Of a stretch of 64,000 bases of DNA, positions 1 to 64,000 are shown one piece after another. Both the position numbers and the translations under genes were made by a program. The notes under the pieces are model-generated. The model worked only from the letters and a program-made list of their open reading frames with translations. It made no database searches and was not told the DNA's origin. The stretch comes from Dysgonomonas mossii DSM 22836. Lineage in GTDB: Bacteria > Bacteroidota > Bacteroidia > Bacteroidales > Dysgonomonadaceae. The stretch is taken from positions 206,614-270,613 of the forward strand of contig NZ_GL892006.1 in assembly GCF_000213575.1 (NCBI RefSeq), in the 5' to 3' direction. How positions within the stretch are numbered: the first letter of the stretch is position 1; each line of letters begins with the position of its first letter.

Positions 1-1
1 A

Positions 2-466
2 CCATTGATCGGAGCCGAAGGAATACTCAACAATAACATGAATATCAACGCTCAGTACAATAGCGGACGTACACTTACGCTGAACATGTCGTCTTATCAG
101 ATCATCGAATATCTCGAAAAAGAATTTGTATTGGGATTCGGTTACCGTATCAATGAATTTAATAGGGTAATAGGATTAACATCCAGAACACCGAAGAATT
201 TCAACAACGACCTGAATATAAAAACAGAGGTATCTTACAAATCATCAGAAGCCTTGTTGAGAAAAATAGAAGAATATTTTACCCAAGCCACCAGTGGGGT
301 TACAGTTTTTACATTAAAGATATCAGCCGACTATACTTTGAGCCGTGCGCTCACCCTAAGAGCATTCTATGACAGGATTTTAAATAAACCGTTGATTTCA
401 GCCTCATCTTATCCAACAACAAACAGTAATTTTGGAATAAGTTTAAAATTTACACTTGTACAATAA
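2..466 (+). CDS. sprA: SprA/T9SS outer-membrane translocon, C-terminal fragment
   Basis: This is the last 154 codons of a gene that begins upstream of the window; the frame is open to the left edge, so the apparent internal starts are not the real one. The tail has alternating beta-strand character and ends in a strand with a penultimate-type aromatic/hydrophobic pattern (FGISLKFTLVQ), as in outer-membrane barrels. The segment containing NMSSYQIIEYL, FGYRINEFN and SADYTLSRALTLRAFYD resembles, from memory, the C-terminus of SprA, the giant barrel that forms the export channel of the type IX secretion system in Bacteroidetes. If correct, the organism secretes proteins by T9SS. No other T9SS component or cargo C-terminal domain was recognised in the window. 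No clear terminator follows; 170 nt separate it from the histidine kinase. Confidence 0.75.
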   Translation, partial: PLIGAEGILNNNMNINAQYNSGRTLTLNMSSYQIIEYLEKEFVLGFGYRINEFNRVIGLTSRTPKNFNNDLNIKTEVSYKSSEALLRKIEEYFTQATSGVTVFTLKISADYTLSRALTLRAFYDRILNKPLISASSYPTTNSNFGISLKFTLVQ

Positions 467-636
467 AAAATATTGATAAGTTTGCATAAGAAAAAAAAAT
501 CATATAAGTTTATTTCCTCAAATGTTAAACAATATCTTACTCTCAATTGTTAAATAGTTGTTCAGTGCAAAGGTTAATGTTTGATAATTATCGCATTATT
601 TAATTGACTAGAGAAGACTGAGGATATTAAGAGAAA

Positions 637-2208
637 ATGAAAAAATCGACAATTTGGATACTCGCAGCAATAATGGCTGTAGCATTCTTTGGTCTGTTGT
701 ATTTACAAATAACCTATTTACGCGAATCAATAAGATTGAGGAGCGATCAGTTTAATGAAGCGGTAAACCGTAGTTTGGCTCAAATTTCAAGAAATTTGGA
801 ACTCGATCAAACAAAAAAATATCTGGATGAAGCGTTCATTGAAACACAGAAGAAGGATGCAGCGGCTTACAATCGCTCTATGGCATTAAGAAATCAGCCA
901 CAGGAAGAAACTGTTACACAGCAGCAAAGAACAAAGATGACAGCGCCCGACGGTACAGTCATATATATGGAACACAATGTGACTACGGTACAAACAACAC
1001 CGCCTAAACAGGTATTCCAGTCGCCCAAAAGCGGTACAAATGCAATCTCTAAAACATTCTTCGACCTACAGGAAGAGCAGATAAAGAGATACCTATATGA
1101 AAAAGATATCATGAATGATGTCTTGAACAGGATATTCAAATCGGCAAGTGATGTACCCATAGAAGAAAGGATAAACTTTAAAGATCTGGAGACTAAGATA
1201 AAGAATGAATTAAAAAACAATAATATAGAGTTACTTTTCCAGTACGAAGTTGTAGATAAAAATGATAAACCGGTTTATAGGCAACCACGTTTTCTGGATA
1301 GAGACAAGAAATATGCATATCAACAAGTACTATTTCCGAATGATCCGCCCAATAAAGTCACCTATCTGAAAGTTTACTTTCCCGATAAAGGGCACTATCT
1401 ATCAAGCGAGGTATCATTCTTGTATCCGGCCATAATATTTACTTTTATCTTGTTGGTTACATTTATAATAATAATATATATCACATTCCGACAAAAGCGT
1501 TTATCGGAAATGAAGAATGACTTTATGAACAACATGACCCACGAATTGAAAACACCGGTATCGACTATATCTTTAGCCGCCCAGATGTTAAAAGACGGGG
1601 CTATTACAAAATCACCCGAGGTATTTAAACATATATCCGGTGTAATAAACGACGAAACGGAACGATTGAGTTTTCAGGTAGAAAAAGTTCTTCAGATGTC
1701 GCTATTCGAAAAACAAAGAGCTACACTAAAACTCAAAGAGCTGGATGCCAATGACATTGTAGTAAGTGTTGCAAACACATTCCAGATCAAAGTTGAAAAA
1801 TTTGGAGGAAATCTCGATATCGATTTAGAAGCTACCGAATCTGCAATCGAAGCAGACAAGATGCACATTACAAATGTGTTGTTCAACCTGCTCGATAACG
1901 CCGTGAAGTACAGAAAAGAAGATGTTCCTTTGCAACTGATGATTCGAACGTGGAACAGCAATAATAAATTGTACATCGCTGTAGAAGACAATGGTATCGG
2001 AATAAAAAAGGAATATGTAAAGAAAATATTCGAACGGTTTTATCGGGTATCAACAGGTAACAGGCATGATGTCAAAGGATTTGGACTAGGACTTGCATAC
2101 GTAAAAAAAATAATAGAGGATCATAAAGGAACAATAAAAGCCGAGAGTGAGCTGGGGAAGGGCACCAAATTTATAATTTGCCTGCCTATAATGAAGAGTA
2201 AAAGTTAG
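637..2208 (+). CDS. rprX: RprX-type sensor histidine kinase
   Basis: Membrane-bound sensor kinase of 523 residues. A first membrane helix lies at about residues 5-27, followed by a roughly 235-residue periplasmic sensor region without a domain I recognise, and a second helix at about 265-287. The cytoplasmic part has the H-box HELKTP with phospho-acceptor His302, the N-box NLLDNA (417-422), the G1 box EDNGIG (450-455), an F-box FERFYR and the G2 box GFGLGL (481-486), so all catalytic motifs are intact. The response regulator follows after 31 nt and is the obvious partner. Size, arrangement and the partner's strong similarity to RprY of Bacteroides fragilis support the name RprX. The signal sensed is not evident. 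The upstream 170 nt are AT-rich, and I see no convincing promoter there. Confidence 0.88.
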   Translation: MKKSTIWILAAIMAVAFFGLLYLQITYLRESIRLRSDQFNEAVNRSLAQISRNLELDQTKKYLDEAFIETQKKDAAAYNRSMALRNQPQEETVTQQQRTKMTAPDGTVIYMEHNVTTVQTTPPKQVFQSPKSGTNAISKTFFDLQEEQIKRYLYEKDIMNDVLNRIFKSASDVPIEERINFKDLETKIKNELKNNNIELLFQYEVVDKNDKPVYRQPRFLDRDKKYAYQQVLFPNDPPNKVTYLKVYFPDKGHYLSSEVSFLYPAIIFTFILLVTFIIIIYITFRQKRLSEMKNDFMNNMTHELKTPVSTISLAAQMLKDGAITKSPEVFKHISGVINDETERLSFQVEKVLQMSLFEKQRATLKLKELDANDIVVSVANTFQIKVEKFGGNLDIDLEATESAIEADKMHITNVLFNLLDNAVKYRKEDVPLQLMIRTWNSNNKLYIAVEDNGIGIKKEYVKKIFERFYRVSTGNRHDVKGFGLGLAYVKKIIEDHKGTIKAESELGKGTKFIICLPIMKSKS

Positions 2209-2239
2209 TTAAGCAAAATAAACTGTAAATAAGTAAGTT

Positions 2240-2953
2240 ATGGAAGAGAAATTAAAATTATTTTTATGTGAAGATGACGAAAATCTTGGTATGTTGCTAA
2301 GAGAATATCTTCAGGCCAAAGGGTACGACACAGACCTCTACACCGATGGTGAAGTTGGATACAAAGGCTTTGTTAAAGAAAAGTATGATTTGTGTATATT
2401 GGATGTTATGATGCCTAAAAAAGACGGTATCACTCTTGTGAAAGAGATCAGAGCAATCAATACAGAAATACCTATCATATTCTTGACAGCCAAAAATATG
2501 AAAGATGATATTCTGGAAGGATTCAAAGCCGGAGCAGACGATTATATCACGAAACCATTCAGCATGGAAGAACTTGTTCTTCGTATCGAAGCAATCTTCC
2601 GTCGTGTGAAAGGTAAAAGAAGTAAAGAGCAACAGCTTTACCAGTTTGGTAATATGAACTTTGATACTCAAAAGCAAATTTTGACCATCAATGGCGAAAG
2701 TACTAAACTTACAACAAAAGAAGCAGAACTTCTTGCTCTATTATGTGCTCATGCCAACGACATTCTGGAAAGAAATCATGCCCTAAAGCAAATTTGGGTG
2801 GACGATAACTACTTCAACGCTCGTAGCATGGATGTTTACATCACGAAGTTGCGTAAGCTATTGAAACCTGACCCAAGTATTGAGATCATCAATATACACG
2901 GTAAAGGTTACAAACTGATAGCTCCGGTAAACGAAGAAGAAAGCGCAGAGTAA
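2240..2953 (+). CDS. rprY: RprY-type OmpR-family response regulator
   Basis: A 237-residue two-domain response regulator. The receiver domain (about 1-120) has the acidic pocket E11-D12-D13, phospho-acceptor Asp55 in LDVMMP, Thr83 and Lys105 (ITKPF). The C-terminal winged-helix DNA-binding domain (about 135-232) carries the recognition-helix region NARSMDVYITKLRK and the wing HGKGYKL typical of OmpR/PhoB proteins. It closely resembles the B. fragilis RprY sequence as I remember it. It is co-transcribed with the kinase 31 nt upstream and ends in a strong hairpin terminator. OmpR-family regulators usually bind tandem direct repeats spaced by about one helical turn. One such repeat pair exists at 34389-34408, but nothing in the sequence ties it to this protein. 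Confidence 0.93.
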   Translation: MEEKLKLFLCEDDENLGMLLREYLQAKGYDTDLYTDGEVGYKGFVKEKYDLCILDVMMPKKDGITLVKEIRAINTEIPIIFLTAKNMKDDILEGFKAGADDYITKPFSMEELVLRIEAIFRRVKGKRSKEQQLYQFGNMNFDTQKQILTINGESTKLTTKEAELLALLCAHANDILERNHALKQIWVDDNYFNARSMDVYITKLRKLLKPDPSIEIINIHGKGYKLIAPVNEEESAE

Positions 2954-2973
2954 TAATTGCAATTATATATGAG

Positions 2974-3012
2974 AGGCTAGTGATAAAATATTATCATTAG
3001 CCTTTCTTTTTT
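2974..3012 (+). terminator. Rho-independent terminator of rprXY
   Basis: A 13-bp stem (AGGCTAGTGATAA with TTATCATTAGCCT, one G-T wobble), a 4-nt loop and a T-rich tail, 20 nt after the rprY stop codon. Confidence 0.9.
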
Positions 3013-3180
3013 AGCTAGGCTTTCATTAATTCTATAACCATTGCAAGAGGCAGCAAAAGCATTATCTACATCAATCCAAAGGACTAAAATTAACAAGTGA
3101 ATAAAGATGGAGAGTATGTCTTTTTAACTCATACTTTTTTTATTTGTGCATTATCAGTGTCTTATATCTCATTTTTTTAC

Positions 3181-3188
3181 TAATTTTG
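3181..3188 (+). promoter_or_regulatory. Candidate -7 box upstream of fabD
   Basis: TAATTTTG matches the Bacteroidetes -7 consensus TAnnTTTG and lies 42 nt before the fabD start. No TTTG is present at the usual distance upstream, so the promoter is supported by the -7 element only. Confidence 0.5.
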
Positions 3189-3230
3189 CACCCTGAATTG
3201 AATTGCTTATATAAATTATAAATATTGAAA

Positions 3231-4130
3231 ATGAAAGCATTTGTATTCCCAGGGCAAGGAGCTCAGTTTGTAGGAATGGGTAAAGACCTGTACCAAACAT
3301 CTCCTGTTGCTAAAGAAATGTTCGAAAAAGCGAATGAGATTTTAGGGTTCCGCATAACAGATTTAATGTTTAACGGTACTGACGAAGATCTCCGTCAGAC
3401 TAAAGTTACTCAACCGGCTATTTTCCTCCATTCGGTAATATTGGCTAAAACAATTGGCGATGAATTTAAGCCAGATATGGTTGCGGGTCACTCTTTAGGA
3501 GAGTTCTCTGCTTTGGTTGCTGCCGGCGCCATGTCTTTCGAAGATGGTTTAAATCTTGTTTATAAACGTGCTCTTGCTATGCAGGAAGCATGCGAAATGA
3601 ATCCGTCTACAATGGCTGCAGTGTTAGGATTGCCAGACGCTAAAGTAGAAGAGATATGTGCATCTATCAAGAACGAAGTAGTTGTACCGGCTAATTATAA
3701 CTGTCCCGGACAGGTGGTAATATCAGGTTCTAATGCAGGTATTGATGCTGCATGCGAATTGTTACTTGCTGCCGGAGCAAAAAGAGCTCTTAAGCTGAAA
3801 GTAGGAGGAGCATTCCACTCTCCATTGATGGAGCCAGCAAAAGTAAAATTGTCGGAAGCTATAAACAATACAATTATCACAGTCCCTACATGTCCTGTAT
3901 ATCAGAATGTGTCTACAGTAGGAGAAACAAATCCTGCCGTTATAAAGGACAATTTGATAGCACAATTAACAGCACCTGTAAAATGGACTCAATCTGTAGA
4001 ACATATGGTTGCAGATGGAGCTGTTGAATTTGTAGAGCTTGGACCAGGTAATGTTTTACAAGGTCTTGTGAAGAAGATAGCACCACAGGTATCAGCAACA
4101 GGCAAGCAACAATTGGTTAGCTGCATTTAA
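3231..4130 (+). CDS. fabD: Malonyl-CoA:ACP transacylase
   Basis: Transfers malonyl groups from CoA to acyl carrier protein, supplying the extender unit for type II fatty-acid synthesis in the cytoplasm. The protein begins KAFVFPGQGAQ, the standard FabD N-terminus, and has the nucleophile motif GHSLG with Ser88. Its length of 299 residues is normal for the family. The ATG at 3231 is chosen over an in-frame TTG six bases upstream because it gives the canonical N-terminus directly before FVFPGQGAQ. It is not in a fab cluster here. The next gene, an rfbD-like reductase, follows after 15 nt and is probably co-transcribed. Confidence 0.96.
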   Translation: MKAFVFPGQGAQFVGMGKDLYQTSPVAKEMFEKANEILGFRITDLMFNGTDEDLRQTKVTQPAIFLHSVILAKTIGDEFKPDMVAGHSLGEFSALVAAGAMSFEDGLNLVYKRALAMQEACEMNPSTMAAVLGLPDAKVEEICASIKNEVVVPANYNCPGQVVISGSNAGIDAACELLLAAGAKRALKLKVGGAFHSPLMEPAKVKLSEAINNTIITVPTCPVYQNVSTVGETNPAVIKDNLIAQLTAPVKWTQSVEHMVADGAVEFVELGPGNVLQGLVKKIAPQVSATGKQQLVSCI

Positions 4131-4145
4131 AAAAAATAAATCAAA

Positions 4146-5099
4146 ATGGCTTTTTTTTCAGGAAATAAACAAGCCGACGATCAAGATGAAACAGCTAAGA
4201 ATATTTTTCTGTTCGAACTCGTTCAGAGAAATATTCTTGTTACAGGATCTAACGGACAGTTGGGAAATGAGATAAGACGAATATCGGCTAATCATGAAAA
4301 CAACTTCCGTTTCTTCTTTACAGATGTAGCAGAGCTGGATATCACCGATCTTAGATCTGTAGATTTCTTTATAAAAGAAAATAATATAAAGTATATTATC
4401 AACTGTGCAGCTTATACAGCTGTAGATAAAGCAGAGGATGATGTAGATTTATGTTATAAAATCAATCGTGACGCTGTTGCCAATTTAGGGCAGGCAGCAA
4501 CAAACAACAAAGCTAAAGTTATACATATATCCACAGACTATGTGTATGATGGCACAGCAAACAAACCTTATGTTGAGACTGATACGGTAAATCCTCAGTC
4601 TGTATATGGTAAATCGAAGCAAGAAGGTGAAGCTGAATTATTGAAAGCTTGTGCTGATAGTATTATCTTACGAACTGCATGGTTGTATTCCATTTTTGGA
4701 AACAACTTTGTGAAGACAATGATAAAGCTTGGCAAAGAACGCGAAACACTAAACGTTGTAGCCGACCAGAGAGGAACACCTACCAATGGAACAGATCTGG
4801 CCAAAACAATTGTAAAAATACTTGATTTCAGTGAAGCCAACGGATTTAAACCCGGTATATACCATTACTCCAATGAGGGGGCTACTACCTGGTACGATTT
4901 CACATTAGCAATCCACAAAGAAGCGGGTATCAATACATGCAAGGTGAACCCTATAACGACCGAACAATATCCGGTAAAAGCCACAAGACCTAAATATAGT
5001 GTACTGGACAAAACCAAGATAAAATCTACATTCAACCTTACTATCCCTAAATGGGAAGAAAGTTTAAACAATTGCATCAAAGAATTGTTATCTATTTGA
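4146..5099 (+). CDS. rfbD: dTDP-4-dehydrorhamnose reductase (RfbD/RmlD) with N-terminal extension
   Basis: Short-chain-dehydrogenase-type reductase expected to make dTDP-L-rhamnose from dTDP-4-dehydrorhamnose for surface polysaccharide. The Rossmann motif NILVTGSNGQLG, where RmlD proteins usually start, begins only at residue 29. The catalytic YxxxK pair is Tyr154 and Lys158, and STDYVYDG is present. The preceding 28 residues (rich in D, Q, K and F) are unusual, and no in-frame ATG, GTG or TTG lies near residue 29, so the start at 4146 appears to be real. An eight-T run lies just after the start codon. No rfbA, rfbB or rfbC was seen nearby. The gene follows fabD by 15 nt. Confidence 0.88.
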   Translation: MAFFSGNKQADDQDETAKNIFLFELVQRNILVTGSNGQLGNEIRRISANHENNFRFFFTDVAELDITDLRSVDFFIKENNIKYIINCAAYTAVDKAEDDVDLCYKINRDAVANLGQAATNNKAKVIHISTDYVYDGTANKPYVETDTVNPQSVYGKSKQEGEAELLKACADSIILRTAWLYSIFGNNFVKTMIKLGKERETLNVVADQRGTPTNGTDLAKTIVKILDFSEANGFKPGIYHYSNEGATTWYDFTLAIHKEAGINTCKVNPITTEQYPVKATRPKYSVLDKTKIKSTFNLTIPKWEESLNNCIKELLSI

Positions 5100-5135
5100 A
5101 CTTATTTAATATACAATCACATTCTAGCTACTAAA

Positions 5136-5690
5136 ATGAAAAAGATTTATCTTTTCAGTTTTATATTTTTTGTCACAATCGTATCCTGTCAGAATAAACA
5201 GTCTGAAAACAAGCAAGCTCAGTTGGATACCTTAAATGTTGAGCTTTCAGAAACCCAGTTAAGCAATAAGGCCGATAGCATGGATTTGACGAATATCGCC
5301 CGACTGACCGAAAAAGAGTATACCGATCTGCAATTGTTCAACGTTAAAGGTTTAGAAGGTTACAGTGCCGAAGATTTATCGATGGGGCGCATTTTACTGG
5401 CGAATGATAATGGTAAAATATTGACCGTACTAGTGATAACAGATGGTGAAATAACCGAATATTTGTTAAGCTACGACAAAAGCGGAAACCTGCAAGATAA
5501 TCTACTTGTCGCTTACGAAGATATGGTAGAGTATTACAGCGAAGTATCAACAAAGATAAACAGTAAAGAGATTATTGTTCAGACTATAAATTTCACCTAT
5601 AGTGACAGCGATGATGACCAAGTGGAGAAATCAGATACTGCTTTTGTGAAATATCAAATCACTCCCGAGTTTAAATTTATAGCGAATTAG
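5136..5690 (+). CDS. Predicted lipoprotein of unknown function
   Basis: A 184-residue protein with a lipoprotein signal: a hydrophobic stretch (residues 3-16) ends in the lipobox IVSC, giving lipid-modified Cys18. A polar linker rich in Gln, Asn and Ser follows, then a globular region of about 120 residues that is acidic and contains no motif I recognise. It is probably anchored in the outer or inner membrane facing the periplasm. It lies 36 nt after the rfbD-like gene and could be the last gene of a fabD-rfbD-lipoprotein unit, since a clear terminator follows. I cannot assign a family. Confidence 0.75.
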   Translation: MKKIYLFSFIFFVTIVSCQNKQSENKQAQLDTLNVELSETQLSNKADSMDLTNIARLTEKEYTDLQLFNVKGLEGYSAEDLSMGRILLANDNGKILTVLVITDGEITEYLLSYDKSGNLQDNLLVAYEDMVEYYSEVSTKINSKEIIVQTINFTYSDSDDDQVEKSDTAFVKYQITPEFKFIAN

Positions 5691-5716
5691 CATTTCTTAT
5701 ATTAAAGAATAAAATC

Positions 5717-5755
5717 AACAGAGGTTTTCGTACAAAGAGAACCTCTGTTTTTTAT
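5717..5755 (+). terminator. Rho-independent terminator after the lipoprotein gene
   Basis: A 10-bp stem AACAGAGGTT with AACCTCTGTT, a 13-nt loop and a TTTTTATTT tail, 27 nt after the stop codon. Confidence 0.88.
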
Positions 5756-5870
5756 TTATAGGTAATCAATAATATTGTGCTCTGACGTTTGACTATCGAT
5801 ATCAGAACCTTGTATTTTCTAATTATTAAATTGTCTTATATTAAAGTTCTTTAGTATTATTGAATAAAGA

Positions 5871-5923
5871 AAAAGGTGACAACAAATAATATACTTAAAA
5901 GTGTTACTTTTGTTACTTTTTCC
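5871..5923 (+). promoter_or_regulatory. Repeated operator/promoter, copy 1 (AlkC-like gene)
   Basis: AAAAGGTGACA (5871-5881) is followed 20 nt later by TGTTACTTTTG (5902-5912) and immediately by a second GTTACTTTTT. The first unit is the inverted complement of the other two, giving one inverted and two direct half-sites TGTYACYTTTT. TACTTTTG at 5905-5912 also reads as a -7 box; no TTTG stands at the -33 position. The same arrangement occurs at 29915 and 30761. Confidence 0.65.
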
Positions 5924-5941
5924 GTTTAATTTGTTTTATAT

Positions 5942-6733
5942 ATGGAAGTTAAGAGAAAGGGAGTAAAATCCTTAAAAGATATACCGGCCGAAGTATTGCA
6001 ACAACTGAATCTAGGTACAATAGAGTCGGTTAATCTAACAGAGTGGTTGGCTGTTGACCAAAATGAGCTTTTGAAAAACGTTTTGCCTGAAAAATATGCG
6101 ACGGCTTGTTTATCAGAACTTGATGTGTTGGAAAAAGCGAGCACAATGCAAACAATACGCAGGATCGGAGAAACACTTTTGAGAGAAACGCTTCGAGAAA
6201 CAGATAAGAAGTTGTTCAAAGAACTTAAAAGTCACATATCCGATAATGTACGCTGTTGGGCTGCCTATATGATAGGCTTAGACAAGTCAATATCTTTTGC
6301 CGATAAACTGGAAGCAATCAAAGATTTTGCCGCCGATGGTAATTTTGGGGTAAGAGAGATTGCATGGATGGCCGTTCGTGAAGATATGGATCGCAATATA
6401 GAAAATGCTATACCGATATTATTAGCATGGACTAAAGACAAAGATCATAACATTCGCCGATTTGCATCAGAAGCAATACGCCCGAATGGAGTGTGGAGCA
6501 AGCATATCGATAAACTGAAGCAACAGCCCGAAATTGCTTTACCAATTTTAGAAGCACTAAAGTCGGACTCTGAAAAGTATGTACAGGATAGCGTAGCCAA
6601 CTGGTTGAATGACGCAAGTAAAACCCGTCCCGATTTTGTAATTGCTGTTACAAGCAAATGGGAAAATAATAATCCGACCAAGGAGACAAAATATATAATC
6701 AAGAAGGCACTTAGAACGATTAACAAGAAATAA
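5942..6733 (+). CDS. AlkC/AlkD-like HEAT-repeat DNA alkylation repair protein
   Basis: A 263-residue all-helical protein. From residue about 75 onward it shows HEAT-like helix pairs (VRCWAAYMIG, VREIAWMAVRED, NIRRFASEAIRPNGVW, VQDSVANWLND). The ARRxASE-RP-like segment and the motif order resemble COG4335-type AlkC relatives, which recognise or excise alkylated bases such as 3-methyladenine. Assignment is from memory of the family pattern; catalytic residues are not easily identified by eye, so a non-enzymatic HEAT scaffold is possible. It is the first gene of a likely two-gene unit, with the next start only 10 nt downstream. It sits behind the repeated operator described at 5871-5923. Confidence 0.7.
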   Translation: MEVKRKGVKSLKDIPAEVLQQLNLGTIESVNLTEWLAVDQNELLKNVLPEKYATACLSELDVLEKASTMQTIRRIGETLLRETLRETDKKLFKELKSHISDNVRCWAAYMIGLDKSISFADKLEAIKDFAADGNFGVREIAWMAVREDMDRNIENAIPILLAWTKDKDHNIRRFASEAIRPNGVWSKHIDKLKQQPEIALPILEALKSDSEKYVQDSVANWLNDASKTRPDFVIAVTSKWENNNPTKETKYIIKKALRTINKK

Positions 6734-6743
6734 GAGATTAAAA

Positions 6744-8588
6744 ATGAAAAGAACTACATATAATATAGTCATTATATTATTGTTTCTGAATATCCTTTCG
6801 CTAAGAGGGCAAGAGGCAATAGTTCCCGATTTGCAAAAATTGTATGAATATACAGACTCACACTTTGTTGATCTGAGAGCAAAACAGCAACCATTGATCG
6901 GAGTCTCTGCAAGCCGGACAAGCAACGGAGGATCGAGTGTGCCCGGAACATATATAGAAGCTATTCTCAAAGCCGGAGGACGCCCTCTTATCATTCCTGT
7001 GATGACAAAAGGAACAGTACTGAGAGATATCGTAAAGGATCTTGACGGATTAGTAATGACCGGCGGTGAAGATTTCAACCCGCTATACTACAAAGAGCAA
7101 GCTATCCCGGATATGAATGACATAGATTCTATCCGCGACATTTACGATTTGGTACTTTTAAAGTTGGCGACAGACCGCAACGTCCCTGTATTGGGAATAT
7201 GTAGAGGAGAACAGGCAATCAATGTTGCCTTTGGAGGAACACTCTATCAAGATATTCCCACACAGCATCAGAATAAAAGTGTAAAACATAGGCAAAGTGA
7301 GCCGAGGGAAATAGGAACACATAAAGTTTCTATTGCAAAAGATTCTCAGTTGAATAAGATACTTGGAGAAACAGAAGTATTTGTCAACAGCTTCCATCAT
7401 CAAGGTGTAAAAGATGTAGCTCCCGGATTCAAATTAGTAGCAACAGCAGAGGATGGCATCGTGGAAGCGATAGAAGCCTATCCGGATAGAAGAATAATAG
7501 GCGTACAATGGCATCCCGAAGGACATGTAGCCGGGGGAGATACTACGATGCTGAAATTCTTTAAATTCATAGTTTCTGAAGCCGAAACTTTCCGAAAAGC
7601 AAAAGAACTACATCAACATATATTTTCTATTGATACTCATTGCGACACTCCTTTAGAATTCAAAAAAGCAGGATTCGATATCGGAAAAAGAGAAAACAAT
7701 CAGGTGAATGTTTCTAAGATGGATGAAGGTATGCTAGATGCTATTTTCTTTGCAGCTTATACAGCTCAAGGAAAACGGGATAAGGTTTCATCACAGGCTG
7801 CCATCGACAAAATAGAAGGATTGATAAAGAGTATTCATTCACAGGTAGAAAAAAATAACGATATCTGTGAAATAGCTTATACGACAGATGATCTTGCTAG
7901 AATAAAAAACGGAGGCAAGAAAGCCATTTTCATAGGAATAGAAAATGGTTATGGAATAGGAAAAAATATTGAGAATATTGCCCGATTCAAGAAAATGGGA
8001 GTGAATTATATTACGCTTTGCCATACCAAAGACAATGATATATGTGATACATCGAGTGATACTACACGTGAATGGAACGGGTTAAGCCCCTTTGGGAAAG
8101 AGGTAATAAAAGAAATGAACAGACTAGGTGTCATTATTGACATATCACATGTGAGTGAAAAGACTTTTTGGGATGTCATCAAACTGTCTACTCAACCTAT
8201 TATCGCTTCTCATTCGTCAGTACAAACACTATGCTACCATGACCGAAACCTTACGGACAAGCAAATGCTGGCTTTAGCCAAGAACGGAGGTGTTGTGCAA
8301 ATATGCTTGGTCGATCTCTTTGTGAATAAAGACAGAAAGAAAGCATCCCTCACTGATGCTATAGAGCATATCAATTATGCCGTAAAGATTGCCGGAATAG
8401 ATCATGTAGGCATTGCTTCCGACTTCGATGGTGGTGGCGGGCTTATGGGTTGCAATGGCAGCAATGATATGATTAATATTACGATGAAGCTTTTAGAGAA
8501 AGGTTACTCGGATGAAGATATCGCTAAGATATGGGGAGGTAATGTCCTTAGGGTAATGAATGCTGTTCAAAAAGGAGCACAAAAGTAA
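6744..8588 (+). CDS. Fusion of class I amidotransferase (C26) and membrane dipeptidase (M19)
   Basis: A 614-residue exported protein with an N-terminal hydrophobic signal (residues 6-22). Residues about 48-275 form a class I glutamine-amidotransferase-like domain of the gamma-glutamyl hydrolase/PuuD type, with nucleophile Cys153 in LGICRGEQ and His257-Pro-Glu259. Residues about 285-605 form a peptidase M19 (renal dipeptidase) domain with predicted metal ligands His299 and Asp301 (DTHCD), Glu400, His469 and His490, plus Asp560. Both active sites look intact. This suggests one periplasmic protein that removes gamma-glutamyl groups and splits the resulting dipeptides, for example in peptidoglycan peptide or glutathione-type substrate turnover; that is inference. 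The start is 10 nt after the AlkC-like gene. Confidence 0.9.
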   Translation: MKRTTYNIVIILLFLNILSLRGQEAIVPDLQKLYEYTDSHFVDLRAKQQPLIGVSASRTSNGGSSVPGTYIEAILKAGGRPLIIPVMTKGTVLRDIVKDLDGLVMTGGEDFNPLYYKEQAIPDMNDIDSIRDIYDLVLLKLATDRNVPVLGICRGEQAINVAFGGTLYQDIPTQHQNKSVKHRQSEPREIGTHKVSIAKDSQLNKILGETEVFVNSFHHQGVKDVAPGFKLVATAEDGIVEAIEAYPDRRIIGVQWHPEGHVAGGDTTMLKFFKFIVSEAETFRKAKELHQHIFSIDTHCDTPLEFKKAGFDIGKRENNQVNVSKMDEGMLDAIFFAAYTAQGKRDKVSSQAAIDKIEGLIKSIHSQVEKNNDICEIAYTTDDLARIKNGGKKAIFIGIENGYGIGKNIENIARFKKMGVNYITLCHTKDNDICDTSSDTTREWNGLSPFGKEVIKEMNRLGVIIDISHVSEKTFWDVIKLSTQPIIASHSSVQTLCYHDRNLTDKQMLALAKNGGVVQICLVDLFVNKDRKKASLTDAIEHINYAVKIAGIDHVGIASDFDGGGGLMGCNGSNDMINITMKLLEKGYSDEDIAKIWGGNVLRVMNAVQKGAQK

Positions 8589-8595
8589 GTAAGGA

Positions 8596-8745
8596 TAAAT
8601 AGAACTGCCTGAAAGGAAATAAAGGATTTACTCTTCACTGTCATCCTGAGTTGAAACGAAGGATCTCATCTCTTATATACAAGATGTTTCGCTTCGCTCA
8701 ACATGACAAAAGACTTCGAAACTCCCTTTCAGTCAGTTCTATTTA
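8596..8745. repeat. 150-bp nested palindromic element between convergent genes
   Basis: The outer arms 8596-8616 and 8725-8745 are inverted copies over 21 bp with one mismatch (TAAATAGAACTG...). Inside, 8639-8666 (TGTCATCCTGAG...) and 8682-8707 (...GCTCAACATGACA) form a second, imperfect inverted pair. The element fills most of the 169-nt gap between the convergent dipeptidase and rdgB genes and would fold into one long hairpin in either transcript. A smaller element with a similar core lies at 16334-16412. It may act as a bidirectional terminator or be a REP/MITE-like repeat. Confidence 0.8.
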
Positions 8746-8757
8746 GTATCTAATTGT

Positions 8758-9339
8758 TCAAATATTTTTTAAGAACTCACACAAAGCCTTTGTAGCTAAT
8801 GCTCTGTGACTTACGCTATTCTTCACGCCTGACCCCAGTTGGGCAAATGTCTGATCGTATCCATCAGGCTGGAAAACAGGATCATAACCAAACCCTGCGT
8901 CTCCCCTTTCTTCGGTGATAATACTACCCTTCACCTTTCCTTCGAACAGATATTCTTTGCCATCCAATATCAGTGCTATCACAGTTTTGAACTGTGCTTT
9001 CCTATTAGTAGCACCATCAAGCTCTTTAAGCAGCTTTTTCATATTTGCCTTCGAGTCATGATCACCTCCTCCATAACGGGCAGAGTATACACCCGGAGCA
9101 CCATTCAAGGCTTCTACTTCCAGTCCGGTATCATCTCCGAAGCAGTCATAGCCGTATTTATCTTTTACGTAGCGGGCTTTTATCAGAGCATTTTCCTGCA
9201 ATGTTTCTCCCGGTTCTTCAATATCTTCGTGGCAGCCGATATCTTTTAGGCTGAGTATATCAAAGCTGCTTCCAACAACTGCTTTTACTTCTTCGAGCTT
9301 ATGACTGTTGTTGGTAGCAAAAACTAATTTTCTTCTCAT
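8758..9339 (-). CDS. rdgB: Non-canonical purine NTP pyrophosphatase (RdgB/HAM1)
   Basis: Hydrolyses dITP, XTP and related deaminated purine nucleotides to monophosphates, keeping them out of DNA and RNA. The 193-residue protein starts [20 protein letters not shown], the family's substrate-binding TxNxxKxxE region. It also has [22 protein letters not shown] with the catalytic aspartate pair, and GFGYDPVF and SHRALA near the end. Its length is normal. Its start overlaps the stop codon of the upstream aminotransferase by 4 nt (ATGA), so the two are translationally linked. Confidence 0.96.
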
Positions 9340-10538
9340 TTTTTATCTTTTGAATTATAAGCCTCTAAAGCTTTTTCTAATACAGTAAGTGCCTTCGCTA
9401 AATCTTCTTTATTAAGTACATAAGCAATACGCACTTCATTTTTCCCAAGTCCCGGCGTAGTGTAAAAGCCGGAAGCGGGAGCCATAAATATAGTTTGTCC
9501 TTCGTATTCGAAATCGGACAAACACCATGCGCAAAAGTCGTCAGAATCTTCGACCGGCAATCGGGCAACAGTATAGAATGCACCCATAGGTATAGGAGAA
9601 TATACTCCCGGAATACGGTTGAGCCTATCTATTAAGAACTTCCGTCTCTCTACATACTCTTCGTATATGTCGCGTATATATTCCAGAGAAGCATCCAGAG
9701 AGGCTTCCGCTGCTATCTGACCGATAAGTGGCGGACTAAGACGAGCTTGACACAGCTTCATTACGGTTTTGCGAAGCTCCTTGTTCTTGGTAATCAAAGC
9801 ACCGATACGGATACCGCATTCGCTATATCGTTTCGAAACAGAGTCGATCAGTACGACATTCTCCTCAATTCCAACAAGGTGGCATGCCGAAACATAAGGT
9901 GAGTTGGTATATATAAAGTCACGATATACTTCGTCTGAAAACAGATAGAGATCATATTTTTGAACCAAATGTTTTATCTGATTCATTTCGGTACGAGAAT
10001 ACAGGTAGCCAGTCGGATTATTCGGGTTACAAATAAGGATACCTTTAGTCCGCTCATTAATAAGCTCTTCGAATTTCTCTACAGGAGGTAGTGCAAACCC
10101 CTCATCGATAGTAGAAGACACAGTACGGATAACTGCTCCTGCTGATGCTGCGAACGCCATGTAGTTGGCATAAGCAGGTTCGGGAACTATGATTTCATCC
10201 CCCGGATCGAGACAGGCCAAGAAGGCGAACAATACCGCTTCCGAGCCGCCTGTGGTAATAATAATATCATCGGGAGATACATTAATATTATATTTTGCAT
10301 AATATCCTATCAACTTTTCACGATAAGAACGGTAACCATCACTGGGACTATATTCTAAGATCGTGCGGTCTATATTCCGAATCGCTTCGAGAGCTTCTTC
10401 CGGTGTCGGTAGATCGGGTTGACCGATATTCAGATGGTAAACTTTTAGACCTCTAGCCTTTGCAGAGTCTGATAAGGGAGCCAATTTTCTGATTGGCGAA
10501 TTTGGCATATCTATTCCTCGTTGCGAGATACTTGGCAT
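9336..10538 (-). CDS. Class I/II PLP-dependent aminotransferase
   Basis: A fold-type I aminotransferase of 400 residues in the aspartate/aromatic aminotransferase superfamily. PLP-binding features are visible: GGSEAV (about 97-102), NPNNPTG (171-177), SDEVYRDF, and the Schiff-base lysine Lys236 in [15 protein letters not shown]. The C-terminal substrate-arginine region (EVRIAYVL) is present. The exact amino donor and acceptor cannot be told from sequence. The gene is the first of a two-gene unit with rdgB. A CAAATATA (minus-strand TATATTTG) at 10577-10584 is a good -7 box for it. Confidence 0.92.
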
Positions 10539-10841
10539 AATCGAATATGTTATTTATACAATTTTACAATGAAGCACAAATATACGAATTATAGGAAAAC
10601 TTATACCCGGAATGCAAAAATAGATTTTTGGTTCTGTGAGTTAGATATATACAACGTTATGCATTGAATATCAAACAATGTTAATAAGCTTATTCTATTC
10701 AAACAACAAAAAGGCAGGTATTTACCAGAAAAAGAAATATATTTGCTTTTCACATAGTGGAAGACCCGGAAAAAATTGTCATATATCATATAGGGAAGTA
10801 GAATTGACCCGAAACGACCCTATCAAAAGCAATGTAAAAAG
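10539..10841. other. Divergent intergenic region, aminotransferase / ECF sigma
   Basis: This 303-nt gap separates two divergent units. It holds the minus-strand -7 box at 10577-10584. A plus-strand TATATTTG at 10738-10745 is a possible -7 box for the sigma factor gene, about 97 nt upstream of its start. I see no gene or RNA in the rest. Confidence 0.5.
10577..10584 (-). promoter_or_regulatory. -7 box of the aminotransferase-rdgB unit
   Basis: The minus strand reads TATATTTG, an exact TAnnTTTG match, 39 nt before the aminotransferase start. No TTTG at the -33 position. Confidence 0.5.
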
Positions 10842-11417
10842 GTGGAGCTTATTCAAGAGACAGTGAGGTTAACAGATAAAGAAACTCACGAAAACCTATT
10901 CAAAAGGTGGTATGAGCCTTTATGTAAATACGCTTATAGTATCCTCAAAGATCAGTTCGAGGCAGAAGATGCCGTTCAGAAAGTATTTTTTAAACTATGG
11001 GACGACCGCCTCAATACGAGTATAACCGTGTCGATAAAGTCTTATCTGTATATGGCAGTGCATAATATCTGTCTGAACCGAATTAAACAGATAAAGCTGC
11101 AACAGAAGCACAATCAACAAAGAGCCTTAGACGAACCGGTTGGGCATAACGAAGTATATGAAGGCATAGTAGAAAAAGAACTGAATTATAAAATCACGAT
11201 GGCAATAGCTCAATTACCGCCCCGATGCAGAGAGGTATTTGAACTTAGCCGATTCGAAATGATGAGCTATAAGGAGATTGCTCAAGAACTGGCGATCTCT
11301 CCAAACACAGTAGAAAACCAAATAGCTAAAGCATTGAAAATATTGAGAGAAAACCTGAAGGAATTTATTTCCATCGTAGTGTTATATTACTTAATAAAAC
11401 TGATTGAGCTATGGTAA
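10842..11417 (+). CDS. ECF RNA polymerase sigma factor (Bacteroidetes type)
   Basis: A 191-residue sigma-70 family protein with region 2 (about 25-90: YEPLCKYAYSILKD, AEDAVQKVFFKLW) and region 4 (about 125-180: LPPRCREVFELSRFEMMSYKEIAQELAISPNTVENQIAKAL). Regions 1 and 3 are absent, which defines the ECF group. It probably directs transcription when released from the FecR-type anti-sigma encoded next, whose start overlaps its stop by 7 nt. The start is a GTG at 10842; a second in-frame GTG at 10863 is equally plausible. The C-terminus is hydrophobic (IVVLYYLIKLIELW), an odd tail for a soluble sigma factor. Confidence 0.92.
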   Translation: MELIQETVRLTDKETHENLFKRWYEPLCKYAYSILKDQFEAEDAVQKVFFKLWDDRLNTSITVSIKSYLYMAVHNICLNRIKQIKLQQKHNQQRALDEPVGHNEVYEGIVEKELNYKITMAIAQLPPRCREVFELSRFEMMSYKEIAQELAISPNTVENQIAKALKILRENLKEFISIVVLYYLIKLIELW

Positions 11418-12331
11418 CGAATGACACTGACAGATTATTAGCACGATATTTTGCAGGAGAGTTGTCTCCTCAAGATAAAATACGCTTGGAGAAATGGCTT
11501 GCCGAGTCGCAGGAGCATGAAGACTATTTCTTCGAGCTCACTTCGCTCTACCAGAATATGGGAACTGCCGAATATCCTCCCTTCGATATACAAAAAGCGA
11601 TTGAAATACTAGAAGAACATATTAGTAAGCCTTCTCTAAAAACATTACCTGACCAAAGTGACAAAAGAAAGCCTCTAGTTTGGATAATAAGTGCAGTTGC
11701 TGCAATAGCAATACTATTTATTATCTTCAATAGAAAGCAAGACAATCCTATCACGACCATTACCGAGAAAGGGTTGTATTCTTTTACCGACAGTACTAAG
11801 ATTAATTTGATAGAAGGTGAAATCTCTTTTTGTAAAAACGGTACAAGAGATACAATTTATCTAAAAGGAAAGGCTTCTTTTGAAATGCAATCGGAAAAAG
11901 CGGAAAGCAAAATTGTAAAAGCAGGGAATGTATATGTAAAAGATATCGGTACAAAGTTTACAGTTGAAGCAAATACTCCCGACTCCATTTATGTGAGTGT
12001 TACCGAAGGTGAAGTCTTGTTTTATTCGGACAACAACACCGGCATAAATCTTAAGATGAGTCAAAGTGGATATTACTTGTCTAAAAACAATAAATTCTAT
12101 ACGGAAATAATGAGAGGTAATTTCCAGTTTAAAGGAACACCTCTAGGAGAAGTTATCACCCAACTAAATACATTCTATGGGCAACAGATAGAGCTAAAAG
12201 ATAAAAGCATCCAAGATCTTCCAATTACAGTAACATTCACAAAAGAAGATTTGTCTACGATATTGGATGTAGTAGCTATTACATTAAATTTGGAAGTAGA
12301 CCATATAGGCGATGGCTATACAATTGAATAG
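11411..12331 (+). CDS. FecR-family anti-sigma factor
   Basis: A 306-residue inner-membrane regulator. The cytoplasmic N-terminal part (1-85) starts with the typical LLARYFAGELSPQDKIRLEKWLAES sigma-binding region. A single membrane helix lies at about 90-107. The periplasmic part has a FecR domain (about 115-225; IVKAGNVYVKDIGTKFTVEA) and a C-terminal DUF4974-like region (about 235-306; FKGTPLGEVITQLNTFYG). The periplasmic part normally senses the occupied TonB receptor through a receptor STN domain and then frees the sigma factor. Here the STN domain is on a separate protein encoded next. Overlaps the sigma gene by 7 nt. Confidence 0.93.
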   Translation: MVTNDTDRLLARYFAGELSPQDKIRLEKWLAESQEHEDYFFELTSLYQNMGTAEYPPFDIQKAIEILEEHISKPSLKTLPDQSDKRKPLVWIISAVAAIAILFIIFNRKQDNPITTITEKGLYSFTDSTKINLIEGEISFCKNGTRDTIYLKGKASFEMQSEKAESKIVKAGNVYVKDIGTKFTVEANTPDSIYVSVTEGEVLFYSDNNTGINLKMSQSGYYLSKNNKFYTEIMRGNFQFKGTPLGEVITQLNTFYGQQIELKDKSIQDLPITVTFTKEDLSTILDVVAITLNLEVDHIGDGYTIE

Positions 12332-12354
12332 GGAAAGATCTTAATTAAAGACGA

Positions 12355-12879
12355 ATGAAGAAAATAATATTTATATCATTATTTATCCTTATCACTGCTA
12401 GCTTGCACTCTCAGAAAATGGTAAACATAAAATTGCAGAATGAGAGAATAGGTGTAGCGATGAAACTTATAACTCAACAAACGGGAGTCGAGTTTTCGTA
12501 CAATCCGAAGGTTGTTGATACGCATAAGAAGATTTCTATCAACATTGTCAACAAAGAGGTAACCGAAGCGGTTTACCTACTCCTTCACGACAAATATTTT
12601 TTTTATATTATAAAAGGTAAATATGTAATAATAACATCAGCCAAAGCAACCCCTAAGGGAATCGCTAATTATGAACCAATTACAGAAGACGATAAAAATA
12701 TTATAGATAGGAGTAGTGGAAACAACGGACATAGTGGTCTTAGTAGTATAGGAAACGACAAAATTGCTGATGAGCGGATAGAGAAAAGATTTCCTTTAAC
12801 TATAAACAATCAAACAAATAGAATCACTATGTCAAAAAAAACGCGAGAATTTTCACACTATATTCGAGAAGAAGGATAG
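12355..12879 (+). CDS. Stand-alone STN (secretin/TonB N-terminus) domain protein
   Basis: A 174-residue exported protein with a signal peptide (residues 1-19). Residues about 23-95 match the STN pattern: VNIKLQNERIGVAMKLITQQTGVEFSYNP followed by ISINIVNKEVTEAVYLLL and a final YVIIT strand. In transducing TonB receptors this small beta-alpha-beta domain touches the FecR anti-sigma. Here it ends after a polar, probably disordered tail (about 100-174) with no plug or barrel. It sits 23 nt after fecR and 263 nt before a receptor gene that has its own signal peptide and no STN domain. It is likely a periplasmic signalling adaptor, or a remnant of a receptor N-terminus. Confidence 0.8.
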   Translation: MKKIIFISLFILITASLHSQKMVNIKLQNERIGVAMKLITQQTGVEFSYNPKVVDTHKKISINIVNKEVTEAVYLLLHDKYFFYIIKGKYVIITSAKATPKGIANYEPITEDDKNIIDRSSGNNGHSGLSSIGNDKIADERIEKRFPLTINNQTNRITMSKKTREFSHYIREEG

Positions 12880-12945
12880 TGACTATAATTAATGTATATT
12901 TAGAGTCAGTTCATCGAGAAAAATTATGCATTTATCGATTTCAGC

Positions 12946-12976
12946 TTGTTGGTTAATATGGTCTGGTCTAACTTTG
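12946..12976 (+). promoter_or_regulatory. Promoter of the TonB-dependent receptor gene
   Basis: CTTG ending at 12948, 20 nt, then TAACTTTG at 12969-12976: a good housekeeping-type Bacteroidetes promoter. It lies about 165 nt upstream of the receptor start, so the receptor and DUF4249 genes can be transcribed apart from sigma-fecR-STN. Confidence 0.6.
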
Positions 12977-13142
12977 CATTATAAAAAAAGAACACCCTCA
13001 TTTATTAAATTGTGGATGAATAGATACAATAAACATAAATTTTAATGGTTCAATTTTCTAAAATCATTAAGATCTCAATAAATAAAAAACTTATACATTA
13101 ATATAAACAAATTGAACTTTGTTTAAAAATTTAAACCTACTT

Positions 13143-15491
13143 ATGTTAGTACATGCAAATATTTTACCCAAAAAGAATTGGGTTTCATTTCTATGGCTTT
13201 TACATTTATTCATAACTCCGGTTTTGTCAAGTGCACAAACCTATAAAATTAGCGGGACGGTGGTAGACTCTCGCACAAAAGAAACCCTGATAGGAGTTCC
13301 AATTATAATAGAAAACCGAAATGGTAGCGGTGTATCGTCAGATGAGAATGGGAAATACGCCCTTACTCTTCCGAAAGGAGAATACACACTGAAAGTTGAT
13401 TATATCGGCTTCGAAAAAAAGACCTTGAAGATTTCTCTTAACCAAAATATAAAAAAAGATATAGAACTTGTACAAACTACCATTGGTTTGAGCGAAGTTG
13501 TTGTATCTGCCGAGCGTCCCGATGCAAATGTATCTGCGCCACAAACAGGGATAGAGAAAATGGAGATACAAACAATAAATAAAATCCCGGTATTACTCGG
13601 TGAAAGAGATATCATAAAATCGATACAGTTAATGCCCGGAGTACAAGGTGCAGGAGAAGGTAGTTCAGGATTTTATGTCCGCGGAGGTAGTGCCGATCAG
13701 AACCTTATCTTACTGGATAATGTATCGCTATACAATGCATCGCATCTGATGGGTTTCTTTTCTACGTTCAACTCGGAAGTATTACGTGACGTAACGCTGT
13801 ATAAAGGAGCTATGCCGGCGCAGTATGGAGAACGCTTAGCGTCTATCTTAGATGTTCAACAGCGTAATGGCGACAATCAGAAATATCATGTAGCCGGTGG
13901 CATCGGGCTAATTTCTTCTAATGTGAACGCCGAAGGGCCTATACAAAAAGGCAAATCATCTTTCCTGATAGGGGCAAGACGCACCTATGCCGATGCATTG
14001 GCACGCATGTCGGGAGTAAAAGATGCAAAAAATGCTTATCTGTATTTTTATGACCTGAATATGAAGCTGAACTTCGCTTTGTCTGATAAAGATCAGATAT
14101 CGATTTCGGGATATTTGGGACGAGACAAAATGGTATTAAAAGATGCAGCCGAGGTGAATTGGGGAAATAGCTTTCTGATAGCTAACTGGAGTCATACGTT
14201 CAACAACAAGTGGACTTCTCGTACATCACTATCTTATAATCAGTACGATTACTACTTTGGGATGGAAGTCGGTATGAACTTGAATGGAACAGCTAAAATC
14301 AAAGACTATGGCTTAAAACATGAGTTTATCTTTCAGCAAAGTAGAAACAGCCAATGGCGCTTAGGGGTCAGCTCTACATACCACGATTTGGCTCCCGGAA
14401 ACTATAATCTGGACTCGGAGCAAAAAAACTCGGTAGATCTATATCATCGCTATTCGTCAGAAAATGCAGCCTACATATCCAATCAGATCAAGATAACAGA
14501 CAATCTGGAGGTAGTATATGGACTTCGTGCTTCGGCATTCATGGCGTTGGGCAAAGGACAATATTATACGCTAGATCAGGAGAATAATGTATTAGATAGC
14601 ACATGGTACAAATCGGGAAAAGTAGTAAAAACATATATAAATCTCGAACCCCGGTTTTCAGCGGCTTACAAACTAAATGAAGTATCTTCTATAAAAGCCG
14701 CTTATGCACGCACAACACAGAATATGCACTTGCTGTCATACTCGGCACAAGGTACTCCCTTCGATCGTTGGGCATCGAGTTCCAATAATGTAAAGCCACA
14801 GATAGCAGATCAGGTATCGCTTGGATACTTTAGAAACTTCAACGACAATATGTTCGAATTCAGCATCGAAGGTTATTACAAAGATATGAGAAACCAGCTC
14901 GACTTTAAAGACAATGCCGACATACAAGGATATGATGTCATAGAGACCGAGCTTTTATCCGGAAAAGGAAAAGCATACGGAGTAGAACTTTCGCTGAAAA
15001 AGCGTCAGGGAAGGCTTACTGGATGGATAGCATACACTCTTTCGAAATCGGAGAAAAAGATTGATGGCATAAATGAAGACAGATGGTATAGTGCATTCCA
15101 AGATCGCACGCATGATTTATCAATTGTGGGCATGTACGAACTCAATCCGAAATGGTCGTTATCTGCGGCTTGGGTATTCTATACAGGGAATGCGATTACT
15201 TATCCAAGCGGAAAATACCAAATCAATGGTAAAGATGTGATGTACTATGCAGAGAGAAATGGTTACAGAATGCCAAATTACCATCGCCTCGATTTAGGCG
15301 CAACCTGTCTGCTAAAAAAGACCTCTAAATTTCAATCGGAATTGGTATTCGGTCTATACAACGCTTATGGACGTGAAAATGCTTATATGATTCAATTCCG
15401 TACCAACTCGAAAGATCCGAGCAAGACAACAGCTTATCAATATTCACTATTTACATTTGTTCCATCCGTTTCTTGGAACTTCAAGTTTTAA
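13143..15491 (+). CDS. TonB-dependent outer-membrane receptor
   Basis: A receptor of 782 residues. After a signal peptide ending near SSAQ comes a CarboxypepD-regulatory-like beta-sandwich (about residues 22-100: ISGTVVDSRTKETLIGVPIII). A plug domain follows (about 115-230) with YVRGGSADQNLILLDNV and YKGAMPAQYGERLASILDV, then a beta-barrel to the C-terminus, which ends in aromatic NFKF. It has no STN domain. The next gene encodes a DUF4249 lipoprotein, a partner often found with such receptors. The ligand is unknown. The ATG at 13143 is preferred over an in-frame TTG at 13119 because it precedes the hydrophobic signal directly. The sigma/FecR/STN genes upstream suggest it is the receptor of that signalling path. 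Confidence 0.93.
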   Translation: MLVHANILPKKNWVSFLWLLHLFITPVLSSAQTYKISGTVVDSRTKETLIGVPIIIENRNGSGVSSDENGKYALTLPKGEYTLKVDYIGFEKKTLKISLNQNIKKDIELVQTTIGLSEVVVSAERPDANVSAPQTGIEKMEIQTINKIPVLLGERDIIKSIQLMPGVQGAGEGSSGFYVRGGSADQNLILLDNVSLYNASHLMGFFSTFNSEVLRDVTLYKGAMPAQYGERLASILDVQQRNGDNQKYHVAGGIGLISSNVNAEGPIQKGKSSFLIGARRTYADALARMSGVKDAKNAYLYFYDLNMKLNFALSDKDQISISGYLGRDKMVLKDAAEVNWGNSFLIANWSHTFNNKWTSRTSLSYNQYDYYFGMEVGMNLNGTAKIKDYGLKHEFIFQQSRNSQWRLGVSSTYHDLAPGNYNLDSEQKNSVDLYHRYSSENAAYISNQIKITDNLEVVYGLRASAFMALGKGQYYTLDQENNVLDSTWYKSGKVVKTYINLEPRFSAAYKLNEVSSIKAAYARTTQNMHLLSYSAQGTPFDRWASSSNNVKPQIADQVSLGYFRNFNDNMFEFSIEGYYKDMRNQLDFKDNADIQGYDVIETELLSGKGKAYGVELSLKKRQGRLTGWIAYTLSKSEKKIDGINEDRWYSAFQDRTHDLSIVGMYELNPKWSLSAAWVFYTGNAITYPSGKYQINGKDVMYYAERNGYRMPNYHRLDLGATCLLKKTSKFQSELVFGLYNAYGRENAYMIQFRTNSKDPSKTTAYQYSLFTFVPSVSWNFKF

Positions 15492-15511
15492 ACTAAAAAA
15501 GCAAGGAAATT

Positions 15512-16321
15512 ATGAAAAGTATAAAAAACAAATATATAATAGTGCTTTCGGCTTTAGCTTTAATGCTTGCAGTAACCTCTTGTGAAAAAGAGATAGATGT
15601 AGATCTTAATTCGGTTACACCACGCATACAAATAGAAGGTATTGTAAAGCAGGATCAATTGGCTAAAGTAAGAGTAAGCCATACGCTCGACTTTAATGAC
15701 AATAGTGGCTATCCTTTCTTAAAAGGAGCTATTGTGAAAATTTCAGATGATGCAGGAAACACGGAGACATTGGAACAAGACAATACAGGCTGGTATGTTG
15801 CACAAAACACCAAAGGAGTAATTGGTCACACCTATAATTTATCAGTGACGTATGAAGGGAAAGAATATACATCTACCTCCAAAATACCACCATTCGTGAA
15901 GCTCGATTCATTGTCGATGTATAAAATTCCGGTAATGAAATATGCTATTCCGATGATTCACTTCTCCGATCCTAAAGGAGAGACCAATCAGTATTACCGC
16001 TGCCTTGTATATATCAATGGAAAACAATTGCCGGATGTAAATGAAATGGTGCTGAGTGCTGAGTTTATGGACGGCAGCCCGATACATCAGTTTTTACCAG
16101 TATTCATCAACGATGATGACGTAGACCCGATCAAGCAGGGAGATGAGATTGAAGTAGAATTTCAATGTATCGATAAAGGAGCTTACACTTTCTTTTATAC
16201 ATTAAGCAGAATTGAAGATTCGAAGACAAACCCAACCTCCAATATCAAAGGGGGGGCATTAGGGTATTTCTCCGCTTCTACTGTAGATAAAATGACTATT
16301 ACTGCCGAGTGGAAAGAATAG
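15512..16321 (+). CDS. DUF4249-type lipoprotein
   Basis: A 269-residue lipoprotein. The signal peptide ends in the lipobox VTSC (Cys24), followed by EKEIDVDLNSVTPRIQIEGIV, the typical DUF4249 N-terminus. Ig-like beta strands follow (VKISDDAGNTETLEQDNTGWY, YNLSVTYEGKEYTSTSKIPP). DUF4249 proteins are encoded next to TonB receptors in Bacteroidetes and are thought to be surface or periplasmic accessory proteins of uptake; their exact role is not known. It starts 20 nt after the receptor gene and is surely in the same transcript. Confidence 0.9.
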   Translation: MKSIKNKYIIVLSALALMLAVTSCEKEIDVDLNSVTPRIQIEGIVKQDQLAKVRVSHTLDFNDNSGYPFLKGAIVKISDDAGNTETLEQDNTGWYVAQNTKGVIGHTYNLSVTYEGKEYTSTSKIPPFVKLDSLSMYKIPVMKYAIPMIHFSDPKGETNQYYRCLVYINGKQLPDVNEMVLSAEFMDGSPIHQFLPVFINDDDVDPIKQGDEIEVEFQCIDKGAYTFFYTLSRIEDSKTNPTSNIKGGALGYFSASTVDKMTITAEWKE

Positions 16322-16333
16322 AAGAATAAGGAT

Positions 16334-16412
16334 GAGTCAAAAGTAATTTAGACTTCAGATTGTCACTCTCCGTTTGACATGACAAAGAGAAAATCTAAAT
16401 TACTTTTGACTC
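16334..16412. repeat. 79-bp palindromic element
   Basis: Perfect 19-bp inverted arms (GAGTCAAAAGTAATTTAGA at 16334-16352 and its complement at 16394-16412) enclose a 41-nt centre with TTGTCA and TGACAA pieces. It starts 12 nt after the DUF4249 gene. The centre resembles the core of the 8596-8745 element. It could serve as a terminator, although no T-run follows. Confidence 0.75.
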
Positions 16413-16574
16413 TCTCTTATTTATGTATGAAATGAAGTACTTCAGCATCTAAAGCCAAGACACAACACCAATAAAGCCAACGTAAAGATATAGTTTAGAA
16501 AGTTAAGAAGTCACCTTATACCCATTTGTCCTATATTTTGACTATTTTTGTACTTAATATCACTATATTTTGCA

Positions 16575-17369
16575 ATGAAACAATATCACGACTTACTGAA
16601 ACGTGTGCTAGCTGAAGGCACATTCAAAGAAGATAGAACAGGTACAGGTACAATAAGTGTTTTCGGACATCAGAGCCGCTATAACTTGGCAGAAGGATTC
16701 CCTGTGCTGACCACAAAAAAATTACACTTAAAATCAATCATATACGAGCTCCTTTGGTTTTTGGCTGGTGATACCAATGCCAAATATCTGCAAGATCACG
16801 GGGTACGCATCTGGAACGAATGGGCTGACGAAAACGGAGACCTCGGACATATCTATGGATACCAGTGGCGTTCGTGGCCCGACTACAATGGCGGTTATGT
16901 AGACCAGATAACCAATGCTGTAGAAACAATAAAGAACAACCCCGACTCGCGTCGTATTATTGTGAGCGCATGGAATGTTGCCGACCTGCCGAATATGAAC
17001 CTCCCACCCTGCCATGCTTTTTTTCAGTTCTACGTGGCTGACGGCAAACTAAGCTTACAGCTATATCAACGCAGTGCCGACATTTTCCTTGGCGTCCCTT
17101 TCAATATTGCATCCTATGCCCTACTCCTAAAGATGATGGCTCAGGTAACAGGATTGCAAGAAGGCGAATTTGTTCACACATTGGGTGATGCTCATATTTA
17201 TACGAATCATTTAGACCAGGTAAAACTACAGCTCACCAGAGATTTTCGTCCCCTGCCTCAGATGATAATCAATCCTGAGGTAAAAAGCATTTTTGATTTC
17301 AAATATGAGGATTTCCAGCTTGAAGGGTACGACCCGCATCCACATATAAAAGGAGAAGTTGCTGTATAA
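16575..17369 (+). CDS. thyA: Thymidylate synthase
   Basis: Converts dUMP to dTMP with methylene-tetrahydrofolate. The 264-residue length equals that of the E. coli enzyme. The catalytic Cys146 lies in [12 protein letters not shown]. The substrate-binding arginine region ([16 protein letters not shown]) and the [21 protein letters not shown] segment are complete. The ATG at 16575 is chosen because it gives the normal MKQYHDLL start; an upstream in-frame TTG-type extension would overlap TATTTTTG-like promoter sequence. No dihydrofolate reductase gene follows, unlike in many thyA operons; a GNAT gene starts 14 nt downstream instead. Confidence 0.97.
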
Positions 17370-17383
17370 GTGATTCCCATGAT

Positions 17384-17905
17384 ATGAACATAAGGAAAGG
17401 ACTAATCTCCGACATAGATAATTTAGAAAATCTGTATAACAATTTAAATGATTATCTGGAAGCTAATATAAACTATCCGGGATGGATAAAACATGTATAT
17501 CCCATTAGAGAAACGGCCATAAAAGGAATTGAAGAAAAGAGCCTTTTCGTAGTAGAAGACAACGATATAATCCTCGGAAGTATTATTCTCAACCATACGC
17601 CGGAAGATGCATATAATCAGGTCAAATGGAAAGTTGATACGGATTACAAAAACATTATAGTCATTCATACACTTGTAACAAACCCTGACTTTATGAATCA
17701 GGGAGTCGCATCCGAGTTGATAAATTTCGCAAAACAACATTCATCAGCTTTGAATATGAAAAGCATACGTCTGGATGTTTCCATAAATAATACAGCAGCA
17801 ATATCCTTATACGAAAAACATGGATATGAGTACATAGGAACAGTCGATTTAGGGCTCGGGTACGAGCATTTGAAATGGTTCCGTCTTTATGAATTAACCT
17901 TATAA
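17384..17905 (+). CDS. GNAT-family N-acetyltransferase
   Basis: A 173-residue GCN5-related acetyltransferase. The acetyl-CoA binding region is visible as IHTLVTNPDFMNQGVASELINFAKQ (about 94-118), followed by the motif-B segment RLDVSINNTAAISLYEKHGYEYIG (about 128-151). The substrate, either a protein N-terminus or a small amine, cannot be inferred. It lies 14 nt after thyA and is probably co-transcribed. Confidence 0.88.
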   Translation: MNIRKGLISDIDNLENLYNNLNDYLEANINYPGWIKHVYPIRETAIKGIEEKSLFVVEDNDIILGSIILNHTPEDAYNQVKWKVDTDYKNIIVIHTLVTNPDFMNQGVASELINFAKQHSSALNMKSIRLDVSINNTAAISLYEKHGYEYIGTVDLGLGYEHLKWFRLYELTL

Positions 17906-17968
17906 TATGGTAACTCCCTGCAAATACAGTTTATATACTATTAATTCATCAAAAATACTCTATTATAT

Positions 17969-17999
17969 TTTGTTAATTCCGTGAAAAATAGTAATTTTG
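17969..17999 (+). promoter_or_regulatory. Promoter of rplM-rpsI
   Basis: TTTG (17969-17972), 19 nt, TAATTTTG (17992-17999): an ideal Bacteroidetes promoter. It gives a 5' leader of about 125 nt before rplM. Confidence 0.8.
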
Positions 18000-18005
18000 C
18001 GAGCC

Positions 18006-18132
18006 GATTATTACGAAATAAAACGTAAAAAATTGATTAACAAACGATTATCGTTTATCATATCTTAGCTCGATGAACGGATGATAGTTGTGTGAATCAA
18101 AAAAGTCATTAACCAAATTAATTTTTAATTAA
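18006..18132 (+). promoter_or_regulatory. Structured 5' leader of rplM-rpsI
   Basis: The leader contains the near-perfect palindrome AAACGATTATCGTTT (18042-18056) and an AT-rich 3' half before the GTG start. It is long enough for autoregulation by L13 or S9, but I recognise no known leader motif. Confidence 0.35.
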
Positions 18133-18588
18133 GTGGATACTTTAAGTTATAAGACCATTTCTGCGAACAAAGCAACTGTACAAAAAGAATGGGTTGTGAT
18201 TGACGCAACAGGCCAAACCTTAGGGCGTATGGCCTCTAAAGTGGCAAAACTTCTGAGAGGGAAGTACAAACCAAGTTTTACTCCACATGTGGACTGTGGC
18301 GACAATGTAATCATCATCAATGCTGATAAAGTTGTACTTACAGGAAATAAATGGAACGATCGCGTTTATCTGAGATATACAGGTTATCCTGGAGGTCAAA
18401 GAGAAGCAACTCCTGCAGTTTTGCTGGAAAAAGGAGCTGACCGCTTAGTGCATAAAGTAGTAAAAGGAATGTTACCTAAGAATCGTCTTGGTGCTGCCCT
18501 TCTTAAGAACCTTTATGTATATGCAGGAACTGAGCACAAACATGATGCTCAACAACCAAAAACAATAGATATTAACGCTCTTAAATAA
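18133..18588 (+). CDS. rplM: 50S ribosomal protein L13
   Basis: A 151-residue large-subunit protein. Typical segments are EWVVIDATGQTLGRMASKVAKLLRGKYKPSFTPH-type, GDNVIIINADKVVLTGNKW and VKGMLPKNRLGAALLKNLYVY. The start is a GTG at 18133, since no ATG lies upstream in frame. It is followed after 6 nt by rpsI, the conserved L13-S9 pair of bacteria. Confidence 0.98.
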   Translation: MDTLSYKTISANKATVQKEWVVIDATGQTLGRMASKVAKLLRGKYKPSFTPHVDCGDNVIIINADKVVLTGNKWNDRVYLRYTGYPGGQREATPAVLLEKGADRLVHKVVKGMLPKNRLGAALLKNLYVYAGTEHKHDAQQPKTIDINALK

Positions 18589-18594
18589 TTATTA

Positions 18595-18981
18595 ATGGAA
18601 GTAGTAAATGCAATAGGAAGACGTAAAGCTGCTATAGCTCGCGTATTCGTAAGCGAAGGAACCGGAAAAATAGTGATCAACAAACGTGAACTAGACAATT
18701 ACTTCCCTTCAACTATTCTTCAATATGTTGTAAAACAACCTCTAAGCAAACTTGCTGTAGATGGTAAGTACGACATAAAGATCAACCTTAACGGTGGCGG
18801 ATACAAAGGACAGGCAGAAGCTGCACGCCTAGGTATCGCTCGTGCATTGGTTAAGATCAATCCAGAAGATAAGGCTGCTCTTAGAGCTGAAGGATTTATG
18901 ACTCGTGACCCACGCGTTGTAGAACGTAAGAAACCGGGACAACCGAAAGCAAGAAAAAGATTTCAATTCTCAAAACGTTAA
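18595..18981 (+). CDS. rpsI: 30S ribosomal protein S9
   Basis: A 128-residue small-subunit protein with the S9 hallmarks AIGRRKAAIARVF near the N-terminus, NGGGYKGQAEAARLGIARAL in the centre and the basic tail KKPGQPKARKRFQFSKR, whose terminal SKR contacts P-site tRNA. It is translated with rplM (6-nt gap). A 195-nt gap with hairpins precedes rpsB. Confidence 0.98.
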   Translation: MEVVNAIGRRKAAIARVFVSEGTGKIVINKRELDNYFPSTILQYVVKQPLSKLAVDGKYDIKINLNGGGYKGQAEAARLGIARALVKINPEDKAALRAEGFMTRDPRVVERKKPGQPKARKRFQFSKR

Positions 18982-19013
18982 TTTGGATATTATCTTACCC
19001 AATTACACTTTGT

Positions 19014-19143
19014 CGGCATACGCCGCTTAAAAGTTATAAGTTGGTTAATATATAATGATGAGTCGGCCTCATCTCTAAAATTACGTTTAGTATCTAAATT
19101 GCCGGGACTTCTGAATATGAGCTACCCGACAATTCGCTAACAG
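19014..19143 (+). promoter_or_regulatory. Structured leader upstream of rpsB
   Basis: The 195-nt gap between rpsI and rpsB holds three hairpins: CGGC/GCCG (19014-19025), GATGAG/CTCATC (19057-19073), and a 9-bp stem ATTGCCGGG/CCCGACAAT (19098-19106 with 19135-19143, one G-T pair). None has a T-run. This looks like an RNA leader for S2 control rather than a terminator. Confidence 0.45.
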
Positions 19144-19176
19144 AAAAAGAAAGTAAACGAAACAAAAAAACTAAAA

Positions 19177-20028
19177 ATGGCAAAATTAGAATTCGACCAA
19201 TTATTAGAAGCTGGTGTACACTTCGGTCACTTAAAGAGAAAGTGGAATCCGGCTATGGCTCCTTACATTTTTATGGAGCGCAACGGTATCCACATTATCG
19301 ACCTTTATAAGACAATAGCTAAGACTGAAGAGGCTGCTGCTGCATTGAAGCAAATAGCTAAATCAGGTAAAAAAATATTGTTCGTTGCTACAAAAAAACA
19401 AGCAAAACAAGTTGTTACAGACTTGGCTCAATCAGTGAATATGCCATACGTGGTAGAACGCTGGCCAGGAGGTATGTTGACAAACTTCCCTACTATCCGT
19501 AAGGCTATTAAGAAAATGTCAACTATCGACAAGATGATCAAAGACGGTACTTTCGATACTTTGTCAAAAAGAGAAAGACTTCAAGTAACTCGTCAACGTG
19601 CTAAACTTGAAAAAACATTGGGTTCTATCCAAGACTTAACTCGTCTTCCATCTGCTTTGTTTGTGGTAGACGTAATGAAAGAACACATTGCTGTAAGAGA
19701 AGCTAATCGTCTTGGTATACCTGTATTTGCTATGGTAGATACAAATTCTAGCCCTGAAGATATCGACTTCGTAATCCCTGCTAATGACGATGCTGCAAAA
19801 TCTATCGAACTTATCTTAGGAAGCCTTTGCGAAGGAATCAAAGAAGGTCTTGAAGAAAGAAAGATCGAAAAAGCAGATAGCGCTGCTGCTGAAGCTCAAG
19901 ATGAAGAAGGAGCTCCAAGAAGAGAACGCAAAGCAAAAGCAGGTGCTAAAAAAGCTGTAACTAAAGAAGACCAAGAAGCAATCAATGCGGCTGTAGCCAG
20001 CAAGTTTGCTAAAGAGGACGAAGAGTAA
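19177..20028 (+). CDS. rpsB: 30S ribosomal protein S2
   Basis: A 283-residue small-subunit protein. Core motifs are LLEAGVHFGHLKRKWNP, ERNGIHIIDLYKT, VERWPGGMLTNFPTI, and VDTNSSPEDIDFVIPANDDAAKSIELI. The C-terminus from about residue 230 is an extra charged Ala/Glu/Lys tail (about 50 residues), as seen in other Bacteroidetes S2 proteins. It pairs with tsf downstream, the usual rpsB-tsf order, but a strong hairpin with a T-run separates the two. Confidence 0.98.
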   Translation: MAKLEFDQLLEAGVHFGHLKRKWNPAMAPYIFMERNGIHIIDLYKTIAKTEEAAAALKQIAKSGKKILFVATKKQAKQVVTDLAQSVNMPYVVERWPGGMLTNFPTIRKAIKKMSTIDKMIKDGTFDTLSKRERLQVTRQRAKLEKTLGSIQDLTRLPSALFVVDVMKEHIAVREANRLGIPVFAMVDTNSSPEDIDFVIPANDDAAKSIELILGSLCEGIKEGLEERKIEKADSAAAEAQDEEGAPRRERKAKAGAKKAVTKEDQEAINAAVASKFAKEDEE

Positions 20029-20036
20029 TAGTATAA

Positions 20037-20096
20037 AGACTAAATAAATAGCCTCTAAGAAAGCCTTCTTAGAGATTATTTATTTGGTCTTTTTTC
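20037..20096 (+). terminator. Terminator-like hairpin between rpsB and tsf
   Basis: A long imperfect stem: AGAC, AAATAAATA and CTCTAAGAA on the left pair with TTCTTAGAG, TATTTATTT and GTCT on the right around an AGCC loop, followed by a T6 run. It probably lowers tsf read-through from rpsB. Confidence 0.75.
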
Positions 20097-20145
20097 TTTA
20101 AATCAATAGAGAATAATTATAAACCAAAATAAAAGGAGAAAGAAT

Positions 20146-20970
20146 ATGGCAATTTCTATGGCTGATATCCAACATCTACGCAAAATGACAGGTGCTGGTA
20201 TGATGGATTGTAAAAATGCTTTGAACGAGGCTGAAGGAGATTTCGACAAAGCTGTTGAGATAATTCGCAAAAAAGGACAAGCTTTTGCTGCAAAACGTGA
20301 AGATCGTGAAGCTGCTGAAGGTTGTGTACTTGCTGCTACTCAAGGTGATTTCGCTGCAATCGTAGCAGTAAACTGTGAAACAGACTTCGTAGCAATGAAT
20401 GCTGATTTTGTAGGAATGACTAAATCTATCCTAGATGCTGCACTAGAGAGCAAACCGGCTGATATAGACACACTGAAAGCTGTTGAAGTTAGCGGTCGTG
20501 CTATCACCGATCTTGTAACAGACAGAATGGGTGTTACAGGTGAAAAAATGGAGTTCAGCGTTTACAAACAAATTACAGCTCCTACAGTTGTTGCTTATGT
20601 TCACCCGGGTAACAAACTAGCTTCTATCGTAGGTTTCAACAAACCAAACGTTGACGAGCAAGTAGCAAAAGACATAGCGATGCAAATTGCAGCTATGAAC
20701 CCTGTAGCCCTTGTTCCTGAAGAAGTATCTGAGGAAATCAAACAAAGAGAACTAAGCATTGCAAGAGAAAAAGCAATCGAGGCTGGCAAACCAGAAAACT
20801 TGATTGACAAAATTGCAGAAGGTGCACTAAATAAATTCTACAAAGAATTTACACTTCTTCAACAAGAATTCGTTAAGAATCCAAAACTAACAATAGCTCA
20901 ATATCTTGCTGCGCACGATAAAGAACTTACTGTTGTTGCTTTCCAACGTTATACGTTGAACGCTGAATAA
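20146..20970 (+). CDS. tsf: Elongation factor Ts
   Basis: The guanine-nucleotide exchange factor of EF-Tu, 274 residues. The N-terminal UBA-like domain reads MADIQHLRKMTGAGMMDCKNALNEAEGDFDKAVEIIRKKG. The signature AVNCETDFVAMN that contacts EF-Tu is intact, followed by the dimerisation core and the C-terminal module with HPGNKLASIVGF. Its length is normal for Bacteroidetes. A terminator hairpin precedes it and another follows, so it can be a separate transcript. Confidence 0.98.
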   Translation: MAISMADIQHLRKMTGAGMMDCKNALNEAEGDFDKAVEIIRKKGQAFAAKREDREAAEGCVLAATQGDFAAIVAVNCETDFVAMNADFVGMTKSILDAALESKPADIDTLKAVEVSGRAITDLVTDRMGVTGEKMEFSVYKQITAPTVVAYVHPGNKLASIVGFNKPNVDEQVAKDIAMQIAAMNPVALVPEEVSEEIKQRELSIAREKAIEAGKPENLIDKIAEGALNKFYKEFTLLQQEFVKNPKLTIAQYLAAHDKELTVVAFQRYTLNAE

Positions 20971-20998
20971 TCAGAGATTCTAAAGAATCATATATAGA

Positions 20999-21035
20999 AG
21001 AGAGTAGTTTTCAGAACTGCTCTCTTTGTTTTTAT
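20999..21035 (+). terminator. Rho-independent terminator after tsf
   Basis: An 11-bp stem AGAGAGTAGTT with AACTGCTCTCT (one G-T pair), a 5-nt loop, and a TTTGTTTTTAT tail. Confidence 0.88.
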
Positions 21036-21125
21036 ACGCATACGATATTAAATTGATATAGCTTTTTTTAGTAGCTTTGCGTTCAAAATAAAGTATTAAG
21101 ATAAACTGTTCCTTGACAGGAGTCT

Positions 21126-22577
21126 ATGAAGGAAAAATCATTAAAAGATAAAACCGTATCCGGACTGAGTTGGAGTGTATTGGATAAGCTACTCCAAAAC
21201 GCGTTTGTATTTGTTGCCGGAATATTACTTGCGCGCCTAATAGATAAAGAAGGCTACGGGCTAATGGGCGTGCTTGCCATATTTGTAGGGTTAGCTAATA
21301 TCTTACACGAAAGTGGCTTTTCGAGCGCTATTATTCGCAAGAAGAATATTACTCAGGCTGACTACACCACTGTCTTCTTTCTGAATATATCTATAGGTAT
21401 ATTCTTGTATCTGCTCCTATTCTTTCTGGCTCCACTCATTAGTAACTATTACGACAAACCTATTTTGACAGACTTGTCAAGATTTTTATTCTTATCCTTT
21501 CTGTTTAACTCTTTTGCTGTAGTACAGAATGCCAAACTCATCAAAGAAATAAATTACAAACTGATCACCAAGATTAATGCATTTTCAGTATTTACATCAT
21601 ACTCTGTAACACTATTGCTTGCCTATTTGGGCTTTGGTGTATGGGCATTAGCTACACAAGTGGTACTGTGGACATTCCTTAAAGTTTGTTGCTTGTGGAT
21701 ATTCAGCAGATGGAAACCATCGGGATCATTTAGTAAAGAGTCATTCAAAGACCTATTCGCATTTAGCTCGAAGTTGGTTTTGGGAAGTATTATAAATTCT
21801 GTAATGGTAAACATTCCCCAAAACATATTAGGGAAGTTTTACTCATTAAGTATCGGAGGGCTATACAATCTAGCTTACCGAAATTATAATTCGGCCAACG
21901 ATGTCTTAAACGGATCGATATACAGCGTCTCCTATCCTATCCTATCGTCGATACACGATGATGACCACCGATTAAAATATATATTCAGAAAATTTATCAG
22001 AATCAAAGCATTTGTCATATTCCCGATGTTTATGGGCATAATATTGGTAGCACAATCATTTATGTACATACTGGGAGAACAATGGCTCTCAGCAGCACCC
22101 ATCCTGCAACTGCTATGTATTGGCGGTATATTTGCAGGCCTTGAAACTACAAATGGAGATATATTAAGGATAAAAGGTAAATCGGGTTTGATCCTTATTC
22201 TGACAATTATGCATGCTGTATTGATTTTCAGTTCTATATGCATCCCTTTTATTTTCGGACTCAGTTACCTATATTACATTGCAGGTATTTCGGCAACCTA
22301 TATTATCAGATACATTGTATCATCCATTATGTCTAACAAGCTGATAAATTACAGCTTGTTTGAACTAATAAAAGACCTATTGCCTTATTTTGGAATATCA
22401 TTTATTTGTATACTATGCGGCTTCATGCTGCGATTTGTAATAGCACAGCCTATCATACTGATGATATGCCAAATAGTATTTGTAGCGGCTTTGTATATAG
22501 GAACTTTATATTTTTCAAAAGCCAGAATATTAAGAGAAGCCATCGAATATGTTACCAATAAAAGGATAAAGAAATGA
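21126..22577 (+). CDS. Oligosaccharide flippase (Wzx-like, MOP superfamily)
   Basis: A 483-residue membrane protein with about 12-14 hydrophobic helices from residue 28 to the end. The N-terminus (KTVSGLSWSVLDKLLQNAFVFVAGILLARLI..EGYGLMGV) is typical of polysaccharide exporters that flip undecaprenyl-linked sugar repeats across the inner membrane. Its stop overlaps the start of a family 2 glycosyltransferase by 4 nt (ATGA), which supports a role in surface polysaccharide. The two genes stand alone rather than in a full capsule cluster. Confidence 0.9.
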   Translation: MKEKSLKDKTVSGLSWSVLDKLLQNAFVFVAGILLARLIDKEGYGLMGVLAIFVGLANILHESGFSSAIIRKKNITQADYTTVFFLNISIGIFLYLLLFFLAPLISNYYDKPILTDLSRFLFLSFLFNSFAVVQNAKLIKEINYKLITKINAFSVFTSYSVTLLLAYLGFGVWALATQVVLWTFLKVCCLWIFSRWKPSGSFSKESFKDLFAFSSKLVLGSIINSVMVNIPQNILGKFYSLSIGGLYNLAYRNYNSANDVLNGSIYSVSYPILSSIHDDDHRLKYIFRKFIRIKAFVIFPMFMGIILVAQSFMYILGEQWLSAAPILQLLCIGGIFAGLETTNGDILRIKGKSGLILILTIMHAVLIFSSICIPFIFGLSYLYYIAGISATYIIRYIVSSIMSNKLINYSLFELIKDLLPYFGISFICILCGFMLRFVIAQPIILMICQIVFVAALYIGTLYFSKARILREAIEYVTNKRIKK

Positions 22578-23455
22578 AAGTCAGCATCTGTATCCCGGCT
22601 TATAAACATATTGATTTTCTGAGACGTTGCCTCAACTCTATTTTAGAGCAGCGTTTTACAGATTACGATGTCGTTATCACAGATGATTCTCCCGATGACT
22701 CATTAAAAAAACTAGTTGAAGAATATTCGGACGAGCGAATAAAATATTTCAAAAACGAAAAACCTTTAGGCTCTCCGCTGAATTGGAATGAAGGAATAAA
22801 AAAAGCGCAAGGAGAATATATCAAAATTCTTCACCATGATGATTGGTTTTCTTCACCTGACAGCTTAGAGAAGTATGTCCGTCTGTTAGATGAAAATCCA
22901 AGTGCCGACATTGCTTTTTCGGGAAGTTGTGACTTAGATAGCAATAATAAGCCAAAGCCACATGTAGCAAGTAATGAGTTTATTTCAGAGCTTCAGAATG
23001 ACGCTACAATAATATACACCGGCAATAGGCTGGGTGCTCCGAGTGTATGTATATTCAGGAATAAAGGCTATCTTTTCGACTCGAATCTGATATGGCTGGT
23101 AGATATGGATTTCTACATGAAGGTGATTATGGCTAGAGATAATACATTTGCATTTACACCCGAAATATTGGTTAATATCGGAATCAGTGAATTTCAAATC
23201 ACACAGCAATGCCTTGCAGAAACGAAGGTGAAAATATCAGAGAAAATATATCTTTACAAAAAATACAGCTTAGAAAACAAACCGGCCAAATATAGAAAAA
23301 GCCTTCTGAAATACATGGGACGAGAAAAAATTCGAAGGACATCCGACCTTAGAGATATTCTACCGGATTCAGATTTTACCTTCTCAAGATCAGATACTTT
23401 CCGAGCATATATATACTATATAAGAAAGAAGATTAGAAGTCTTCTTCCTCGATAA
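22574..23455 (+). CDS. Family 2 glycosyltransferase
   Basis: A 293-residue GT-A-fold enzyme. It starts KVSICIPAYKHIDFLRRCLNSILEQ, the standard GT2 opening, followed by VVITDDSPDDS and the metal/nucleotide-sugar DD motif in LHHDDWFS (about 96-102). A second acidic motif is MDFYMKV. The C-terminal 60 residues are basic. Donor and acceptor sugars cannot be inferred. Translation is coupled to the flippase by a 4-nt overlap. Confidence 0.92.
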   Translation: MKVSICIPAYKHIDFLRRCLNSILEQRFTDYDVVITDDSPDDSLKKLVEEYSDERIKYFKNEKPLGSPLNWNEGIKKAQGEYIKILHHDDWFSSPDSLEKYVRLLDENPSADIAFSGSCDLDSNNKPKPHVASNEFISELQNDATIIYTGNRLGAPSVCIFRNKGYLFDSNLIWLVDMDFYMKVIMARDNTFAFTPEILVNIGISEFQITQQCLAETKVKISEKIYLYKKYSLENKPAKYRKSLLKYMGREKIRRTSDLRDILPDSDFTFSRSDTFRAYIYYIRKKIRSLLPR

Positions 23456-23547
23456 GCAACAAAAACCTTAGTATAAGTGTTTTAACAATGCGATATCTGC
23501 TCCTACAATAAATTTACATTATTACGAACTTATAAAGAAATAGAAAT

Positions 23548-24309
23548 ATGATTATAATAATGTCTCCTGCAAAGCTGCAGGATTTTGAAAAACCGGCTCC
23601 AATAAAGGAGTCTACTACCCCACTCTATGCAAAAGAAGCTAAAGGATTATACAAATCTATGGAAGGTATTACTCCCGGAGAAATAGCTTCTCTAATGAGC
23701 ATCAACCCTCAGCTGGCACACAATGTATACCAATACATTCACGCATATCCTCTAAGTAAAACACCACAAAAACAGGCAGCGTTTGCTTATAATGGAATAG
23801 CATACAAGGGACTGGACGCACAATCATTTTCTACACAAGATATTGATTTTGCTCAAAAGCATTTATTACATATTTCAGGACTGTATGGCGTGCTCCGTCC
23901 TTTAGACCTGATTAAACCATATCGTCTCGAAATGCAAATTCCGATAGTGAACGATAAAGGGAAGGATTTGTATGCGTTCTGGTCCGACACTATCAGTAAG
24001 TACATAGCCAAACAAATGAAAGCAGACGATAATGTTCTTATCAATCTAGCTTCGAAAGAATACGCCAAAGCTGTAGACAAAAAGCTCTTGCCCAAAGGAC
24101 ATAGGATCATAACTCCGATCTTCAAACAGCAGACAGATAAAGGATATAAACAAATAGTAGTTTACGCAAAAAAAGCACGGGGTATGATGACCCGCTTTAT
24201 TATACAAAATCAACTGAAAGATATAGAACATCTGAAGGGTTTCGATACCGAAGGATATACTTTTGCACCACAGCTTTCGGATGATAAGGAGTGGGTATTT
24301 ATTCGATAA
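23548..24309 (+). CDS. yaaA: Peroxide stress protein YaaA (DUF328)
   Basis: A 253-residue member of the YaaA/UPF0246 family, which in E. coli limits intracellular iron and DNA damage during hydrogen peroxide stress. Family landmarks are the start IIIMSPAKLQDF, the central FAYNGIAYKGLDAQSF, HISGLYGVLRPLDLIKPYRLEM, the NLASKEYAKAVD segment and the terminal DKEWVFIR. Monocistronic by appearance: 92 nt follow the glycosyltransferase and 75 nt precede gpmA, which has its own promoter. Confidence 0.93.
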   Translation: MIIIMSPAKLQDFEKPAPIKESTTPLYAKEAKGLYKSMEGITPGEIASLMSINPQLAHNVYQYIHAYPLSKTPQKQAAFAYNGIAYKGLDAQSFSTQDIDFAQKHLLHISGLYGVLRPLDLIKPYRLEMQIPIVNDKGKDLYAFWSDTISKYIAKQMKADDNVLINLASKEYAKAVDKKLLPKGHRIITPIFKQQTDKGYKQIVVYAKKARGMMTRFIIQNQLKDIEHLKGFDTEGYTFAPQLSDDKEWVFIR

Positions 24310-24315
24310 GATCGA

Positions 24316-24347
24316 CTTGCTATTCCGCTATAATTTAACTAACTTTG
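24316..24347 (+). promoter_or_regulatory. Promoter of gpmA
   Basis: CTTG (24316-24319), 20 nt, TAACTTTG (24340-24347), 37 nt before the start codon. Confidence 0.7.
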
Positions 24348-24384
24348 CGTAGTTGGAAAATAATAATTAAAACAGTAAATAAAG

Positions 24385-25131
24385 ATGAAAAAAGTAGTAT
24401 TAATTCGCCACGGAGAAAGCGTTTGGAACAAGGAAAACCGCTTTACGGGATGGACAAACGTTGACTTGTCGGAGCAAGGAGTACAAGAAGCTATAAAAGC
24501 CGGAAAACTATTGAAAGAAGAAGGTTTCAAATTTACATTAGCTTATACTTCTTATCTGAAAAGAGCTGTTAAAACGTTGAACAATATCCTTGACCAAATG
24601 GACTTGGATTGGATTCCTGTTGAAAAAACATGGCGTTTGAACGAAAAACATTACGGTATGCTTCAAGGCTTGAACAAAGCTGAGACTGCTGAAAAATATG
24701 GTGACGAGCAAGTACTTGTTTGGAGACGTAGCTACGATGTCCCACCTGCTGCACTAGAGCCAACAGATCCTCGTTCAGCTTCTCAAGACCCTCGTTACGC
24801 AGACGTACCGAAGGCATATATCCCTGAAACAGAAGCATTGAAAGAAACAGTAGACCGTATTCTTCCATACTGGCAAGAAGTTATCTACCCATCATTGATG
24901 TGTCACGATGAAATTATCGTTGCTGCACATGGAAACAGCTTACGTGGTATCATCAAATATCTAAAAGGTATTTCGGACGAAGATATCGTAAGCTTGAACC
25001 TGCCTACAGCTGTACCTTACGTTTTTGAATTCGACAATGACTTGAACCTTGTGAAAGACTATTTCCTTGGCGATCCGGAAGAAATTAAAAAACTGATGGA
25101 TGCTGTTGCTAATCAGGGAAAAAAGAAATAA
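24385..25131 (+). CDS. gpmA: 2,3-bisphosphoglycerate-dependent phosphoglycerate mutase
   Basis: Interconverts 3- and 2-phosphoglycerate in glycolysis. The 248-residue protein has the phospho-histidine motif RHGES with His9, the second catalytic His182 in AAHGNSLRG, the general acid Glu87 in LNEKHYG, and [15 protein letters not shown]. All conserved active-site residues are visible, and the length equals that of the E. coli enzyme (about 250). It has its own promoter and is followed by a terminator. Confidence 0.97.
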
Positions 25132-25200
25132 GATAAACAATTCGGCCCTCATATAGGCGAAGAAGTTTTAGAGTAACTAGTCTGACTAGCTTAAAAAACG

Positions 25201-25242
25201 AAAGAGGCTGAACCTACATTTTGGTTCGGTCTCTTTAGTTTT
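25201..25242 (+). terminator. Rho-independent terminator after gpmA
   Basis: A 14-bp stem AAAGAGGCTGAACC with GGTTCGGTCTCTTT (G-T pairs), an 8-nt loop, and an AGTTTT tail. Confidence 0.85.
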
Positions 25243-25287
25243 AACACTATGGTGTGAAAATAATTTATTTCTGTAGCCATTTTTTTA

Positions 25288-25295
25288 TACTTTTG
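25288..25295 (+). promoter_or_regulatory. -7 box upstream of the CLC channel gene
   Basis: TACTTTTG, an exact TAnnTTTG match, 21 nt before the start codon. The -33 region is only TTTA-like. Confidence 0.5.
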
Positions 25296-25315
25296 GAGTT
25301 CAATCCTAAAATTAA

Positions 25316-27112
25316 ATGTCACGCAAAAAACTTTATAACAGATTCCTTGTCTGGAAGACCCAGAAAGTAGAAGAAAAACAAATGGTTTTGTTCGTAAGTT
25401 TCCTGATCGGAATATTTACAGCACTAGCAGCTTTCATTCTTAAAAGTGCAATTCACTTTATACAACATCTTCTTACTTCTCCCTTCCTGACAGAAGGAGC
25501 TAACTATATGTACCTCATATATCCTATAGTTGGTATTTTAATTGCCGGATTGTTTGTTCGCTACATCGTGAGAGATGATATCAGCCATGGTGTTACAAAA
25601 ATATTGTACGCTATATCTCAGCGCAAAAGCTTTATAAAACTCCATAACGTATATACCTCCATCGTAGCCAGTTCTATTACAATTGGTTTTGGGGGATCGG
25701 TTGGGGCGGAAGCCCCTATTGTACTTACAGGGTCGGCTATCGGTTCTAATCTGGGACGTTTCTTTAAGGTAGAACAGAAATACCTGATGCTACTGATCGG
25801 ATGTGGTGCTGCAGGTGCTATTGCCGGTATCTTCAAAGCTCCTATTGCGGGATTAGTTTTTGTGGTAGAGGTATTAATGCTCGACCTAACGACGTTCACA
25901 GTGCTTCCATTGTTGGTAACGTCTGTAACGGCAGCTACGATTTCATATCTAACGATGGGTACATCGGCAATGTTTAATTATGCCTATACAGAACCCTTTG
26001 CGCTCGAACGGATTCCTTATGTTATTTTGCTGGGTATTTTTTGCGGACTGGTTTCCCTCTATTTTACCCGTGCTATGGGATGGACAGAAGGAATCTTCCG
26101 CAAGATGTCATACTGGCAAAAGTTTGCGTTTGGTGCAAGCATATTGAGTATATTAATATTCTTGATGCCTCCTCTTTACGGAGAAGGATATGATACGATA
26201 GAGGCACTAATCAGTGGAACAAAGAACTACACCGGTCTATTAGACAACAGTGTTTTCTTTGAATTTAAAGATACCCGTTGGACTATCGTCTTATTCCTTG
26301 CGGGGGTTTTGCTGATGAAGGTATTTGCTACCAGTGCAACCAACGGTGCAGGAGGAACAGGGGGGATATTTGCTCCATCCTTGTTCTTGGGTTGTATTGC
26401 CGGATTTGTATTTTCTTTTACTATAAATCACTCACGACTAACAGGCTTCGCACCTTTATTGCCCGAAGAGAATTTCGCTTTAATGGGAATGGCGGGTGTA
26501 ATGGCGGGTGTAATGCATGCCCCTTTGACGGGAACATTCCTGATTGCAGAGCTGACGGGTGGATATGAACTGCTACTCCCGCTAATGATTGTTTCTATCT
26601 GTTCTTACGTCGTGATCAAGTTTTTTGAGCCACATAGTATCTATTCGATGCGTTTGGCAAAGAAAGGAGAACTTATAACTCACCATAAAGACAAAGCTGT
26701 ACTTACACTGATGAATATAGAGAAACTCATAGAATCTAATTTTCAGACAGTGAACCCTGACATGTATCTGGGTGATATGATAAAAGTTATATCGCGCTCA
26801 TCTCGCAATGTTTTTCCTGTTTTAGACGAGCAAAACAGATTTCTTGGTATTGTTCTTATGGACAATATCCGCAACATTATGTTTCGTCCCGAATTGTATA
26901 ACCGTTTCAAAGTATCACGCTTTATGACATCACCTCCGGCTATTGTGGTTGTAGGTATGACTATGGAGTCTATTATGAAAAGCTTTGATGAAACGAAGGC
27001 TTGGAACTTACCTGTAGTAGACCAGAATGATGTATATCTCGGATTTATCTCCAAGTCGAATATATTGGATGTATACAGAGAGGTATTAGCAGAAAACTTT
27101 GTGGAAGAATGA
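25316..27112 (+). CDS. CLC-family chloride channel/antiporter with CBS pair
   Basis: A 598-residue membrane protein with about 10-12 hydrophobic segments up to residue 440. CLC signatures are GGSVGAEAPIVLTG, where Glu132 is the probable gating glutamate (GAEAP in place of the classical GREGP), GIFKAPIAG, and GGTGGIFAPSLFLG. Two CBS domains follow at the C-terminus (about 455-590; DNIRNIM.., MTSPPAIVVVGMT..), which usually bind adenine nucleotides and adjust transport. Channel and H+/Cl- exchanger members cannot be separated here by eye. No partner gene is evident. Confidence 0.95.
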   Translation: MSRKKLYNRFLVWKTQKVEEKQMVLFVSFLIGIFTALAAFILKSAIHFIQHLLTSPFLTEGANYMYLIYPIVGILIAGLFVRYIVRDDISHGVTKILYAISQRKSFIKLHNVYTSIVASSITIGFGGSVGAEAPIVLTGSAIGSNLGRFFKVEQKYLMLLIGCGAAGAIAGIFKAPIAGLVFVVEVLMLDLTTFTVLPLLVTSVTAATISYLTMGTSAMFNYAYTEPFALERIPYVILLGIFCGLVSLYFTRAMGWTEGIFRKMSYWQKFAFGASILSILIFLMPPLYGEGYDTIEALISGTKNYTGLLDNSVFFEFKDTRWTIVLFLAGVLLMKVFATSATNGAGGTGGIFAPSLFLGCIAGFVFSFTINHSRLTGFAPLLPEENFALMGMAGVMAGVMHAPLTGTFLIAELTGGYELLLPLMIVSICSYVVIKFFEPHSIYSMRLAKKGELITHHKDKAVLTLMNIEKLIESNFQTVNPDMYLGDMIKVISRSSRNVFPVLDEQNRFLGIVLMDNIRNIMFRPELYNRFKVSRFMTSPPAIVVVGMTMESIMKSFDETKAWNLPVVDQNDVYLGFISKSNILDVYREVLAENFVEE

Positions 27113-27208
27113 CACGGCTTTTTCCTAAATAATATTTATAAATACACAAAGTTTGCTAGAGTTTTATATCTTTGCTTTTTAGAGTAAAACTTAAACAATT
27201 AGGTATTT

Positions 27209-27439
27209 ATGAGACTGTTTATAGGTATTCTGTCGGCTGTAATTATTCTTACAGGTGCTACTTTAACTGTTTTGGCTCTCTGGGGAATTAAACCCATCGA
27301 GTGGAGCATTATCTGGCGTTCGGGGGCAACAATCGCTATAGCTTGTATTACATTTTTGGTTATGTGGCTTGTTAAGGCATTGTTTTTCAAGAAAGACCCT
27401 TTTAATATAGATAAGAATAACAGAAAAAATCAATACTGA
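27209..27439 (+). CDS. Small membrane protein, two predicted helices
   Basis: A 76-residue protein with two hydrophobic segments (about 3-24 and 36-58) and a charged C-terminal tail (KKDPFNIDKNNRKNQY). A TATCTTTG -7 box lies at 27167-27174 and a strong terminator follows, which supports a real single-gene unit. No family recognised. The protein probably sits in the inner membrane. Confidence 0.7.
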   Translation: MRLFIGILSAVIILTGATLTVLALWGIKPIEWSIIWRSGATIAIACITFLVMWLVKALFFKKDPFNIDKNNRKNQY

Positions 27440-27462
27440 TAATATCTATATCAAAATAAACG

Positions 27463-27510
27463 AAGCGTAGAGATTGTTTGATTTATCAATCTTTACGCTT
27501 TTGCACTTTT
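27463..27510 (+). terminator. Rho-independent terminator after the small membrane protein
   Basis: A 14-bp stem AAGCGTAGAGATTG with CAATCTTTACGCTT (one mismatch), a 10-nt loop, and a TTTGCACTTTT tail. Confidence 0.85.
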
Positions 27511-27529
27511 AGGAATAGCGTTTTATCCT

Positions 27530-27537
27530 TAAATTTG
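27530..27537 (+). promoter_or_regulatory. -7 box upstream of fmt
   Basis: TAAATTTG, an exact TAnnTTTG match, 20 nt before the fmt start and just after the preceding terminator. TTTT rather than TTTG lies at the -33 distance. Confidence 0.55.
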
Positions 27538-27557
27538 CATTAAACAATCAAAAATAA

Positions 27558-28529
27558 ATGGATAAGAAAGATTTGCGTATCGTTTTCATGGGGACACCGG
27601 ATTTTGCAGTAGAAAGTCTGAAAAAACTCGTTGAAAACGGATATAATATAGTGGGGGTGATAACCATGCCCGACAAACCAAGCGGCAGAGGCTACAAAAT
27701 ACAGTATTCTGCTGTAAAGAAATATGCGTTGGAACAGAATCTACCTCTACTACAACCAGAAAAACTAAAGGATGAAACTTTTCTAAGTGAGCTAAAGGCG
27801 TTGGAAGCCGATCTACAAATTGTAGTTGCATTTCGTATGTTGCCCGAAGTAGTATGGGATATGCCCCGATTGGGAACATTCAATCTTCACGGCTCGTTGC
27901 TACCGCAATATCGGGGTGCAGCACCTATCAATTGGTCTATAATAAACGGGGATAAAGAAACAGGTGTCACCACATTCTTCCTTACTCATGAGATAGACAC
28001 AGGTAAAATAATCTTACAAGAAAAGATCAAGATAGGAGAAAATGACAATGCAGGAAAAATTCACGATGAATTGATGGTTGTCGGAGCAGAGCTCGTACAA
28101 AAAACAGTTGATATGATCTTGGAAGGTAGTGTAGATGCTGTAGATCAAAAGCAGTTCTTTTATGATGAAAAAGAGTTGAGACATGCACCCAAAATATTCA
28201 AAGAAACTTGCCGTATCGACTGGAATAAACCTGCGGGAGAAATACATAATTTAATTCGAGGTATGTCACCTTATCCTACAGCATGGACAGAACTTCTTAG
28301 TGACGGAAAAGAGCCTCAGATGGTAAAAATATATCGTTCGAAAGTTATTTCTTCTGCAAACACTGTAGTTCCGGGAGCTATTCTGACAGACAATAAAACA
28401 TACTTGCATATTGCATGTAGCGATGGTCTTATCAGCGTGGAAGAGATTCAGTTTGCAGGAAAAAAAGCGATGAAGACAGACGAAGTGTTGAGAGGATATA
28501 AAATAGAAGAAGGAGCTTATTTTAAATAA
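27558..28529 (+). CDS. fmt: Methionyl-tRNA formyltransferase
   Basis: Formylates initiator Met-tRNA with 10-formyl-tetrahydrofolate. The 323-residue protein has the catalytic triad residues Asn109 and His111 (NLHGSLLPQYRGAAP) and Asp147 (EIDTG), and the C-terminal tRNA-binding domain (about 210-320; IRGMSPYPTAWTE). Its length is typical. No peptide deformylase gene is adjacent. A Fic gene starts 9 nt downstream, so read-through is likely. Confidence 0.97.
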   Translation: MDKKDLRIVFMGTPDFAVESLKKLVENGYNIVGVITMPDKPSGRGYKIQYSAVKKYALEQNLPLLQPEKLKDETFLSELKALEADLQIVVAFRMLPEVVWDMPRLGTFNLHGSLLPQYRGAAPINWSIINGDKETGVTTFFLTHEIDTGKIILQEKIKIGENDNAGKIHDELMVVGAELVQKTVDMILEGSVDAVDQKQFFYDEKELRHAPKIFKETCRIDWNKPAGEIHNLIRGMSPYPTAWTELLSDGKEPQMVKIYRSKVISSANTVVPGAILTDNKTYLHIACSDGLISVEEIQFAGKKAMKTDEVLRGYKIEEGAYFK

Positions 28530-28538
28530 AGATCTACT

Positions 28539-29879
28539 ATGAAAAAGCAGTTAGAGAAGCTTATTAAAGAATATAGAGACTTGCAGCCTCTGGATGAAGA
28601 TTGTAAGAAGAAATTGGATAAGAAATTCAGGTTAGAATTTAATTACAACTCAAATCACCTGGAAGGAAATACTCTAACTTATGGAGAAACAGAACTCCTT
28701 TTGCTTTTTGATCAGACTAAAGGCAACCATGAACTTCGTGAACTGGAAGAAATGAAAGCTCATGATGTTGCTCTTATGCTGATAAAAGAAGAAGCCGCTG
28801 ATAAAGAAAAGCCGCTGACTGAAAAATTCATAAAAGATTTAAACCAGACAATATTAGTACGACCATTTTGGAAGGATGCAATTACTTCGGAAGGTCAATC
28901 GACACGTAGGCAGATTAAAATAGGAGAATATAAAGAATTCCCGAATAGTGTTATTCAGGCAAATGGTGAAATATTTGAATACGCTTCGCCCCAAGAGACT
29001 CCTATACTGATGGCAGAACTCTTGCAATGGTATAATGATGAGGTTACGAAAGGAGAGTTTTCGGCTATTGAACTTGCAGCATTACTACATTATCGATACA
29101 TCCGTATTCATCCATTTGATGACGGAAATGGACGTGTTGCCCGATTATTGGTGAACTATGTATTATATTATAATGATTTGCCTCCTGTTATAATTAAAAC
29201 ATCGGATAAGAGAGAATATTTACGTGCACTACAGCAAGCTGACACCGGCGATTTACAGGCTTTCATTAATTATATGATTCAACAATTGGCATGGAGTCTC
29301 GATTTGTCGACAAAGGCTGCTAAAGGTGAAAGTGTAGAGGAGCAAGATGACTGGGAGAAACAGTTAAGCTTGTTGAAGAAAGGATTGGGTGATAAAAATG
29401 GAAATGTTACAAAAAAAACAAAAGTAACTGTTTCTAAAATTTATGATGATATTATAATTCCTTTTATCTCGTTGTATGAAAGTAAACTTGAACAATTTGA
29501 CAATCTATTTTTAACACGAAACTCAGGTCTTGAATATAATCAAGATGGAAATCCTTTTATAGCAAATAATCTTAATGATTCTTTAAAATTACTATTAGAG
29601 TGGTGTTCTCGAACAAATGAACTAAATAGAAAAGAATATACGACTAACTTATCATTAAGGAATACATTTTCTATATTAAGGAATCCATATAAAGAAGTTT
29701 ATATAAACACTTTCAATATTCAAATCCTATTAGGAGAAAACGCCTATGCTATAAAATATAATAATAAAACAACAACGAAACTTTATTCTGAGTTTTTAAC
29801 AACAAGTGAGATGAACTCTATTATATCGGATATAGGCAAAGATCTTCTAAAAAAAATAGAAACAGCTATAAATTCGTAA
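28539..29879 (+). CDS. Fic-domain protein with N-terminal inhibitory helix
   Basis: A 446-residue protein likely to transfer AMP (or another nucleotide moiety) to a target protein. The Fic core motif HPFDDGNGRVAR starts at catalytic His191. An N-terminal autoinhibition motif S38-xxx-E42-G43 (SNHLEG) marks a class II Fic protein whose activity is blocked by its own Glu42. The flap region lies near TRRQIKIGEY. The C-terminal 170 residues have no motif I recognise, are Asn/Lys/Ile rich, and are coded by more AT-rich DNA than the neighbours. The gene lies 9 nt after fmt; the functional link is unclear. The target is unknown. Confidence 0.92.
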   Translation: MKKQLEKLIKEYRDLQPLDEDCKKKLDKKFRLEFNYNSNHLEGNTLTYGETELLLLFDQTKGNHELRELEEMKAHDVALMLIKEEAADKEKPLTEKFIKDLNQTILVRPFWKDAITSEGQSTRRQIKIGEYKEFPNSVIQANGEIFEYASPQETPILMAELLQWYNDEVTKGEFSAIELAALLHYRYIRIHPFDDGNGRVARLLVNYVLYYNDLPPVIIKTSDKREYLRALQQADTGDLQAFINYMIQQLAWSLDLSTKAAKGESVEEQDDWEKQLSLLKKGLGDKNGNVTKKTKVTVSKIYDDIIIPFISLYESKLEQFDNLFLTRNSGLEYNQDGNPFIANNLNDSLKLLLEWCSRTNELNRKEYTTNLSLRNTFSILRNPYKEVYINTFNIQILLGENAYAIKYNNKTTTKLYSEFLTTSEMNSIISDIGKDLLKKIETAINS

Positions 29880-29914
29880 ATAATTATCTTATTATTAAAA
29901 TAACGAAGGGAAAT

Positions 29915-29965
29915 AAAAGGTGACATATAAAACAAGCAAATAACTGTTACTTTTGTTACTTTTTG
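29915..29965 (+). promoter_or_regulatory. Repeated operator/promoter, copy 2 (secreted hydrolase gene)
   Basis: AAAAGGTGACA (29915-29925), 19 nt, TGTTACTTTTG (29945-29955), then a second GTTACTTTTT. TACTTTTG at 29948-29955 reads as the -7 box. It has the same design as the copies at 5871 and 30761; the start codon follows 28 nt after the -7 box. Confidence 0.65.
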
Positions 29966-29982
29966 TTGAAATTCGAAGCTAG

Positions 29983-30717
29983 ATGAAGACCTCAAAACTC
30001 ATATTTTTGTTACTTATACTTCCTGTCCATTTATTCTGCCAGACGATTACAGAATATACAATGGATTTATATGACCAATCACGTGAGCGATTGATCCCTC
30101 TTGCTATTTATTCACCCATTGAGCACACAAAAGAATGTGAGGTGATTATAATGAATCATGGTTACGACCAAAATAGAGGTGGGGCATATAAAGATTACTC
30201 GAGTATTACCCGAAAATTAGCTTCGGAAGGGTATTTTGTAATAAGTATTCAGCATGAGCTAGCGAGTGATGACTTGTTACCTCTGGAAGGTAAGCCGTAT
30301 GAAGTCCGTATGCCTAATTGGCAAAGAGGCGTTAAGAATATTCTTTTTACCATAAATGAATTAAAGCAAATACGCCCCGATCTTGATTGGGAAAATGTAA
30401 CTCTGATTGGTCACTCTAATGGTGGAGATATGACAATGCTTTTTGCAACGGAATACCCTCAATATATCAAACGGGCAATATCTTTAGACCACAGACGAAT
30501 GCCTATACCTTTAGTATCCAGCCCGAAGTTATACTCATTGCGAGGATGCGATTTTGAAGCTGATGAAGGTGTGCTTCCTTCGCCTGAAGATCAGATGAAG
30601 TATTCGATAAGAATAATTAAGTTTGATGACATTAAGCATGGAGATATGGATGATAAAGGGACATCGTCTCAGCTTGCACAAATTAATGATCTTATTCTTC
30701 AGTTTTTAAGAGACTGA
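29983..30717 (+). CDS. Exported alpha/beta hydrolase
   Basis: A 244-residue protein with a signal peptide (about 1-19, ending near FCQ). The alpha/beta-hydrolase fold is suggested by MNHGYDQNRGG (oxyanion region, about 51-61), the nucleophile elbow GHSNGGD with a central Ser (about residue 143), and a late His in IKHGDM. It resembles dienelactone/acetylxylan-esterase-like or platelet-activating-factor-like lipases; the substrate is unknown. It is likely periplasmic. Its promoter carries the same three-half-site operator as aroB, the next gene, and the AlkC-like gene. Confidence 0.82.
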   Translation: MKTSKLIFLLLILPVHLFCQTITEYTMDLYDQSRERLIPLAIYSPIEHTKECEVIIMNHGYDQNRGGAYKDYSSITRKLASEGYFVISIQHELASDDLLPLEGKPYEVRMPNWQRGVKNILFTINELKQIRPDLDWENVTLIGHSNGGDMTMLFATEYPQYIKRAISLDHRRMPIPLVSSPKLYSLRGCDFEADEGVLPSPEDQMKYSIRIIKFDDIKHGDMDDKGTSSQLAQINDLILQFLRD

Positions 30718-30760
30718 TATTTGTATAACAAATTTATCTTAATATAGTAAATATAAGAAC

Positions 30761-30812
30761 AAAAGGTAACACAAAAAAACAGAGATAAACCTGTTACTTT
30801 TGTCACCTTTTA
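30761..30812 (+). promoter_or_regulatory. Repeated operator/promoter, copy 3 (aroB)
   Basis: AAAAGGTAACA (30761-30771), 20 nt, TGTTACTTTTG (30792-30802), then TGTCACCTTTT. The last unit is nearly the exact reverse complement of the first. TACTTTTG at 30795-30802 reads as the -7 box, 30 nt before the start. Confidence 0.65.
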
Positions 30813-30832
30813 AGAAAATAAAATAACGACAG

Positions 30833-31888
30833 ATGCAGAAAGTTATAAAGTCTACAGACCTGAATAAAGATTTGTCTGATATCCTAAGCCGATTGTCATT
30901 CGACAAATTGTTTTTGCTAACGGACGAAAATACCGAAAGGTTGTGTTATCCTCTGGTTAAAGATAATGCACAGATTGCAAAAGCCGGGAAGATTATAATA
31001 AAGGCGGGAGACGACAACAAGAATATAGAAACATTGTCTTCTATCTGGAAGTATCTTTCAGAAAATGGAGCTACCCGCCACTCTTTGCTTATCAATCTTG
31101 GTGGTGGAATGCTAACAGATATCGGAGGGTTTGCTGCGGCCAGTTTCAAACGAGGCATCAAGTGTATCAATATACCCACTACCCTACTCGGTGCTGTTGA
31201 TGCTGCCGTAGGCGGGAAAACAGGGATAAACTTCAACGGATTGAAGAACGAAATAGGAGCTTTTGCTCCTGCCGAAACAGTACTGATTGATTCCGCCTTC
31301 TTCAAAAGCCTCGATCATCAGAATTTCTTGTCGGGCTATGCAGAGATGATAAAGCATGGATTGATAGACAGTGATAAAGAATGGCTGGCAACTATGTCGT
31401 TTGACACAGAGGAAATTGACTATGAGAAGTTGAAACAGTTGGTTGTAGACTCTGTTGGGGTGAAAGAACGCATCGTCGAAATCGATCCTTTCGAAAAAGG
31501 ATTACGCAAAGCTCTTAATCTGGGGCATACCATCGGGCACGCCTTCGAAAGCATGTCTTACGAACTAAATAAGCCTGTCCAACACGGCTATGCTGTTGCA
31601 TGGGGTATCATTTGCGAATTGTATCTTTCTCATCGATTCTGTGGTTTTCCGAAAGAGAAAATGTACAAGACCATTTATTTCATCAAAGACAACTATCATG
31701 GTTTCTACTTCGATTGCGACCATTACGAGCGGCTCTATGAATATATGAAGCATGATAAGAAAAATGAATCGGATACAGTAAATTTCACTTTCCTTTCGGA
31801 TGTGGGTAGGATAGAAATCAATCAAACAGCAAGCAAAGAGGATATTTTCGATGCTATCGATTTCCTTCGCGAGAGTGTAGGGCTATAA
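30833..31888 (+). CDS. aroB: 3-dehydroquinate synthase
   Basis: Second step of the shikimate pathway: DAHP to 3-dehydroquinate with NAD and a divalent metal. The 351-residue protein has NLGGGMLTDIGGFAAASFKRG (NAD region), PTTLLGAVDAAVGGKTGINFNG, KNEIGAF, and the metal-ligand segment ALNLGHTIGHAFE. Its length is normal. The pathway's aroA lies at 42729-43952 in the opposite direction. A hairpin follows the gene. The promoter has the repeated operator at 30761-30812, so regulation may be shared with two other genes. Confidence 0.96.
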   Translation: MQKVIKSTDLNKDLSDILSRLSFDKLFLLTDENTERLCYPLVKDNAQIAKAGKIIIKAGDDNKNIETLSSIWKYLSENGATRHSLLINLGGGMLTDIGGFAAASFKRGIKCINIPTTLLGAVDAAVGGKTGINFNGLKNEIGAFAPAETVLIDSAFFKSLDHQNFLSGYAEMIKHGLIDSDKEWLATMSFDTEEIDYEKLKQLVVDSVGVKERIVEIDPFEKGLRKALNLGHTIGHAFESMSYELNKPVQHGYAVAWGIICELYLSHRFCGFPKEKMYKTIYFIKDNYHGFYFDCDHYERLYEYMKHDKKNESDTVNFTFLSDVGRIEINQTASKEDIFDAIDFLRESVGL

Positions 31889-31889
31889 T

Positions 31890-31926
31890 AAATCCCCAAG
31901 GAATAATATATTCCCTGAGGATTTAT
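31890..31926. terminator. Hairpin between convergent aroB and receptor genes
   Basis: AATCCCCAAGGAATA (31891-31905) pairs imperfectly with TATTCCCTGAGGATT (31909-31923). It lies directly after the aroB stop and is weakly T-rich on either side, so it may act in both directions. Confidence 0.5.
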
Positions 31927-31953
31927 AAAAATAGTGTCTAGTATGAAGAGTTG

Positions 31954-34314
31954 TTATCTGCCAAATCGTGAAGTATCCACCTCATCTACTTTCGGCTTTT
32001 TGTAATTGCCAAACCGATAAGTAAATGATAGTTTAAATACGGGAGCATTCGGATGTAGCTTCATCGTACTATACTGTGTCATATAATCGATCTTTGTTGT
32101 TGCACCATTGCTCTTAAATATATCTTCAACCTGTGCCATGAGTTCGGCTTTGTTATTTAAGAATGTCCATTTGGCACCGGCTGTTATATCCCACATGCGC
32201 TTGATATCATATATCCCTTGCAGAGCTCCATTCATATAAAAACCTGAAACATCGATCTTTATATTTGGTTTGGAAGATATATTGAATGTATTACGCAACT
32301 GTGCTACAAAGGAGTACAGACTTCTCTTGTAAGGAACATCATAGAACTCATCGTCTTTTTCTTCTTGTCTGAAGAAGTTGATCGTTGCTTTAGTATCCCA
32401 CACCCTGTCTATTGCAAAAGGGACAACGAGGTATATTCCAAATTGCTTTTCGTAATCGAGATTTACCATCTGGAATATATTCTCCAGACTGCTCTGAGAC
32501 TGGTATGGCAATTGTATAAATCTATCGGGAGTATATTCATAATAAGCCCCAAGAACATATTTCTGCTTATAAATTACATTCAGTTGGCTTCTGTATTCTC
32601 TCGAGAATTTAAGCTCAGGATTCCCCTCTGCCGATGAATAGGCATTGATCTTAAACCGATCGGTGCTTAACGCCCAATATGGAGGATAGTTGATGTCAGA
32701 AGAGAACGATAATTGATACATTAGCTGCGGGCTATGAGTATAAGTCAGGTTTGCATTTACAAATGGCTGAAAGTCATTCCACAATGTTTTCTTCTCGCCC
32801 ATAATGTTTATCGCCGCACGAAAATAGTTACCGGATATTGAAGCCTGAGCAGATAGCTTTTCGCCAAACTTCTTAGAGAATCCGGCAAATACAGATGCAT
32901 TGTACTCCTTCTGTTTAGTATCATTTATTGAGTCTACTACGGTGTTATCGGGGTTCTTATAATAGTCATAACTATTGTTATTTTCCGAGAATGAGAAATT
33001 GCCTCCATAATTAAAATCCCAGCCACTTTTGGTTGACACTGTATGATTTGCAAATAACAGGATTTTGTTTACACGCTGCGCTGTCTTGGTTTTAAAAGAG
33101 GTTTTTAATGTCTGACCATCTTCATAGTCATAATACTTGGTTGTTGACGGGTCGTTATAGAAGGTATAATCAGCTCCGATATTTAGCTTCTTGTGAGAGT
33201 TGTATTCCGCTTTTAGATTATGTAAATAATCATTCCCCACTACATCGTCTTTCGAATCTATGCTTGTGTATGAATTACCATCTTTTAGATATTTTGTTTG
33301 CGAAGTATGACTTGCATCATATTTGTCGAAGTTACCGGTATATACGACCTTTATCTTATCCTCATTCTTCAGATTAAAACCAAGTCCAAGTCGGGTATTC
33401 AAACTTTCGGGATTGGGCATAGAATAGTTCTTCTGAGAAATATCATATGCATGACCATCAAACTGATGTATTGCAAACATATCGCTGATGGACCAACTCT
33501 TAGCCTTGTCTGCACCAATAGAGAAATCAATATTATATGAAGGTTTGGTATATAACAAGCTTCCTCTTACACCAAATCCCGCATAGTGTGCTTGCTTATA
33601 TTCTGCACTTCCTTCTCCTTGTAAAGTTGGTAAGTCTGCATTCTGATCTTTGAGTACAATATTTATAGCAGCACCTCTTACATTGTATTGAGGTGGTGCA
33701 CTATACATAATTTCAATATTGGATATACGAGATGCCGGCATCGATTTGAGCATGCTTATTATTTGCTCTTTACTCATACTGGTCAGTTGCCCATTGATCA
33801 GAATAGTATAGTCTGATGTTCCGATTAGGCTGAGATCGTCACCAACTCCGGTAATGCTTGGCACATTCTGCAAAGCTTCGAATGCATTTGATACTACTTT
33901 ATTCTTGATCAGTAAAGGAGCATCATAAATCAGTTTTCCCGCTTCCGATTTTACGATAGGGCGCTCGCCGCTTACTACAATCTCTTTCAGTTCTTTGTTT
34001 AACGAAAGAAGGACGTATGGCGGAATTTCTATGTCAGCATCCTGTATCTTAATAGGGTGTTCTTCCTTTTCGTATGTCATGTGTTGCAGGGTGAGTGTAT
34101 ACTCTCCATTAGGAATATCCTTGAATTCAAACGAACCGTGTGTATCTGTAATCGTTGTTTTCAGCCAAAGGCTATCCTTTGAATTTCGGAGAATACATGT
34201 CACAGCTTCTACCGTTTGGTTCGATTCATTCATTGTTGTGCCTTTCAGCATATATCCCTGTGCATTGGTTACAACGGCGATACTTAGTAAGAGTGATAGT
34301 AAAAATGGCTTCAT
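31954..34314 (-). CDS. Outer-membrane receptor with CarboxypepD-like N-terminus (OMP_b-brl_3 type)
   Basis: A 786-residue outer-membrane protein. The signal peptide (MKPFLLSLLLSIAVVTNAQ) is followed by a carboxypeptidase-regulatory-like domain (about 20-100; MNESNQTVEAVTCILRNS, FEFKDIPNGEYTLTLQHM), a plug-like domain (about 110-220; LQNVPSITGVGDDLSLIGTSDYTILINGQLTSMS) and a large barrel. Bacteroidetes proteins of this type resemble TonB receptors but belong to the outer-membrane beta-barrel family; the ligand is unknown. The ATG at 34314 is chosen over an upstream in-frame start at 34359 because the longer form would bury the signal peptide behind 15 polar residues. A -7 box (minus-strand TACTTTTG, 34341-34348) and tandem repeats (34389-34408) lie upstream. 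Confidence 0.9.
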   Translation of the reverse strand: MKPFLLSLLLSIAVVTNAQGYMLKGTTMNESNQTVEAVTCILRNSKDSLWLKTTITDTHGSFEFKDIPNGEYTLTLQHMTYEKEEHPIKIQDADIEIPPYVLLSLNKELKEIVVSGERPIVKSEAGKLIYDAPLLIKNKVVSNAFEALQNVPSITGVGDDLSLIGTSDYTILINGQLTSMSKEQIISMLKSMPASRISNIEIMYSAPPQYNVRGAAINIVLKDQNADLPTLQGEGSAEYKQAHYAGFGVRGSLLYTKPSYNIDFSIGADKAKSWSISDMFAIHQFDGHAYDISQKNYSMPNPESLNTRLGLGFNLKNEDKIKVVYTGNFDKYDASHTSQTKYLKDGNSYTSIDSKDDVVGNDYLHNLKAEYNSHKKLNIGADYTFYNDPSTTKYYDYEDGQTLKTSFKTKTAQRVNKILLFANHTVSTKSGWDFNYGGNFSFSENNNSYDYYKNPDNTVVDSINDTKQKEYNASVFAGFSKKFGEKLSAQASISGNYFRAAINIMGEKKTLWNDFQPFVNANLTYTHSPQLMYQLSFSSDINYPPYWALSTDRFKINAYSSAEGNPELKFSREYRSQLNVIYKQKYVLGAYYEYTPDRFIQLPYQSQSSLENIFQMVNLDYEKQFGIYLVVPFAIDRVWDTKATINFFRQEEKDDEFYDVPYKRSLYSFVAQLRNTFNISSKPNIKIDVSGFYMNGALQGIYDIKRMWDITAGAKWTFLNNKAELMAQVEDIFKSNGATTKIDYMTQYSTMKLHPNAPVFKLSFTYRFGNYKKPKVDEVDTSRFGR

Positions 34315-34340
34315 AGTTTTATTATATTCGTTTTGTATAG

Positions 34341-34348
34341 CAAAAGTA
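34341..34348 (-). promoter_or_regulatory. -7 box of the outer-membrane receptor gene
   Basis: The minus strand reads TACTTTTG, 27 nt before the start at 34314. No TTTG at the -33 distance, which fits an activator-dependent promoter. Confidence 0.5.
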
Positions 34349-34388
34349 GATAACAGCAAGCTGATGATGTGTTTCCGTTTTACTACTT

Positions 34389-34422
34389 AGTGTTACCAAG
34401 TGTTATCAAGAGTATTTGATAA
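34389..34422. promoter_or_regulatory. Tandem 10-bp repeats and inverted repeat, candidate operator
   Basis: AGTGTTACCA and AGTGTTATCA are adjacent direct repeats with an exact 10-bp period (34389-34408). The second overlaps an inverted repeat TTATCAA (34403-34409) / TTGATAA (34416-34422). The array lies between divergent genes, 41 bp upstream of the receptor -7 box, a usual place for an activator site. Confidence 0.5.
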
Positions 34423-34520
34423 TGAGTTTTATTATCTATCTTTGATTTATAGTCTATATTTACGTAAATATAATAACATTACTAAATAATAGTAAATATA
34501 TATAATAAAAACTTAACTAC

Positions 34521-35597
34521 ATGCAAAATTCATTCAAAAGTAGAGTTACTAAATTCTGGAGTTCTTTTTCGGAAGAAGAAAGTCAGATAAGAGAAATGAT
34601 GAATAACAAAGTAGAAGGAGAAACTCTACTCAACTTTGTGGACAGTATATTACAAATCGCTTTCCATAAAATCTATTTCGAAATGGGCATAAACAATGAA
34701 GGCAAATATGAATTAATATTAACGCCTGAAGGAGATCGCTCTCGATTAATGCAATTACACTACTGGTTACAACATGCTCCACAAGAACTGTGCGAGAAAT
34801 GGAATTTCTATTCATCCAAGCCTGCACATGCTAAAGCTGGTTCTACACTTACAATGTATGGCATAGAAATCGGAGAAAATGATATTGAAATCTATCCCGA
34901 AATTGAGAACGAAAGACCCAAAGTGAATATTGAAATATATTCATCGAAACTGATGGCTCTTGACGAAGACCAACGTTACTCTATGCTCTTTATATATTTA
35001 GATCAGTTTATCGGAGAGCTATATACAATGGAATATATTGGTTCTATTACGTTTGTGAATGAAAGAACTAAAAAGCAAACTGTAAAAATAACCGAATTAA
35101 GGTCTTTTATAAACAAAACAATAGAAGAAAACAGTTGGCCTAAATTTGATAATCCAACCGAAATATATACCGGATATCGTATAGAACCAAAAGAAAATAG
35201 TGATTGGACTTTGCGAGAAGATATTTTTTCGGGATACACCTCTTGCTCTTCCATCCTCAATGATTTCTATGGGAAAAAGACCGTGCGTTTTAATAAAGCA
35301 AAGCAAGACGGAGTGGTATTTGGCTTCGCATTCTTTGAAAATATAAATGTGCCTCGCGCAGATATAATAAATTTCAGAGGAGAGATAGAAGACAAGATCG
35401 TTGAAGAAACTGTACCCTATGGTATTGCCAATACGATAGGCGGTGCTACAGGCTTTCACTTTTCGTATATCGACTTCATTATATATGATTACGCCGCATT
35501 TATAAATATAGTAAAGAGAATTTTATCCACATACAATTTTGAAGAATTCGGCTATTCAGACTTTTCTATAGAATCAAAACCTGTTTTGTTCAACTAA
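34521..35597 (+). CDS. Uncharacterised 358-residue protein
   Basis: No family recognised. The protein has no signal peptide or membrane segment and is probably cytoplasmic. The N-terminal third is helical and charged; the central part alternates acidic strands (ENDIEIYPEIENERPKVNIEIYSSK); the last third is rich in aromatic residues (FSYIDFIIYDYAAFINIV). The combination of an LQHAPQELCEKWNFY-like segment with beta-rich flanks suggests a single compact domain, perhaps two related halves. Codon use and length argue for a real gene. It is transcribed divergently from the receptor gene and is followed by the topA promoter. Confidence 0.75.
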   Translation: MQNSFKSRVTKFWSSFSEEESQIREMMNNKVEGETLLNFVDSILQIAFHKIYFEMGINNEGKYELILTPEGDRSRLMQLHYWLQHAPQELCEKWNFYSSKPAHAKAGSTLTMYGIEIGENDIEIYPEIENERPKVNIEIYSSKLMALDEDQRYSMLFIYLDQFIGELYTMEYIGSITFVNERTKKQTVKITELRSFINKTIEENSWPKFDNPTEIYTGYRIEPKENSDWTLREDIFSGYTSCSSILNDFYGKKTVRFNKAKQDGVVFGFAFFENINVPRADIINFRGEIEDKIVEETVPYGIANTIGGATGFHFSYIDFIIYDYAAFINIVKRILSTYNFEEFGYSDFSIESKPVLFN

Positions 35598-35729
35598 ATG
35601 GTTAAGATAACTCTGGATAAAAGCTTAAAGAATTTAGCGATAGCTCTTTTTTTATTGATTTTCAATCCAAAAAATCACAAAATTACGGCATTAAAATTGT
35701 TTTTATTCTGCTATTTAAAACAAAATCAC

Positions 35730-35737
35730 TACTTTTG
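35730..35737 (+). promoter_or_regulatory. -7 box upstream of topA
   Basis: TACTTTTG, 79 nt before the topA start, with TTCTG near the -33 distance (35706-35710). Confidence 0.5.
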
Positions 35738-35815
35738 CCGTTCAAAAGAGAATGTATTATTCGAGTACACTGCGTTTAGTATGCTTGAATATAACACAAG
35801 CCTTGATTTAATTGT

Positions 35816-38152
35816 ATGCAGAAAAATTTAGTTATTGTTGAGTCTCCGGCGAAAGCCAAAACTATCGAGAAATTTTTAGGGAAAGATTTTAAAGTTATGT
35901 CTAGTTACGGACATATTAGAGACCTAAAGAAAAAAGATTTAGGCATAGACCTGGAGAACAATTATACTCCCATATATGAAATACCCTCCGACAAAAAGAA
36001 AGTTGTCGATGAATTGAAAAAAGCGGCAAAAGAAGCAGACCTTGTATGGCTTGCTTCCGATGAAGACCGTGAGGGAGAAGCTATATCATGGCATCTGTAT
36101 AAGACGTTAAAGCTTGAAGAGAATAAAACAAAAAGAATTGCTTTTCACGAAATTACGAAAGATGCAATTCTGAACGCAATAGAAAATCCCCGAACAATAG
36201 ACATCAATCTGGTAGATGCGCAACAAGCACGTCGCGTACTAGACCGCATTGTAGGGTTCGAATTGTCGCCCGTACTATGGCGCAAAGTAAAGCCGGCACT
36301 ATCAGCAGGGCGTGTTCAGTCGGTAGCTGTAAGACTGATTGTTGAGCGTGAACGAGAGATACAACAGTTCAAAACGGAAGCATCATATCGAGTGATTGCC
36401 ATTTTCACAAAAGAAGACAATGGCTCTCAGTACGAAATCAAAACAGAACTAAGCAAGCGACTTAAAACCAAGCAAGAAGCTCTAAACCTTCTTGAAAAAC
36501 TTAAAGAGGCAAGCTTCAAAGTAGAAGAAGTAGAGACGAGGCCGATGAAAAAATCTCCGGCAGCTCCCTTTACTACTTCAACCTTACAACAGGAAGCATC
36601 TCGCAAACTAGGTTTTCCGGTTTCGTTGACAATGATGGTTGCTCAGAAATTATACGAATCGGGAAAAATTACTTATATGCGTACCGATTCGGTTAATTTG
36701 TCCAGTTTGGCAATTAACACTACAAAAAACGAGATTGAATCTGAATATGGTAAGCAGTATTCAAAAGTTCGCCATTTTTCAACAAAATCGAAAGGAGCGC
36801 AAGAGGCACATGAGGCCATCCGTCCTACATATATAAATGAACACTCAATATCTGGTACTGCACAAGAGAAGAAGCTGTACGACCTGATATGGAAAAGGAC
36901 TATTGCATCTCAAATGGCTGATGCCGAATTAGAAAAGACCACAGTGACAGTTAGTATCTCTAACGAAAAAAACATGAAATTTTCGGCCGTTGGAGAAGTT
37001 ATCAAGTTTGACGGATTCTTACATGTGTATCTTGAAGGTACTGATGATGAAATTATAGATAATGAAACCAGTTTGCTTCCTCCTGTAAAAGTTCAGGATG
37101 CGCTGCAAATGAAAGAGGCAACAGCCACAGAGCGATTTACACAGCGTCCTAGTCGCTATAGTGAAGCATCGCTTGTTCGCAAGCTGGAAGAGCTTGGTAT
37201 AGGTCGTCCGTCTACTTATGCTCCAACTATCTCTACAATACAGAATCGTGAGTATGTAGAAAAGTCGAATATAGAAGGAACAGAGCGTCAGTATAATATC
37301 CTATCGCTCAAAAAAGAAAAAATTACGGATGTACAGAAAACTGAAATCACAGGTACAGATAAAGGCAAGCTTATCCCTACTGATACAGGAGTGGTTGTAA
37401 ATGATTTCCTTATCGAATATTTTCCGGGAATATTAGACTATAATTTTACTGCCAATATAGAAAAAGAATTTGACCAGATCGCCGAAGGTGAAGAAAACTG
37501 GACAAAACTTATAGATAAATTTTACAAAGTATTTCATCCTATTGTAGAATCTGCAACAAATACTCAAACAGATCACAAGGTAGGTGAACGCATACTGGGT
37601 GTTGATCCAAAATCGGGACGTCAGGTATCTGTAAAGATCGGACGTTTCGGGCCAATGGTACAAATTGGCGTTCAGGAAGAAGAAGAAAAACCTCAGTTTG
37701 CAGGATTACAAAAAACACAATCTATTACAACGATAACACTAGAAGAAGCTTTGAAATTATTCGAGCTACCTCGTTCGGTTGGAGAGTTTGAAGAGAAGGA
37801 TGTTAGCGTTGGTACAGGAAGATTTGGTCCGTATATAAAACATAACGGAAAGTTTATATCTTTGCCTAAAGGATATGATCCTTACAGTGTTGATTTAGAT
37901 AGTGCGATTTCTTTGATTGAAGACAAGCGCAAAAAAGACGCTGAAAAGATAATAAAGACTTTTACAGAGGACGCAGATTTGCAAATATTAAATGGCCGAT
38001 ACGGTCCATATATTGCGTATCAAAAAACAAACTATAAAATTCCGAAAGGTACAGTGCCTGCTGATCTAGATTTTGACGCAGCAATGAAAATAGTGAAGGC
38101 AACCGGAGAGAAACCTGCTACTAAAACAAAAGCAAAATCGAAGAAGAAGTAG
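35816..38152 (+). CDS. topA: DNA topoisomerase I
   Basis: Type IA topoisomerase that relaxes negative supercoils, 778 residues. The Toprim domain begins NLVIVESPAKAKTIEKFLG and carries DEDREGEAI; the catalytic tyrosine is Tyr287 in ITYMRTDSVNLS; EAHEAIRPT follows. The C-terminus has no zinc-finger Cys motifs but three repeats with GRFGPMV, GRFGPYIKHNGKF and GRYGPYIAYQ, the alternative C-terminal repeat type common in Bacteroidetes, ending in a basic KAKSKKK tail. The gene is followed after 35 nt by a sugar transferase gene. Confidence 0.97.
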   Translation: MQKNLVIVESPAKAKTIEKFLGKDFKVMSSYGHIRDLKKKDLGIDLENNYTPIYEIPSDKKKVVDELKKAAKEADLVWLASDEDREGEAISWHLYKTLKLEENKTKRIAFHEITKDAILNAIENPRTIDINLVDAQQARRVLDRIVGFELSPVLWRKVKPALSAGRVQSVAVRLIVEREREIQQFKTEASYRVIAIFTKEDNGSQYEIKTELSKRLKTKQEALNLLEKLKEASFKVEEVETRPMKKSPAAPFTTSTLQQEASRKLGFPVSLTMMVAQKLYESGKITYMRTDSVNLSSLAINTTKNEIESEYGKQYSKVRHFSTKSKGAQEAHEAIRPTYINEHSISGTAQEKKLYDLIWKRTIASQMADAELEKTTVTVSISNEKNMKFSAVGEVIKFDGFLHVYLEGTDDEIIDNETSLLPPVKVQDALQMKEATATERFTQRPSRYSEASLVRKLEELGIGRPSTYAPTISTIQNREYVEKSNIEGTERQYNILSLKKEKITDVQKTEITGTDKGKLIPTDTGVVVNDFLIEYFPGILDYNFTANIEKEFDQIAEGEENWTKLIDKFYKVFHPIVESATNTQTDHKVGERILGVDPKSGRQVSVKIGRFGPMVQIGVQEEEEKPQFAGLQKTQSITTITLEEALKLFELPRSVGEFEEKDVSVGTGRFGPYIKHNGKFISLPKGYDPYSVDLDSAISLIEDKRKKDAEKIIKTFTEDADLQILNGRYGPYIAYQKTNYKIPKGTVPADLDFDAAMKIVKATGEKPATKTKAKSKKK

Positions 38153-38187
38153 CATTTTTTCCTTGAAAAAATATTATATTCAGTTGA

Positions 38188-39567
38188 ATGAATAGATTTT
38201 TGGAAAAAATATTTGGATACAGGGGATTAAAGATATTAATACCTTTGTTGGATTTAGCCATCGTATATGGTTCGATAATTTGGTCTTTTTACATTTTTAA
38301 AGATAGCCTTGACAACTTCTCCGAAAACTGGTTTTCATTTGTTGCTATTTGGCCCTACATAGGTATTTGCTATCTAATCTTAAGCCATATATTTGAATTA
38401 GATAAACCTAAAGATTTTTCTTTTTTGGGTATAGGGTACACCATATTTTTGGTTATAGTCTCCCTACTGTTTTGTACTATGGCTATAAGTTTCCTCGCCA
38501 GAGAATTTGCTTTCCCCCGAAGTATCCTTCTTACTGCCTATGCCATGCAGATCGTAGTAATCACGTTTTGGCACTTCTTTGCCAATAGAATGCACTTCCG
38601 CCTGAATAAAGGAAAATCGGTACTCGTTATTGGCTATGAGAAGTCGCAACCTCTAGCATACAAATTACTAGAGGCGAAAGGAATATGGTCTAATCTGAAA
38701 CATGTTTGCTCTCCCGATCATCTTAATTTATATAATTATATCAACGAATGTGATATAACGTTCATTACCGAAGATGTTTCCGAAGAGCGGAAACAACATA
38801 TTATCTTATATTGCATAGAGCGTAACCGTACGGTATTATACCAGCCTAAAAATTCGGAAATACTCCAATTTAATGCGAACTTCCTGCAAATAGACGATTC
38901 ACCAGTTTTGGATGTCAGGGAGTTAGGACTGGGACAAAGTAATGAAATTTTCAAGCGGCTGACAGATGTCTTCTTAGGAATCTTGGGGTTGATTGTTTTA
39001 TCTATTCCATTCATATTTGTCTATTTGACTTTAAAAATAGGTGGAGGATCAGCATTTTATGCGCAAGAACGTATAACGCGTGACAATAAAATTTTCAAGA
39101 TATATAAATTTCGGACAATGATCGAAAATGCAGAAGCTGTTTCGGGCCCTGTATTAGCCCAAGATGTTGACTGTCGGATAACAAAACTCGGGCACTTCTT
39201 ACGTGCTACCAGATTGGACGAAATACCTCAGATTTACAATATACTCATAGGTGACATGAGCATAGTAGGCCCACGCCCTGAACGACCATTCTTTGTAGAA
39301 CAGTTCTGTACCGAGATGCCTGAATACAACTTGCGTCATAGGGTTAAAGCAGGTCTTACAGGTTTGGCACAAGTACAGGGAAAGTATAATACATCGGTAA
39401 GGGATAAACTAAAATATGATCTGCTGTATATCAACGGCTATTCGTATGCTTTAGACATAAAACTGATCATGCAAACACTGAATATACTCCTTAGAAAAAG
39501 TAGTACAGAAGGTGTAAAATCTGTCAGTGAGATTGAAAAGGAAGTTGAAGAATTGACTCGCCGCTAA
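38188..39567 (+). CDS. Polyprenyl-phosphate sugar-1-phosphate transferase
   Basis: A 459-residue WcaJ/WbaP-like initiating transferase that loads the first sugar phosphate on undecaprenyl phosphate for exopolysaccharide. The N-terminal half has four membrane helices (about 15-135) and a Rossmann-like soluble region (about 145-240; KSVLVIGYEKSQPLAYKLL). The C-terminal catalytic domain (about 258-455) has a membrane re-entrant helix, KIYKFRTM, LRATRLDEIPQIYNILIGDMSIVGPRPERP, and PGLTGLAQ-like KAGLTGLAQVQGKYN. The sugar is not predictable. It may work with the flippase and glycosyltransferase at 21-23 kb, but this is only inference. Confidence 0.93.
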   Translation: MNRFLEKIFGYRGLKILIPLLDLAIVYGSIIWSFYIFKDSLDNFSENWFSFVAIWPYIGICYLILSHIFELDKPKDFSFLGIGYTIFLVIVSLLFCTMAISFLAREFAFPRSILLTAYAMQIVVITFWHFFANRMHFRLNKGKSVLVIGYEKSQPLAYKLLEAKGIWSNLKHVCSPDHLNLYNYINECDITFITEDVSEERKQHIILYCIERNRTVLYQPKNSEILQFNANFLQIDDSPVLDVRELGLGQSNEIFKRLTDVFLGILGLIVLSIPFIFVYLTLKIGGGSAFYAQERITRDNKIFKIYKFRTMIENAEAVSGPVLAQDVDCRITKLGHFLRATRLDEIPQIYNILIGDMSIVGPRPERPFFVEQFCTEMPEYNLRHRVKAGLTGLAQVQGKYNTSVRDKLKYDLLYINGYSYALDIKLIMQTLNILLRKSSTEGVKSVSEIEKEVEELTRR

Positions 39568-39628
39568 TTTATATATCCGGAGAGTAGAATCAATTAATAA
39601 AATAAGAATTTATAAATCATATTGACTT

Positions 39629-40177
39629 ATGAATAATTTTCAAGATTTGGTAACAAATCGTCGGAGTATTCGTAAATTTACAGATGAACCATTGAAGCCT
39701 CAGCAGGTAGAGACTATTCTCAAGGCGGGGCTAAAGTCACCTTCATCAAAAAGTAAAAATCCTTGGCAGTTTCTATTAGTTGAGGATAAAGAAATGCTAA
39801 GAAAGCTGTCGCTATGCAAAAAGTCGGGTAGTAAACCGATAGAAGGTTGTGCTTTAGCTATTGTAGTTATGGCAGATCCATTAACAAGCGATGTGTGGAT
39901 AGAAGATGCGTCTATCGCTTCCATTATGATGCAGCTACAAGCCGAAGACTTGGGGTTGGGTAGCTGTTGGATACAAATCAGAGAGCGATATACAGAAGAA
40001 GAGGAAGCTTCTAATGACTATATCAAGAGCTTGTTTGATATACCGATACAGCTGCAGGTTCTTTCCGTTATAGTATTTGGCAATAAAGCGCAAGAGCGTT
40101 CCCCTATCGACGAAGAAAAGTTACAATGGGAGAAAGTGCATATCGGAAATTTTAATATAAATCAAATAATAGAATAG
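39629..40177 (+). CDS. Nitroreductase-family flavoprotein
   Basis: A 182-residue FMN-dependent oxidoreductase. The family opening VTNRRSIRKFTDEPL (FMN phosphate contact) is followed by SPSSKSKNPWQFLLVEDKE, ASIASIMMQLQAEDLGLGSCWIQIR, and VLSVIVFGNKAQERSP. Small single-domain members reduce nitro compounds, quinones or dihydropteridines; the substrate here is unknown. It heads a compact run of genes with gaps of 6, -1, -1 and 17 nt leading to era. Confidence 0.9.
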   Translation: MNNFQDLVTNRRSIRKFTDEPLKPQQVETILKAGLKSPSSKSKNPWQFLLVEDKEMLRKLSLCKKSGSKPIEGCALAIVVMADPLTSDVWIEDASIASIMMQLQAEDLGLGSCWIQIRERYTEEEEASNDYIKSLFDIPIQLQVLSVIVFGNKAQERSPIDEEKLQWEKVHIGNFNINQIIE

Positions 40178-40183
40178 CTACTT

Positions 40184-40522
40184 ATGGCAACTAATAATAG
40201 CAAGTCAAACGACCGTTTGTCCTATGGGATAACCATACTTATCTTCGGTATTTTATTTATGCTGGACAAGTTAGACGTATTAAGTAAAATTCCTTATGCT
40301 GATAGACTGATAGGAGTAGGTTCTTTTTTGCTTATAGCAGGGATTGTGTTCTTATTCACTCAGCCTAAGAGAGTTTTAGGTTGGATATTCCTAGGTATAG
40401 GAGTATTGCTTAATGCTGATACGTTCTTTGGTTGGATGCATAATTATTCTAATCTTATTGTTCCGGGCTTATTAATCGTTGCCGGAGTGGCAATGGTATT
40501 GAGTGCCAAAAAGAAGAACTAA
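40184..40522 (+). CDS. Small integral membrane protein (LiaF-TM-like)
   Basis: A 112-residue protein with four hydrophobic helices (about 12-28, 43-61, 64-79 and 90-105) and little else, ending in AKKKN. The pattern resembles LiaF transmembrane-type/DUF5668 domains found in envelope-stress proteins, but there is no C-terminal extracellular domain. It lies 6 nt after the nitroreductase gene, and its stop overlaps the next start by 1 nt. Confidence 0.72.
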   Translation: MATNNSKSNDRLSYGITILIFGILFMLDKLDVLSKIPYADRLIGVGSFLLIAGIVFLFTQPKRVLGWIFLGIGVLLNADTFFGWMHNYSNLIVPGLLIVAGVAMVLSAKKKN

Positions 40523-41292
40523 TGAAAGTAGTATTGATAGGAGCAGGAAATGTTGCTACGCAATTCGCTAAGGAGCTGTACAGCAAATCTTTTGATATTG
40601 TACAAGTCTATAGCCGAACATTCGTTTCTGCATCCGCTTTAGCCAAGGAAGTGGATGCTGCACCTATTACAGATATAACATCAGCCGTGGATGATGCTGA
40701 CTTATATATATTTTCTGTAAAAGATTCTGTTTTAGAAGAATTGATTGCTAGTCTTCCGTCAAATAATGGCTTATGGGTACATACCGCAGGTAGTATGTCT
40801 ATAGATGTCTTTAAAGGACACGCTTCCCGGTATGGAGTAGTATATCCGTTTCAGACGTTTAGTAAAGATAGAAAAGTTGACTGGGCTGATATTCCAATAT
40901 TTCTGGAGGCTTCGGATGATCAATCATTAGAGCAACTAAAAAGCATAGCATCCCAGTTGTCAACCAAAATAGAAGAATTATCGACAGAAGAGCGAAAGTA
41001 TCTTCACCTTACAGGAGTATTTGCTTGCAACTTTACGAATCATATGTACACCTTATCGAAACAAGTTTTGGCTAAAATAAACTTGCCGTTCGATATCGCC
41101 TTGCCGTTGATTGACGAAACAGCATCGAAGGTACATTCTTTATCTCCCGAAGATGCTCAAACAGGTCCGGCTGTGCGCTTTGATGAAAATGTGATGGAGA
41201 AGCATTTGTCGCTGATTGATGATAATAAAGTAAAACAAATTTATAAACTGATGAGCGAAAGTATTCATCGGTTTGGTAAAAAAGGTATATAA
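40522..41292 (+). CDS. DUF2520/Rossmann NAD(P)-binding protein
   Basis: A 256-residue putative oxidoreductase. The N-terminal Rossmann fold has KVVLIGAGNVATQFAKEL (GxGxxA). The middle includes IFSVKDSVLEELI and HTAGSMSIDVFKGHA, and the C-terminal DUF2520 helical domain (about 130-250) includes HLTGVFACNFTNHMY and LSPEDAQTGPAVR. It is related to pyrroline-5-carboxylate reductase and ketopantoate reductase folds, with unknown substrate. It overlaps by 1 nt with genes on both sides; the following kdsC-like gene is a common neighbour in Bacteroidetes, from memory. Confidence 0.88.
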   Translation: MKVVLIGAGNVATQFAKELYSKSFDIVQVYSRTFVSASALAKEVDAAPITDITSAVDDADLYIFSVKDSVLEELIASLPSNNGLWVHTAGSMSIDVFKGHASRYGVVYPFQTFSKDRKVDWADIPIFLEASDDQSLEQLKSIASQLSTKIEELSTEERKYLHLTGVFACNFTNHMYTLSKQVLAKINLPFDIALPLIDETASKVHSLSPEDAQTGPAVRFDENVMEKHLSLIDDNKVKQIYKLMSESIHRFGKKGI

Positions 41293-41825
41293 TGAGTACA
41301 ATAAATTACGATCTGAAGAAAATAAAAGCATTTATATTTGATGTTGATGGTGTTTTATCTCCCGATTCAATACCTTTGTCTTCAGATGGGTCACCTGTAA
41401 GAATGGTAAATATAAAAGATGGATATGCTATCAATCTTGCAGTAAAAGCCGGCTATAGTGTGGCCATTATCACAGGAGCAGATACAGATAATATCCGTCT
41501 TCGCTTCAACAGGTTGGGAGTTAATGACATTTACCTCAAATCGAGAGTTAAAATAAATGACCTCAACGACTATATGAAAAAAACAGGCTATAAAGCCGAA
41601 GAGATAATATATGCAGGCGACGACTTGCCAGACTATCAGGTAATGCAGGCTGTTGGGCTGGCTGTAGCCCCGGCAAACGCTGCGCCTGAGATAAAAAGTG
41701 TAGCCCAATATATTTCGCATAAAAATGGAGGAGATGGTGTTGCCCGTGATGTGATAGAGCAAGTGATGAAGGCGCAAGGTAAATGGATGACACCCGAAAT
41801 GCTAAGTTCGACAGCCGTATTCTAA
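41292..41825 (+). CDS. kdsC: KdsC-like HAD phosphatase
   Basis: A 177-residue small HAD phosphatase likely to remove phosphate from Kdo-8-phosphate during lipopolysaccharide core synthesis. Nucleophile Asp17 and acid Asp19 lie in FIFDVDGVLSPD; motif 2 is ITGAD and motif 4 is AGDDLPDYQVM. There is no cap domain, as in KdsC. The kdsA, kdsB and kdsD partners are not in the window, so the substrate is inferred from family likeness. Related cap-less HAD phosphatases of nonulosonate pathways cannot be ruled out. Confidence 0.85.
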   Translation: MSTINYDLKKIKAFIFDVDGVLSPDSIPLSSDGSPVRMVNIKDGYAINLAVKAGYSVAIITGADTDNIRLRFNRLGVNDIYLKSRVKINDLNDYMKKTGYKAEEIIYAGDDLPDYQVMQAVGLAVAPANAAPEIKSVAQYISHKNGGDGVARDVIEQVMKAQGKWMTPEMLSSTAVF

Positions 41826-41842
41826 AAACATAAAAAATAAAA

Positions 41843-42724
41843 ATGCATAAATCAGGATTTGTAAATATAGTAGGCAACCCCAATGTAGGTAAATCAACGT
41901 TGATGAACCTGTTGGTAGGTGAAAAAGTATCAATTATTACTTCTAAGGCTCAGACCACTCGTCATCGTATTTTAGGTATAGTGAATACCGATGAATATCA
42001 GATTGTATATTCTGATACTCCGGGTGTTTTGCGTCCCAATTACAAGTTGCAGGAGTCGATGCTTAACTTCTCAGAATCGGCATTAAGTGATGCTGATGTC
42101 TTACTATATATGACTGATGTTGTCGAAAAAATAGACAAAAACGAAGAGTTTCTAAAGAAAGTACAGGGTGTACAAGCACCTGTTTTACTTTTGATTAATA
42201 AAATAGATCAAACAAATCAAAAAGAATTGGAAGCCTTGGTCTTGAGGTGGAAAGAACTGCTTCCGAATGCAGAAATATATCCAATTTCGGCACTGAACAA
42301 GTTTAATGCAGATGTGGTCAAGAAACGCATCATAGACCTTATTCCCGAATCACCGCCCTATTTCGAGAAAGATGCATTAACCGATCGCCCTGCCCGATTC
42401 TTTGTAACAGAGATTATTCGTGAAAAAATACTTCTTTATTACCAGAAAGAAATTCCATATTCGGTAGAAGTCGTTGTTGAAGAGTTTAAAGAAGAAAAAG
42501 ATATAATAAACATAAGAGCTCTTATCATTGTAGAGCGTGACACGCAAAAAGGAATTGTTATCGGACATCAGGGTGCAGCCTTGAAGAAACTGGGAACAAT
42601 GGCTCGGAAAGATATTGAGCGATTTTTTGATAAAAAAGTATTCTTGCAAATATTCGTCAAGGTAGAAAAAGATTGGCGAAGCAGGGATAACATACTTCGC
42701 CAATTCGGATATCGTTTAGATTGA
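41843..42724 (+). CDS. era: Era GTPase
   Basis: Essential GTPase that helps mature the 30S subunit by binding 16S rRNA near its 3' end. The 293-residue protein has G1 GNPNVGKST (11-19), a G2 region with TTRHRI, G3 DTPG, G4 NKID and G5 SALN, followed by the C-terminal KH RNA-binding domain (about 200-285; VIGHQGAALKKLGTMARKDIERFF). Its stop lies 4 nt from the convergent aroA stop, with no room for a terminator. Confidence 0.97.
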   Translation: MHKSGFVNIVGNPNVGKSTLMNLLVGEKVSIITSKAQTTRHRILGIVNTDEYQIVYSDTPGVLRPNYKLQESMLNFSESALSDADVLLYMTDVVEKIDKNEEFLKKVQGVQAPVLLLINKIDQTNQKELEALVLRWKELLPNAEIYPISALNKFNADVVKKRIIDLIPESPPYFEKDALTDRPARFFVTEIIREKILLYYQKEIPYSVEVVVEEFKEEKDIINIRALIIVERDTQKGIVIGHQGAALKKLGTMARKDIERFFDKKVFLQIFVKVEKDWRSRDNILRQFGYRLD

Positions 42725-42728
42725 TATA

Positions 42729-43952
42729 TTATTTCTCCTCTATGGTAAATCCTACAGTTTTCAGGTCATTCCAATAATTTGGATATGACTTGGTAACTAC
42801 ATTCGGGTGAGCCATATTGATATGATCTATCTTTATTGCAGCCGGAGCGAAAGCCATCGCCATACGATGATCTTCGTATGTGTGGATAACAGCTTCTGTT
42901 TCTGGCTCGCATCTTTCACCATTCCATTCGAGAATACTGTTTTGACTGTCATAAATAAGATATCCCAGTTTTTTCATTTCAGCTTTTAATGCTTCTATGC
43001 GGTCTGTTTCTTTTATCTTTAGGCTTTGCAATCCTGTAAACATAAAAGGAATATTCATCATACAACAAGTTACAACAAAGGTTTGTGCCAAATCGGGCTC
43101 ATTCACAAAATTATGGAACATCTTCTTTGTTATCCTATCCGATTTAGTCAATATAACCCCGTTTTCAGTGAATTCGGTATTAACACCTAAATCCAAAAAT
43201 AGCTCGGATACTTTAGAGTCGCCTTGCATACTTTCTTTAAACAATCCTTTCAGTTCTATATGCGCATTGTCTGTTAACGCTGCCATTTCGTACCAATATG
43301 AAGCAGCAGACCAATCAGACTCTACTACATAATGAGTAGGCCTGTATTCTTGTGGATGGATACGGATTATTTTATCTTCCCAGTGTGCTTTTACTCCAAA
43401 CTGAGACATCATACCCAATGTCATTTTTATATACGGGATGGATATAATATCGCCTTCCAAATGGATTGTCAACCCTTTACTCATTGTGGGAGCAATCATC
43501 AGAAGTGCCGATATAAATTGAGAACTAACATCTCCCGACAAATATATGTCTCCTCCATCCAATGCTGTACCCCTTATTTTTAGCGGAGGATATCCAATAT
43601 TGGCAATATATGATATGCGGGCTCCCAATGAGGTCAGAGCTTCTACTAGAATATTAATAGGACGTTCCTGCATACGCTCTGTACCTGTTATTATCCATTC
43701 TCCGGGTGTTATAGCTAACAGTGCAGTAAGGAAACGCATCGATGTGCCGGCAGCCTTTACATCAATCAGGCTGCTGCCTGAACGGAAGGCTTCTATCATA
43801 ACTTGCGTATCATCACAGTCGGAAAGATTTTCCAGGGTTGAGGCATTTAAGCTCAGACCGTTCAGAATAAGAGCTCTGTTGCTTATGCTTTTAGATGCAG
43901 GCAGTGCTATTGTTGAATTTATGGCCTTTGGAGCCATTATTTTATATTGCAT
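42729..43952 (-). CDS. aroA: 3-phosphoshikimate 1-carboxyvinyltransferase (EPSP synthase)
   Basis: Joins shikimate-3-phosphate and PEP to EPSP in aromatic amino acid synthesis. The 407-residue protein has LPASKSISNRALIL, the PEP-binding loop region AAGTSMRFLTALLA, GDVSSQFISALLMIAP, ESDWSAASYWYEM, and KETDRIEALKAEMKKLG with the catalytic acidic residues, plus DHRMAMAFAP. It is slightly shorter than E. coli AroA (427), as is usual in Bacteroidetes. It faces era convergently. The pathway's aroB is at 30833-31888. Confidence 0.97.
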   Translation of the reverse strand: MQYKIMAPKAINSTIALPASKSISNRALILNGLSLNASTLENLSDCDDTQVMIEAFRSGSSLIDVKAAGTSMRFLTALLAITPGEWIITGTERMQERPINILVEALTSLGARISYIANIGYPPLKIRGTALDGGDIYLSGDVSSQFISALLMIAPTMSKGLTIHLEGDIISIPYIKMTLGMMSQFGVKAHWEDKIIRIHPQEYRPTHYVVESDWSAASYWYEMAALTDNAHIELKGLFKESMQGDSKVSELFLDLGVNTEFTENGVILTKSDRITKKMFHNFVNEPDLAQTFVVTCCMMNIPFMFTGLQSLKIKETDRIEALKAEMKKLGYLIYDSQNSILEWNGERCEPETEAVIHTYEDHRMAMAFAPAAIKIDHINMAHPNVVTKSYPNYWNDLKTVGFTIEEK

Positions 43953-44093
43953 GATATAATTATTTATCTATACGAAATTAAAGTAAAAACCCATAAAGAT
44001 CAAATTTTTAAACATGGATTAAGCATTTTCTACGAATAAAAATATTTTGATTTTTATGAGCTTTTACAATCTATATATTTTATCAGAATGTTA

Positions 44094-46733
44094 TCATCCC
44101 GTGTTTCGCATTCCGGCAGCAATACCCGATATTGTGATCATCAGTGCCAGTTCCAGTTCGGGAGAATGTTCACTGTCTTGTCTCGAACGATGAAGTAATT
44201 CTACCTGCAACAGATTCAACGGATTGGTATATATATTTCGCATTGCAATATTCTCTGCTATATCGGGTAGGCTCTCCATCAAATATTCATCCTGAGATAT
44301 TCTCAATGTAGATTTCATTGCACCCTCTAACTGTGCTCTAAGCCTTTTTCCTAAATCTTGCAACCTGTCTTCCACTAACCTTTCGTCATAATATGCCGAT
44401 ATACGAGGGTCTGCTTTGGCAAATACCATTTCCAACATATTAATCCTTGTTCCGAAGAAAGGCCAATCTTTATACATGGTTTTCAATGTCTCTATCTGGC
44501 CTTCATCTATAACTTGCTGAAGGGCTTCTCCCGCTCCAAGCCATGCCGGAAGCATTAACCTGTTTTGAGTCCATCCAAATATCCAAGGAATAGCACGCAA
44601 ACTTTCAACGCCACCATTGGGACGACGTTTTGCTGGTCGCGAACCTAATGGCAAACGAGCAAGCTCAGCCTCAGGGGTTGCCTGATAAAAATACGGAATA
44701 AAGTCAGGATTTCTGTGTACTGTATCTTGATATATAGTACAAGAAATATCCGACATCTTATTCATAAGATCTCTCCACTCCTGCTTTGGTGCAGGTGGCG
44801 GAAGCAAGTTAGCTTCCAAGATTGCATCAGTATATAAAGCCAGCGTTTTTATAGCCAGGTCGGGTATACCTAATTTGAAGCGGATCATTTCGCCTTGTTC
44901 TGTTACACGCAAACCACCCTTTAATGAACCTGGAGGCTGAGAGAAAAGAGCTACTTTGGCAGGACCTCCACCACGTCCAACAGTGCCTCCACGTCCATGG
45001 AATAAGGTCAGACATACTCCGGCTTCTTGACAGCTCTTGATCAATGCTTCTTGTGCACTGTATTGTGCCCATCCGGCAGCAATAGAGCCTGCGTCCTTAG
45101 CTGAGTCTGAGTAACCGATCATTATCATTTGTTTGCTCTTGATTACACCTCTGTACCAACTAATATTAAACAATTGCTGCATAATACCATTGGCATTATT
45201 GAGGTCATTCAGTGTTTCAAACAATGGCGTTACAGGTAATATATAAGGACACTCAGCTTCTTTCAACAACAAATAAACCGCCAATATATCGGATGGAGTA
45301 CGTGTCATCGATATAATATAAGTAGGTATTACCCCTTCAGGAGTTTCTGCAATAACTTTACATGTTTGCAGCACTTCTTTTGTTTGAGGGCTTGGCTCCC
45401 AATTTTTTGGAAGCAAAGGACGTTTTGAATTTAGCTCTCTGATGAGAAAAGCTTGCTTCTCATCTTCCGACCACGTTTCATAATCTCCCAGTCCTAAATA
45501 ACGGGTAATTTCTGAAATAGTTTCGGTATGAATTGTACTTTCCTGACGAACATCTATTTGAACAAGAGTAAGCCCAAAACATTTAACCCTGCGCATGGTA
45601 TCCAATAGCTTATCATCGGCTATAATATCCATCTTGCAAGCCACCAACGACTTATAAGACTCATGCAAAGGTTCCCACAATTGCTCATTATAGTAAAGAA
45701 TATCCTCGGTAAGCTCAGGATTTTTCCCTGCTATGCGAGCATCAAGGTAAGCTATAGTATTACGAAGCTGTGTACGTAACTTTTTCATTAGCTCACGATA
45801 TGGCTCTTGTACTTCATAGTTCCCTATGTAATTTCTGAATTCGAGCGTACAGGTTGCCATTGACAGTTCCTTCACCAGTATTTCTATATCTGATAAGAAG
45901 AGAGTTGCAGCACGGCGGCGGCTATCGAGTAGTACATCATGTGTAACTTTGGCTGTCACATTAGGATTCCCGTCACGGTCGCCCCCCATCCATGATGAGA
46001 AATGTATAGGACGCGCATCGATCGGAATACGATATGCGAGTGTATTTCTTATTTGCTCGTCCAGTTCACGGATGTAAGCAGGTACAGCAGCCCAAAGGCT
46101 ATTCTCTACTACATCGTATCCCCATTTTGCTTCTTCGTTGGGTGTCGGACGATTCTGACGTATTTCATCAGTATACCAATATTGAGCGATCAGTTGTTTG
46201 AGTCTGCGCAATATTTGTACTTTCTGATGTTCGATCAAATCATCGTGATCCAGTAGCTTAAGGCATTGATCTACTTGATTCAGATTGTTGATCAACGAGC
46301 GTCTATTTATTTCTGTAGGGTGAGCGGTTAAAACCAAATCGATAGATATATCTTCTATTGCTTTGATTATATCGCTATCGCTATAGTTAGCGGCTTTAAG
46401 CTTTTCATATACTGCAGAAAAATTAACCGGATTCTCAGCACCTTGTGCATGGGGAGAGATACTGTTATATTGTTCTGCCGTATTTGTGAGGTTAAGAAAC
46501 TGATTGAAAGAGCGTGCTACAGGCAAGAACTCCTCATCCCTCAGATTTTGCAATGTCTTAACCAACGATTTATGTGCTTCAATGTCACCCGAGTGTGATG
46601 CTTTAGATAGCCTGCGGATTGTTTCTATGAGGTCGACCATATCTTGTCCTTTCGCCTCGTTGATCGTTTTTCCGAGCAAGTGGCCAAGCATCTTGATATT
46701 GTCGTGCATCAAGGATTGTTGCATATTGTTCAT
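44094..46733 (-). CDS. ppc: Phosphoenolpyruvate carboxylase
   Basis: Makes oxaloacetate from PEP and bicarbonate, replenishing the TCA cycle or succinate fermentation. The 879-residue protein has catalytic His138 in LTAHPTE, the second signature [22 protein letters not shown]-type regions and the complete C-terminal MRNTG end that reaches the active site. The length equals E. coli Ppc (883). The upstream neighbour on the same strand is a PEPCK/HprK-like P-loop protein, 145 nt away. No promoter box was clear in the gap. Confidence 0.97.
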
Positions 46734-46878
46734 AGGTTTATTCTAATTATTAGTTGTATTTTTCTCCGTTATAATATTTAACGCCATACATTATCAAAAG
46801 TTTAAGTAAGCGTTGAGTAGTCAGGCAAATTTTATCGAAGAAAGAGACGAGCTAATACTTAACTCATCTCCACTCCAC

Positions 46879-48612
46879 TTAATCATTATTTATCATTGTA
46901 AACAACTCTTCTGCGGCCAATTGAGGTCCATCCTTAGTATGTCCGTCAATAGCAAGCGAGGTGTATATCTCTCCGATTTTTACACCATTGTTATTCATAT
47001 CATTAAAGAACTCTTTGATCAGCTTACCGGCAAGCTCTTTTTCTTGTACAGGTCCAAAAGGGTTAGCAAAATAAGATGTCACCAAACCATTTTCGGTAGT
47101 AGTACCTTTTGCTTTGCGGGCTCCGGCTTCGAATATTTTAATCGCTTCGTCGAGATTATCAAAAAACTCAATCTTCTGAGCAGATTCAGTATAGTTATTC
47201 GCATACAAGATATAATCTACTTTATATCCTTTAGAGATAACATCGTATGTTGCAGCAGGAATCGTAATGCGAGCATTTATTTTGTCAGGATTAGAATATA
47301 TACCCCTCTCTAATTGCTGGAAGGCATACATAGGATCGAGGTCATCGATACGGACAAATGCTCCGATTTCGGTTCCATACCCCTTAATCGTACCATCTTC
47401 TTCTTTTTTGAGGTAACCCATATCATCAAATACGATACGCATATGACGTATATATTTCTCGTTAAGCGTACGGAAAGCTTCCAGACTTTCAGATTTTCCG
47501 GCACCACTATCTCCTATAATAACGATATTGGCTTCTGTTCCATTCTTGAGTAATATGTTTACCATAGCTCCATGCAGTGGCAATCGGCCTTGCTCCATTT
47601 GCTTCACGTTATGAAGTGTAAGAAGCATTTTTTTCATGTAGCCAAAATAGTCGATATCGTCGCAATGATTAGCGTAACCGATAAGAATATCATTTTTCTT
47701 ATCCTTATAATAGAAAGTACGTTTCTCTTCTATTCCATCAGGATATCCGAACACGTATATTATATCGGGTTTTTTACCGATATATTCCCCGGCTTTAGCC
47801 AATTCAAAAAGATTGGATAAGGCAAATCCGTGAACCATATAGTCCTTGTGGAAATAAACAAAGGTCAGCATATTCCCTACTTTAGCAGGAAATAAGAACC
47901 AGTCATCTTCATTCAGTATAATATTTTCTACCGGATTTGTTGTATGTTCTTGAAAAATGCCGTCGCGTGTATTTCTTTTTGTATACGAAATAAACGGAGG
48001 TTTAAACATAACAGAAGTAATGAACGGAATAGAAGTCAACCCATTGTATTCTATTGGGCAGTTCCAAGTAATGTCACTAAGAGTTAACCCTGCATTTGCA
48101 CCTGCGGTAAGCTGGCGATACACAAGATGCTGATACCCCATTACAGTTTCTTGAATGCGGCGGTAGATAGAAAGTACCAATTCATTGAACAACTCGTTGG
48201 CATGCAAAAAACGCACACTTTGCAACCCGCTGCTGATGGAATTGTTATGCACTATAGTATAACGCTCCATTCTGCGCCAAAAGCCATATAGAAGTTCTAT
48301 TAATTCTATAAATAAGTCTTTATCGTTAAAGAAGATAGCATACTTATTATGTACATTCTGCACCTCGTCGGGATTACATACTGTAAGTAGCTTAAATGCT
48401 TCTATCAATGTTTTTTGAAATTCTTCGTCAGTCTTGAATTCTTTGATATAATAATCGTAGATTATGACATCATTCTTTTTGAGTCTTTGTATAAAAGCTT
48501 CAACAACCCGATGAAAACCGTAACTATTTAATATTTTTTGCCTCGTGTCGCAAAACTTAAGAGTGAAGTTGATAATCGCCTTACCTTCGCCTAAAGTAAA
48601 CTCTTGTAACAT
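46879..48612 (-). CDS. PEPCK/HPr-kinase-like P-loop protein
   Basis: A 577-residue protein. The C-terminal half (from about residue 350) is a nucleotide-binding domain with Walker A GDSGAGKS (367-374), preceded by LHGAMVNILLKNGTEANIVII, and a Walker-B-like RIVFDDMGYL. This fits the P-loop fold shared by ATP-dependent PEP carboxykinase and HPr kinase. The N-terminal 340 residues are helical and have no motif I recognise. The protein may act as a kinase rather than as a gluconeogenic enzyme, since the classical PEPCK substrate residues are not visible. Adjacent ppc suggests a link to PEP metabolism, but that is inference. Confidence 0.7.
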   Translation of the reverse strand: MLQEFTLGEGKAIINFTLKFCDTRQKILNSYGFHRVVEAFIQRLKKNDVIIYDYYIKEFKTDEEFQKTLIEAFKLLTVCNPDEVQNVHNKYAIFFNDKDLFIELIELLYGFWRRMERYTIVHNNSISSGLQSVRFLHANELFNELVLSIYRRIQETVMGYQHLVYRQLTAGANAGLTLSDITWNCPIEYNGLTSIPFITSVMFKPPFISYTKRNTRDGIFQEHTTNPVENIILNEDDWFLFPAKVGNMLTFVYFHKDYMVHGFALSNLFELAKAGEYIGKKPDIIYVFGYPDGIEEKRTFYYKDKKNDILIGYANHCDDIDYFGYMKKMLLTLHNVKQMEQGRLPLHGAMVNILLKNGTEANIVIIGDSGAGKSESLEAFRTLNEKYIRHMRIVFDDMGYLKKEEDGTIKGYGTEIGAFVRIDDLDPMYAFQQLERGIYSNPDKINARITIPAATYDVISKGYKVDYILYANNYTESAQKIEFFDNLDEAIKIFEAGARKAKGTTTENGLVTSYFANPFGPVQEKELAGKLIKEFFNDMNNNGVKIGEIYTSLAIDGHTKDGPQLAAEELFTMINND

Positions 48613-48663
48613 GTTTAATTTTATTTATTATAGTTATTATTTTATCTGGTCCTATATCATTTA

Positions 48664-48696
48664 CAATCTCCTATCTCCATTTGTGACAGGAGATTG
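48664..48696 (-). other. Hairpin in the leader of the P-loop protein gene
   Basis: CAATCTCCT (48664-48672) pairs perfectly with AGGAGATTG (48688-48696). No T-run follows on the minus strand, so it is a leader hairpin or a weak terminator for the CWC gene upstream. A minus-strand TAAATTTG -7 box lies at 48749-48756. Confidence 0.35.
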
Positions 48697-48865
48697 CAAA
48701 CTTCAATACTTGATTTGAAAACATTCAAACTGCGTTGTTTTCCAACATCAAATTTAAGGAAACTTACCTATACAATTAAACGAATTAAAGACTAAATTTA
48801 TAATAAATTGTAAATTAAAAATAAGTTTTTGCTATTACCTTGTATTGGTGTTGCTTATAAATACT

Positions 48866-49081
48866 TTATTTTTTGTCTTTTATGAATTTGGGATTAACAT
48901 CGAAGGCAAAAAAGCAAGTATTTGTTTCACGTAAACACTTAGGACAAAGGCAATCACTATAGTTATCTTTTATATAATCACGTACTCCTGAGACTAAAGA
49001 AACTCTACGGCAGCTACACAATTCTACCCGGTCTTCTCTACAGCTGAAAGAAGCCGAACATCTTTGACATATCTTTTTCAT
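48866..49081 (-). CDS. Cysteine-rich CWC-type small protein under B12 riboswitch
   Basis: A 71-residue protein with eight cysteines, in the order CxxC, C (FSC), CSC, then CLCPKC. The pattern CQRC..F.C...CSC...L...CLCPKCL resembles the cysteine-rich CWC family, with CSC in place of CWC. Cysteine spacing suggests one or two metal sites. No signal peptide or membrane helix is present, so it should be cytoplasmic. The only regulatory element upstream is a cobalamin riboswitch pointing at it, about 200 nt away, which makes a role in cobalt or corrinoid handling plausible but unproven. No other B12 gene was seen in the window. Confidence 0.82.
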   Translation of the reverse strand: MKKICQRCSASFSCREDRVELCSCRRVSLVSGVRDYIKDNYSDCLCPKCLRETNTCFFAFDVNPKFIKDKK

Positions 49082-49283
49082 TGTTGTAAGTTTTTATTGT
49101 TATTGAATATATAATAAGATCAGGAGAAAGTTTATTTAAAATATACAACCTCATTTGCAGATACCAGAATATAGCATCGCAAGAGATGATAGTATAAATA
49201 CTTCAACCAAAATCAATTTTCTATAATCAGAGAAAAATCTCTTGAGCTTTCTATCCTTTTTCGCGAAGGATGAACTTATTTTT

Positions 49284-49460
49284 TTGGCAGGTCTTCTGAC
49301 TTACTTCCGTTTTATACGACCTTCCCGTTTATGAAAAACAGTGGCTTTGAGGATTTGTATAAACGTTTAGCGAAGCTTACAGCAGCGCGACTGTTCAGGA
49401 TTTACACCTGATTCCCTTTTCATTATATATCCAAGACTTCGAATATATAACACCAATTAT
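49284..49460 (-). promoter_or_regulatory. Cobalamin (B12) riboswitch
   Basis: Read on the minus strand, the conserved pieces appear in order: GGGAATCAGGTGTAAATCC with the paired CTGAAC, the CGCGCTGCTGTAAGC region, the AGCCACTG segment, GGGAAGGT, and the B12-box end GTAAGTCAGAAGACCTGCC (49284-49302). This is a full-length aptamer. A 12-18-nt hairpin (ATCCTT...AAGGAT, 49254-49273) and later AGAGA/TCTCT pieces may form the expression platform. It lies about 200 nt upstream of the CWC gene on the same strand. The rest of the 505-nt gap holds no gene that I can see. Confidence 0.93.
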
Positions 49461-49587
49461 GGTAACAAAGATATAGAATTATAAATAAGAACAAATATAA
49501 ATAGGAAAGTTTTTGATGGTATAATGAATTACTATTTCATAAGAGTGTGTTCTGCTAGGAATAAGTTTCGAACAATAATTTCTGCTT

Positions 49588-50007
49588 TTAATCTTCCAAA
49601 TCCCAATCATCAAAGAAGGAGTGATCCTCTGTAAACTGATCTAACTCCCGACGGTCTTTTTTTGTTGGCCGACCCGTTCCTCTAGCTCTATCGACAAAGC
49701 CGCTCACCTTAGATATTTCCAATATTTCAAGTTGAGATGGTGATGTCACATCTTTCATAAATTCGGGCACAAGCTTCGCTCCCATTCTGTTTTCGGAAAG
49801 ATTGAGAACTTCAAAGGAGTAAGTAACCGGTGGACGTCGCACTTCTATTACATCACCTATCTTAATAGATCGTGATGGTTTTATAGTAACTCCTTTGATA
49901 GAGATACGTCCTTTTTTACAGGCTTCTATTGCTATAGAGCGAGTTTTGAAAAGACGAACAGCCCACAGCCATTTATCTATGCGTACTTCGTTTTTAGGTT
50001 CTTTCAT
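49588..50007 (-). CDS. S4-domain RNA-binding protein (Hsp15-like)
   Basis: A 139-residue protein with an S4 RNA-binding domain at residues about 8-70 (VRIDKWLWAVRLFKTRSIAIEACKKGRISIKG..KPS). Members of this family (HslR/Hsp15, RqcP) bind 50S subunits that carry a stalled nascent chain. The C-terminus is charged (GTGRPTKKDRRELDQF), also typical of Hsp15. The next gene upstream is pth, another peptidyl-tRNA handling protein, so a ribosome-rescue theme is plausible. The gap to pth is 110 nt. Confidence 0.9.
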   Translation of the reverse strand: MKEPKNEVRIDKWLWAVRLFKTRSIAIEACKKGRISIKGVTIKPSRSIKIGDVIEVRRPPVTYSFEVLNLSENRMGAKLVPEFMKDVTSPSQLEILEISKVSGFVDRARGTGRPTKKDRRELDQFTEDHSFFDDWDLED

Positions 50008-50117
50008 AATAAAATCAGAATTTTACCAATGTCCGCAAACAACATCGGCTTCACATCATTTCATTTATCAAAGTTATATATTAGAAGCGAAAGATGTTCG
50101 TTTCTAATTTCTTTGGT

Positions 50118-50681
50118 TTACTTATTATTGTATTGGTTCATGGTATTGTTGATACCTGCCAAACAAAAGCTTTTGATTATCTCGCCACAAGTTTCCAATT
50201 TCACAGGAAGCTCTTTTTCTTCTTCGTCTGTAAAATTATTGAGCACATAGCCTACCTGACCACCCCGAGCGAATTCACTACCTATACCAAAGCGTAAGCG
50301 AGCATAATCTTGTGTTCCAAGAACAGACTGTATATTACCCAGTCCGTTATGTCCGGCATTACTTCCTTTTCCTTTAAGGCGTAAAGAACCAAAAGGCAAA
50401 GCAAGATCATCTACAACAACCAGAAGATTCTCAATCGGTATCTTTTCTTGGTTGAGCCAATAGCGAACAGCATTTCCGCTAAGGTTCATGAAAGTAGATG
50501 GCTTTAGCAAAATAAGAGTGCGTCCTTTGACCTTTAGTTCAGACACAAAGCCATAACGCCTGTCAGCAAAAACAATATTGGACGCTTTAGCTAAAGCGTC
50601 CAATACTCTGAATCCTATATTGTGGCGGGTATATTCGTATTCTCTACCAATATTACCGAGGCCGGCAATCAAGTATTTCAT
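50118..50681 (-). CDS. pth: Peptidyl-tRNA hydrolase
   Basis: Releases peptides from prematurely detached peptidyl-tRNA. The 187-residue protein has Asn10 and catalytic His20 ([21 protein letters not shown]), FMNLSGNAV, the catalytic Asp in [10 protein letters not shown], and the [17 protein letters not shown] signature. Its length is normal. It follows rplY by 16 nt; the rplY-pth pair is conserved widely in bacteria. Confidence 0.97.
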
Positions 50682-50697
50682 TCAATATATCCTATTA

Positions 50698-51276
50698 TTA
50701 GCCGTTTTTAGCAGCAAGACCTCTTGCAGCACGAGTCAATTGAACGCGACAAACAACAGCATTTTTAGCATTTAGCAGTTCAAGTCCTTCGAAGTGTAGT
50801 TCACCTACCTGGATAGATTTTCCAAGAGCAAGGCTTGTTACGTCAACATGTACTTTTTCAGGGATCTTATCGTAAAGAGCTTTTACTTTAATCTTACGCA
50901 AGTCAAGAGAAAGTTTACCCCCTGCTTTTACACCTTCTGCAAGTCCGTCCAAAATAACAGGAACGTCCATTACGATTGGTTTGCCTTCAAATACATGAAG
51001 GAAGTCAAGATGTAAGATAGCATCTGTTACCGGATGTACCTGTACATCTTTCAATATAGCTTTATAGCTGTCTTTTCCTATTGTAAGGTTTACAAGGAAT
51101 ATCTCAGGAGTATAAATAAGTTTGCGAACATCGCTGTTTGTTACAGTAAAGGCAATTGCTTCGGTTTGATCTCCACCATAAATTACAGCAGGGATTTTGT
51201 CTTCTTTACGGAATGCTTTTGTCGCTTTTTTGCCAAGATCTGTTCTGGCTTCTCCTTTTAATTCAAACGTTTTCAT
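50698..51276 (-). CDS. rplY: 50S ribosomal protein L25 (Ctc form)
   Basis: A 192-residue long-form L25/TL5 5S-rRNA-binding protein. The N-terminal L25 domain (about 1-92; ELKGEARTDLGKKATKAFRKEDKIPAVIYGG, VHPVTDAILHLDFLHV) is followed by a beta-rich C-terminal domain (about 100-185; PVILDGLAEGVKAGGKLSLDLRKIKVKAL). The gene is paired with pth downstream. A minus-strand TATCTTTG -7 box lies at 51357-51364. Confidence 0.96.
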   Translation of the reverse strand: MKTFELKGEARTDLGKKATKAFRKEDKIPAVIYGGDQTEAIAFTVTNSDVRKLIYTPEIFLVNLTIGKDSYKAILKDVQVHPVTDAILHLDFLHVFEGKPIVMDVPVILDGLAEGVKAGGKLSLDLRKIKVKALYDKIPEKVHVDVTSLALGKSIQVGELHFEGLELLNAKNAVVCRVQLTRAARGLAAKNG

Positions 51277-51356
51277 CTTTTAATTTTAAATTGTGTTACT
51301 CAAATTAAGGATTGCTTCCTTATTCCCATCACACGTACGGGCTTATAAAAGCGGTG

Positions 51357-51364
51357 CAAAGATA
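51357..51364 (-). promoter_or_regulatory. -7 box of rplY-pth
   Basis: The minus strand reads TATCTTTG, an exact TAnnTTTG match, 81 nt before the rplY start. No TTTG at the -33 distance. Confidence 0.45.
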
Positions 51365-51465
51365 AATATTCTACATCTTTTTTCCTAATGTTTATGAAAG
51401 TAATATTTTGAAGAAGACTACAATCTGCAAATATTAAATGGAAAAAGCGCAGTGAAAGGAGCCTA

Positions 51466-52749
51466 TTATATACTATTGGTTATAAACTCAGCACTTGTTA
51501 TTTCCGTCGACTTGTTTTTGTACGAATCTACTGCTATCACTTTTATTGTATACTTTGTAGCCGGTTGCAAGTCTGTAATATTCGCATCAAGGCTCTCGGG
51601 CATATCACTATTGAGATAAAAGCGAGAAAACAGTGTCATTTGCTTATATATGTTTCCGTCACTATTCACAACTTTTAGAATATAATGATGCACAACATCA
51701 TTGTCGGTAGCTTGTGGAAATATCGCCTTACAACTATTCGTTTTTATCTCACTTATTGTCGGCTTATCAGTATTTTTGAACGAAGGAGCACTTCCTCCAT
51801 TACGGTTGGCATAAGTAAACATTGTACCATTGTGCGGAGCCCATAAAATCCAATCTGGAAGTATTGCTTCATTTCGGTACGTATCCAATCTTTGTAGTTT
51901 TACACTCATGTCTTTATTTACGGAAACTATAACTGCTTCTGTCACATAATCGTTCCCCGGAGGGTGCTCTCCTTCGGAGAAGCCTGCTTCGATTTCACTA
52001 TAGGCAACACTCCCTAGGTTTACAGATGTGAATTTTGATTGATGGATAGACCGAGGGTCTCCTATCGGAAAGTGAGAGTGTCCGGAAAATAAAACAACCT
52101 GTGGATATTTTTCAAGTACCGAAGCTAAATGTGAAACGCCCCATCCTTCGTTCCAACCTGTACCATATACTGTATTAGTAACCCCCACATGGGCAAACAC
52201 GAATATGGGGCTGTTTGGATACTTCTTACTGGCATCTTCCAATGCAGCAGATAGGAAATCAACCTCTTTCTGAGTATAGAATAAATATGGAGTTATACTC
52301 CTAACGCTTATTGTAATAAATGGAAATCCTTTTATTTCTACATATTGATGTAAAGGTTGTTTCAGTTTACTTAAATATCGAGCTTCGGGATCACCGTCCA
52401 GCCATACCTGATCGTGATTGCCGAGCATATAATAAACCGGTGTTGATTTGGGCACGTGAGCATCAAAGAGTTGTATTAGTCCGTTGTATTGGTTTTCTGT
52501 TGATTGATCTGTAATATCCCCTACCACAAATATTGCGTCCAGCTGCTTGTTACCACTCTGAATATGCTGCAGCGTTTTGATTATTTTTTCTTTAGAATCG
52601 GGACGCCCAACATGTATATCGGATATAACAGCAAAATAAGGATATAAACTCTGTTCCTTAACAACTGAAGATTCTGTATCACTAGTACAAGATGTCATAG
52701 CTAGAAATGCAGCCATGACATATCCTAAATATCTCAATGTCTTCATCAT
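51466..52749 (-). CDS. Metallophosphoesterase lipoprotein with Fn3-like C-terminus
   Basis: A 427-residue exported lipoprotein with lipobox AMTSC (Cys at about residue 21). The calcineurin-like phosphoesterase domain (about 38-275) has all metal motifs: SDIHVG, VGDITD, GNHD, FAHVG and SGHSH. The C-terminus (about 330-425) resembles a fibronectin type III sandwich (DLQPATKYTIKVIAVDSYKNKST). Related proteins act as periplasmic or surface phosphodiesterases; the substrate is unknown. It is monocistronic with a good promoter. Confidence 0.9.
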   Translation of the reverse strand: MMKTLRYLGYVMAAFLAMTSCTSDTESSVVKEQSLYPYFAVISDIHVGRPDSKEKIIKTLQHIQSGNKQLDAIFVVGDITDQSTENQYNGLIQLFDAHVPKSTPVYYMLGNHDQVWLDGDPEARYLSKLKQPLHQYVEIKGFPFITISVRSITPYLFYTQKEVDFLSAALEDASKKYPNSPIFVFAHVGVTNTVYGTGWNEGWGVSHLASVLEKYPQVVLFSGHSHFPIGDPRSIHQSKFTSVNLGSVAYSEIEAGFSEGEHPPGNDYVTEAVIVSVNKDMSVKLQRLDTYRNEAILPDWILWAPHNGTMFTYANRNGGSAPSFKNTDKPTISEIKTNSCKAIFPQATDNDVVHHYILKVVNSDGNIYKQMTLFSRFYLNSDMPESLDANITDLQPATKYTIKVIAVDSYKNKSTEITSAEFITNSI

Positions 52750-52835
52750 ATTAAAAAGAATAAATTAATAACTCTAAATTGTATATATTGTAAAAATTGC
52801 ATCTACCTATTATGTATTTTAGACACAATACAAGA

Positions 52836-52866
52836 CAAATATATAAAAGCTTTTGAAAGAAGCAAT
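52836..52866 (-). promoter_or_regulatory. Promoter of the phosphoesterase lipoprotein
   Basis: On the minus strand ATTG (52863-52866), 19 nt, TATATTTG (52836-52843). It gives a leader of about 80 nt. Confidence 0.6.
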
Positions 52867-52962
52867 AATATTGATGAAGAATTGTGATTAATAAACGAAT
52901 TTAGAAGTCTCTTAACCTAAAAATACACTCACCATTATCAAAGTTTTGAGTTCCTTACTTTA

Positions 52963-52997
52963 TATAAAAAAGAGGCTATCCGCAACGGATAGCCTCT
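52963..52997 (-). terminator. Terminator of the leu operon
   Basis: A perfect 12-bp stem AGAGGCTATCCG/CGGATAGCCTCT with a 3-nt loop, and a T6 run on the minus strand, 24 nt after the leuB stop. Confidence 0.92.
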
Positions 52998-53020
52998 CCA
53001 CAGTATCTTAGAAAAAGATT

Positions 53021-54094
53021 TTATCTCTTCAAGTAATTTACAATCCAGTCGCCTACTTGTGATGTAGAATAAGCTTTTCCTTCTTTCGATGCAATATCCT
53101 CAGTTACTACTCCTGCATCCATTGATGCATTAACAGCCTCACGAATGAGTTTACCTTCTTCTTTGAGCTCGAATGCATATTCGAACATCATTGCTGCCGA
53201 AAGAATAGTGGCTAATGGATTTGCAATATTTTTGCCTGCTGCCTGAGGATATGAACCATGTATCGGTTCAAACACAGATGTATGAATACCAATAGATGCC
53301 GATGGCAACATGCCTAACGATCCGGTAATTACAGAAGCCTCGTCAGTAAGTATATCTCCAAACAAGTTTTCTGTAACAAGTACATCAAAACGCTTAGGCC
53401 ATTGAATAATCTGCATCGCTGCATTGTCTACAAACATATATTCAGTTTCCACATCAGGATATTGTTTTTCAATTTCCTGAGCAACCTGTCTCCATAGACG
53501 AGAAGTAGCCAATACATTCGCTTTATCTACTACTGTCACTTTTTTGCGACGCATCTGAGCATATTTATATGAAAGATGAAGAATACGTTCTACTTCCTCA
53601 CGAGTGTAAACGCAAGTATCATAAGCCGTATCTCCGTCTTCGCTACGTCCTTGCGGGCGACCAAAATACATACCTCCCGTTAATTCACGCACACACATAA
53701 AATCAGCACCATCTACCAAATCGGAACGAAGAGGCGATTTATGTACTAACGTAGGAAATGTACTTACAGGACGAAGGTTAGCATACAATCCCAACTTTTT
53801 GCGCATAGCCAGAAGTCCTTGCTCGGGACGGACTTTTGCTGAAGGGTTGTTGTCATATTTAGGGTCTCCTATTGCACCAAACAGCACAGCATCAGAAGCC
53901 ATACACAATTCGTGCGTACCATCAGGATACGGATTACCTACCTGATCGATTGCCGAAGCTCCAACAATTCCATATTCATAAGAAAGTTCGTGACCAAATT
54001 TTTCACAAACTACTTCTGTCACTCTCAATGCCTGTTCTATAATTTCAGGACCTATTCCGTCTCCGGGGAGCACTGCAATGTTTAATTTCATCAA
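53021..54094 (-). CDS. leuB: 3-isopropylmalate dehydrogenase
   Basis: Oxidative decarboxylation of 3-isopropylmalate in leucine synthesis; the enzyme can also act on erythro-3-methylmalate in the citramalate route to isoleucine. The 357-residue protein has [40 protein letters not shown], the catalytic Tyr/Lys regions, [28 protein letters not shown] and [18 protein letters not shown]. Its length is normal. Last gene of the operon, followed by a strong terminator. A start one codon later is possible. Confidence 0.97.
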
Positions 54095-54146
54095 TCTATA
54101 TTTTAAAATTGTAATTATTTTTGAATCTGTTTACTCTTATATTTTC

Positions 54147-54350
54147 CTAAAAAAAGTATCTGCGTAACTTTAAATCTATTAAAGATAAGATAAAAGCAAT
54201 AAAGAAAAGAGGCATATGAAACAGATATATTATCTTGTGTGCAAGCATCTGCGATTGAAATATATGTCCCATCACAACACATATTATTCCGAGACCTTTT
54301 GCTATATCAACCCATTCAATCCGCTCTTCTTTCATTTGCAGGAAAGTCAT
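54147..54350 (-). pseudogene. Acyltransferase-3 remnant (N-terminal fragment)
   Basis: A 67-codon frame reading ERIEWVDIAKGLGIICVVMGHIF...YLFHMPLFF, the N-terminal signature of membrane acyltransferases of the fucose 4-O-acetylase/acyltransferase-3 type, which normally have more than 300 residues. The similarity stops after the HMPLFF helix, and a short hydrophobic tail ends the frame. The ATG directly abuts the stop codon of the upstream leuA-like gene (TAAATG). It is best read as a truncated gene, although a short membrane peptide could still be made. Confidence 0.75.
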
Positions 54351-55862
54351 TTACAGATCTTCGATCATATTCAGCATCTTTTCGGTAGCCTTTACCGCTG
54401 CTTCTGTCTGGTCGGCATCAAGACCTCTTGTCTTGAAAGTCTTACCATTAAATTCCCACGTAATTACCGTTTGCACCAAAGCATCGGTACGCCCGCCGGG
54501 TGGTATATAAACAGCATAGTTAACAAGTGTAGGCGTAGGCTTATTCAAGCGTGAATATATCTTATACAAGGCTTTCGAAAAAGCGTGATACTGTCCATCT
54601 CCCGGTGCAGTCCATTCATGTTCCTGCCCATCAATTTCAACTTTTACCGTAGCTGTAGGACGTAAGCCCTTTGTCAATAAAAATGCAAACGACAATATCT
54701 TGATTTTTCTTTCCTTCTCGTTGTTTTTCAACACATCCGAAATGATATATGGCAGATCGTCTTGCGTAATAATTTCTTTTTTATCACCCAATTCTATCAC
54801 TCGGTTTGTCACTTTAGTCATATCATCCTCATCAAGTTCGATACCCAAAGCTTCAATATTTTTTCGTATATTAGACTTACCGGACAATTTACCTAATGCG
54901 TATTCACGAACACGGCCAAAACGTTCCGGAAACAGATCGTTATAATACAAGTTATTCTTGTTATCCCCATCAGCATGTATCCCGGCACACTGTGTGAAGA
55001 CATTATCTCCCACAATTGGCTGATTCGCGGATATTACCTGTCCCGAGTAGGATTCTACTACACGGCTAACCCTATTTATATTTTCTTCTTTTATTGAAGT
55101 TTTCAATTTCAATTGGTCGTGAAAAACGGCAATCACACTCGCCAAAGAAGCATTTCCAGCTCGTTCGCCGAGTCCATTCATCGTCAGATGTACACCTCTC
55201 ACTCCCACTTCTGCTGCCACCATTGTATTCGCTACAGCCAGATCATAGTCGTTGTGAGCATGAAAGTCAAAATGAAGATCTCTGTAACGGTTTATCATCC
55301 GGCGACAACAGCGCCATACGCTATGTGGATTCAATACCCCTAAGGTATCGGGAAGCATAAATCGCTTTATCGGCAAATCCTTCATTCCATCCATCATATA
55401 ATAGACGTAATCTTCGGATTTCACAATTCCGTTTGACCAATCTTCGAGATACACATTAACTGTGATACCCAACTTCTGAGCCAATTCCACTTCAGCCCTA
55501 ATATCATCAAGATGCTGTTCGGGCGTTTTGCGCAACTGTTCGGTCACGTGCTTATACGAACCTTTCGTCAGCAGGTTTATAGTTTTACATCCTGTGTCTT
55601 TTATCCAATTGAGCGAAGCACCCTTATCTATAAATCCTAATATCTCAACATTATCTATATATCCTGCGGATTTTGCCCAATTGGCAATTTTTTTTACAGT
55701 TTCAAACTCACCATTCGAAACACGTGCCGATGCTACCTCGATACGATTTACACCGAGATCGACCAGCAACAAGTGAGCTATACTCATCTTTTCCTGAGCC
55801 GAGAACGAAACACTCGATGTTTGTTCGCCATCTCTCAGGGTTGTGTCCATTATTTCTATCAT
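54351..55862 (-). CDS. LeuA-family synthase, probable citramalate synthase type
   Basis: A 503-residue DRE-TIM enzyme: [21 protein letters not shown] opening, FHAHNDYDLAVANTMVAAEVG (HxH metal ligands), NGLGERAGNASL, and a C-terminal allosteric LeuA-dimer-like domain (about 375-500). It differs from the LeuA encoded at the operon's head ([13 protein letters not shown]) and carries TSSVSF/RIEVASARVSNGE-type features that I associate with (R)-citramalate synthases. If so, it makes citramalate from pyruvate and acetyl-CoA, feeding LeuCD and LeuB for isoleucine. A second isopropylmalate synthase or homocitrate-type activity is the alternative. Confidence 0.82.
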   Translation of the reverse strand: MIEIMDTTLRDGEQTSSVSFSAQEKMSIAHLLLVDLGVNRIEVASARVSNGEFETVKKIANWAKSAGYIDNVEILGFIDKGASLNWIKDTGCKTINLLTKGSYKHVTEQLRKTPEQHLDDIRAEVELAQKLGITVNVYLEDWSNGIVKSEDYVYYMMDGMKDLPIKRFMLPDTLGVLNPHSVWRCCRRMINRYRDLHFDFHAHNDYDLAVANTMVAAEVGVRGVHLTMNGLGERAGNASLASVIAVFHDQLKLKTSIKEENINRVSRVVESYSGQVISANQPIVGDNVFTQCAGIHADGDNKNNLYYNDLFPERFGRVREYALGKLSGKSNIRKNIEALGIELDEDDMTKVTNRVIELGDKKEIITQDDLPYIISDVLKNNEKERKIKILSFAFLLTKGLRPTATVKVEIDGQEHEWTAPGDGQYHAFSKALYKIYSRLNKPTPTLVNYAVYIPPGGRTDALVQTVITWEFNGKTFKTRGLDADQTEAAVKATEKMLNMIEDL

Positions 55863-55883
55863 GGTAATCTTTAATTTTCTTAA

Positions 55884-58364
55884 TTACTTAATATCAAATC
55901 GCACCTGCAAGATACCAACTGCACTATCGACTTTTGGCGTTACGTTCAATCTGATACTTTCTACAACAAAAGAATCTCCATCAGAATGCACAAGATTAAA
56001 TTGATCTTTGAGCAAACTATATGAATCGGTACTGTATAATGGGAATGGCTTCCAAGAGCCACTATCATCTTTATATTCCAAGTTCCAAACATCCGGCAAA
56101 CGAACTCCGCCATTGTCGTCATACCAATAAACCGAAAAAGCTTTTATATCCGTAGGATTTTCAAAGGTGAAATCGACACTTTGCTTTTCCCCTTTTTTAT
56201 TCCACGAAGTCCATCGATTGATTTCTGTATCGTGAGAATTCTTCGGATGCTTGCCGTTAACAATAGAGAGTACATGTTCGCCTTCGTTTGTATAAGCCGC
56301 TTTTATATCTTTTATTGATACGGGAAGAATAGCAACACTTTCACGCACCTTCTTTTCATTCTCAGCAAACCAAATATTCATTGTTGAAACACCTCGATTG
56401 TTCCATGCATAATATGGAATAAGATTCAGTGAAGCCTGATGAACATTCCCTTTTACATCTATATAATCCGCCGAAACATTTTTTATTAGGTCTATCCCCT
56501 TCAATATTCCTGTATCATCTCTCTGTACCTTAGCATCTGCTGATACTCTAGTCAGATAATACCTGTTCACATCCTCACTATTATCAACACCCTCTGCACA
56601 ATAGACTAACGGGCCTCTGGTGATAGCTACCCTGTCATTGTCTGCTTTTACTTCGTTTATAGCATGAGAATAACGAACAGGCATAGGTAGTTTAAGCTCT
56701 ACTTTATCCCCTTTCTTCCATTTTCTGGAGATAGAAACAAAACCTTTATCAAGAGAAACTTCACCTTTCTTAAAAGACAAATTTCCGACCTTCTTATCGT
56801 TTATATATAATTCCCACGCTTTCGAATTATTATCAACATAGCTATACAATTTACCCGGTACAAACTGAGAACCAACCCACGTAGGGATTCGCATTTTTAT
56901 TGAAAATGTCTGATCATTCTTTTCGGGGTTTACTGTTAGTACGATACTTTCATCGAACGGATAATTCGTTTTTTGCTCTAGTGCTACTTTTCCGGATGTA
57001 AGAGCAAAGTCTACTTTACTTCCCGTGTAGAAAGAACAGAAAATTTCGTTATCGGTATGCGCATACATCAAACCCGAAATTTGAGGAATAAGCCTCGCTA
57101 AATTTGTCGGGCAACAAGCAGTTCCAAACCAATATGAACGATCTACCGTACCATCCGAGGCAAGAGGATTAACATAGAAAAACTTGTTTCCCTCAAGATT
57201 TACTCCCGCTAAAACATTGTTCAACAGTGACACTTCGGCAACGTCCATGTATTTTCCATCCTTTTCGAGAAGGAACATACGATGGTTAAAGAATACATTG
57301 CCTACAGCGGCACACGTTTCATTATATGCTTCCTTATTTGGCAATTCATATTCAGGACCAAAGCCTTCGATACCATGTATAGCTCCCAGCCCGCCTGTGA
57401 TATGCATCCGTGTGTCCACAATATTGCCCCATATCTTATCCAAAGCAGGCGAGAGAGTAGTATCCCCCGTCAATGTGCCGACATCAGACATACCCGAATA
57501 AAGATAAACCGCACGCACGGCATGCCCCACGGCCTTATCCTGCTCACGTACAGGCGCATGCTGTTGTGCATATTCGGGCGACATGGTTCCTTTACCATCC
57601 GGTACGTAGGTTACACCTCGTATATCGATAAACTTTTTCGCCATATTGAGATATAGCGGATCTCCGGTCACACGATAAAGCTTCACCAATGCGATCTCTA
57701 TTTCTTCATGTCCGGGAGCTTGGTTTACAGGTTTACCACCATTGTAATTCCGATCCCCATCAAAGAAGACTTTATTGATATGCCTAGCACTCTTAGTCGC
57801 AATATCCAGCAGGTTCTTTTTGCCGGTAGCCTGATAGTATGCAGCCGCAGCCTCGTAAAGATGGCCCATGTTATACAACTCATGGCTATGCACTACCCAC
57901 GAATAAGGCTTATCGCCCATTCCTGCCCCACCCCACAATGGTGCGGTCTTATAAGACCCGGTAATATGAGGAGGGTACAAATAGCCGTCGGGTTGCTGAG
58001 CCTGAGCTATAATATCTGCTATATCATCTATCTGCTTCTCTAATTTTGGATCACGCTCCATCTTTAATAGATAGGCTGCACCTTCGATAACCTTAAACAA
58101 GTCGGAAGTGCTGAATCTGCTATCAGATGGTAAAGACCCTTCGATTCCTTTCAGATAATTTGCTGTGCGTCGAAGATCTTCTACGGCAATTTCTGTCCGT
58201 TCGAATGCCACAGGAACCAATACTTCTTTTTGGATCCTCATTCTATTGTTCCAGAAATTATCGGTAAGAGTCACTTGCTCAAACGACACAGGAGTTAAGA
58301 TATTCTGAGAATAAATATTCACAGAAGCCATAATAAAAATGAATATATAAATACCTTTTTTCAT
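55884..58364 (-). CDS. GH127-like beta-L-arabinofuranosidase
   Basis: An 826-residue exported glycosidase (signal peptide about 1-20). The GH127 (DUF1680) features match the Bifidobacterium HypBA1 pattern: acid/base Glu333 in GIEGFG, zinc ligands Glu349 and Cys351 (NETCA), and Cys417-Cys418 (FGTACCPTNLAR), of which Cys417 would be the nucleophile. An (alpha/alpha)6 barrel is followed by beta domains and a C-terminal discoidin-like region (about 700-826). It should remove terminal beta-L-arabinofuranose from plant glycans in the periplasm. Its place between leuD and a leuA-like gene is unexpected: 100 nt after leuD, 21 nt before the next gene. Confidence 0.9.
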   Translation of the reverse strand: MKKGIYIFIFIMASVNIYSQNILTPVSFEQVTLTDNFWNNRMRIQKEVLVPVAFERTEIAVEDLRRTANYLKGIEGSLPSDSRFSTSDLFKVIEGAAYLLKMERDPKLEKQIDDIADIIAQAQQPDGYLYPPHITGSYKTAPLWGGAGMGDKPYSWVVHSHELYNMGHLYEAAAAYYQATGKKNLLDIATKSARHINKVFFDGDRNYNGGKPVNQAPGHEEIEIALVKLYRVTGDPLYLNMAKKFIDIRGVTYVPDGKGTMSPEYAQQHAPVREQDKAVGHAVRAVYLYSGMSDVGTLTGDTTLSPALDKIWGNIVDTRMHITGGLGAIHGIEGFGPEYELPNKEAYNETCAAVGNVFFNHRMFLLEKDGKYMDVAEVSLLNNVLAGVNLEGNKFFYVNPLASDGTVDRSYWFGTACCPTNLARLIPQISGLMYAHTDNEIFCSFYTGSKVDFALTSGKVALEQKTNYPFDESIVLTVNPEKNDQTFSIKMRIPTWVGSQFVPGKLYSYVDNNSKAWELYINDKKVGNLSFKKGEVSLDKGFVSISRKWKKGDKVELKLPMPVRYSHAINEVKADNDRVAITRGPLVYCAEGVDNSEDVNRYYLTRVSADAKVQRDDTGILKGIDLIKNVSADYIDVKGNVHQASLNLIPYYAWNNRGVSTMNIWFAENEKKVRESVAILPVSIKDIKAAYTNEGEHVLSIVNGKHPKNSHDTEINRWTSWNKKGEKQSVDFTFENPTDIKAFSVYWYDDNGGVRLPDVWNLEYKDDSGSWKPFPLYSTDSYSLLKDQFNLVHSDGDSFVVESIRLNVTPKVDSAVGILQVRFDIK

Positions 58365-58464
58365 TTGGGGGTATATCTCTTCTTATTCAGAACCATTTAG
58401 CATCTCAACAATGATGACAGACGTAATCCAATAGCAAATAGCTGCTTACTAAATTGTTACAAAA

Positions 58465-59055
58465 TTACAAAGGACGTTCCGTTTCGTACTTTTCTGTCAA
58501 TTCTTTTTTAGATAACAGATAGTCAATATCATCAAGTCCTTTCAATAGACATTCTTTCTTGTAAGGGTTGATTTCAAAGCTTTCTGTTTTCCCCGTTACA
58601 TTGTTTGTTATGGTTTGCTTTTCCAGATTGATTGTCAATGTAGCTTTTGGATCAGCATTTACACAAGCAAATATTTCGGAAAGAAACTCGGGTGTAACCA
58701 CAACAGGAAGTACTCCGTTGTTTAGTGAATTGTTTCTAAAAATATCGGCAAAGAAGCTTGAAACAACAGCTTTGAATCCATATCCGGCAACAGCCCACGC
58801 TGCATGTTCGCGACTAGATCCGCTACCGAAGTTTTTTCCGGCAACAAGTATTTGTCCGCTATATGTAGAATCGTTGAGCACAAAATCAGCTTTGGGACTT
58901 CCATCTTTATTGTAACGCCAATCGGCAAAAAGATTATCACCAAAACCTTCTTTATCTGTCGCTTTCAAAAAGCGAGCCGGTATTATTTGGTCTGTATCCA
59001 CATTCTCAATGGGAAGTGGAACGTATGTTGATGTAAGTGTTTGAAATTTTTCCAT
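58465..59055 (-). CDS. leuD: 3-isopropylmalate dehydratase small subunit
   Basis: Swivelling small subunit that joins LeuC to isomerise 2- to 3-isopropylmalate (and citramalate to methylmalate). The 196-residue protein has PLPIENVDTDQIIPARFLK, the GKNFGSGSSREHAAWAVAGYGFKAVVSSFFADIFRNNSLNNGVLPV signature and a normal length. It follows leuC by 107 nt. Confidence 0.97.
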   Translation of the reverse strand: MEKFQTLTSTYVPLPIENVDTDQIIPARFLKATDKEGFGDNLFADWRYNKDGSPKADFVLNDSTYSGQILVAGKNFGSGSSREHAAWAVAGYGFKAVVSSFFADIFRNNSLNNGVLPVVVTPEFLSEIFACVNADPKATLTINLEKQTITNNVTGKTESFEINPYKKECLLKGLDDIDYLLSKKELTEKYETERPL

Positions 59056-59162
59056 TGTTATTTATATGTATAATGAAAGAATATTTTATTGTTGCTTATC
59101 AGTCTAATCGATGTAAAAAATCATTTTAATAAGGAATCATTTGTTTCAGTTAGTCTAACAAA

Positions 59163-60557
59163 TCAGAAATTTCTAGGATCTGTAATCTTTCCTGTCACAG
59201 CAGCGGCAGCAGCCACAAGCGGACCGGCAAGAATAGTACGAGCTCCCGGACCTTGACGCCCTTCAAAGTTACGATTTGACGTAGACACTGCATATTTACC
59301 TGCAGGAACCTTATCATCGTTCATCGCAAGACATGCCGAACAACCCGGTTGGCGAAGTTCAAAGCCAGCTTCTTTAAGAATATCATACAATCCTTCGTCT
59401 TTGATCTGTTGTTCTACTTTCCAACTTCCCGGAACTAACCAAGCAACTACATTATCAGCCTTTTTCTTTCCTTTTACAAAGTTTGCAAACACACGGAAAT
59501 CTTCGATACGTCCATTGGTACAACTACCAAGGAATACATAATCTATCGATTTGCCTTCTACCTTTTCTCCGGGTTTGAAGCCCATATAATCCATAGACTT
59601 TTGGAAAGAAATACGTCCCGCCTCATCTATTTCGTCCAATGTAGGGATCGATTCATCAATACCCATACCCATACCCGGATTAGTTCCGTAAGTAATCATT
59701 GGTTTAATATCTGCGGCATCGAATGTCAATTCTTTATCAAATTTAGCACCTTCGTCAGTCTTTAATGTTTTCCAGTATGCTAATGCCTTATCCCACTCTT
59801 CTCCTTTAGGTGCAAATTCACGACCTTTCACATAAGAGAAAGTAGTCTCATCGGGAGCAACCAAACCTCCACGAGCACCCATCTCGATACTTAGGTTACA
59901 TAGTGTCATGCGCTCTTCCATAGACATGTTGCGGATAGCCTCACCCGCATATTCTACGAAGTAGCCGGTAGCACCGCCGGTAGTCAACTTAGAGATCATA
60001 TATAGAGCTAAATCTTTAGCAGAAACACCTTCACCTAATTTTCCGTTAAACGTTATACGCATTGTCTTCGGACGTGTCTGAAGAATACACTGCGTAGCCA
60101 AAACCATTTCCACTTCACTGGTACCAATACCAAATGCAATAGCTCCAAAAGCACCATGTGTAGAAGTATGGCTATCTCCGCAAACAATAGTCATTCCGGG
60201 TTGTGTAAATCCGTTTTCCGGACCTATGATGTGTACTACTCCATTTTTTTGATGCCCCAAAGGATAAAACAATTTAATGCCAAAATCCTGGGCATTTTTA
60301 GACAACGTATCCAACTGATTTCTGGATATAGGATCTTTTACAGGTTGATCCTGGTTGATAGTCGGCGTATTATGGTCGGCCGTTATCGTTGTTTTTTCGG
60401 GACGGTAGACTTTCAGCCCCCTCGCCCTAAGTCCATTAAATGCCTGAGGACTTGTAACCTCATGACAAAAATGGCGATCTATATACAATTGAGTGGGGCC
60501 ATTTTCAACGGATGACACCACATGTGCATCCCAGATTTTGTCGAATAGAGTTTTCAT
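59163..60557 (-). CDS. leuC: 3-isopropylmalate dehydratase large subunit
   Basis: Catalytic Fe-S subunit of isopropylmalate isomerase. The 464-residue protein has the three 4Fe-4S cysteines Cys346 (GSCTNGR), Cys406 and Cys409 ([10 protein letters not shown]), plus [26 protein letters not shown] and the terminal [26 protein letters not shown]. Complete and normal length. It starts 9 nt after the upstream acyltransferase remnant. Confidence 0.98.
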
Positions 60558-60566
60558 TTTTCAAGT

Positions 60567-60926
60567 TTATTTTTGTTGATTCAACTTTTGAATAATTTCT
60601 CGTTCCAAGTTTTGTCCCGGAACTTCAATAAATTTATGAGTAAAGATCGAGCATATATAGCCCGATGTGAATATATACAAATATGCTAATATAAAGTAAA
60701 ATGCTGTAGATCTATCTAAAAAGTCATATTTTATAGAAACGTAACAATAGATAAGGATTGTCAGAGCTAAATAAGACAATGTCTTTGGTCGACGAAAGTA
60801 CCCGTTAGAAGCATATTTACAACATGATGAAACTAATCCCTTTACAAAAGGAATATGAACCAGAATAACCATCAATATAGCTATTCCGCGAAGGCTGTCA
60901 ATATATTCATATTTTTTAGTTTCCAT
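60567..60926 (-). pseudogene. Internally deleted acyltransferase-3 gene
   Basis: A 119-codon open frame that starts like its upstream neighbour (METKKYEYIDSLRGIAILMVILVH against MEPKKYQYIDSLRGIAILLVVLVH) and ends like it (IEVPGQNLEREIIQKL against IEVPGQNLGKRLIKKL), but lacks the roughly 250 middle residues with the catalytic loops and most helices. It is a tandem duplicate that lost its centre in frame. It overlaps the intact gene by 11 nt, so it is still transcribed with the operon and could yield a two- to four-helix product. Confidence 0.85.
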
Positions 60927-62028
60927 TTACTGCTTTAGTATGAGAAATAGGATCGAAAGACAATTTTTTTATTAGTCTCTTTCCCAAATTTTGCCCCGGC
61001 ACTTCAATTATCCGATATGTTATACTGGATATAGCAAAAGCTACCCCTGCAACAACAATATACATCAATAGAAAATTAAGAAGCGATGTTGTAAAATCAG
61101 TAACCTCTATAATTCGATAAAAACCAAATCTATTGAAAAGATACACAACGGCAAAATGTAAAAGATACATGCTGAAACTTACTTTTCCGACCTCTGCCAG
61201 AAAGCGATTAGAGAACAGCCTGAAGCTATATCTAGCCTGAATAATGAGTAATAACACAAACACAAGACTAAACAAAATATGCTTCGGAACTGAGATATAA
61301 CAAAATACAATCATCATTCCCAAGAGGTACACCCATGTAAAAGGTTTTATTTCATGCTGTTCTCTATTCAAAAAGAAATAAGCTAATATCCCTAATGGGA
61401 ATACCGGCAGTTGAACAAAGAAGTTATATTCATGGAAATACGGATATATTGTATTCGCCTTTATGAAGGGATCAATAATCAACGCCAATGTCAAAGTAGA
61501 CAGGAACAATAGTAGAGCAGCATTTACTGTTTTTATTTTACTGCATATAAACGGTAACATAAAGTAAAACAAAAATTCCACCGAAACAGACCATCCTCCA
61601 GGTACATAATTGTTGGTATGCTCAGGGATAAGTGCATTGGTAAAGAAAACGTTACTCAACATAGACCGAATTGGTATTGCCGAAAAATCAGGGTTTACAA
61701 AATTGAATTGCAGATATTTATCTAATGTAAAATAAATAATAGCTATATAATACATAGGTGCTATCCTGAAAAAACGACGAATAAAGAAATTCCGGTTTTT
61801 GTGTGGCTCATCCAGTCTGTTGTAATGTGACATAGTCAATGTATATGCACTTACAATAAGAAATAGCTGTACGCCATATGCTCCATTCCCTATTATCGAC
61901 AACAACAAACTATCTTTTGGAAAATAGTCGATCATGTTATCCAAAACTATACCAACATGAACAAGCACAACCAAAAGAATTGCTATTCCTCTCAAGCTGT
62001 CTATATATTGGTATTTTTTGGGTTCCAT
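60916..62028 (-). CDS. Acyltransferase-3 family membrane O-acyltransferase
   Basis: A 370-residue inner-membrane protein with about ten hydrophobic helices. The family N-terminus YIDSLRGIAILLVVLVHVGIV contains the conserved His, followed by the FFIRRFFRIAPMYY motif (R-x10-H type) and YTLTMSHYNR. Members O-acylate surface polysaccharides, Nod factors or peptidoglycan. It lies inside the leucine operon, 26 nt after leuA and overlapping the degraded copy downstream. Leucine synthesis has no known need for it; the substrate here is unknown. Confidence 0.9.
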   Translation of the reverse strand: MEPKKYQYIDSLRGIAILLVVLVHVGIVLDNMIDYFPKDSLLLSIIGNGAYGVQLFLIVSAYTLTMSHYNRLDEPHKNRNFFIRRFFRIAPMYYIAIIYFTLDKYLQFNFVNPDFSAIPIRSMLSNVFFTNALIPEHTNNYVPGGWSVSVEFLFYFMLPFICSKIKTVNAALLLFLSTLTLALIIDPFIKANTIYPYFHEYNFFVQLPVFPLGILAYFFLNREQHEIKPFTWVYLLGMMIVFCYISVPKHILFSLVFVLLLIIQARYSFRLFSNRFLAEVGKVSFSMYLLHFAVVYLFNRFGFYRIIEVTDFTTSLLNFLLMYIVVAGVAFAISSITYRIIEVPGQNLGKRLIKKLSFDPISHTKAVNGN

Positions 62029-62054
62029 CTATTTTGACTTTGTCTGTGCCTTTT

Positions 62055-63545
62055 TTACTTTACAAATTTGTTTACTGCATTTATAAATGCTTCAGCCGAA
62101 GCTGTTACAATATCAGTATTTGCAGAAAAGCCGTAGTAATTTACTCCTTCATGCTCTACCTGCATATGTACCTTTCCAATATCATCGCTACCTCTGTTTA
62201 TTGCCTGAATCAAAAATTCTTCAATAACCATCTGACGTCGTATGATTTGCTTGATCGCTTTTATGGCAGCATCTACTGGCCCATTGCCGGAAGCCGAGGC
62301 TTCAAATTTTTCGCCGGCAATATCAAGTCCTACATTTGCCACATTGCGTATTCCCAGCCCTGAGATCACCTGTAGATAATCCAACTTGATACGATGCATT
62401 TTATCTGTTTCTCTACCCGCTAAGATTAGAATATCCTCATCGGTAATATCTTTCTTCCTATCTGCCAAGTCAAGAAAACGTTGATAATACTCAGCTAATG
62501 TATCATCATCAACTTCTATACCAAGCAAATTTAGTCTATTTTTCAATGCGGCACGTCCACTTCTGGCAGTTAAAACGATGGCGTTATCATCAATACCGAC
62601 GTCCTTAGGGTCGATAATTTCATAAGTAGAAAGATGTTTCAGTACTCCGTCCTGATGAATACCCGATGAGTGAGCAAAGGCATTGCGCCCTACCACAGCC
62701 TTGTTTGGCTGAACAGGCATATTCATCAGATTAGAAACCAAACGACTGGTTGGATATATCTTTTGCGTATTGATATTTGTCTCTATTTTCAATTCTTTAT
62801 GACTATGAATAGCCATAACAACCTCTTCCAAAGATGTGTTTCCTGCACGCTCACCTATACCGTTTATCGTCACTTCTACCTGACGAGCTCCATTCAGTAC
62901 TCCCATTATAGAGTTTGCCGTAGCCATACCCAAGTCTTGATGACAGTGTGTAGAAAGAATCGCATTCTTCATATCCACATGGTCAATCAGATATTTTATT
63001 TTAGCGCCATACTCTGTGGGCAAACAGTACCCTGTAGTATCGGGAATGTTTACAACAGTAGCTCCGGCATTAATTACGGCTTGTACCACACGTGCAAGAT
63101 AAGCATTGTCGGTACGCCCTGCATCTTCGGCATAAAATTCAACGTCTTCCACAAAACGCTTCGCATATTTGACAGCAGCAGCAGCCCTTTCTATAATTTC
63201 GTCTTGTGTCGAATTAAATTTATGTTTAATATGATATTCCGAAGTTCCAATACCTGTATGTATACGTTTTTTCTTGGCATACTTTAAGGCTTCGGCAGCT
63301 ACTTCTATATCTTTTTCCACAGCACGTGTAAGAGCACAGATTGTAGGCCAAGTAACAGCCTTGGATATTTCAACCACCGAGTTGAAATCTACAGGACTGG
63401 AAACAGGAAAACCAGCTTCGATTACATCAACACCGAGCATTTCGAGGGCTTTGGCTACTTCAATTTTCTCGATTGTGTTCAACTGGCAACCCGGAACTTG
63501 CTCTCCGTCTCTCAATGTGGTGTCAAAAATAAATAACTTGTCCAT
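62055..63545 (-). CDS. leuA: 2-isopropylmalate synthase
   Basis: First committed step of leucine synthesis: acetyl-CoA plus 2-oxoisovalerate to 2-isopropylmalate. The 496-residue protein opens [17 protein letters not shown], has [47 protein letters not shown] (metal ligands and active site) and [11 protein letters not shown], and a C-terminal regulatory domain with [15 protein letters not shown], where leucine usually feeds back. First gene of the operon, preceded by an attenuator and promoter (63580-63773). Confidence 0.97.
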
Positions 63546-63579
63546 AACTGTTTTTAATTAAATCCTGATTATTTTACAT

Positions 63580-63619
63580 AAAAAAAGCCTTTCTCATCTA
63601 CTTTACAGTGAGAAAGGCT
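63580..63619 (-). terminator. Leader attenuator terminator of the leu operon
   Basis: On the minus strand, AGCCTTTCTCA (63609-63619) pairs perfectly with TGAGAAAGGCT (63586-63596) across a 12-nt loop and is followed by a seven-T run (63580-63586). It stands 35 nt before leuA, inside the leader. Confidence 0.92.
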
Positions 63620-63714
63620 CTAGTTTTTTCTTTATCGTTTATACTACATAGCAATGCTCACTCTAAATTTCTCCAGAGCAGAATGAGTGAACTAATAATA
63701 ATACTATGTAAATT
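63620..63714 (-). promoter_or_regulatory. Competing leader structures (attenuator)
   Basis: Minus-strand TCACTC (codons 10-11 of the leader peptide) can pair with GAGTGA at the peptide's end; TACATAG/CTATGTA can close an outer stem. The same AGTGAG can instead pair with CTCACT in the 5' arm and loop of the terminator. Thus 1:2, 2:3 and 3:4 pairings are all available, as in classical amino-acid attenuators. Confidence 0.7.
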
Positions 63715-63717
63715 CAT
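63658..63717 (-). CDS. leu operon leader peptide
   Basis: A 19-codon frame MNLHSIIISSLILLWRNLE, with five Leu and four Ile codons, including III at 6-8 and LILL at 11-14. The TGA stop lies 39 nt before the terminator stem. It starts about 19 nt after the predicted transcription start and is too short for routine gene finding. Stalling at the Ile or Leu codons would cover TCACTC and favour read-through into leuA. Confidence 0.8.
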   Translation of the reverse strand: MNLHSIIISSLILLWRNLE

Positions 63718-63742
63718 ATTCAATATTTACTTTATTGGCTGA

Positions 63743-63773
63743 CAAAGTTATTTTATTTTTTCAGAAAAACAAA
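63743..63773 (-). promoter_or_regulatory. Promoter of the leu operon
   Basis: On the minus strand TTTG (63770-63773), exactly 19 nt, TAACTTTG (63743-63750). Start of transcription is expected near 63736. Confidence 0.8.
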
Positions 63774-63840
63774 TAAAAAGTTTCATCTTTTGATTTTTTT
63801 ATGACATTTACACATTATAGGTAATTAAATCGATAAAACG

Positions 63841-63848
63841 TATCTTTG
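63841..63848 (+). promoter_or_regulatory. -7 box upstream of the right-edge HAD gene
   Basis: TATCTTTG, an exact TAnnTTTG match, 23 nt before the start codon; no TTTG at -33. Confidence 0.5.
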
Positions 63849-63871
63849 CACATATTTTACTAAATAAAATC

Positions 63872-64000
63872 ATGATCACCACTTTTAACGACTATCTAAA
63901 CAAACATAACTATTCTAAATTTGATCTCAAAGCCATCCTTTTCGATATGGACGGAGTTCTGTACGACTCGATGAAATGGCATGCCAAATCGTGGAAAGAA
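63872..64000 (+). CDS. HAD-superfamily hydrolase, N-terminal fragment
   Basis: The first 43 codons of a gene cut by the window edge. It reads KAILFDMDGVLYDSMKWHAKSW, with the nucleophile Asp and acid Asp of HAD phosphatases of the beta-phosphoglucomutase-like subfamily (DMDGVLYDS). The substrate cannot be told from the fragment. Divergent from the leu operon. Confidence 0.85.
   Translation, partial: MITTFNDYLNKHNYSKFDLKAILFDMDGVLYDSMKWHAKSWKE

Follow-up and report, generated by a model that had tools for sequence, protein, structure and literature searches.

The window analysed here, a 64-kb stretch of DNA taken as a whole, carries on its minus strand a cobalamin riboswitch aptamer (RF00174; 49269..49472), followed 187 nt downstream by the gene for a 71-residue Cys_rich_CWC protein (PF14375; 48866..49081) and then by the gene for a 577-residue P-loop protein (46879..48612). 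The first-pass annotation had proposed a complete B12 aptamer on this strand and a covariance-model search for it, and that search matched RF00174 over the full model (positions 1-189) at 102.7 bits (gathering score 31.5; E = 1.4e-24). The aptamer was thus present as described, but it extends slightly beyond the span of 49284-49460 first assigned to it. It was also the only match above an Rfam gathering score within the 64-kb window.

The CWC protein was identified from its open reading frame and from a profile match to PF14375 of 37.3 bits (cut-off 24). Its length had been given correctly at the outset, while its cysteines had been counted as eight; there are nine, of which C5, C8, C14, C22, C24, C44, C46 and C49 form the family pattern and C56 is extra. 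The eight-cysteine pattern was invariant in 14 aligned relatives, and also in an alignment of 79 sequences, which is not independent since its rows were chosen by that pattern. The window protein therefore scores above the family cut-off with the eight family cysteines, but differs from the family as named in belonging to a CxRC group in which CSC or CQC replaces CWC. The literal C-W-C motif is absent from the window protein, which has C22-S23-C24, and Q was nearly invariant at the place of the W in the 79-sequence alignment. No signal peptide was seen by eye, and we therefore take the protein to be cytosolic. An AF2 model showed a beta-hairpin and two helices at moderate confidence (pLDDT 72.8). 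Comparison of this model with PDB folds gave nothing below an E value of 1 (best 1.4), and a PDB sequence search with the CWC query A2 found no solved relative (best E 0.49). To judge by the cysteines, the eight thiolates probably hold a metal, which could be zinc, iron or cobalt.

We then examined the elements around the aptamer. The Bacteroidetes -7 promoter element has the consensus TAnnTTTG, and the minus-strand sequence TATCTTTG at the 5' edge of the riboswitch (49466..49473), read directly from the DNA, fits what we take to be this consensus; TTTG occupied the same place in 13 of the 14 rows of riboswitch alignment A3. A predicted P13-like hairpin lies just 3' of the aptamer (49253..49271, minus strand), and its loop, CGCGAAA, is complementary to the L5 stretch UCGCG of the aptamer (49386..49390, minus strand). 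Following the L5/L13 scheme of PMC10653944, we read these as the two halves of a kissing loop, in which UCGCG can pair with CGCGA of the hairpin loop, given the predicted fold. The same paper describes this L5-L13 kissing loop as the switch of the cobalamin riboswitch class (PMC10653944). The loop CGCG(A/G)AAA was common to all 11 aligned CWC leaders. A script applied to 24 riboswitches found the pairs CGCG/CGCG, CCCG/CGGG and CCTG/CAGG in many rows; eight rows had no match, two more were doubtful, and in some of these a different hairpin was picked. On the window riboswitch the script picked another hairpin and found no pairing there. A simple scan of the minus strand from 48550 to 49600 showed no intrinsic terminator, and the region 49070-49300 taken whole folded no better than its shuffles (z -0.73).

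The 577-residue protein is weakly similar to PEP carboxykinase and HPr kinase, by profile matches below the family cut-offs, and its best PDB match had an E value of 0.05. Its gene starts 253 nt after the CWC stop codon on the same strand. The earlier statement that no other gene lies within 250 nt is therefore literally true, but it does not show that the CWC transcript carries a single gene. The same order, CWC followed by the 577-residue gene, was found in 13 loci, and relatives of the 577-residue protein occur in all 25 genomes of the genus, with at least two matches in 23. In the window's genome a paralog lies behind a riboswitch-ThrE-ThrE2 row (L191:6635-10089), in G017 (L184) a paralog directly follows a riboswitch with no CWC gene, and coordinates place another behind a riboswitch on contig 40 of G023. 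In G010 (L090) the row is riboswitch, permease gene, CWC gene and 577-residue gene, the last two being separated by 22 nt. From the riboswitch-led paralogs and the row in G010 it follows that the 577-residue gene may well be a second B12-responsive product, and it is possibly co-transcribed with CWC in one B12-controlled unit. The first reading of CWC as the sole target of the riboswitch thus holds only in part, because a conserved gene follows whose paralogs are led by riboswitches without CWC.

These observations raise the alternative that the riboswitch serves the 577-residue gene and that CWC is a passenger between the two. This would account for the three riboswitch-led paralogs that have no CWC gene (L191, L184 and contig 40 of G023), and also for L188 in G011, where the riboswitch and the 577-residue gene are kept and a short open reading frame, perhaps a CWC remnant, stands in the place of CWC; G011 has two CWC genes elsewhere. 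Against it, six genomes of the genus lack both CWC and the riboswitch at the 577-residue ortholog: no riboswitch precedes this gene in G012, G016, G024, G007, G022 or G008, among which a pth or S4 flank is kept only at L181, L183 and L186. This comparison left out G001 and G004, where the loci ran off the contigs, and G014, where the locus lies near a contig end. Outside the order, moreover, CWC genes are linked to riboswitches where there is no 577-residue gene at all. We therefore regard the passenger explanation as quite unlikely.

We next considered the distribution of CWC in the genus and its relatives. CWC is single-copy in the window's genome; counting this genome, 16 of the 61 genomes in the relatives set and 13 of the 25 in the genus carry it. 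Among 20 further CWC loci (L010-L029), 13 had a full RF00174 match upstream on the same strand, and a fourteenth match, at L028, was cut off and lay downstream of CWC. The gene row comprising an S4 gene, the riboswitch, CWC, the 577-residue gene and PEP carboxylase repeats across the genus. CWC was absent from 12 of the 25 genus genomes, several of which are incomplete, and all 12 still carry cobalamin riboswitches, which argues that CWC is not required for B12 use as such. Genus genomes with CWC had more riboswitches (p 0.004, with one subtracted for CWC) and more often carried cbiC (10 of 13, vs 3 of 12 without CWC; p 0.017), both comparisons being open to bias from incomplete genomes. Among 18 near-complete genus genomes the co-occurrence of cbiC and CWC was not significant (8 of 11 vs 2 of 7; p 0.14).

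In a survey of the phylum, CWC was found in 113 of 395 genomes, in 106 of them above the cut-off. Thirty CWC loci were taken from this survey, and at the 20 of these that were scanned no cobalamin riboswitch lay within 1.5 kb. We built a riboswitch model (R1) from 14 riboswitches and scanned wider stretches around 119 CWC loci, in two sets of 39 and 80 that gave 30 and 54 matches, respectively. The 80 loci were the top-ranking 80 among 233 matches to a query made from ten CWC proteins outside the genus, and are not a fair sample of PF14375, because the query came from one subfamily. An upstream riboswitch on the same strand was found in 77 of the 116 loci with a mapped CWC reading frame, a set that does not include the window's own locus; four pairs among the 116 are the same contig, so that the count is about 74 of 112 without duplicates. 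In 75 of the 77, no opposing reading frame of at least 120 residues lies between riboswitch and CWC. When the CWC proteins were grouped at 65% identity, the link was seen in 31 of 54 groups.

Could a riboswitch and an unrelated small gene have come to lie side by side by chance? The density of cobalamin riboswitches in the window's genome (eight in 3.95 Mb) predicts about one within 8 kb of CWC in 116 loci, whereas 77 loci were linked, and the 84 riboswitch matches were divided 80:2:2 between upstream on the same strand, downstream on the same strand and the opposite strand. Chance adjacency is hence rejected, and we give it almost no credence. The question raised by the first-pass annotation, namely whether riboswitch-CWC pairs recur in other genomes, can be answered in the affirmative from these loci, which include a few in Gammaproteobacteria. 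No riboswitch match was found at the remaining 39 of the 116 loci, 29 of which had at least 4 kb of upstream sequence available; ten of the 39 have a neighbour of MetE, Nrd, Cob or Btu type, including four metE-CWC loci of Larkinella.

In a tree of 140 distinct CWC proteins, every row labelled as linked fell among 112 rows that form a single group (support 97/93), and all 28 rows outside it were labelled as having none; the tree was built from few columns, 50 of its 137 inner branches are open, and class-sample labels were set to none except for L260. Outside the group lie proteins of the CPLCG...CWC type and three loci of family f43, which we take for green sulphur bacteria; L258, also outside, has a BtuF-like neighbour by BLAST. 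In a 16-row clade with the CPLCG...CWC type no riboswitch was found near CWC in the scanned stretches. The CxRC-type subfamily mostly reads CPRC..FEC outside Bacteroides. One linked locus, L099, belongs to Thermochlorobacter (Chlorobiota). Given the starred branches of the tree, the MetE label must have changed at least eight times and the uptake label at least four times.

Around the gammaproteobacterium G456, CWC was found in 33 of 274 genomes (G456 included) at 35 places, and stretches were taken from 33 of these, all but L147 (the place in G456 itself) and the second of the places in G458. Scanning with R1 and Rfam revealed a riboswitch near CWC only in L260, from the genome of L100, and the link is therefore rare in Gammaproteobacteria; in L248 a riboswitch lies about 7.6 kb from CWC. 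For the direct gammaproteobacterial cases the Rfam matches were marginal: 32.6 bits in L126 (gathering 31.5) and 50.9 bits to RF01482 in L176 (gathering 50), with no Rfam match for the riboswitch of L147. The gammaproteobacterial locus L100, which has metE, gave clear Rfam matches of 106.8 and 47.1 bits. Since the riboswitch pairing recurs and the operons are B12-related, this CWC subfamily appears to belong to the cobalamin regulon. As judged from sequence, the CxRC-type subfamily is a recurrent member of cobalamin-riboswitch regulons in Bacteroidota, in Thermochlorobacter and in a few Gammaproteobacteria, and CWC itself is almost certainly a genuine member of the B12 regulon. Its companions across these operons are genes for B12 uptake, for corrinoid nucleotide-loop assembly and for B12-independent isozymes.

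The operons of the 77 linked loci were counted by hand, with L064 set right by eye. Seventeen had CWC directly behind the riboswitch (14 in the window's order, and L126, L147 and L176 in Gammaproteobacteria), 16 had the row riboswitch-metE-CWC, 38 were of an uptake type, in which TonB receptor genes or btuG- or btuF-like genes separate CWC from the riboswitch, and six were of other kinds. In 15 of the 38 uptake-type loci, cobU, a Dph6-like gene and cobT come next or nearly so. We also clustered all reading frames within five genes of CWC, families not being chosen beforehand; cluster representatives were labelled by profile search, the permease and MarC by eye and other members by similarity. 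The clusters comprised TonB receptors (42 loci), an amino-acid permease (27), MetE (22), a Dph6-like ATPase (21), MarC (19), a CobC-like phosphatase (17), CobT (16), DUF6580 (16), CobU (15), CobS (14), NrdA (5) and NrdB (4). We infer that the TonB receptors beside CWC are BtuB.

Other genes recur in these operons. Of 21 loci with a gene for a Dph6-like ATP pyrophosphatase, 15 have it between cobU and cobT, for example L061, L113, L116, L137 and L150; the Dph6-like proteins and the DUF6580 membrane proteins (16 loci) are two more uncharacterised members of B12 operons. A gene for a 4HBT-type thioesterase lies 3' of CWC in nine loci, in six of them behind metE (L075, L121, L149, L152, L168 and L174). 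In L078 (G407; 4337-8421) a riboswitch, CWC, a biotin carboxylase gene and a carboxyltransferase gene form one row. One paper reports bt1915 measured as the first gene after a riboswitch (PMC8941943) and another describes BT1915-17 as a biotin-dependent carboxylase locus (PMC8865466); on these accounts L078 resembles BT1915-17 in having biotin-dependent carboxylase genes behind a riboswitch.

Operon partners are thus very variable, which fits a possible role of CWC as a small adaptor or regulator, binding an enzyme or an RNA when B12 is scarce, in which its metal sites would be structural only. The small size of the protein and the beta-hairpin and two helices of its model agree with such a role. 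No partner is constant across the contexts, however, and no fold match suggests an adaptor, and we consider this role rather unlikely.

Class I ribonucleotide reductase, QueH and MetE replace B12 enzymes, and all three hold metal. CWC might therefore deliver or buffer metal (zinc or iron) for these B12-independent isozymes and be induced as they take over. MetE stands directly upstream of CWC on the same strand in 20 loci, with gaps of 8-327 nt, or in 19 when L066 and L099, which are one contig, are counted once. In L067 and L071 the row is nrdB-nrdA-CWC, with no riboswitch match. In L080 (G011:C5, 886-10655), a locus of the window's genus, two riboswitches are followed by genes for the large and small subunits of class I ribonucleotide reductase, then by queH and CWC; further on come an opposite-strand Lrp-type gene, a 378-residue MetE-like gene, a third riboswitch and metE. 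These loci speak for metal supply to the isozymes, but within the genus MetE was found in only two and QueH in one of the 25 genomes, as against 13 with CWC, and the window's genome has neither. CWC is therefore not merely a helper of MetE or QueH in the genus; these counts weaken help to MetE as its sole function and speak against help to QueH. Many CWC genes, moreover, lie beside TonB receptor, btuF-like and cobU-T-S genes with no isozyme. We view metal supply to isozymes as improbable, to about the same degree as the adaptor role.

The other seven cobalamin riboswitches of the window's genome precede a TonB receptor-DUF5074 pair, nrdD, a gene for a PFL-like enzyme together with a radical-SAM gene, the ThrE-ThrE2-577 row, two TonB receptor-cbiK units and a unit of TP_methylase and btuF-like genes. 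The switches before nrdD and before the PFL-like glycyl-radical enzyme gene with its radical-SAM (activase-like) gene lie on the minus strand of L191:229-6476 (G000:C1); a PFL-like glycyl-radical enzyme was unfamiliar to us as a riboswitch target. The window switch shares its aptamer family, and presumably its repressing logic, with the regulons under cobalamin riboswitches in Bacteroides, the btu operons among them, but differs from them in having an uncharacterised CWC protein as its target. The switch itself is thus of a known kind, and the new part is the place of the CWC family in the B12 regulon.

The literature was searched outside supplements and most subscription journals, and there neither PF14375 nor other spellings of Cys_rich_CWC gave a match. 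CWC was not named in the portions seen of the main texts, without supplements, of PMC12751083, PMC8941943 and PMC6143338, and the phrase 'CWC family protein' joined with cobalamin terms was absent among the matches listed. The phrase 'cysteine-rich CWC' occurred only in a paper on Sulfurospirillum, which belongs to another phylum. According to this paper the cysteine-rich CWC protein SMUL_1567 lies between cbiA and sirC in a corrinoid gene region; it is listed together with further corrinoid genes that are induced, and its value of 3.5 we take as a log2 fold change (PMC7755780). The likeness to the window is that a corrinoid gene region contains a CWC protein; SMUL_1567 is listed under tetrachloroethene respiration, however, and not as a riboswitch target, and it is likened to our protein by description alone (PMC7755780). 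A place for CWC in the cobalamin regulon hence looks unreported in the literature searched, a scope that leaves aside regulon tables in supplements such as that of PMC3766115, a paper seen in part.

Taken together, the best explanation of the whole is that the CWC locus is B12-controlled and that the CWC protein helps the cell to use scarce corrinoid, which we hold to be somewhat probable. With adenosylcobalamin or a related corrinoid in good supply, the aptamer would engage the P13 hairpin through the L5-L13 kissing loop and expression would fall, repression being the usual sign of this riboswitch class. Under B12 scarcity the CWC protein would be made, and perhaps the 577-residue protein as well. 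The small cytosolic CWC protein might then act, for example, in the thiol-based removal of the upper ligand of a corrinoid; it could alternatively reduce incoming corrinoid before adenosylation, or transfer metal or corrinoid.

The particular function is less certain than this outline. A role in cobalt or corrinoid handling, not described to its author's knowledge, had been suggested from the sequence of the locus, and a role in corrinoid economy, none having been found described, is a fair reading, since the pairing recurs and operons for corrinoid uptake and salvage elsewhere contain CWC. The occurrence of CWC in operons of B12-independent isozymes means that a more general function in B12 scarcity competes with corrinoid handling. 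We nevertheless favour corrinoid handling as the particular function, tentatively and at less than even confidence, over metal supply to isozymes or an adaptor role, because MetE and QueH are scarce in the genus and because of the Sulfurospirillum case. More tentatively still, CxRC-type CWC might be an unrecognised and widespread corrinoid-handling factor, a very small thiolate or metal protein of the cytoplasm whose task would be to strip, reduce or pass on corrinoid (or cobalt) when it is scarce, and that has been taken repeatedly into riboswitch-controlled operons for B12 uptake, corrinoid assembly and B12 replacement.

To our knowledge, the fate of corrinoids in the cytoplasm of B12-scavenging bacteria, from import to adenosylation, is not fully known. 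A small protein family such as CWC, found with the B12 regulon across operons of different kinds, would offer a genetic handle on a cytoplasmic corrinoid step. Recurrence of the kind seen here can place riboswitch targets that are annotated as hypothetical, and the link between CWC and the riboswitch suggests that part of the bacterial response to B12 scarcity has gone unnoticed.
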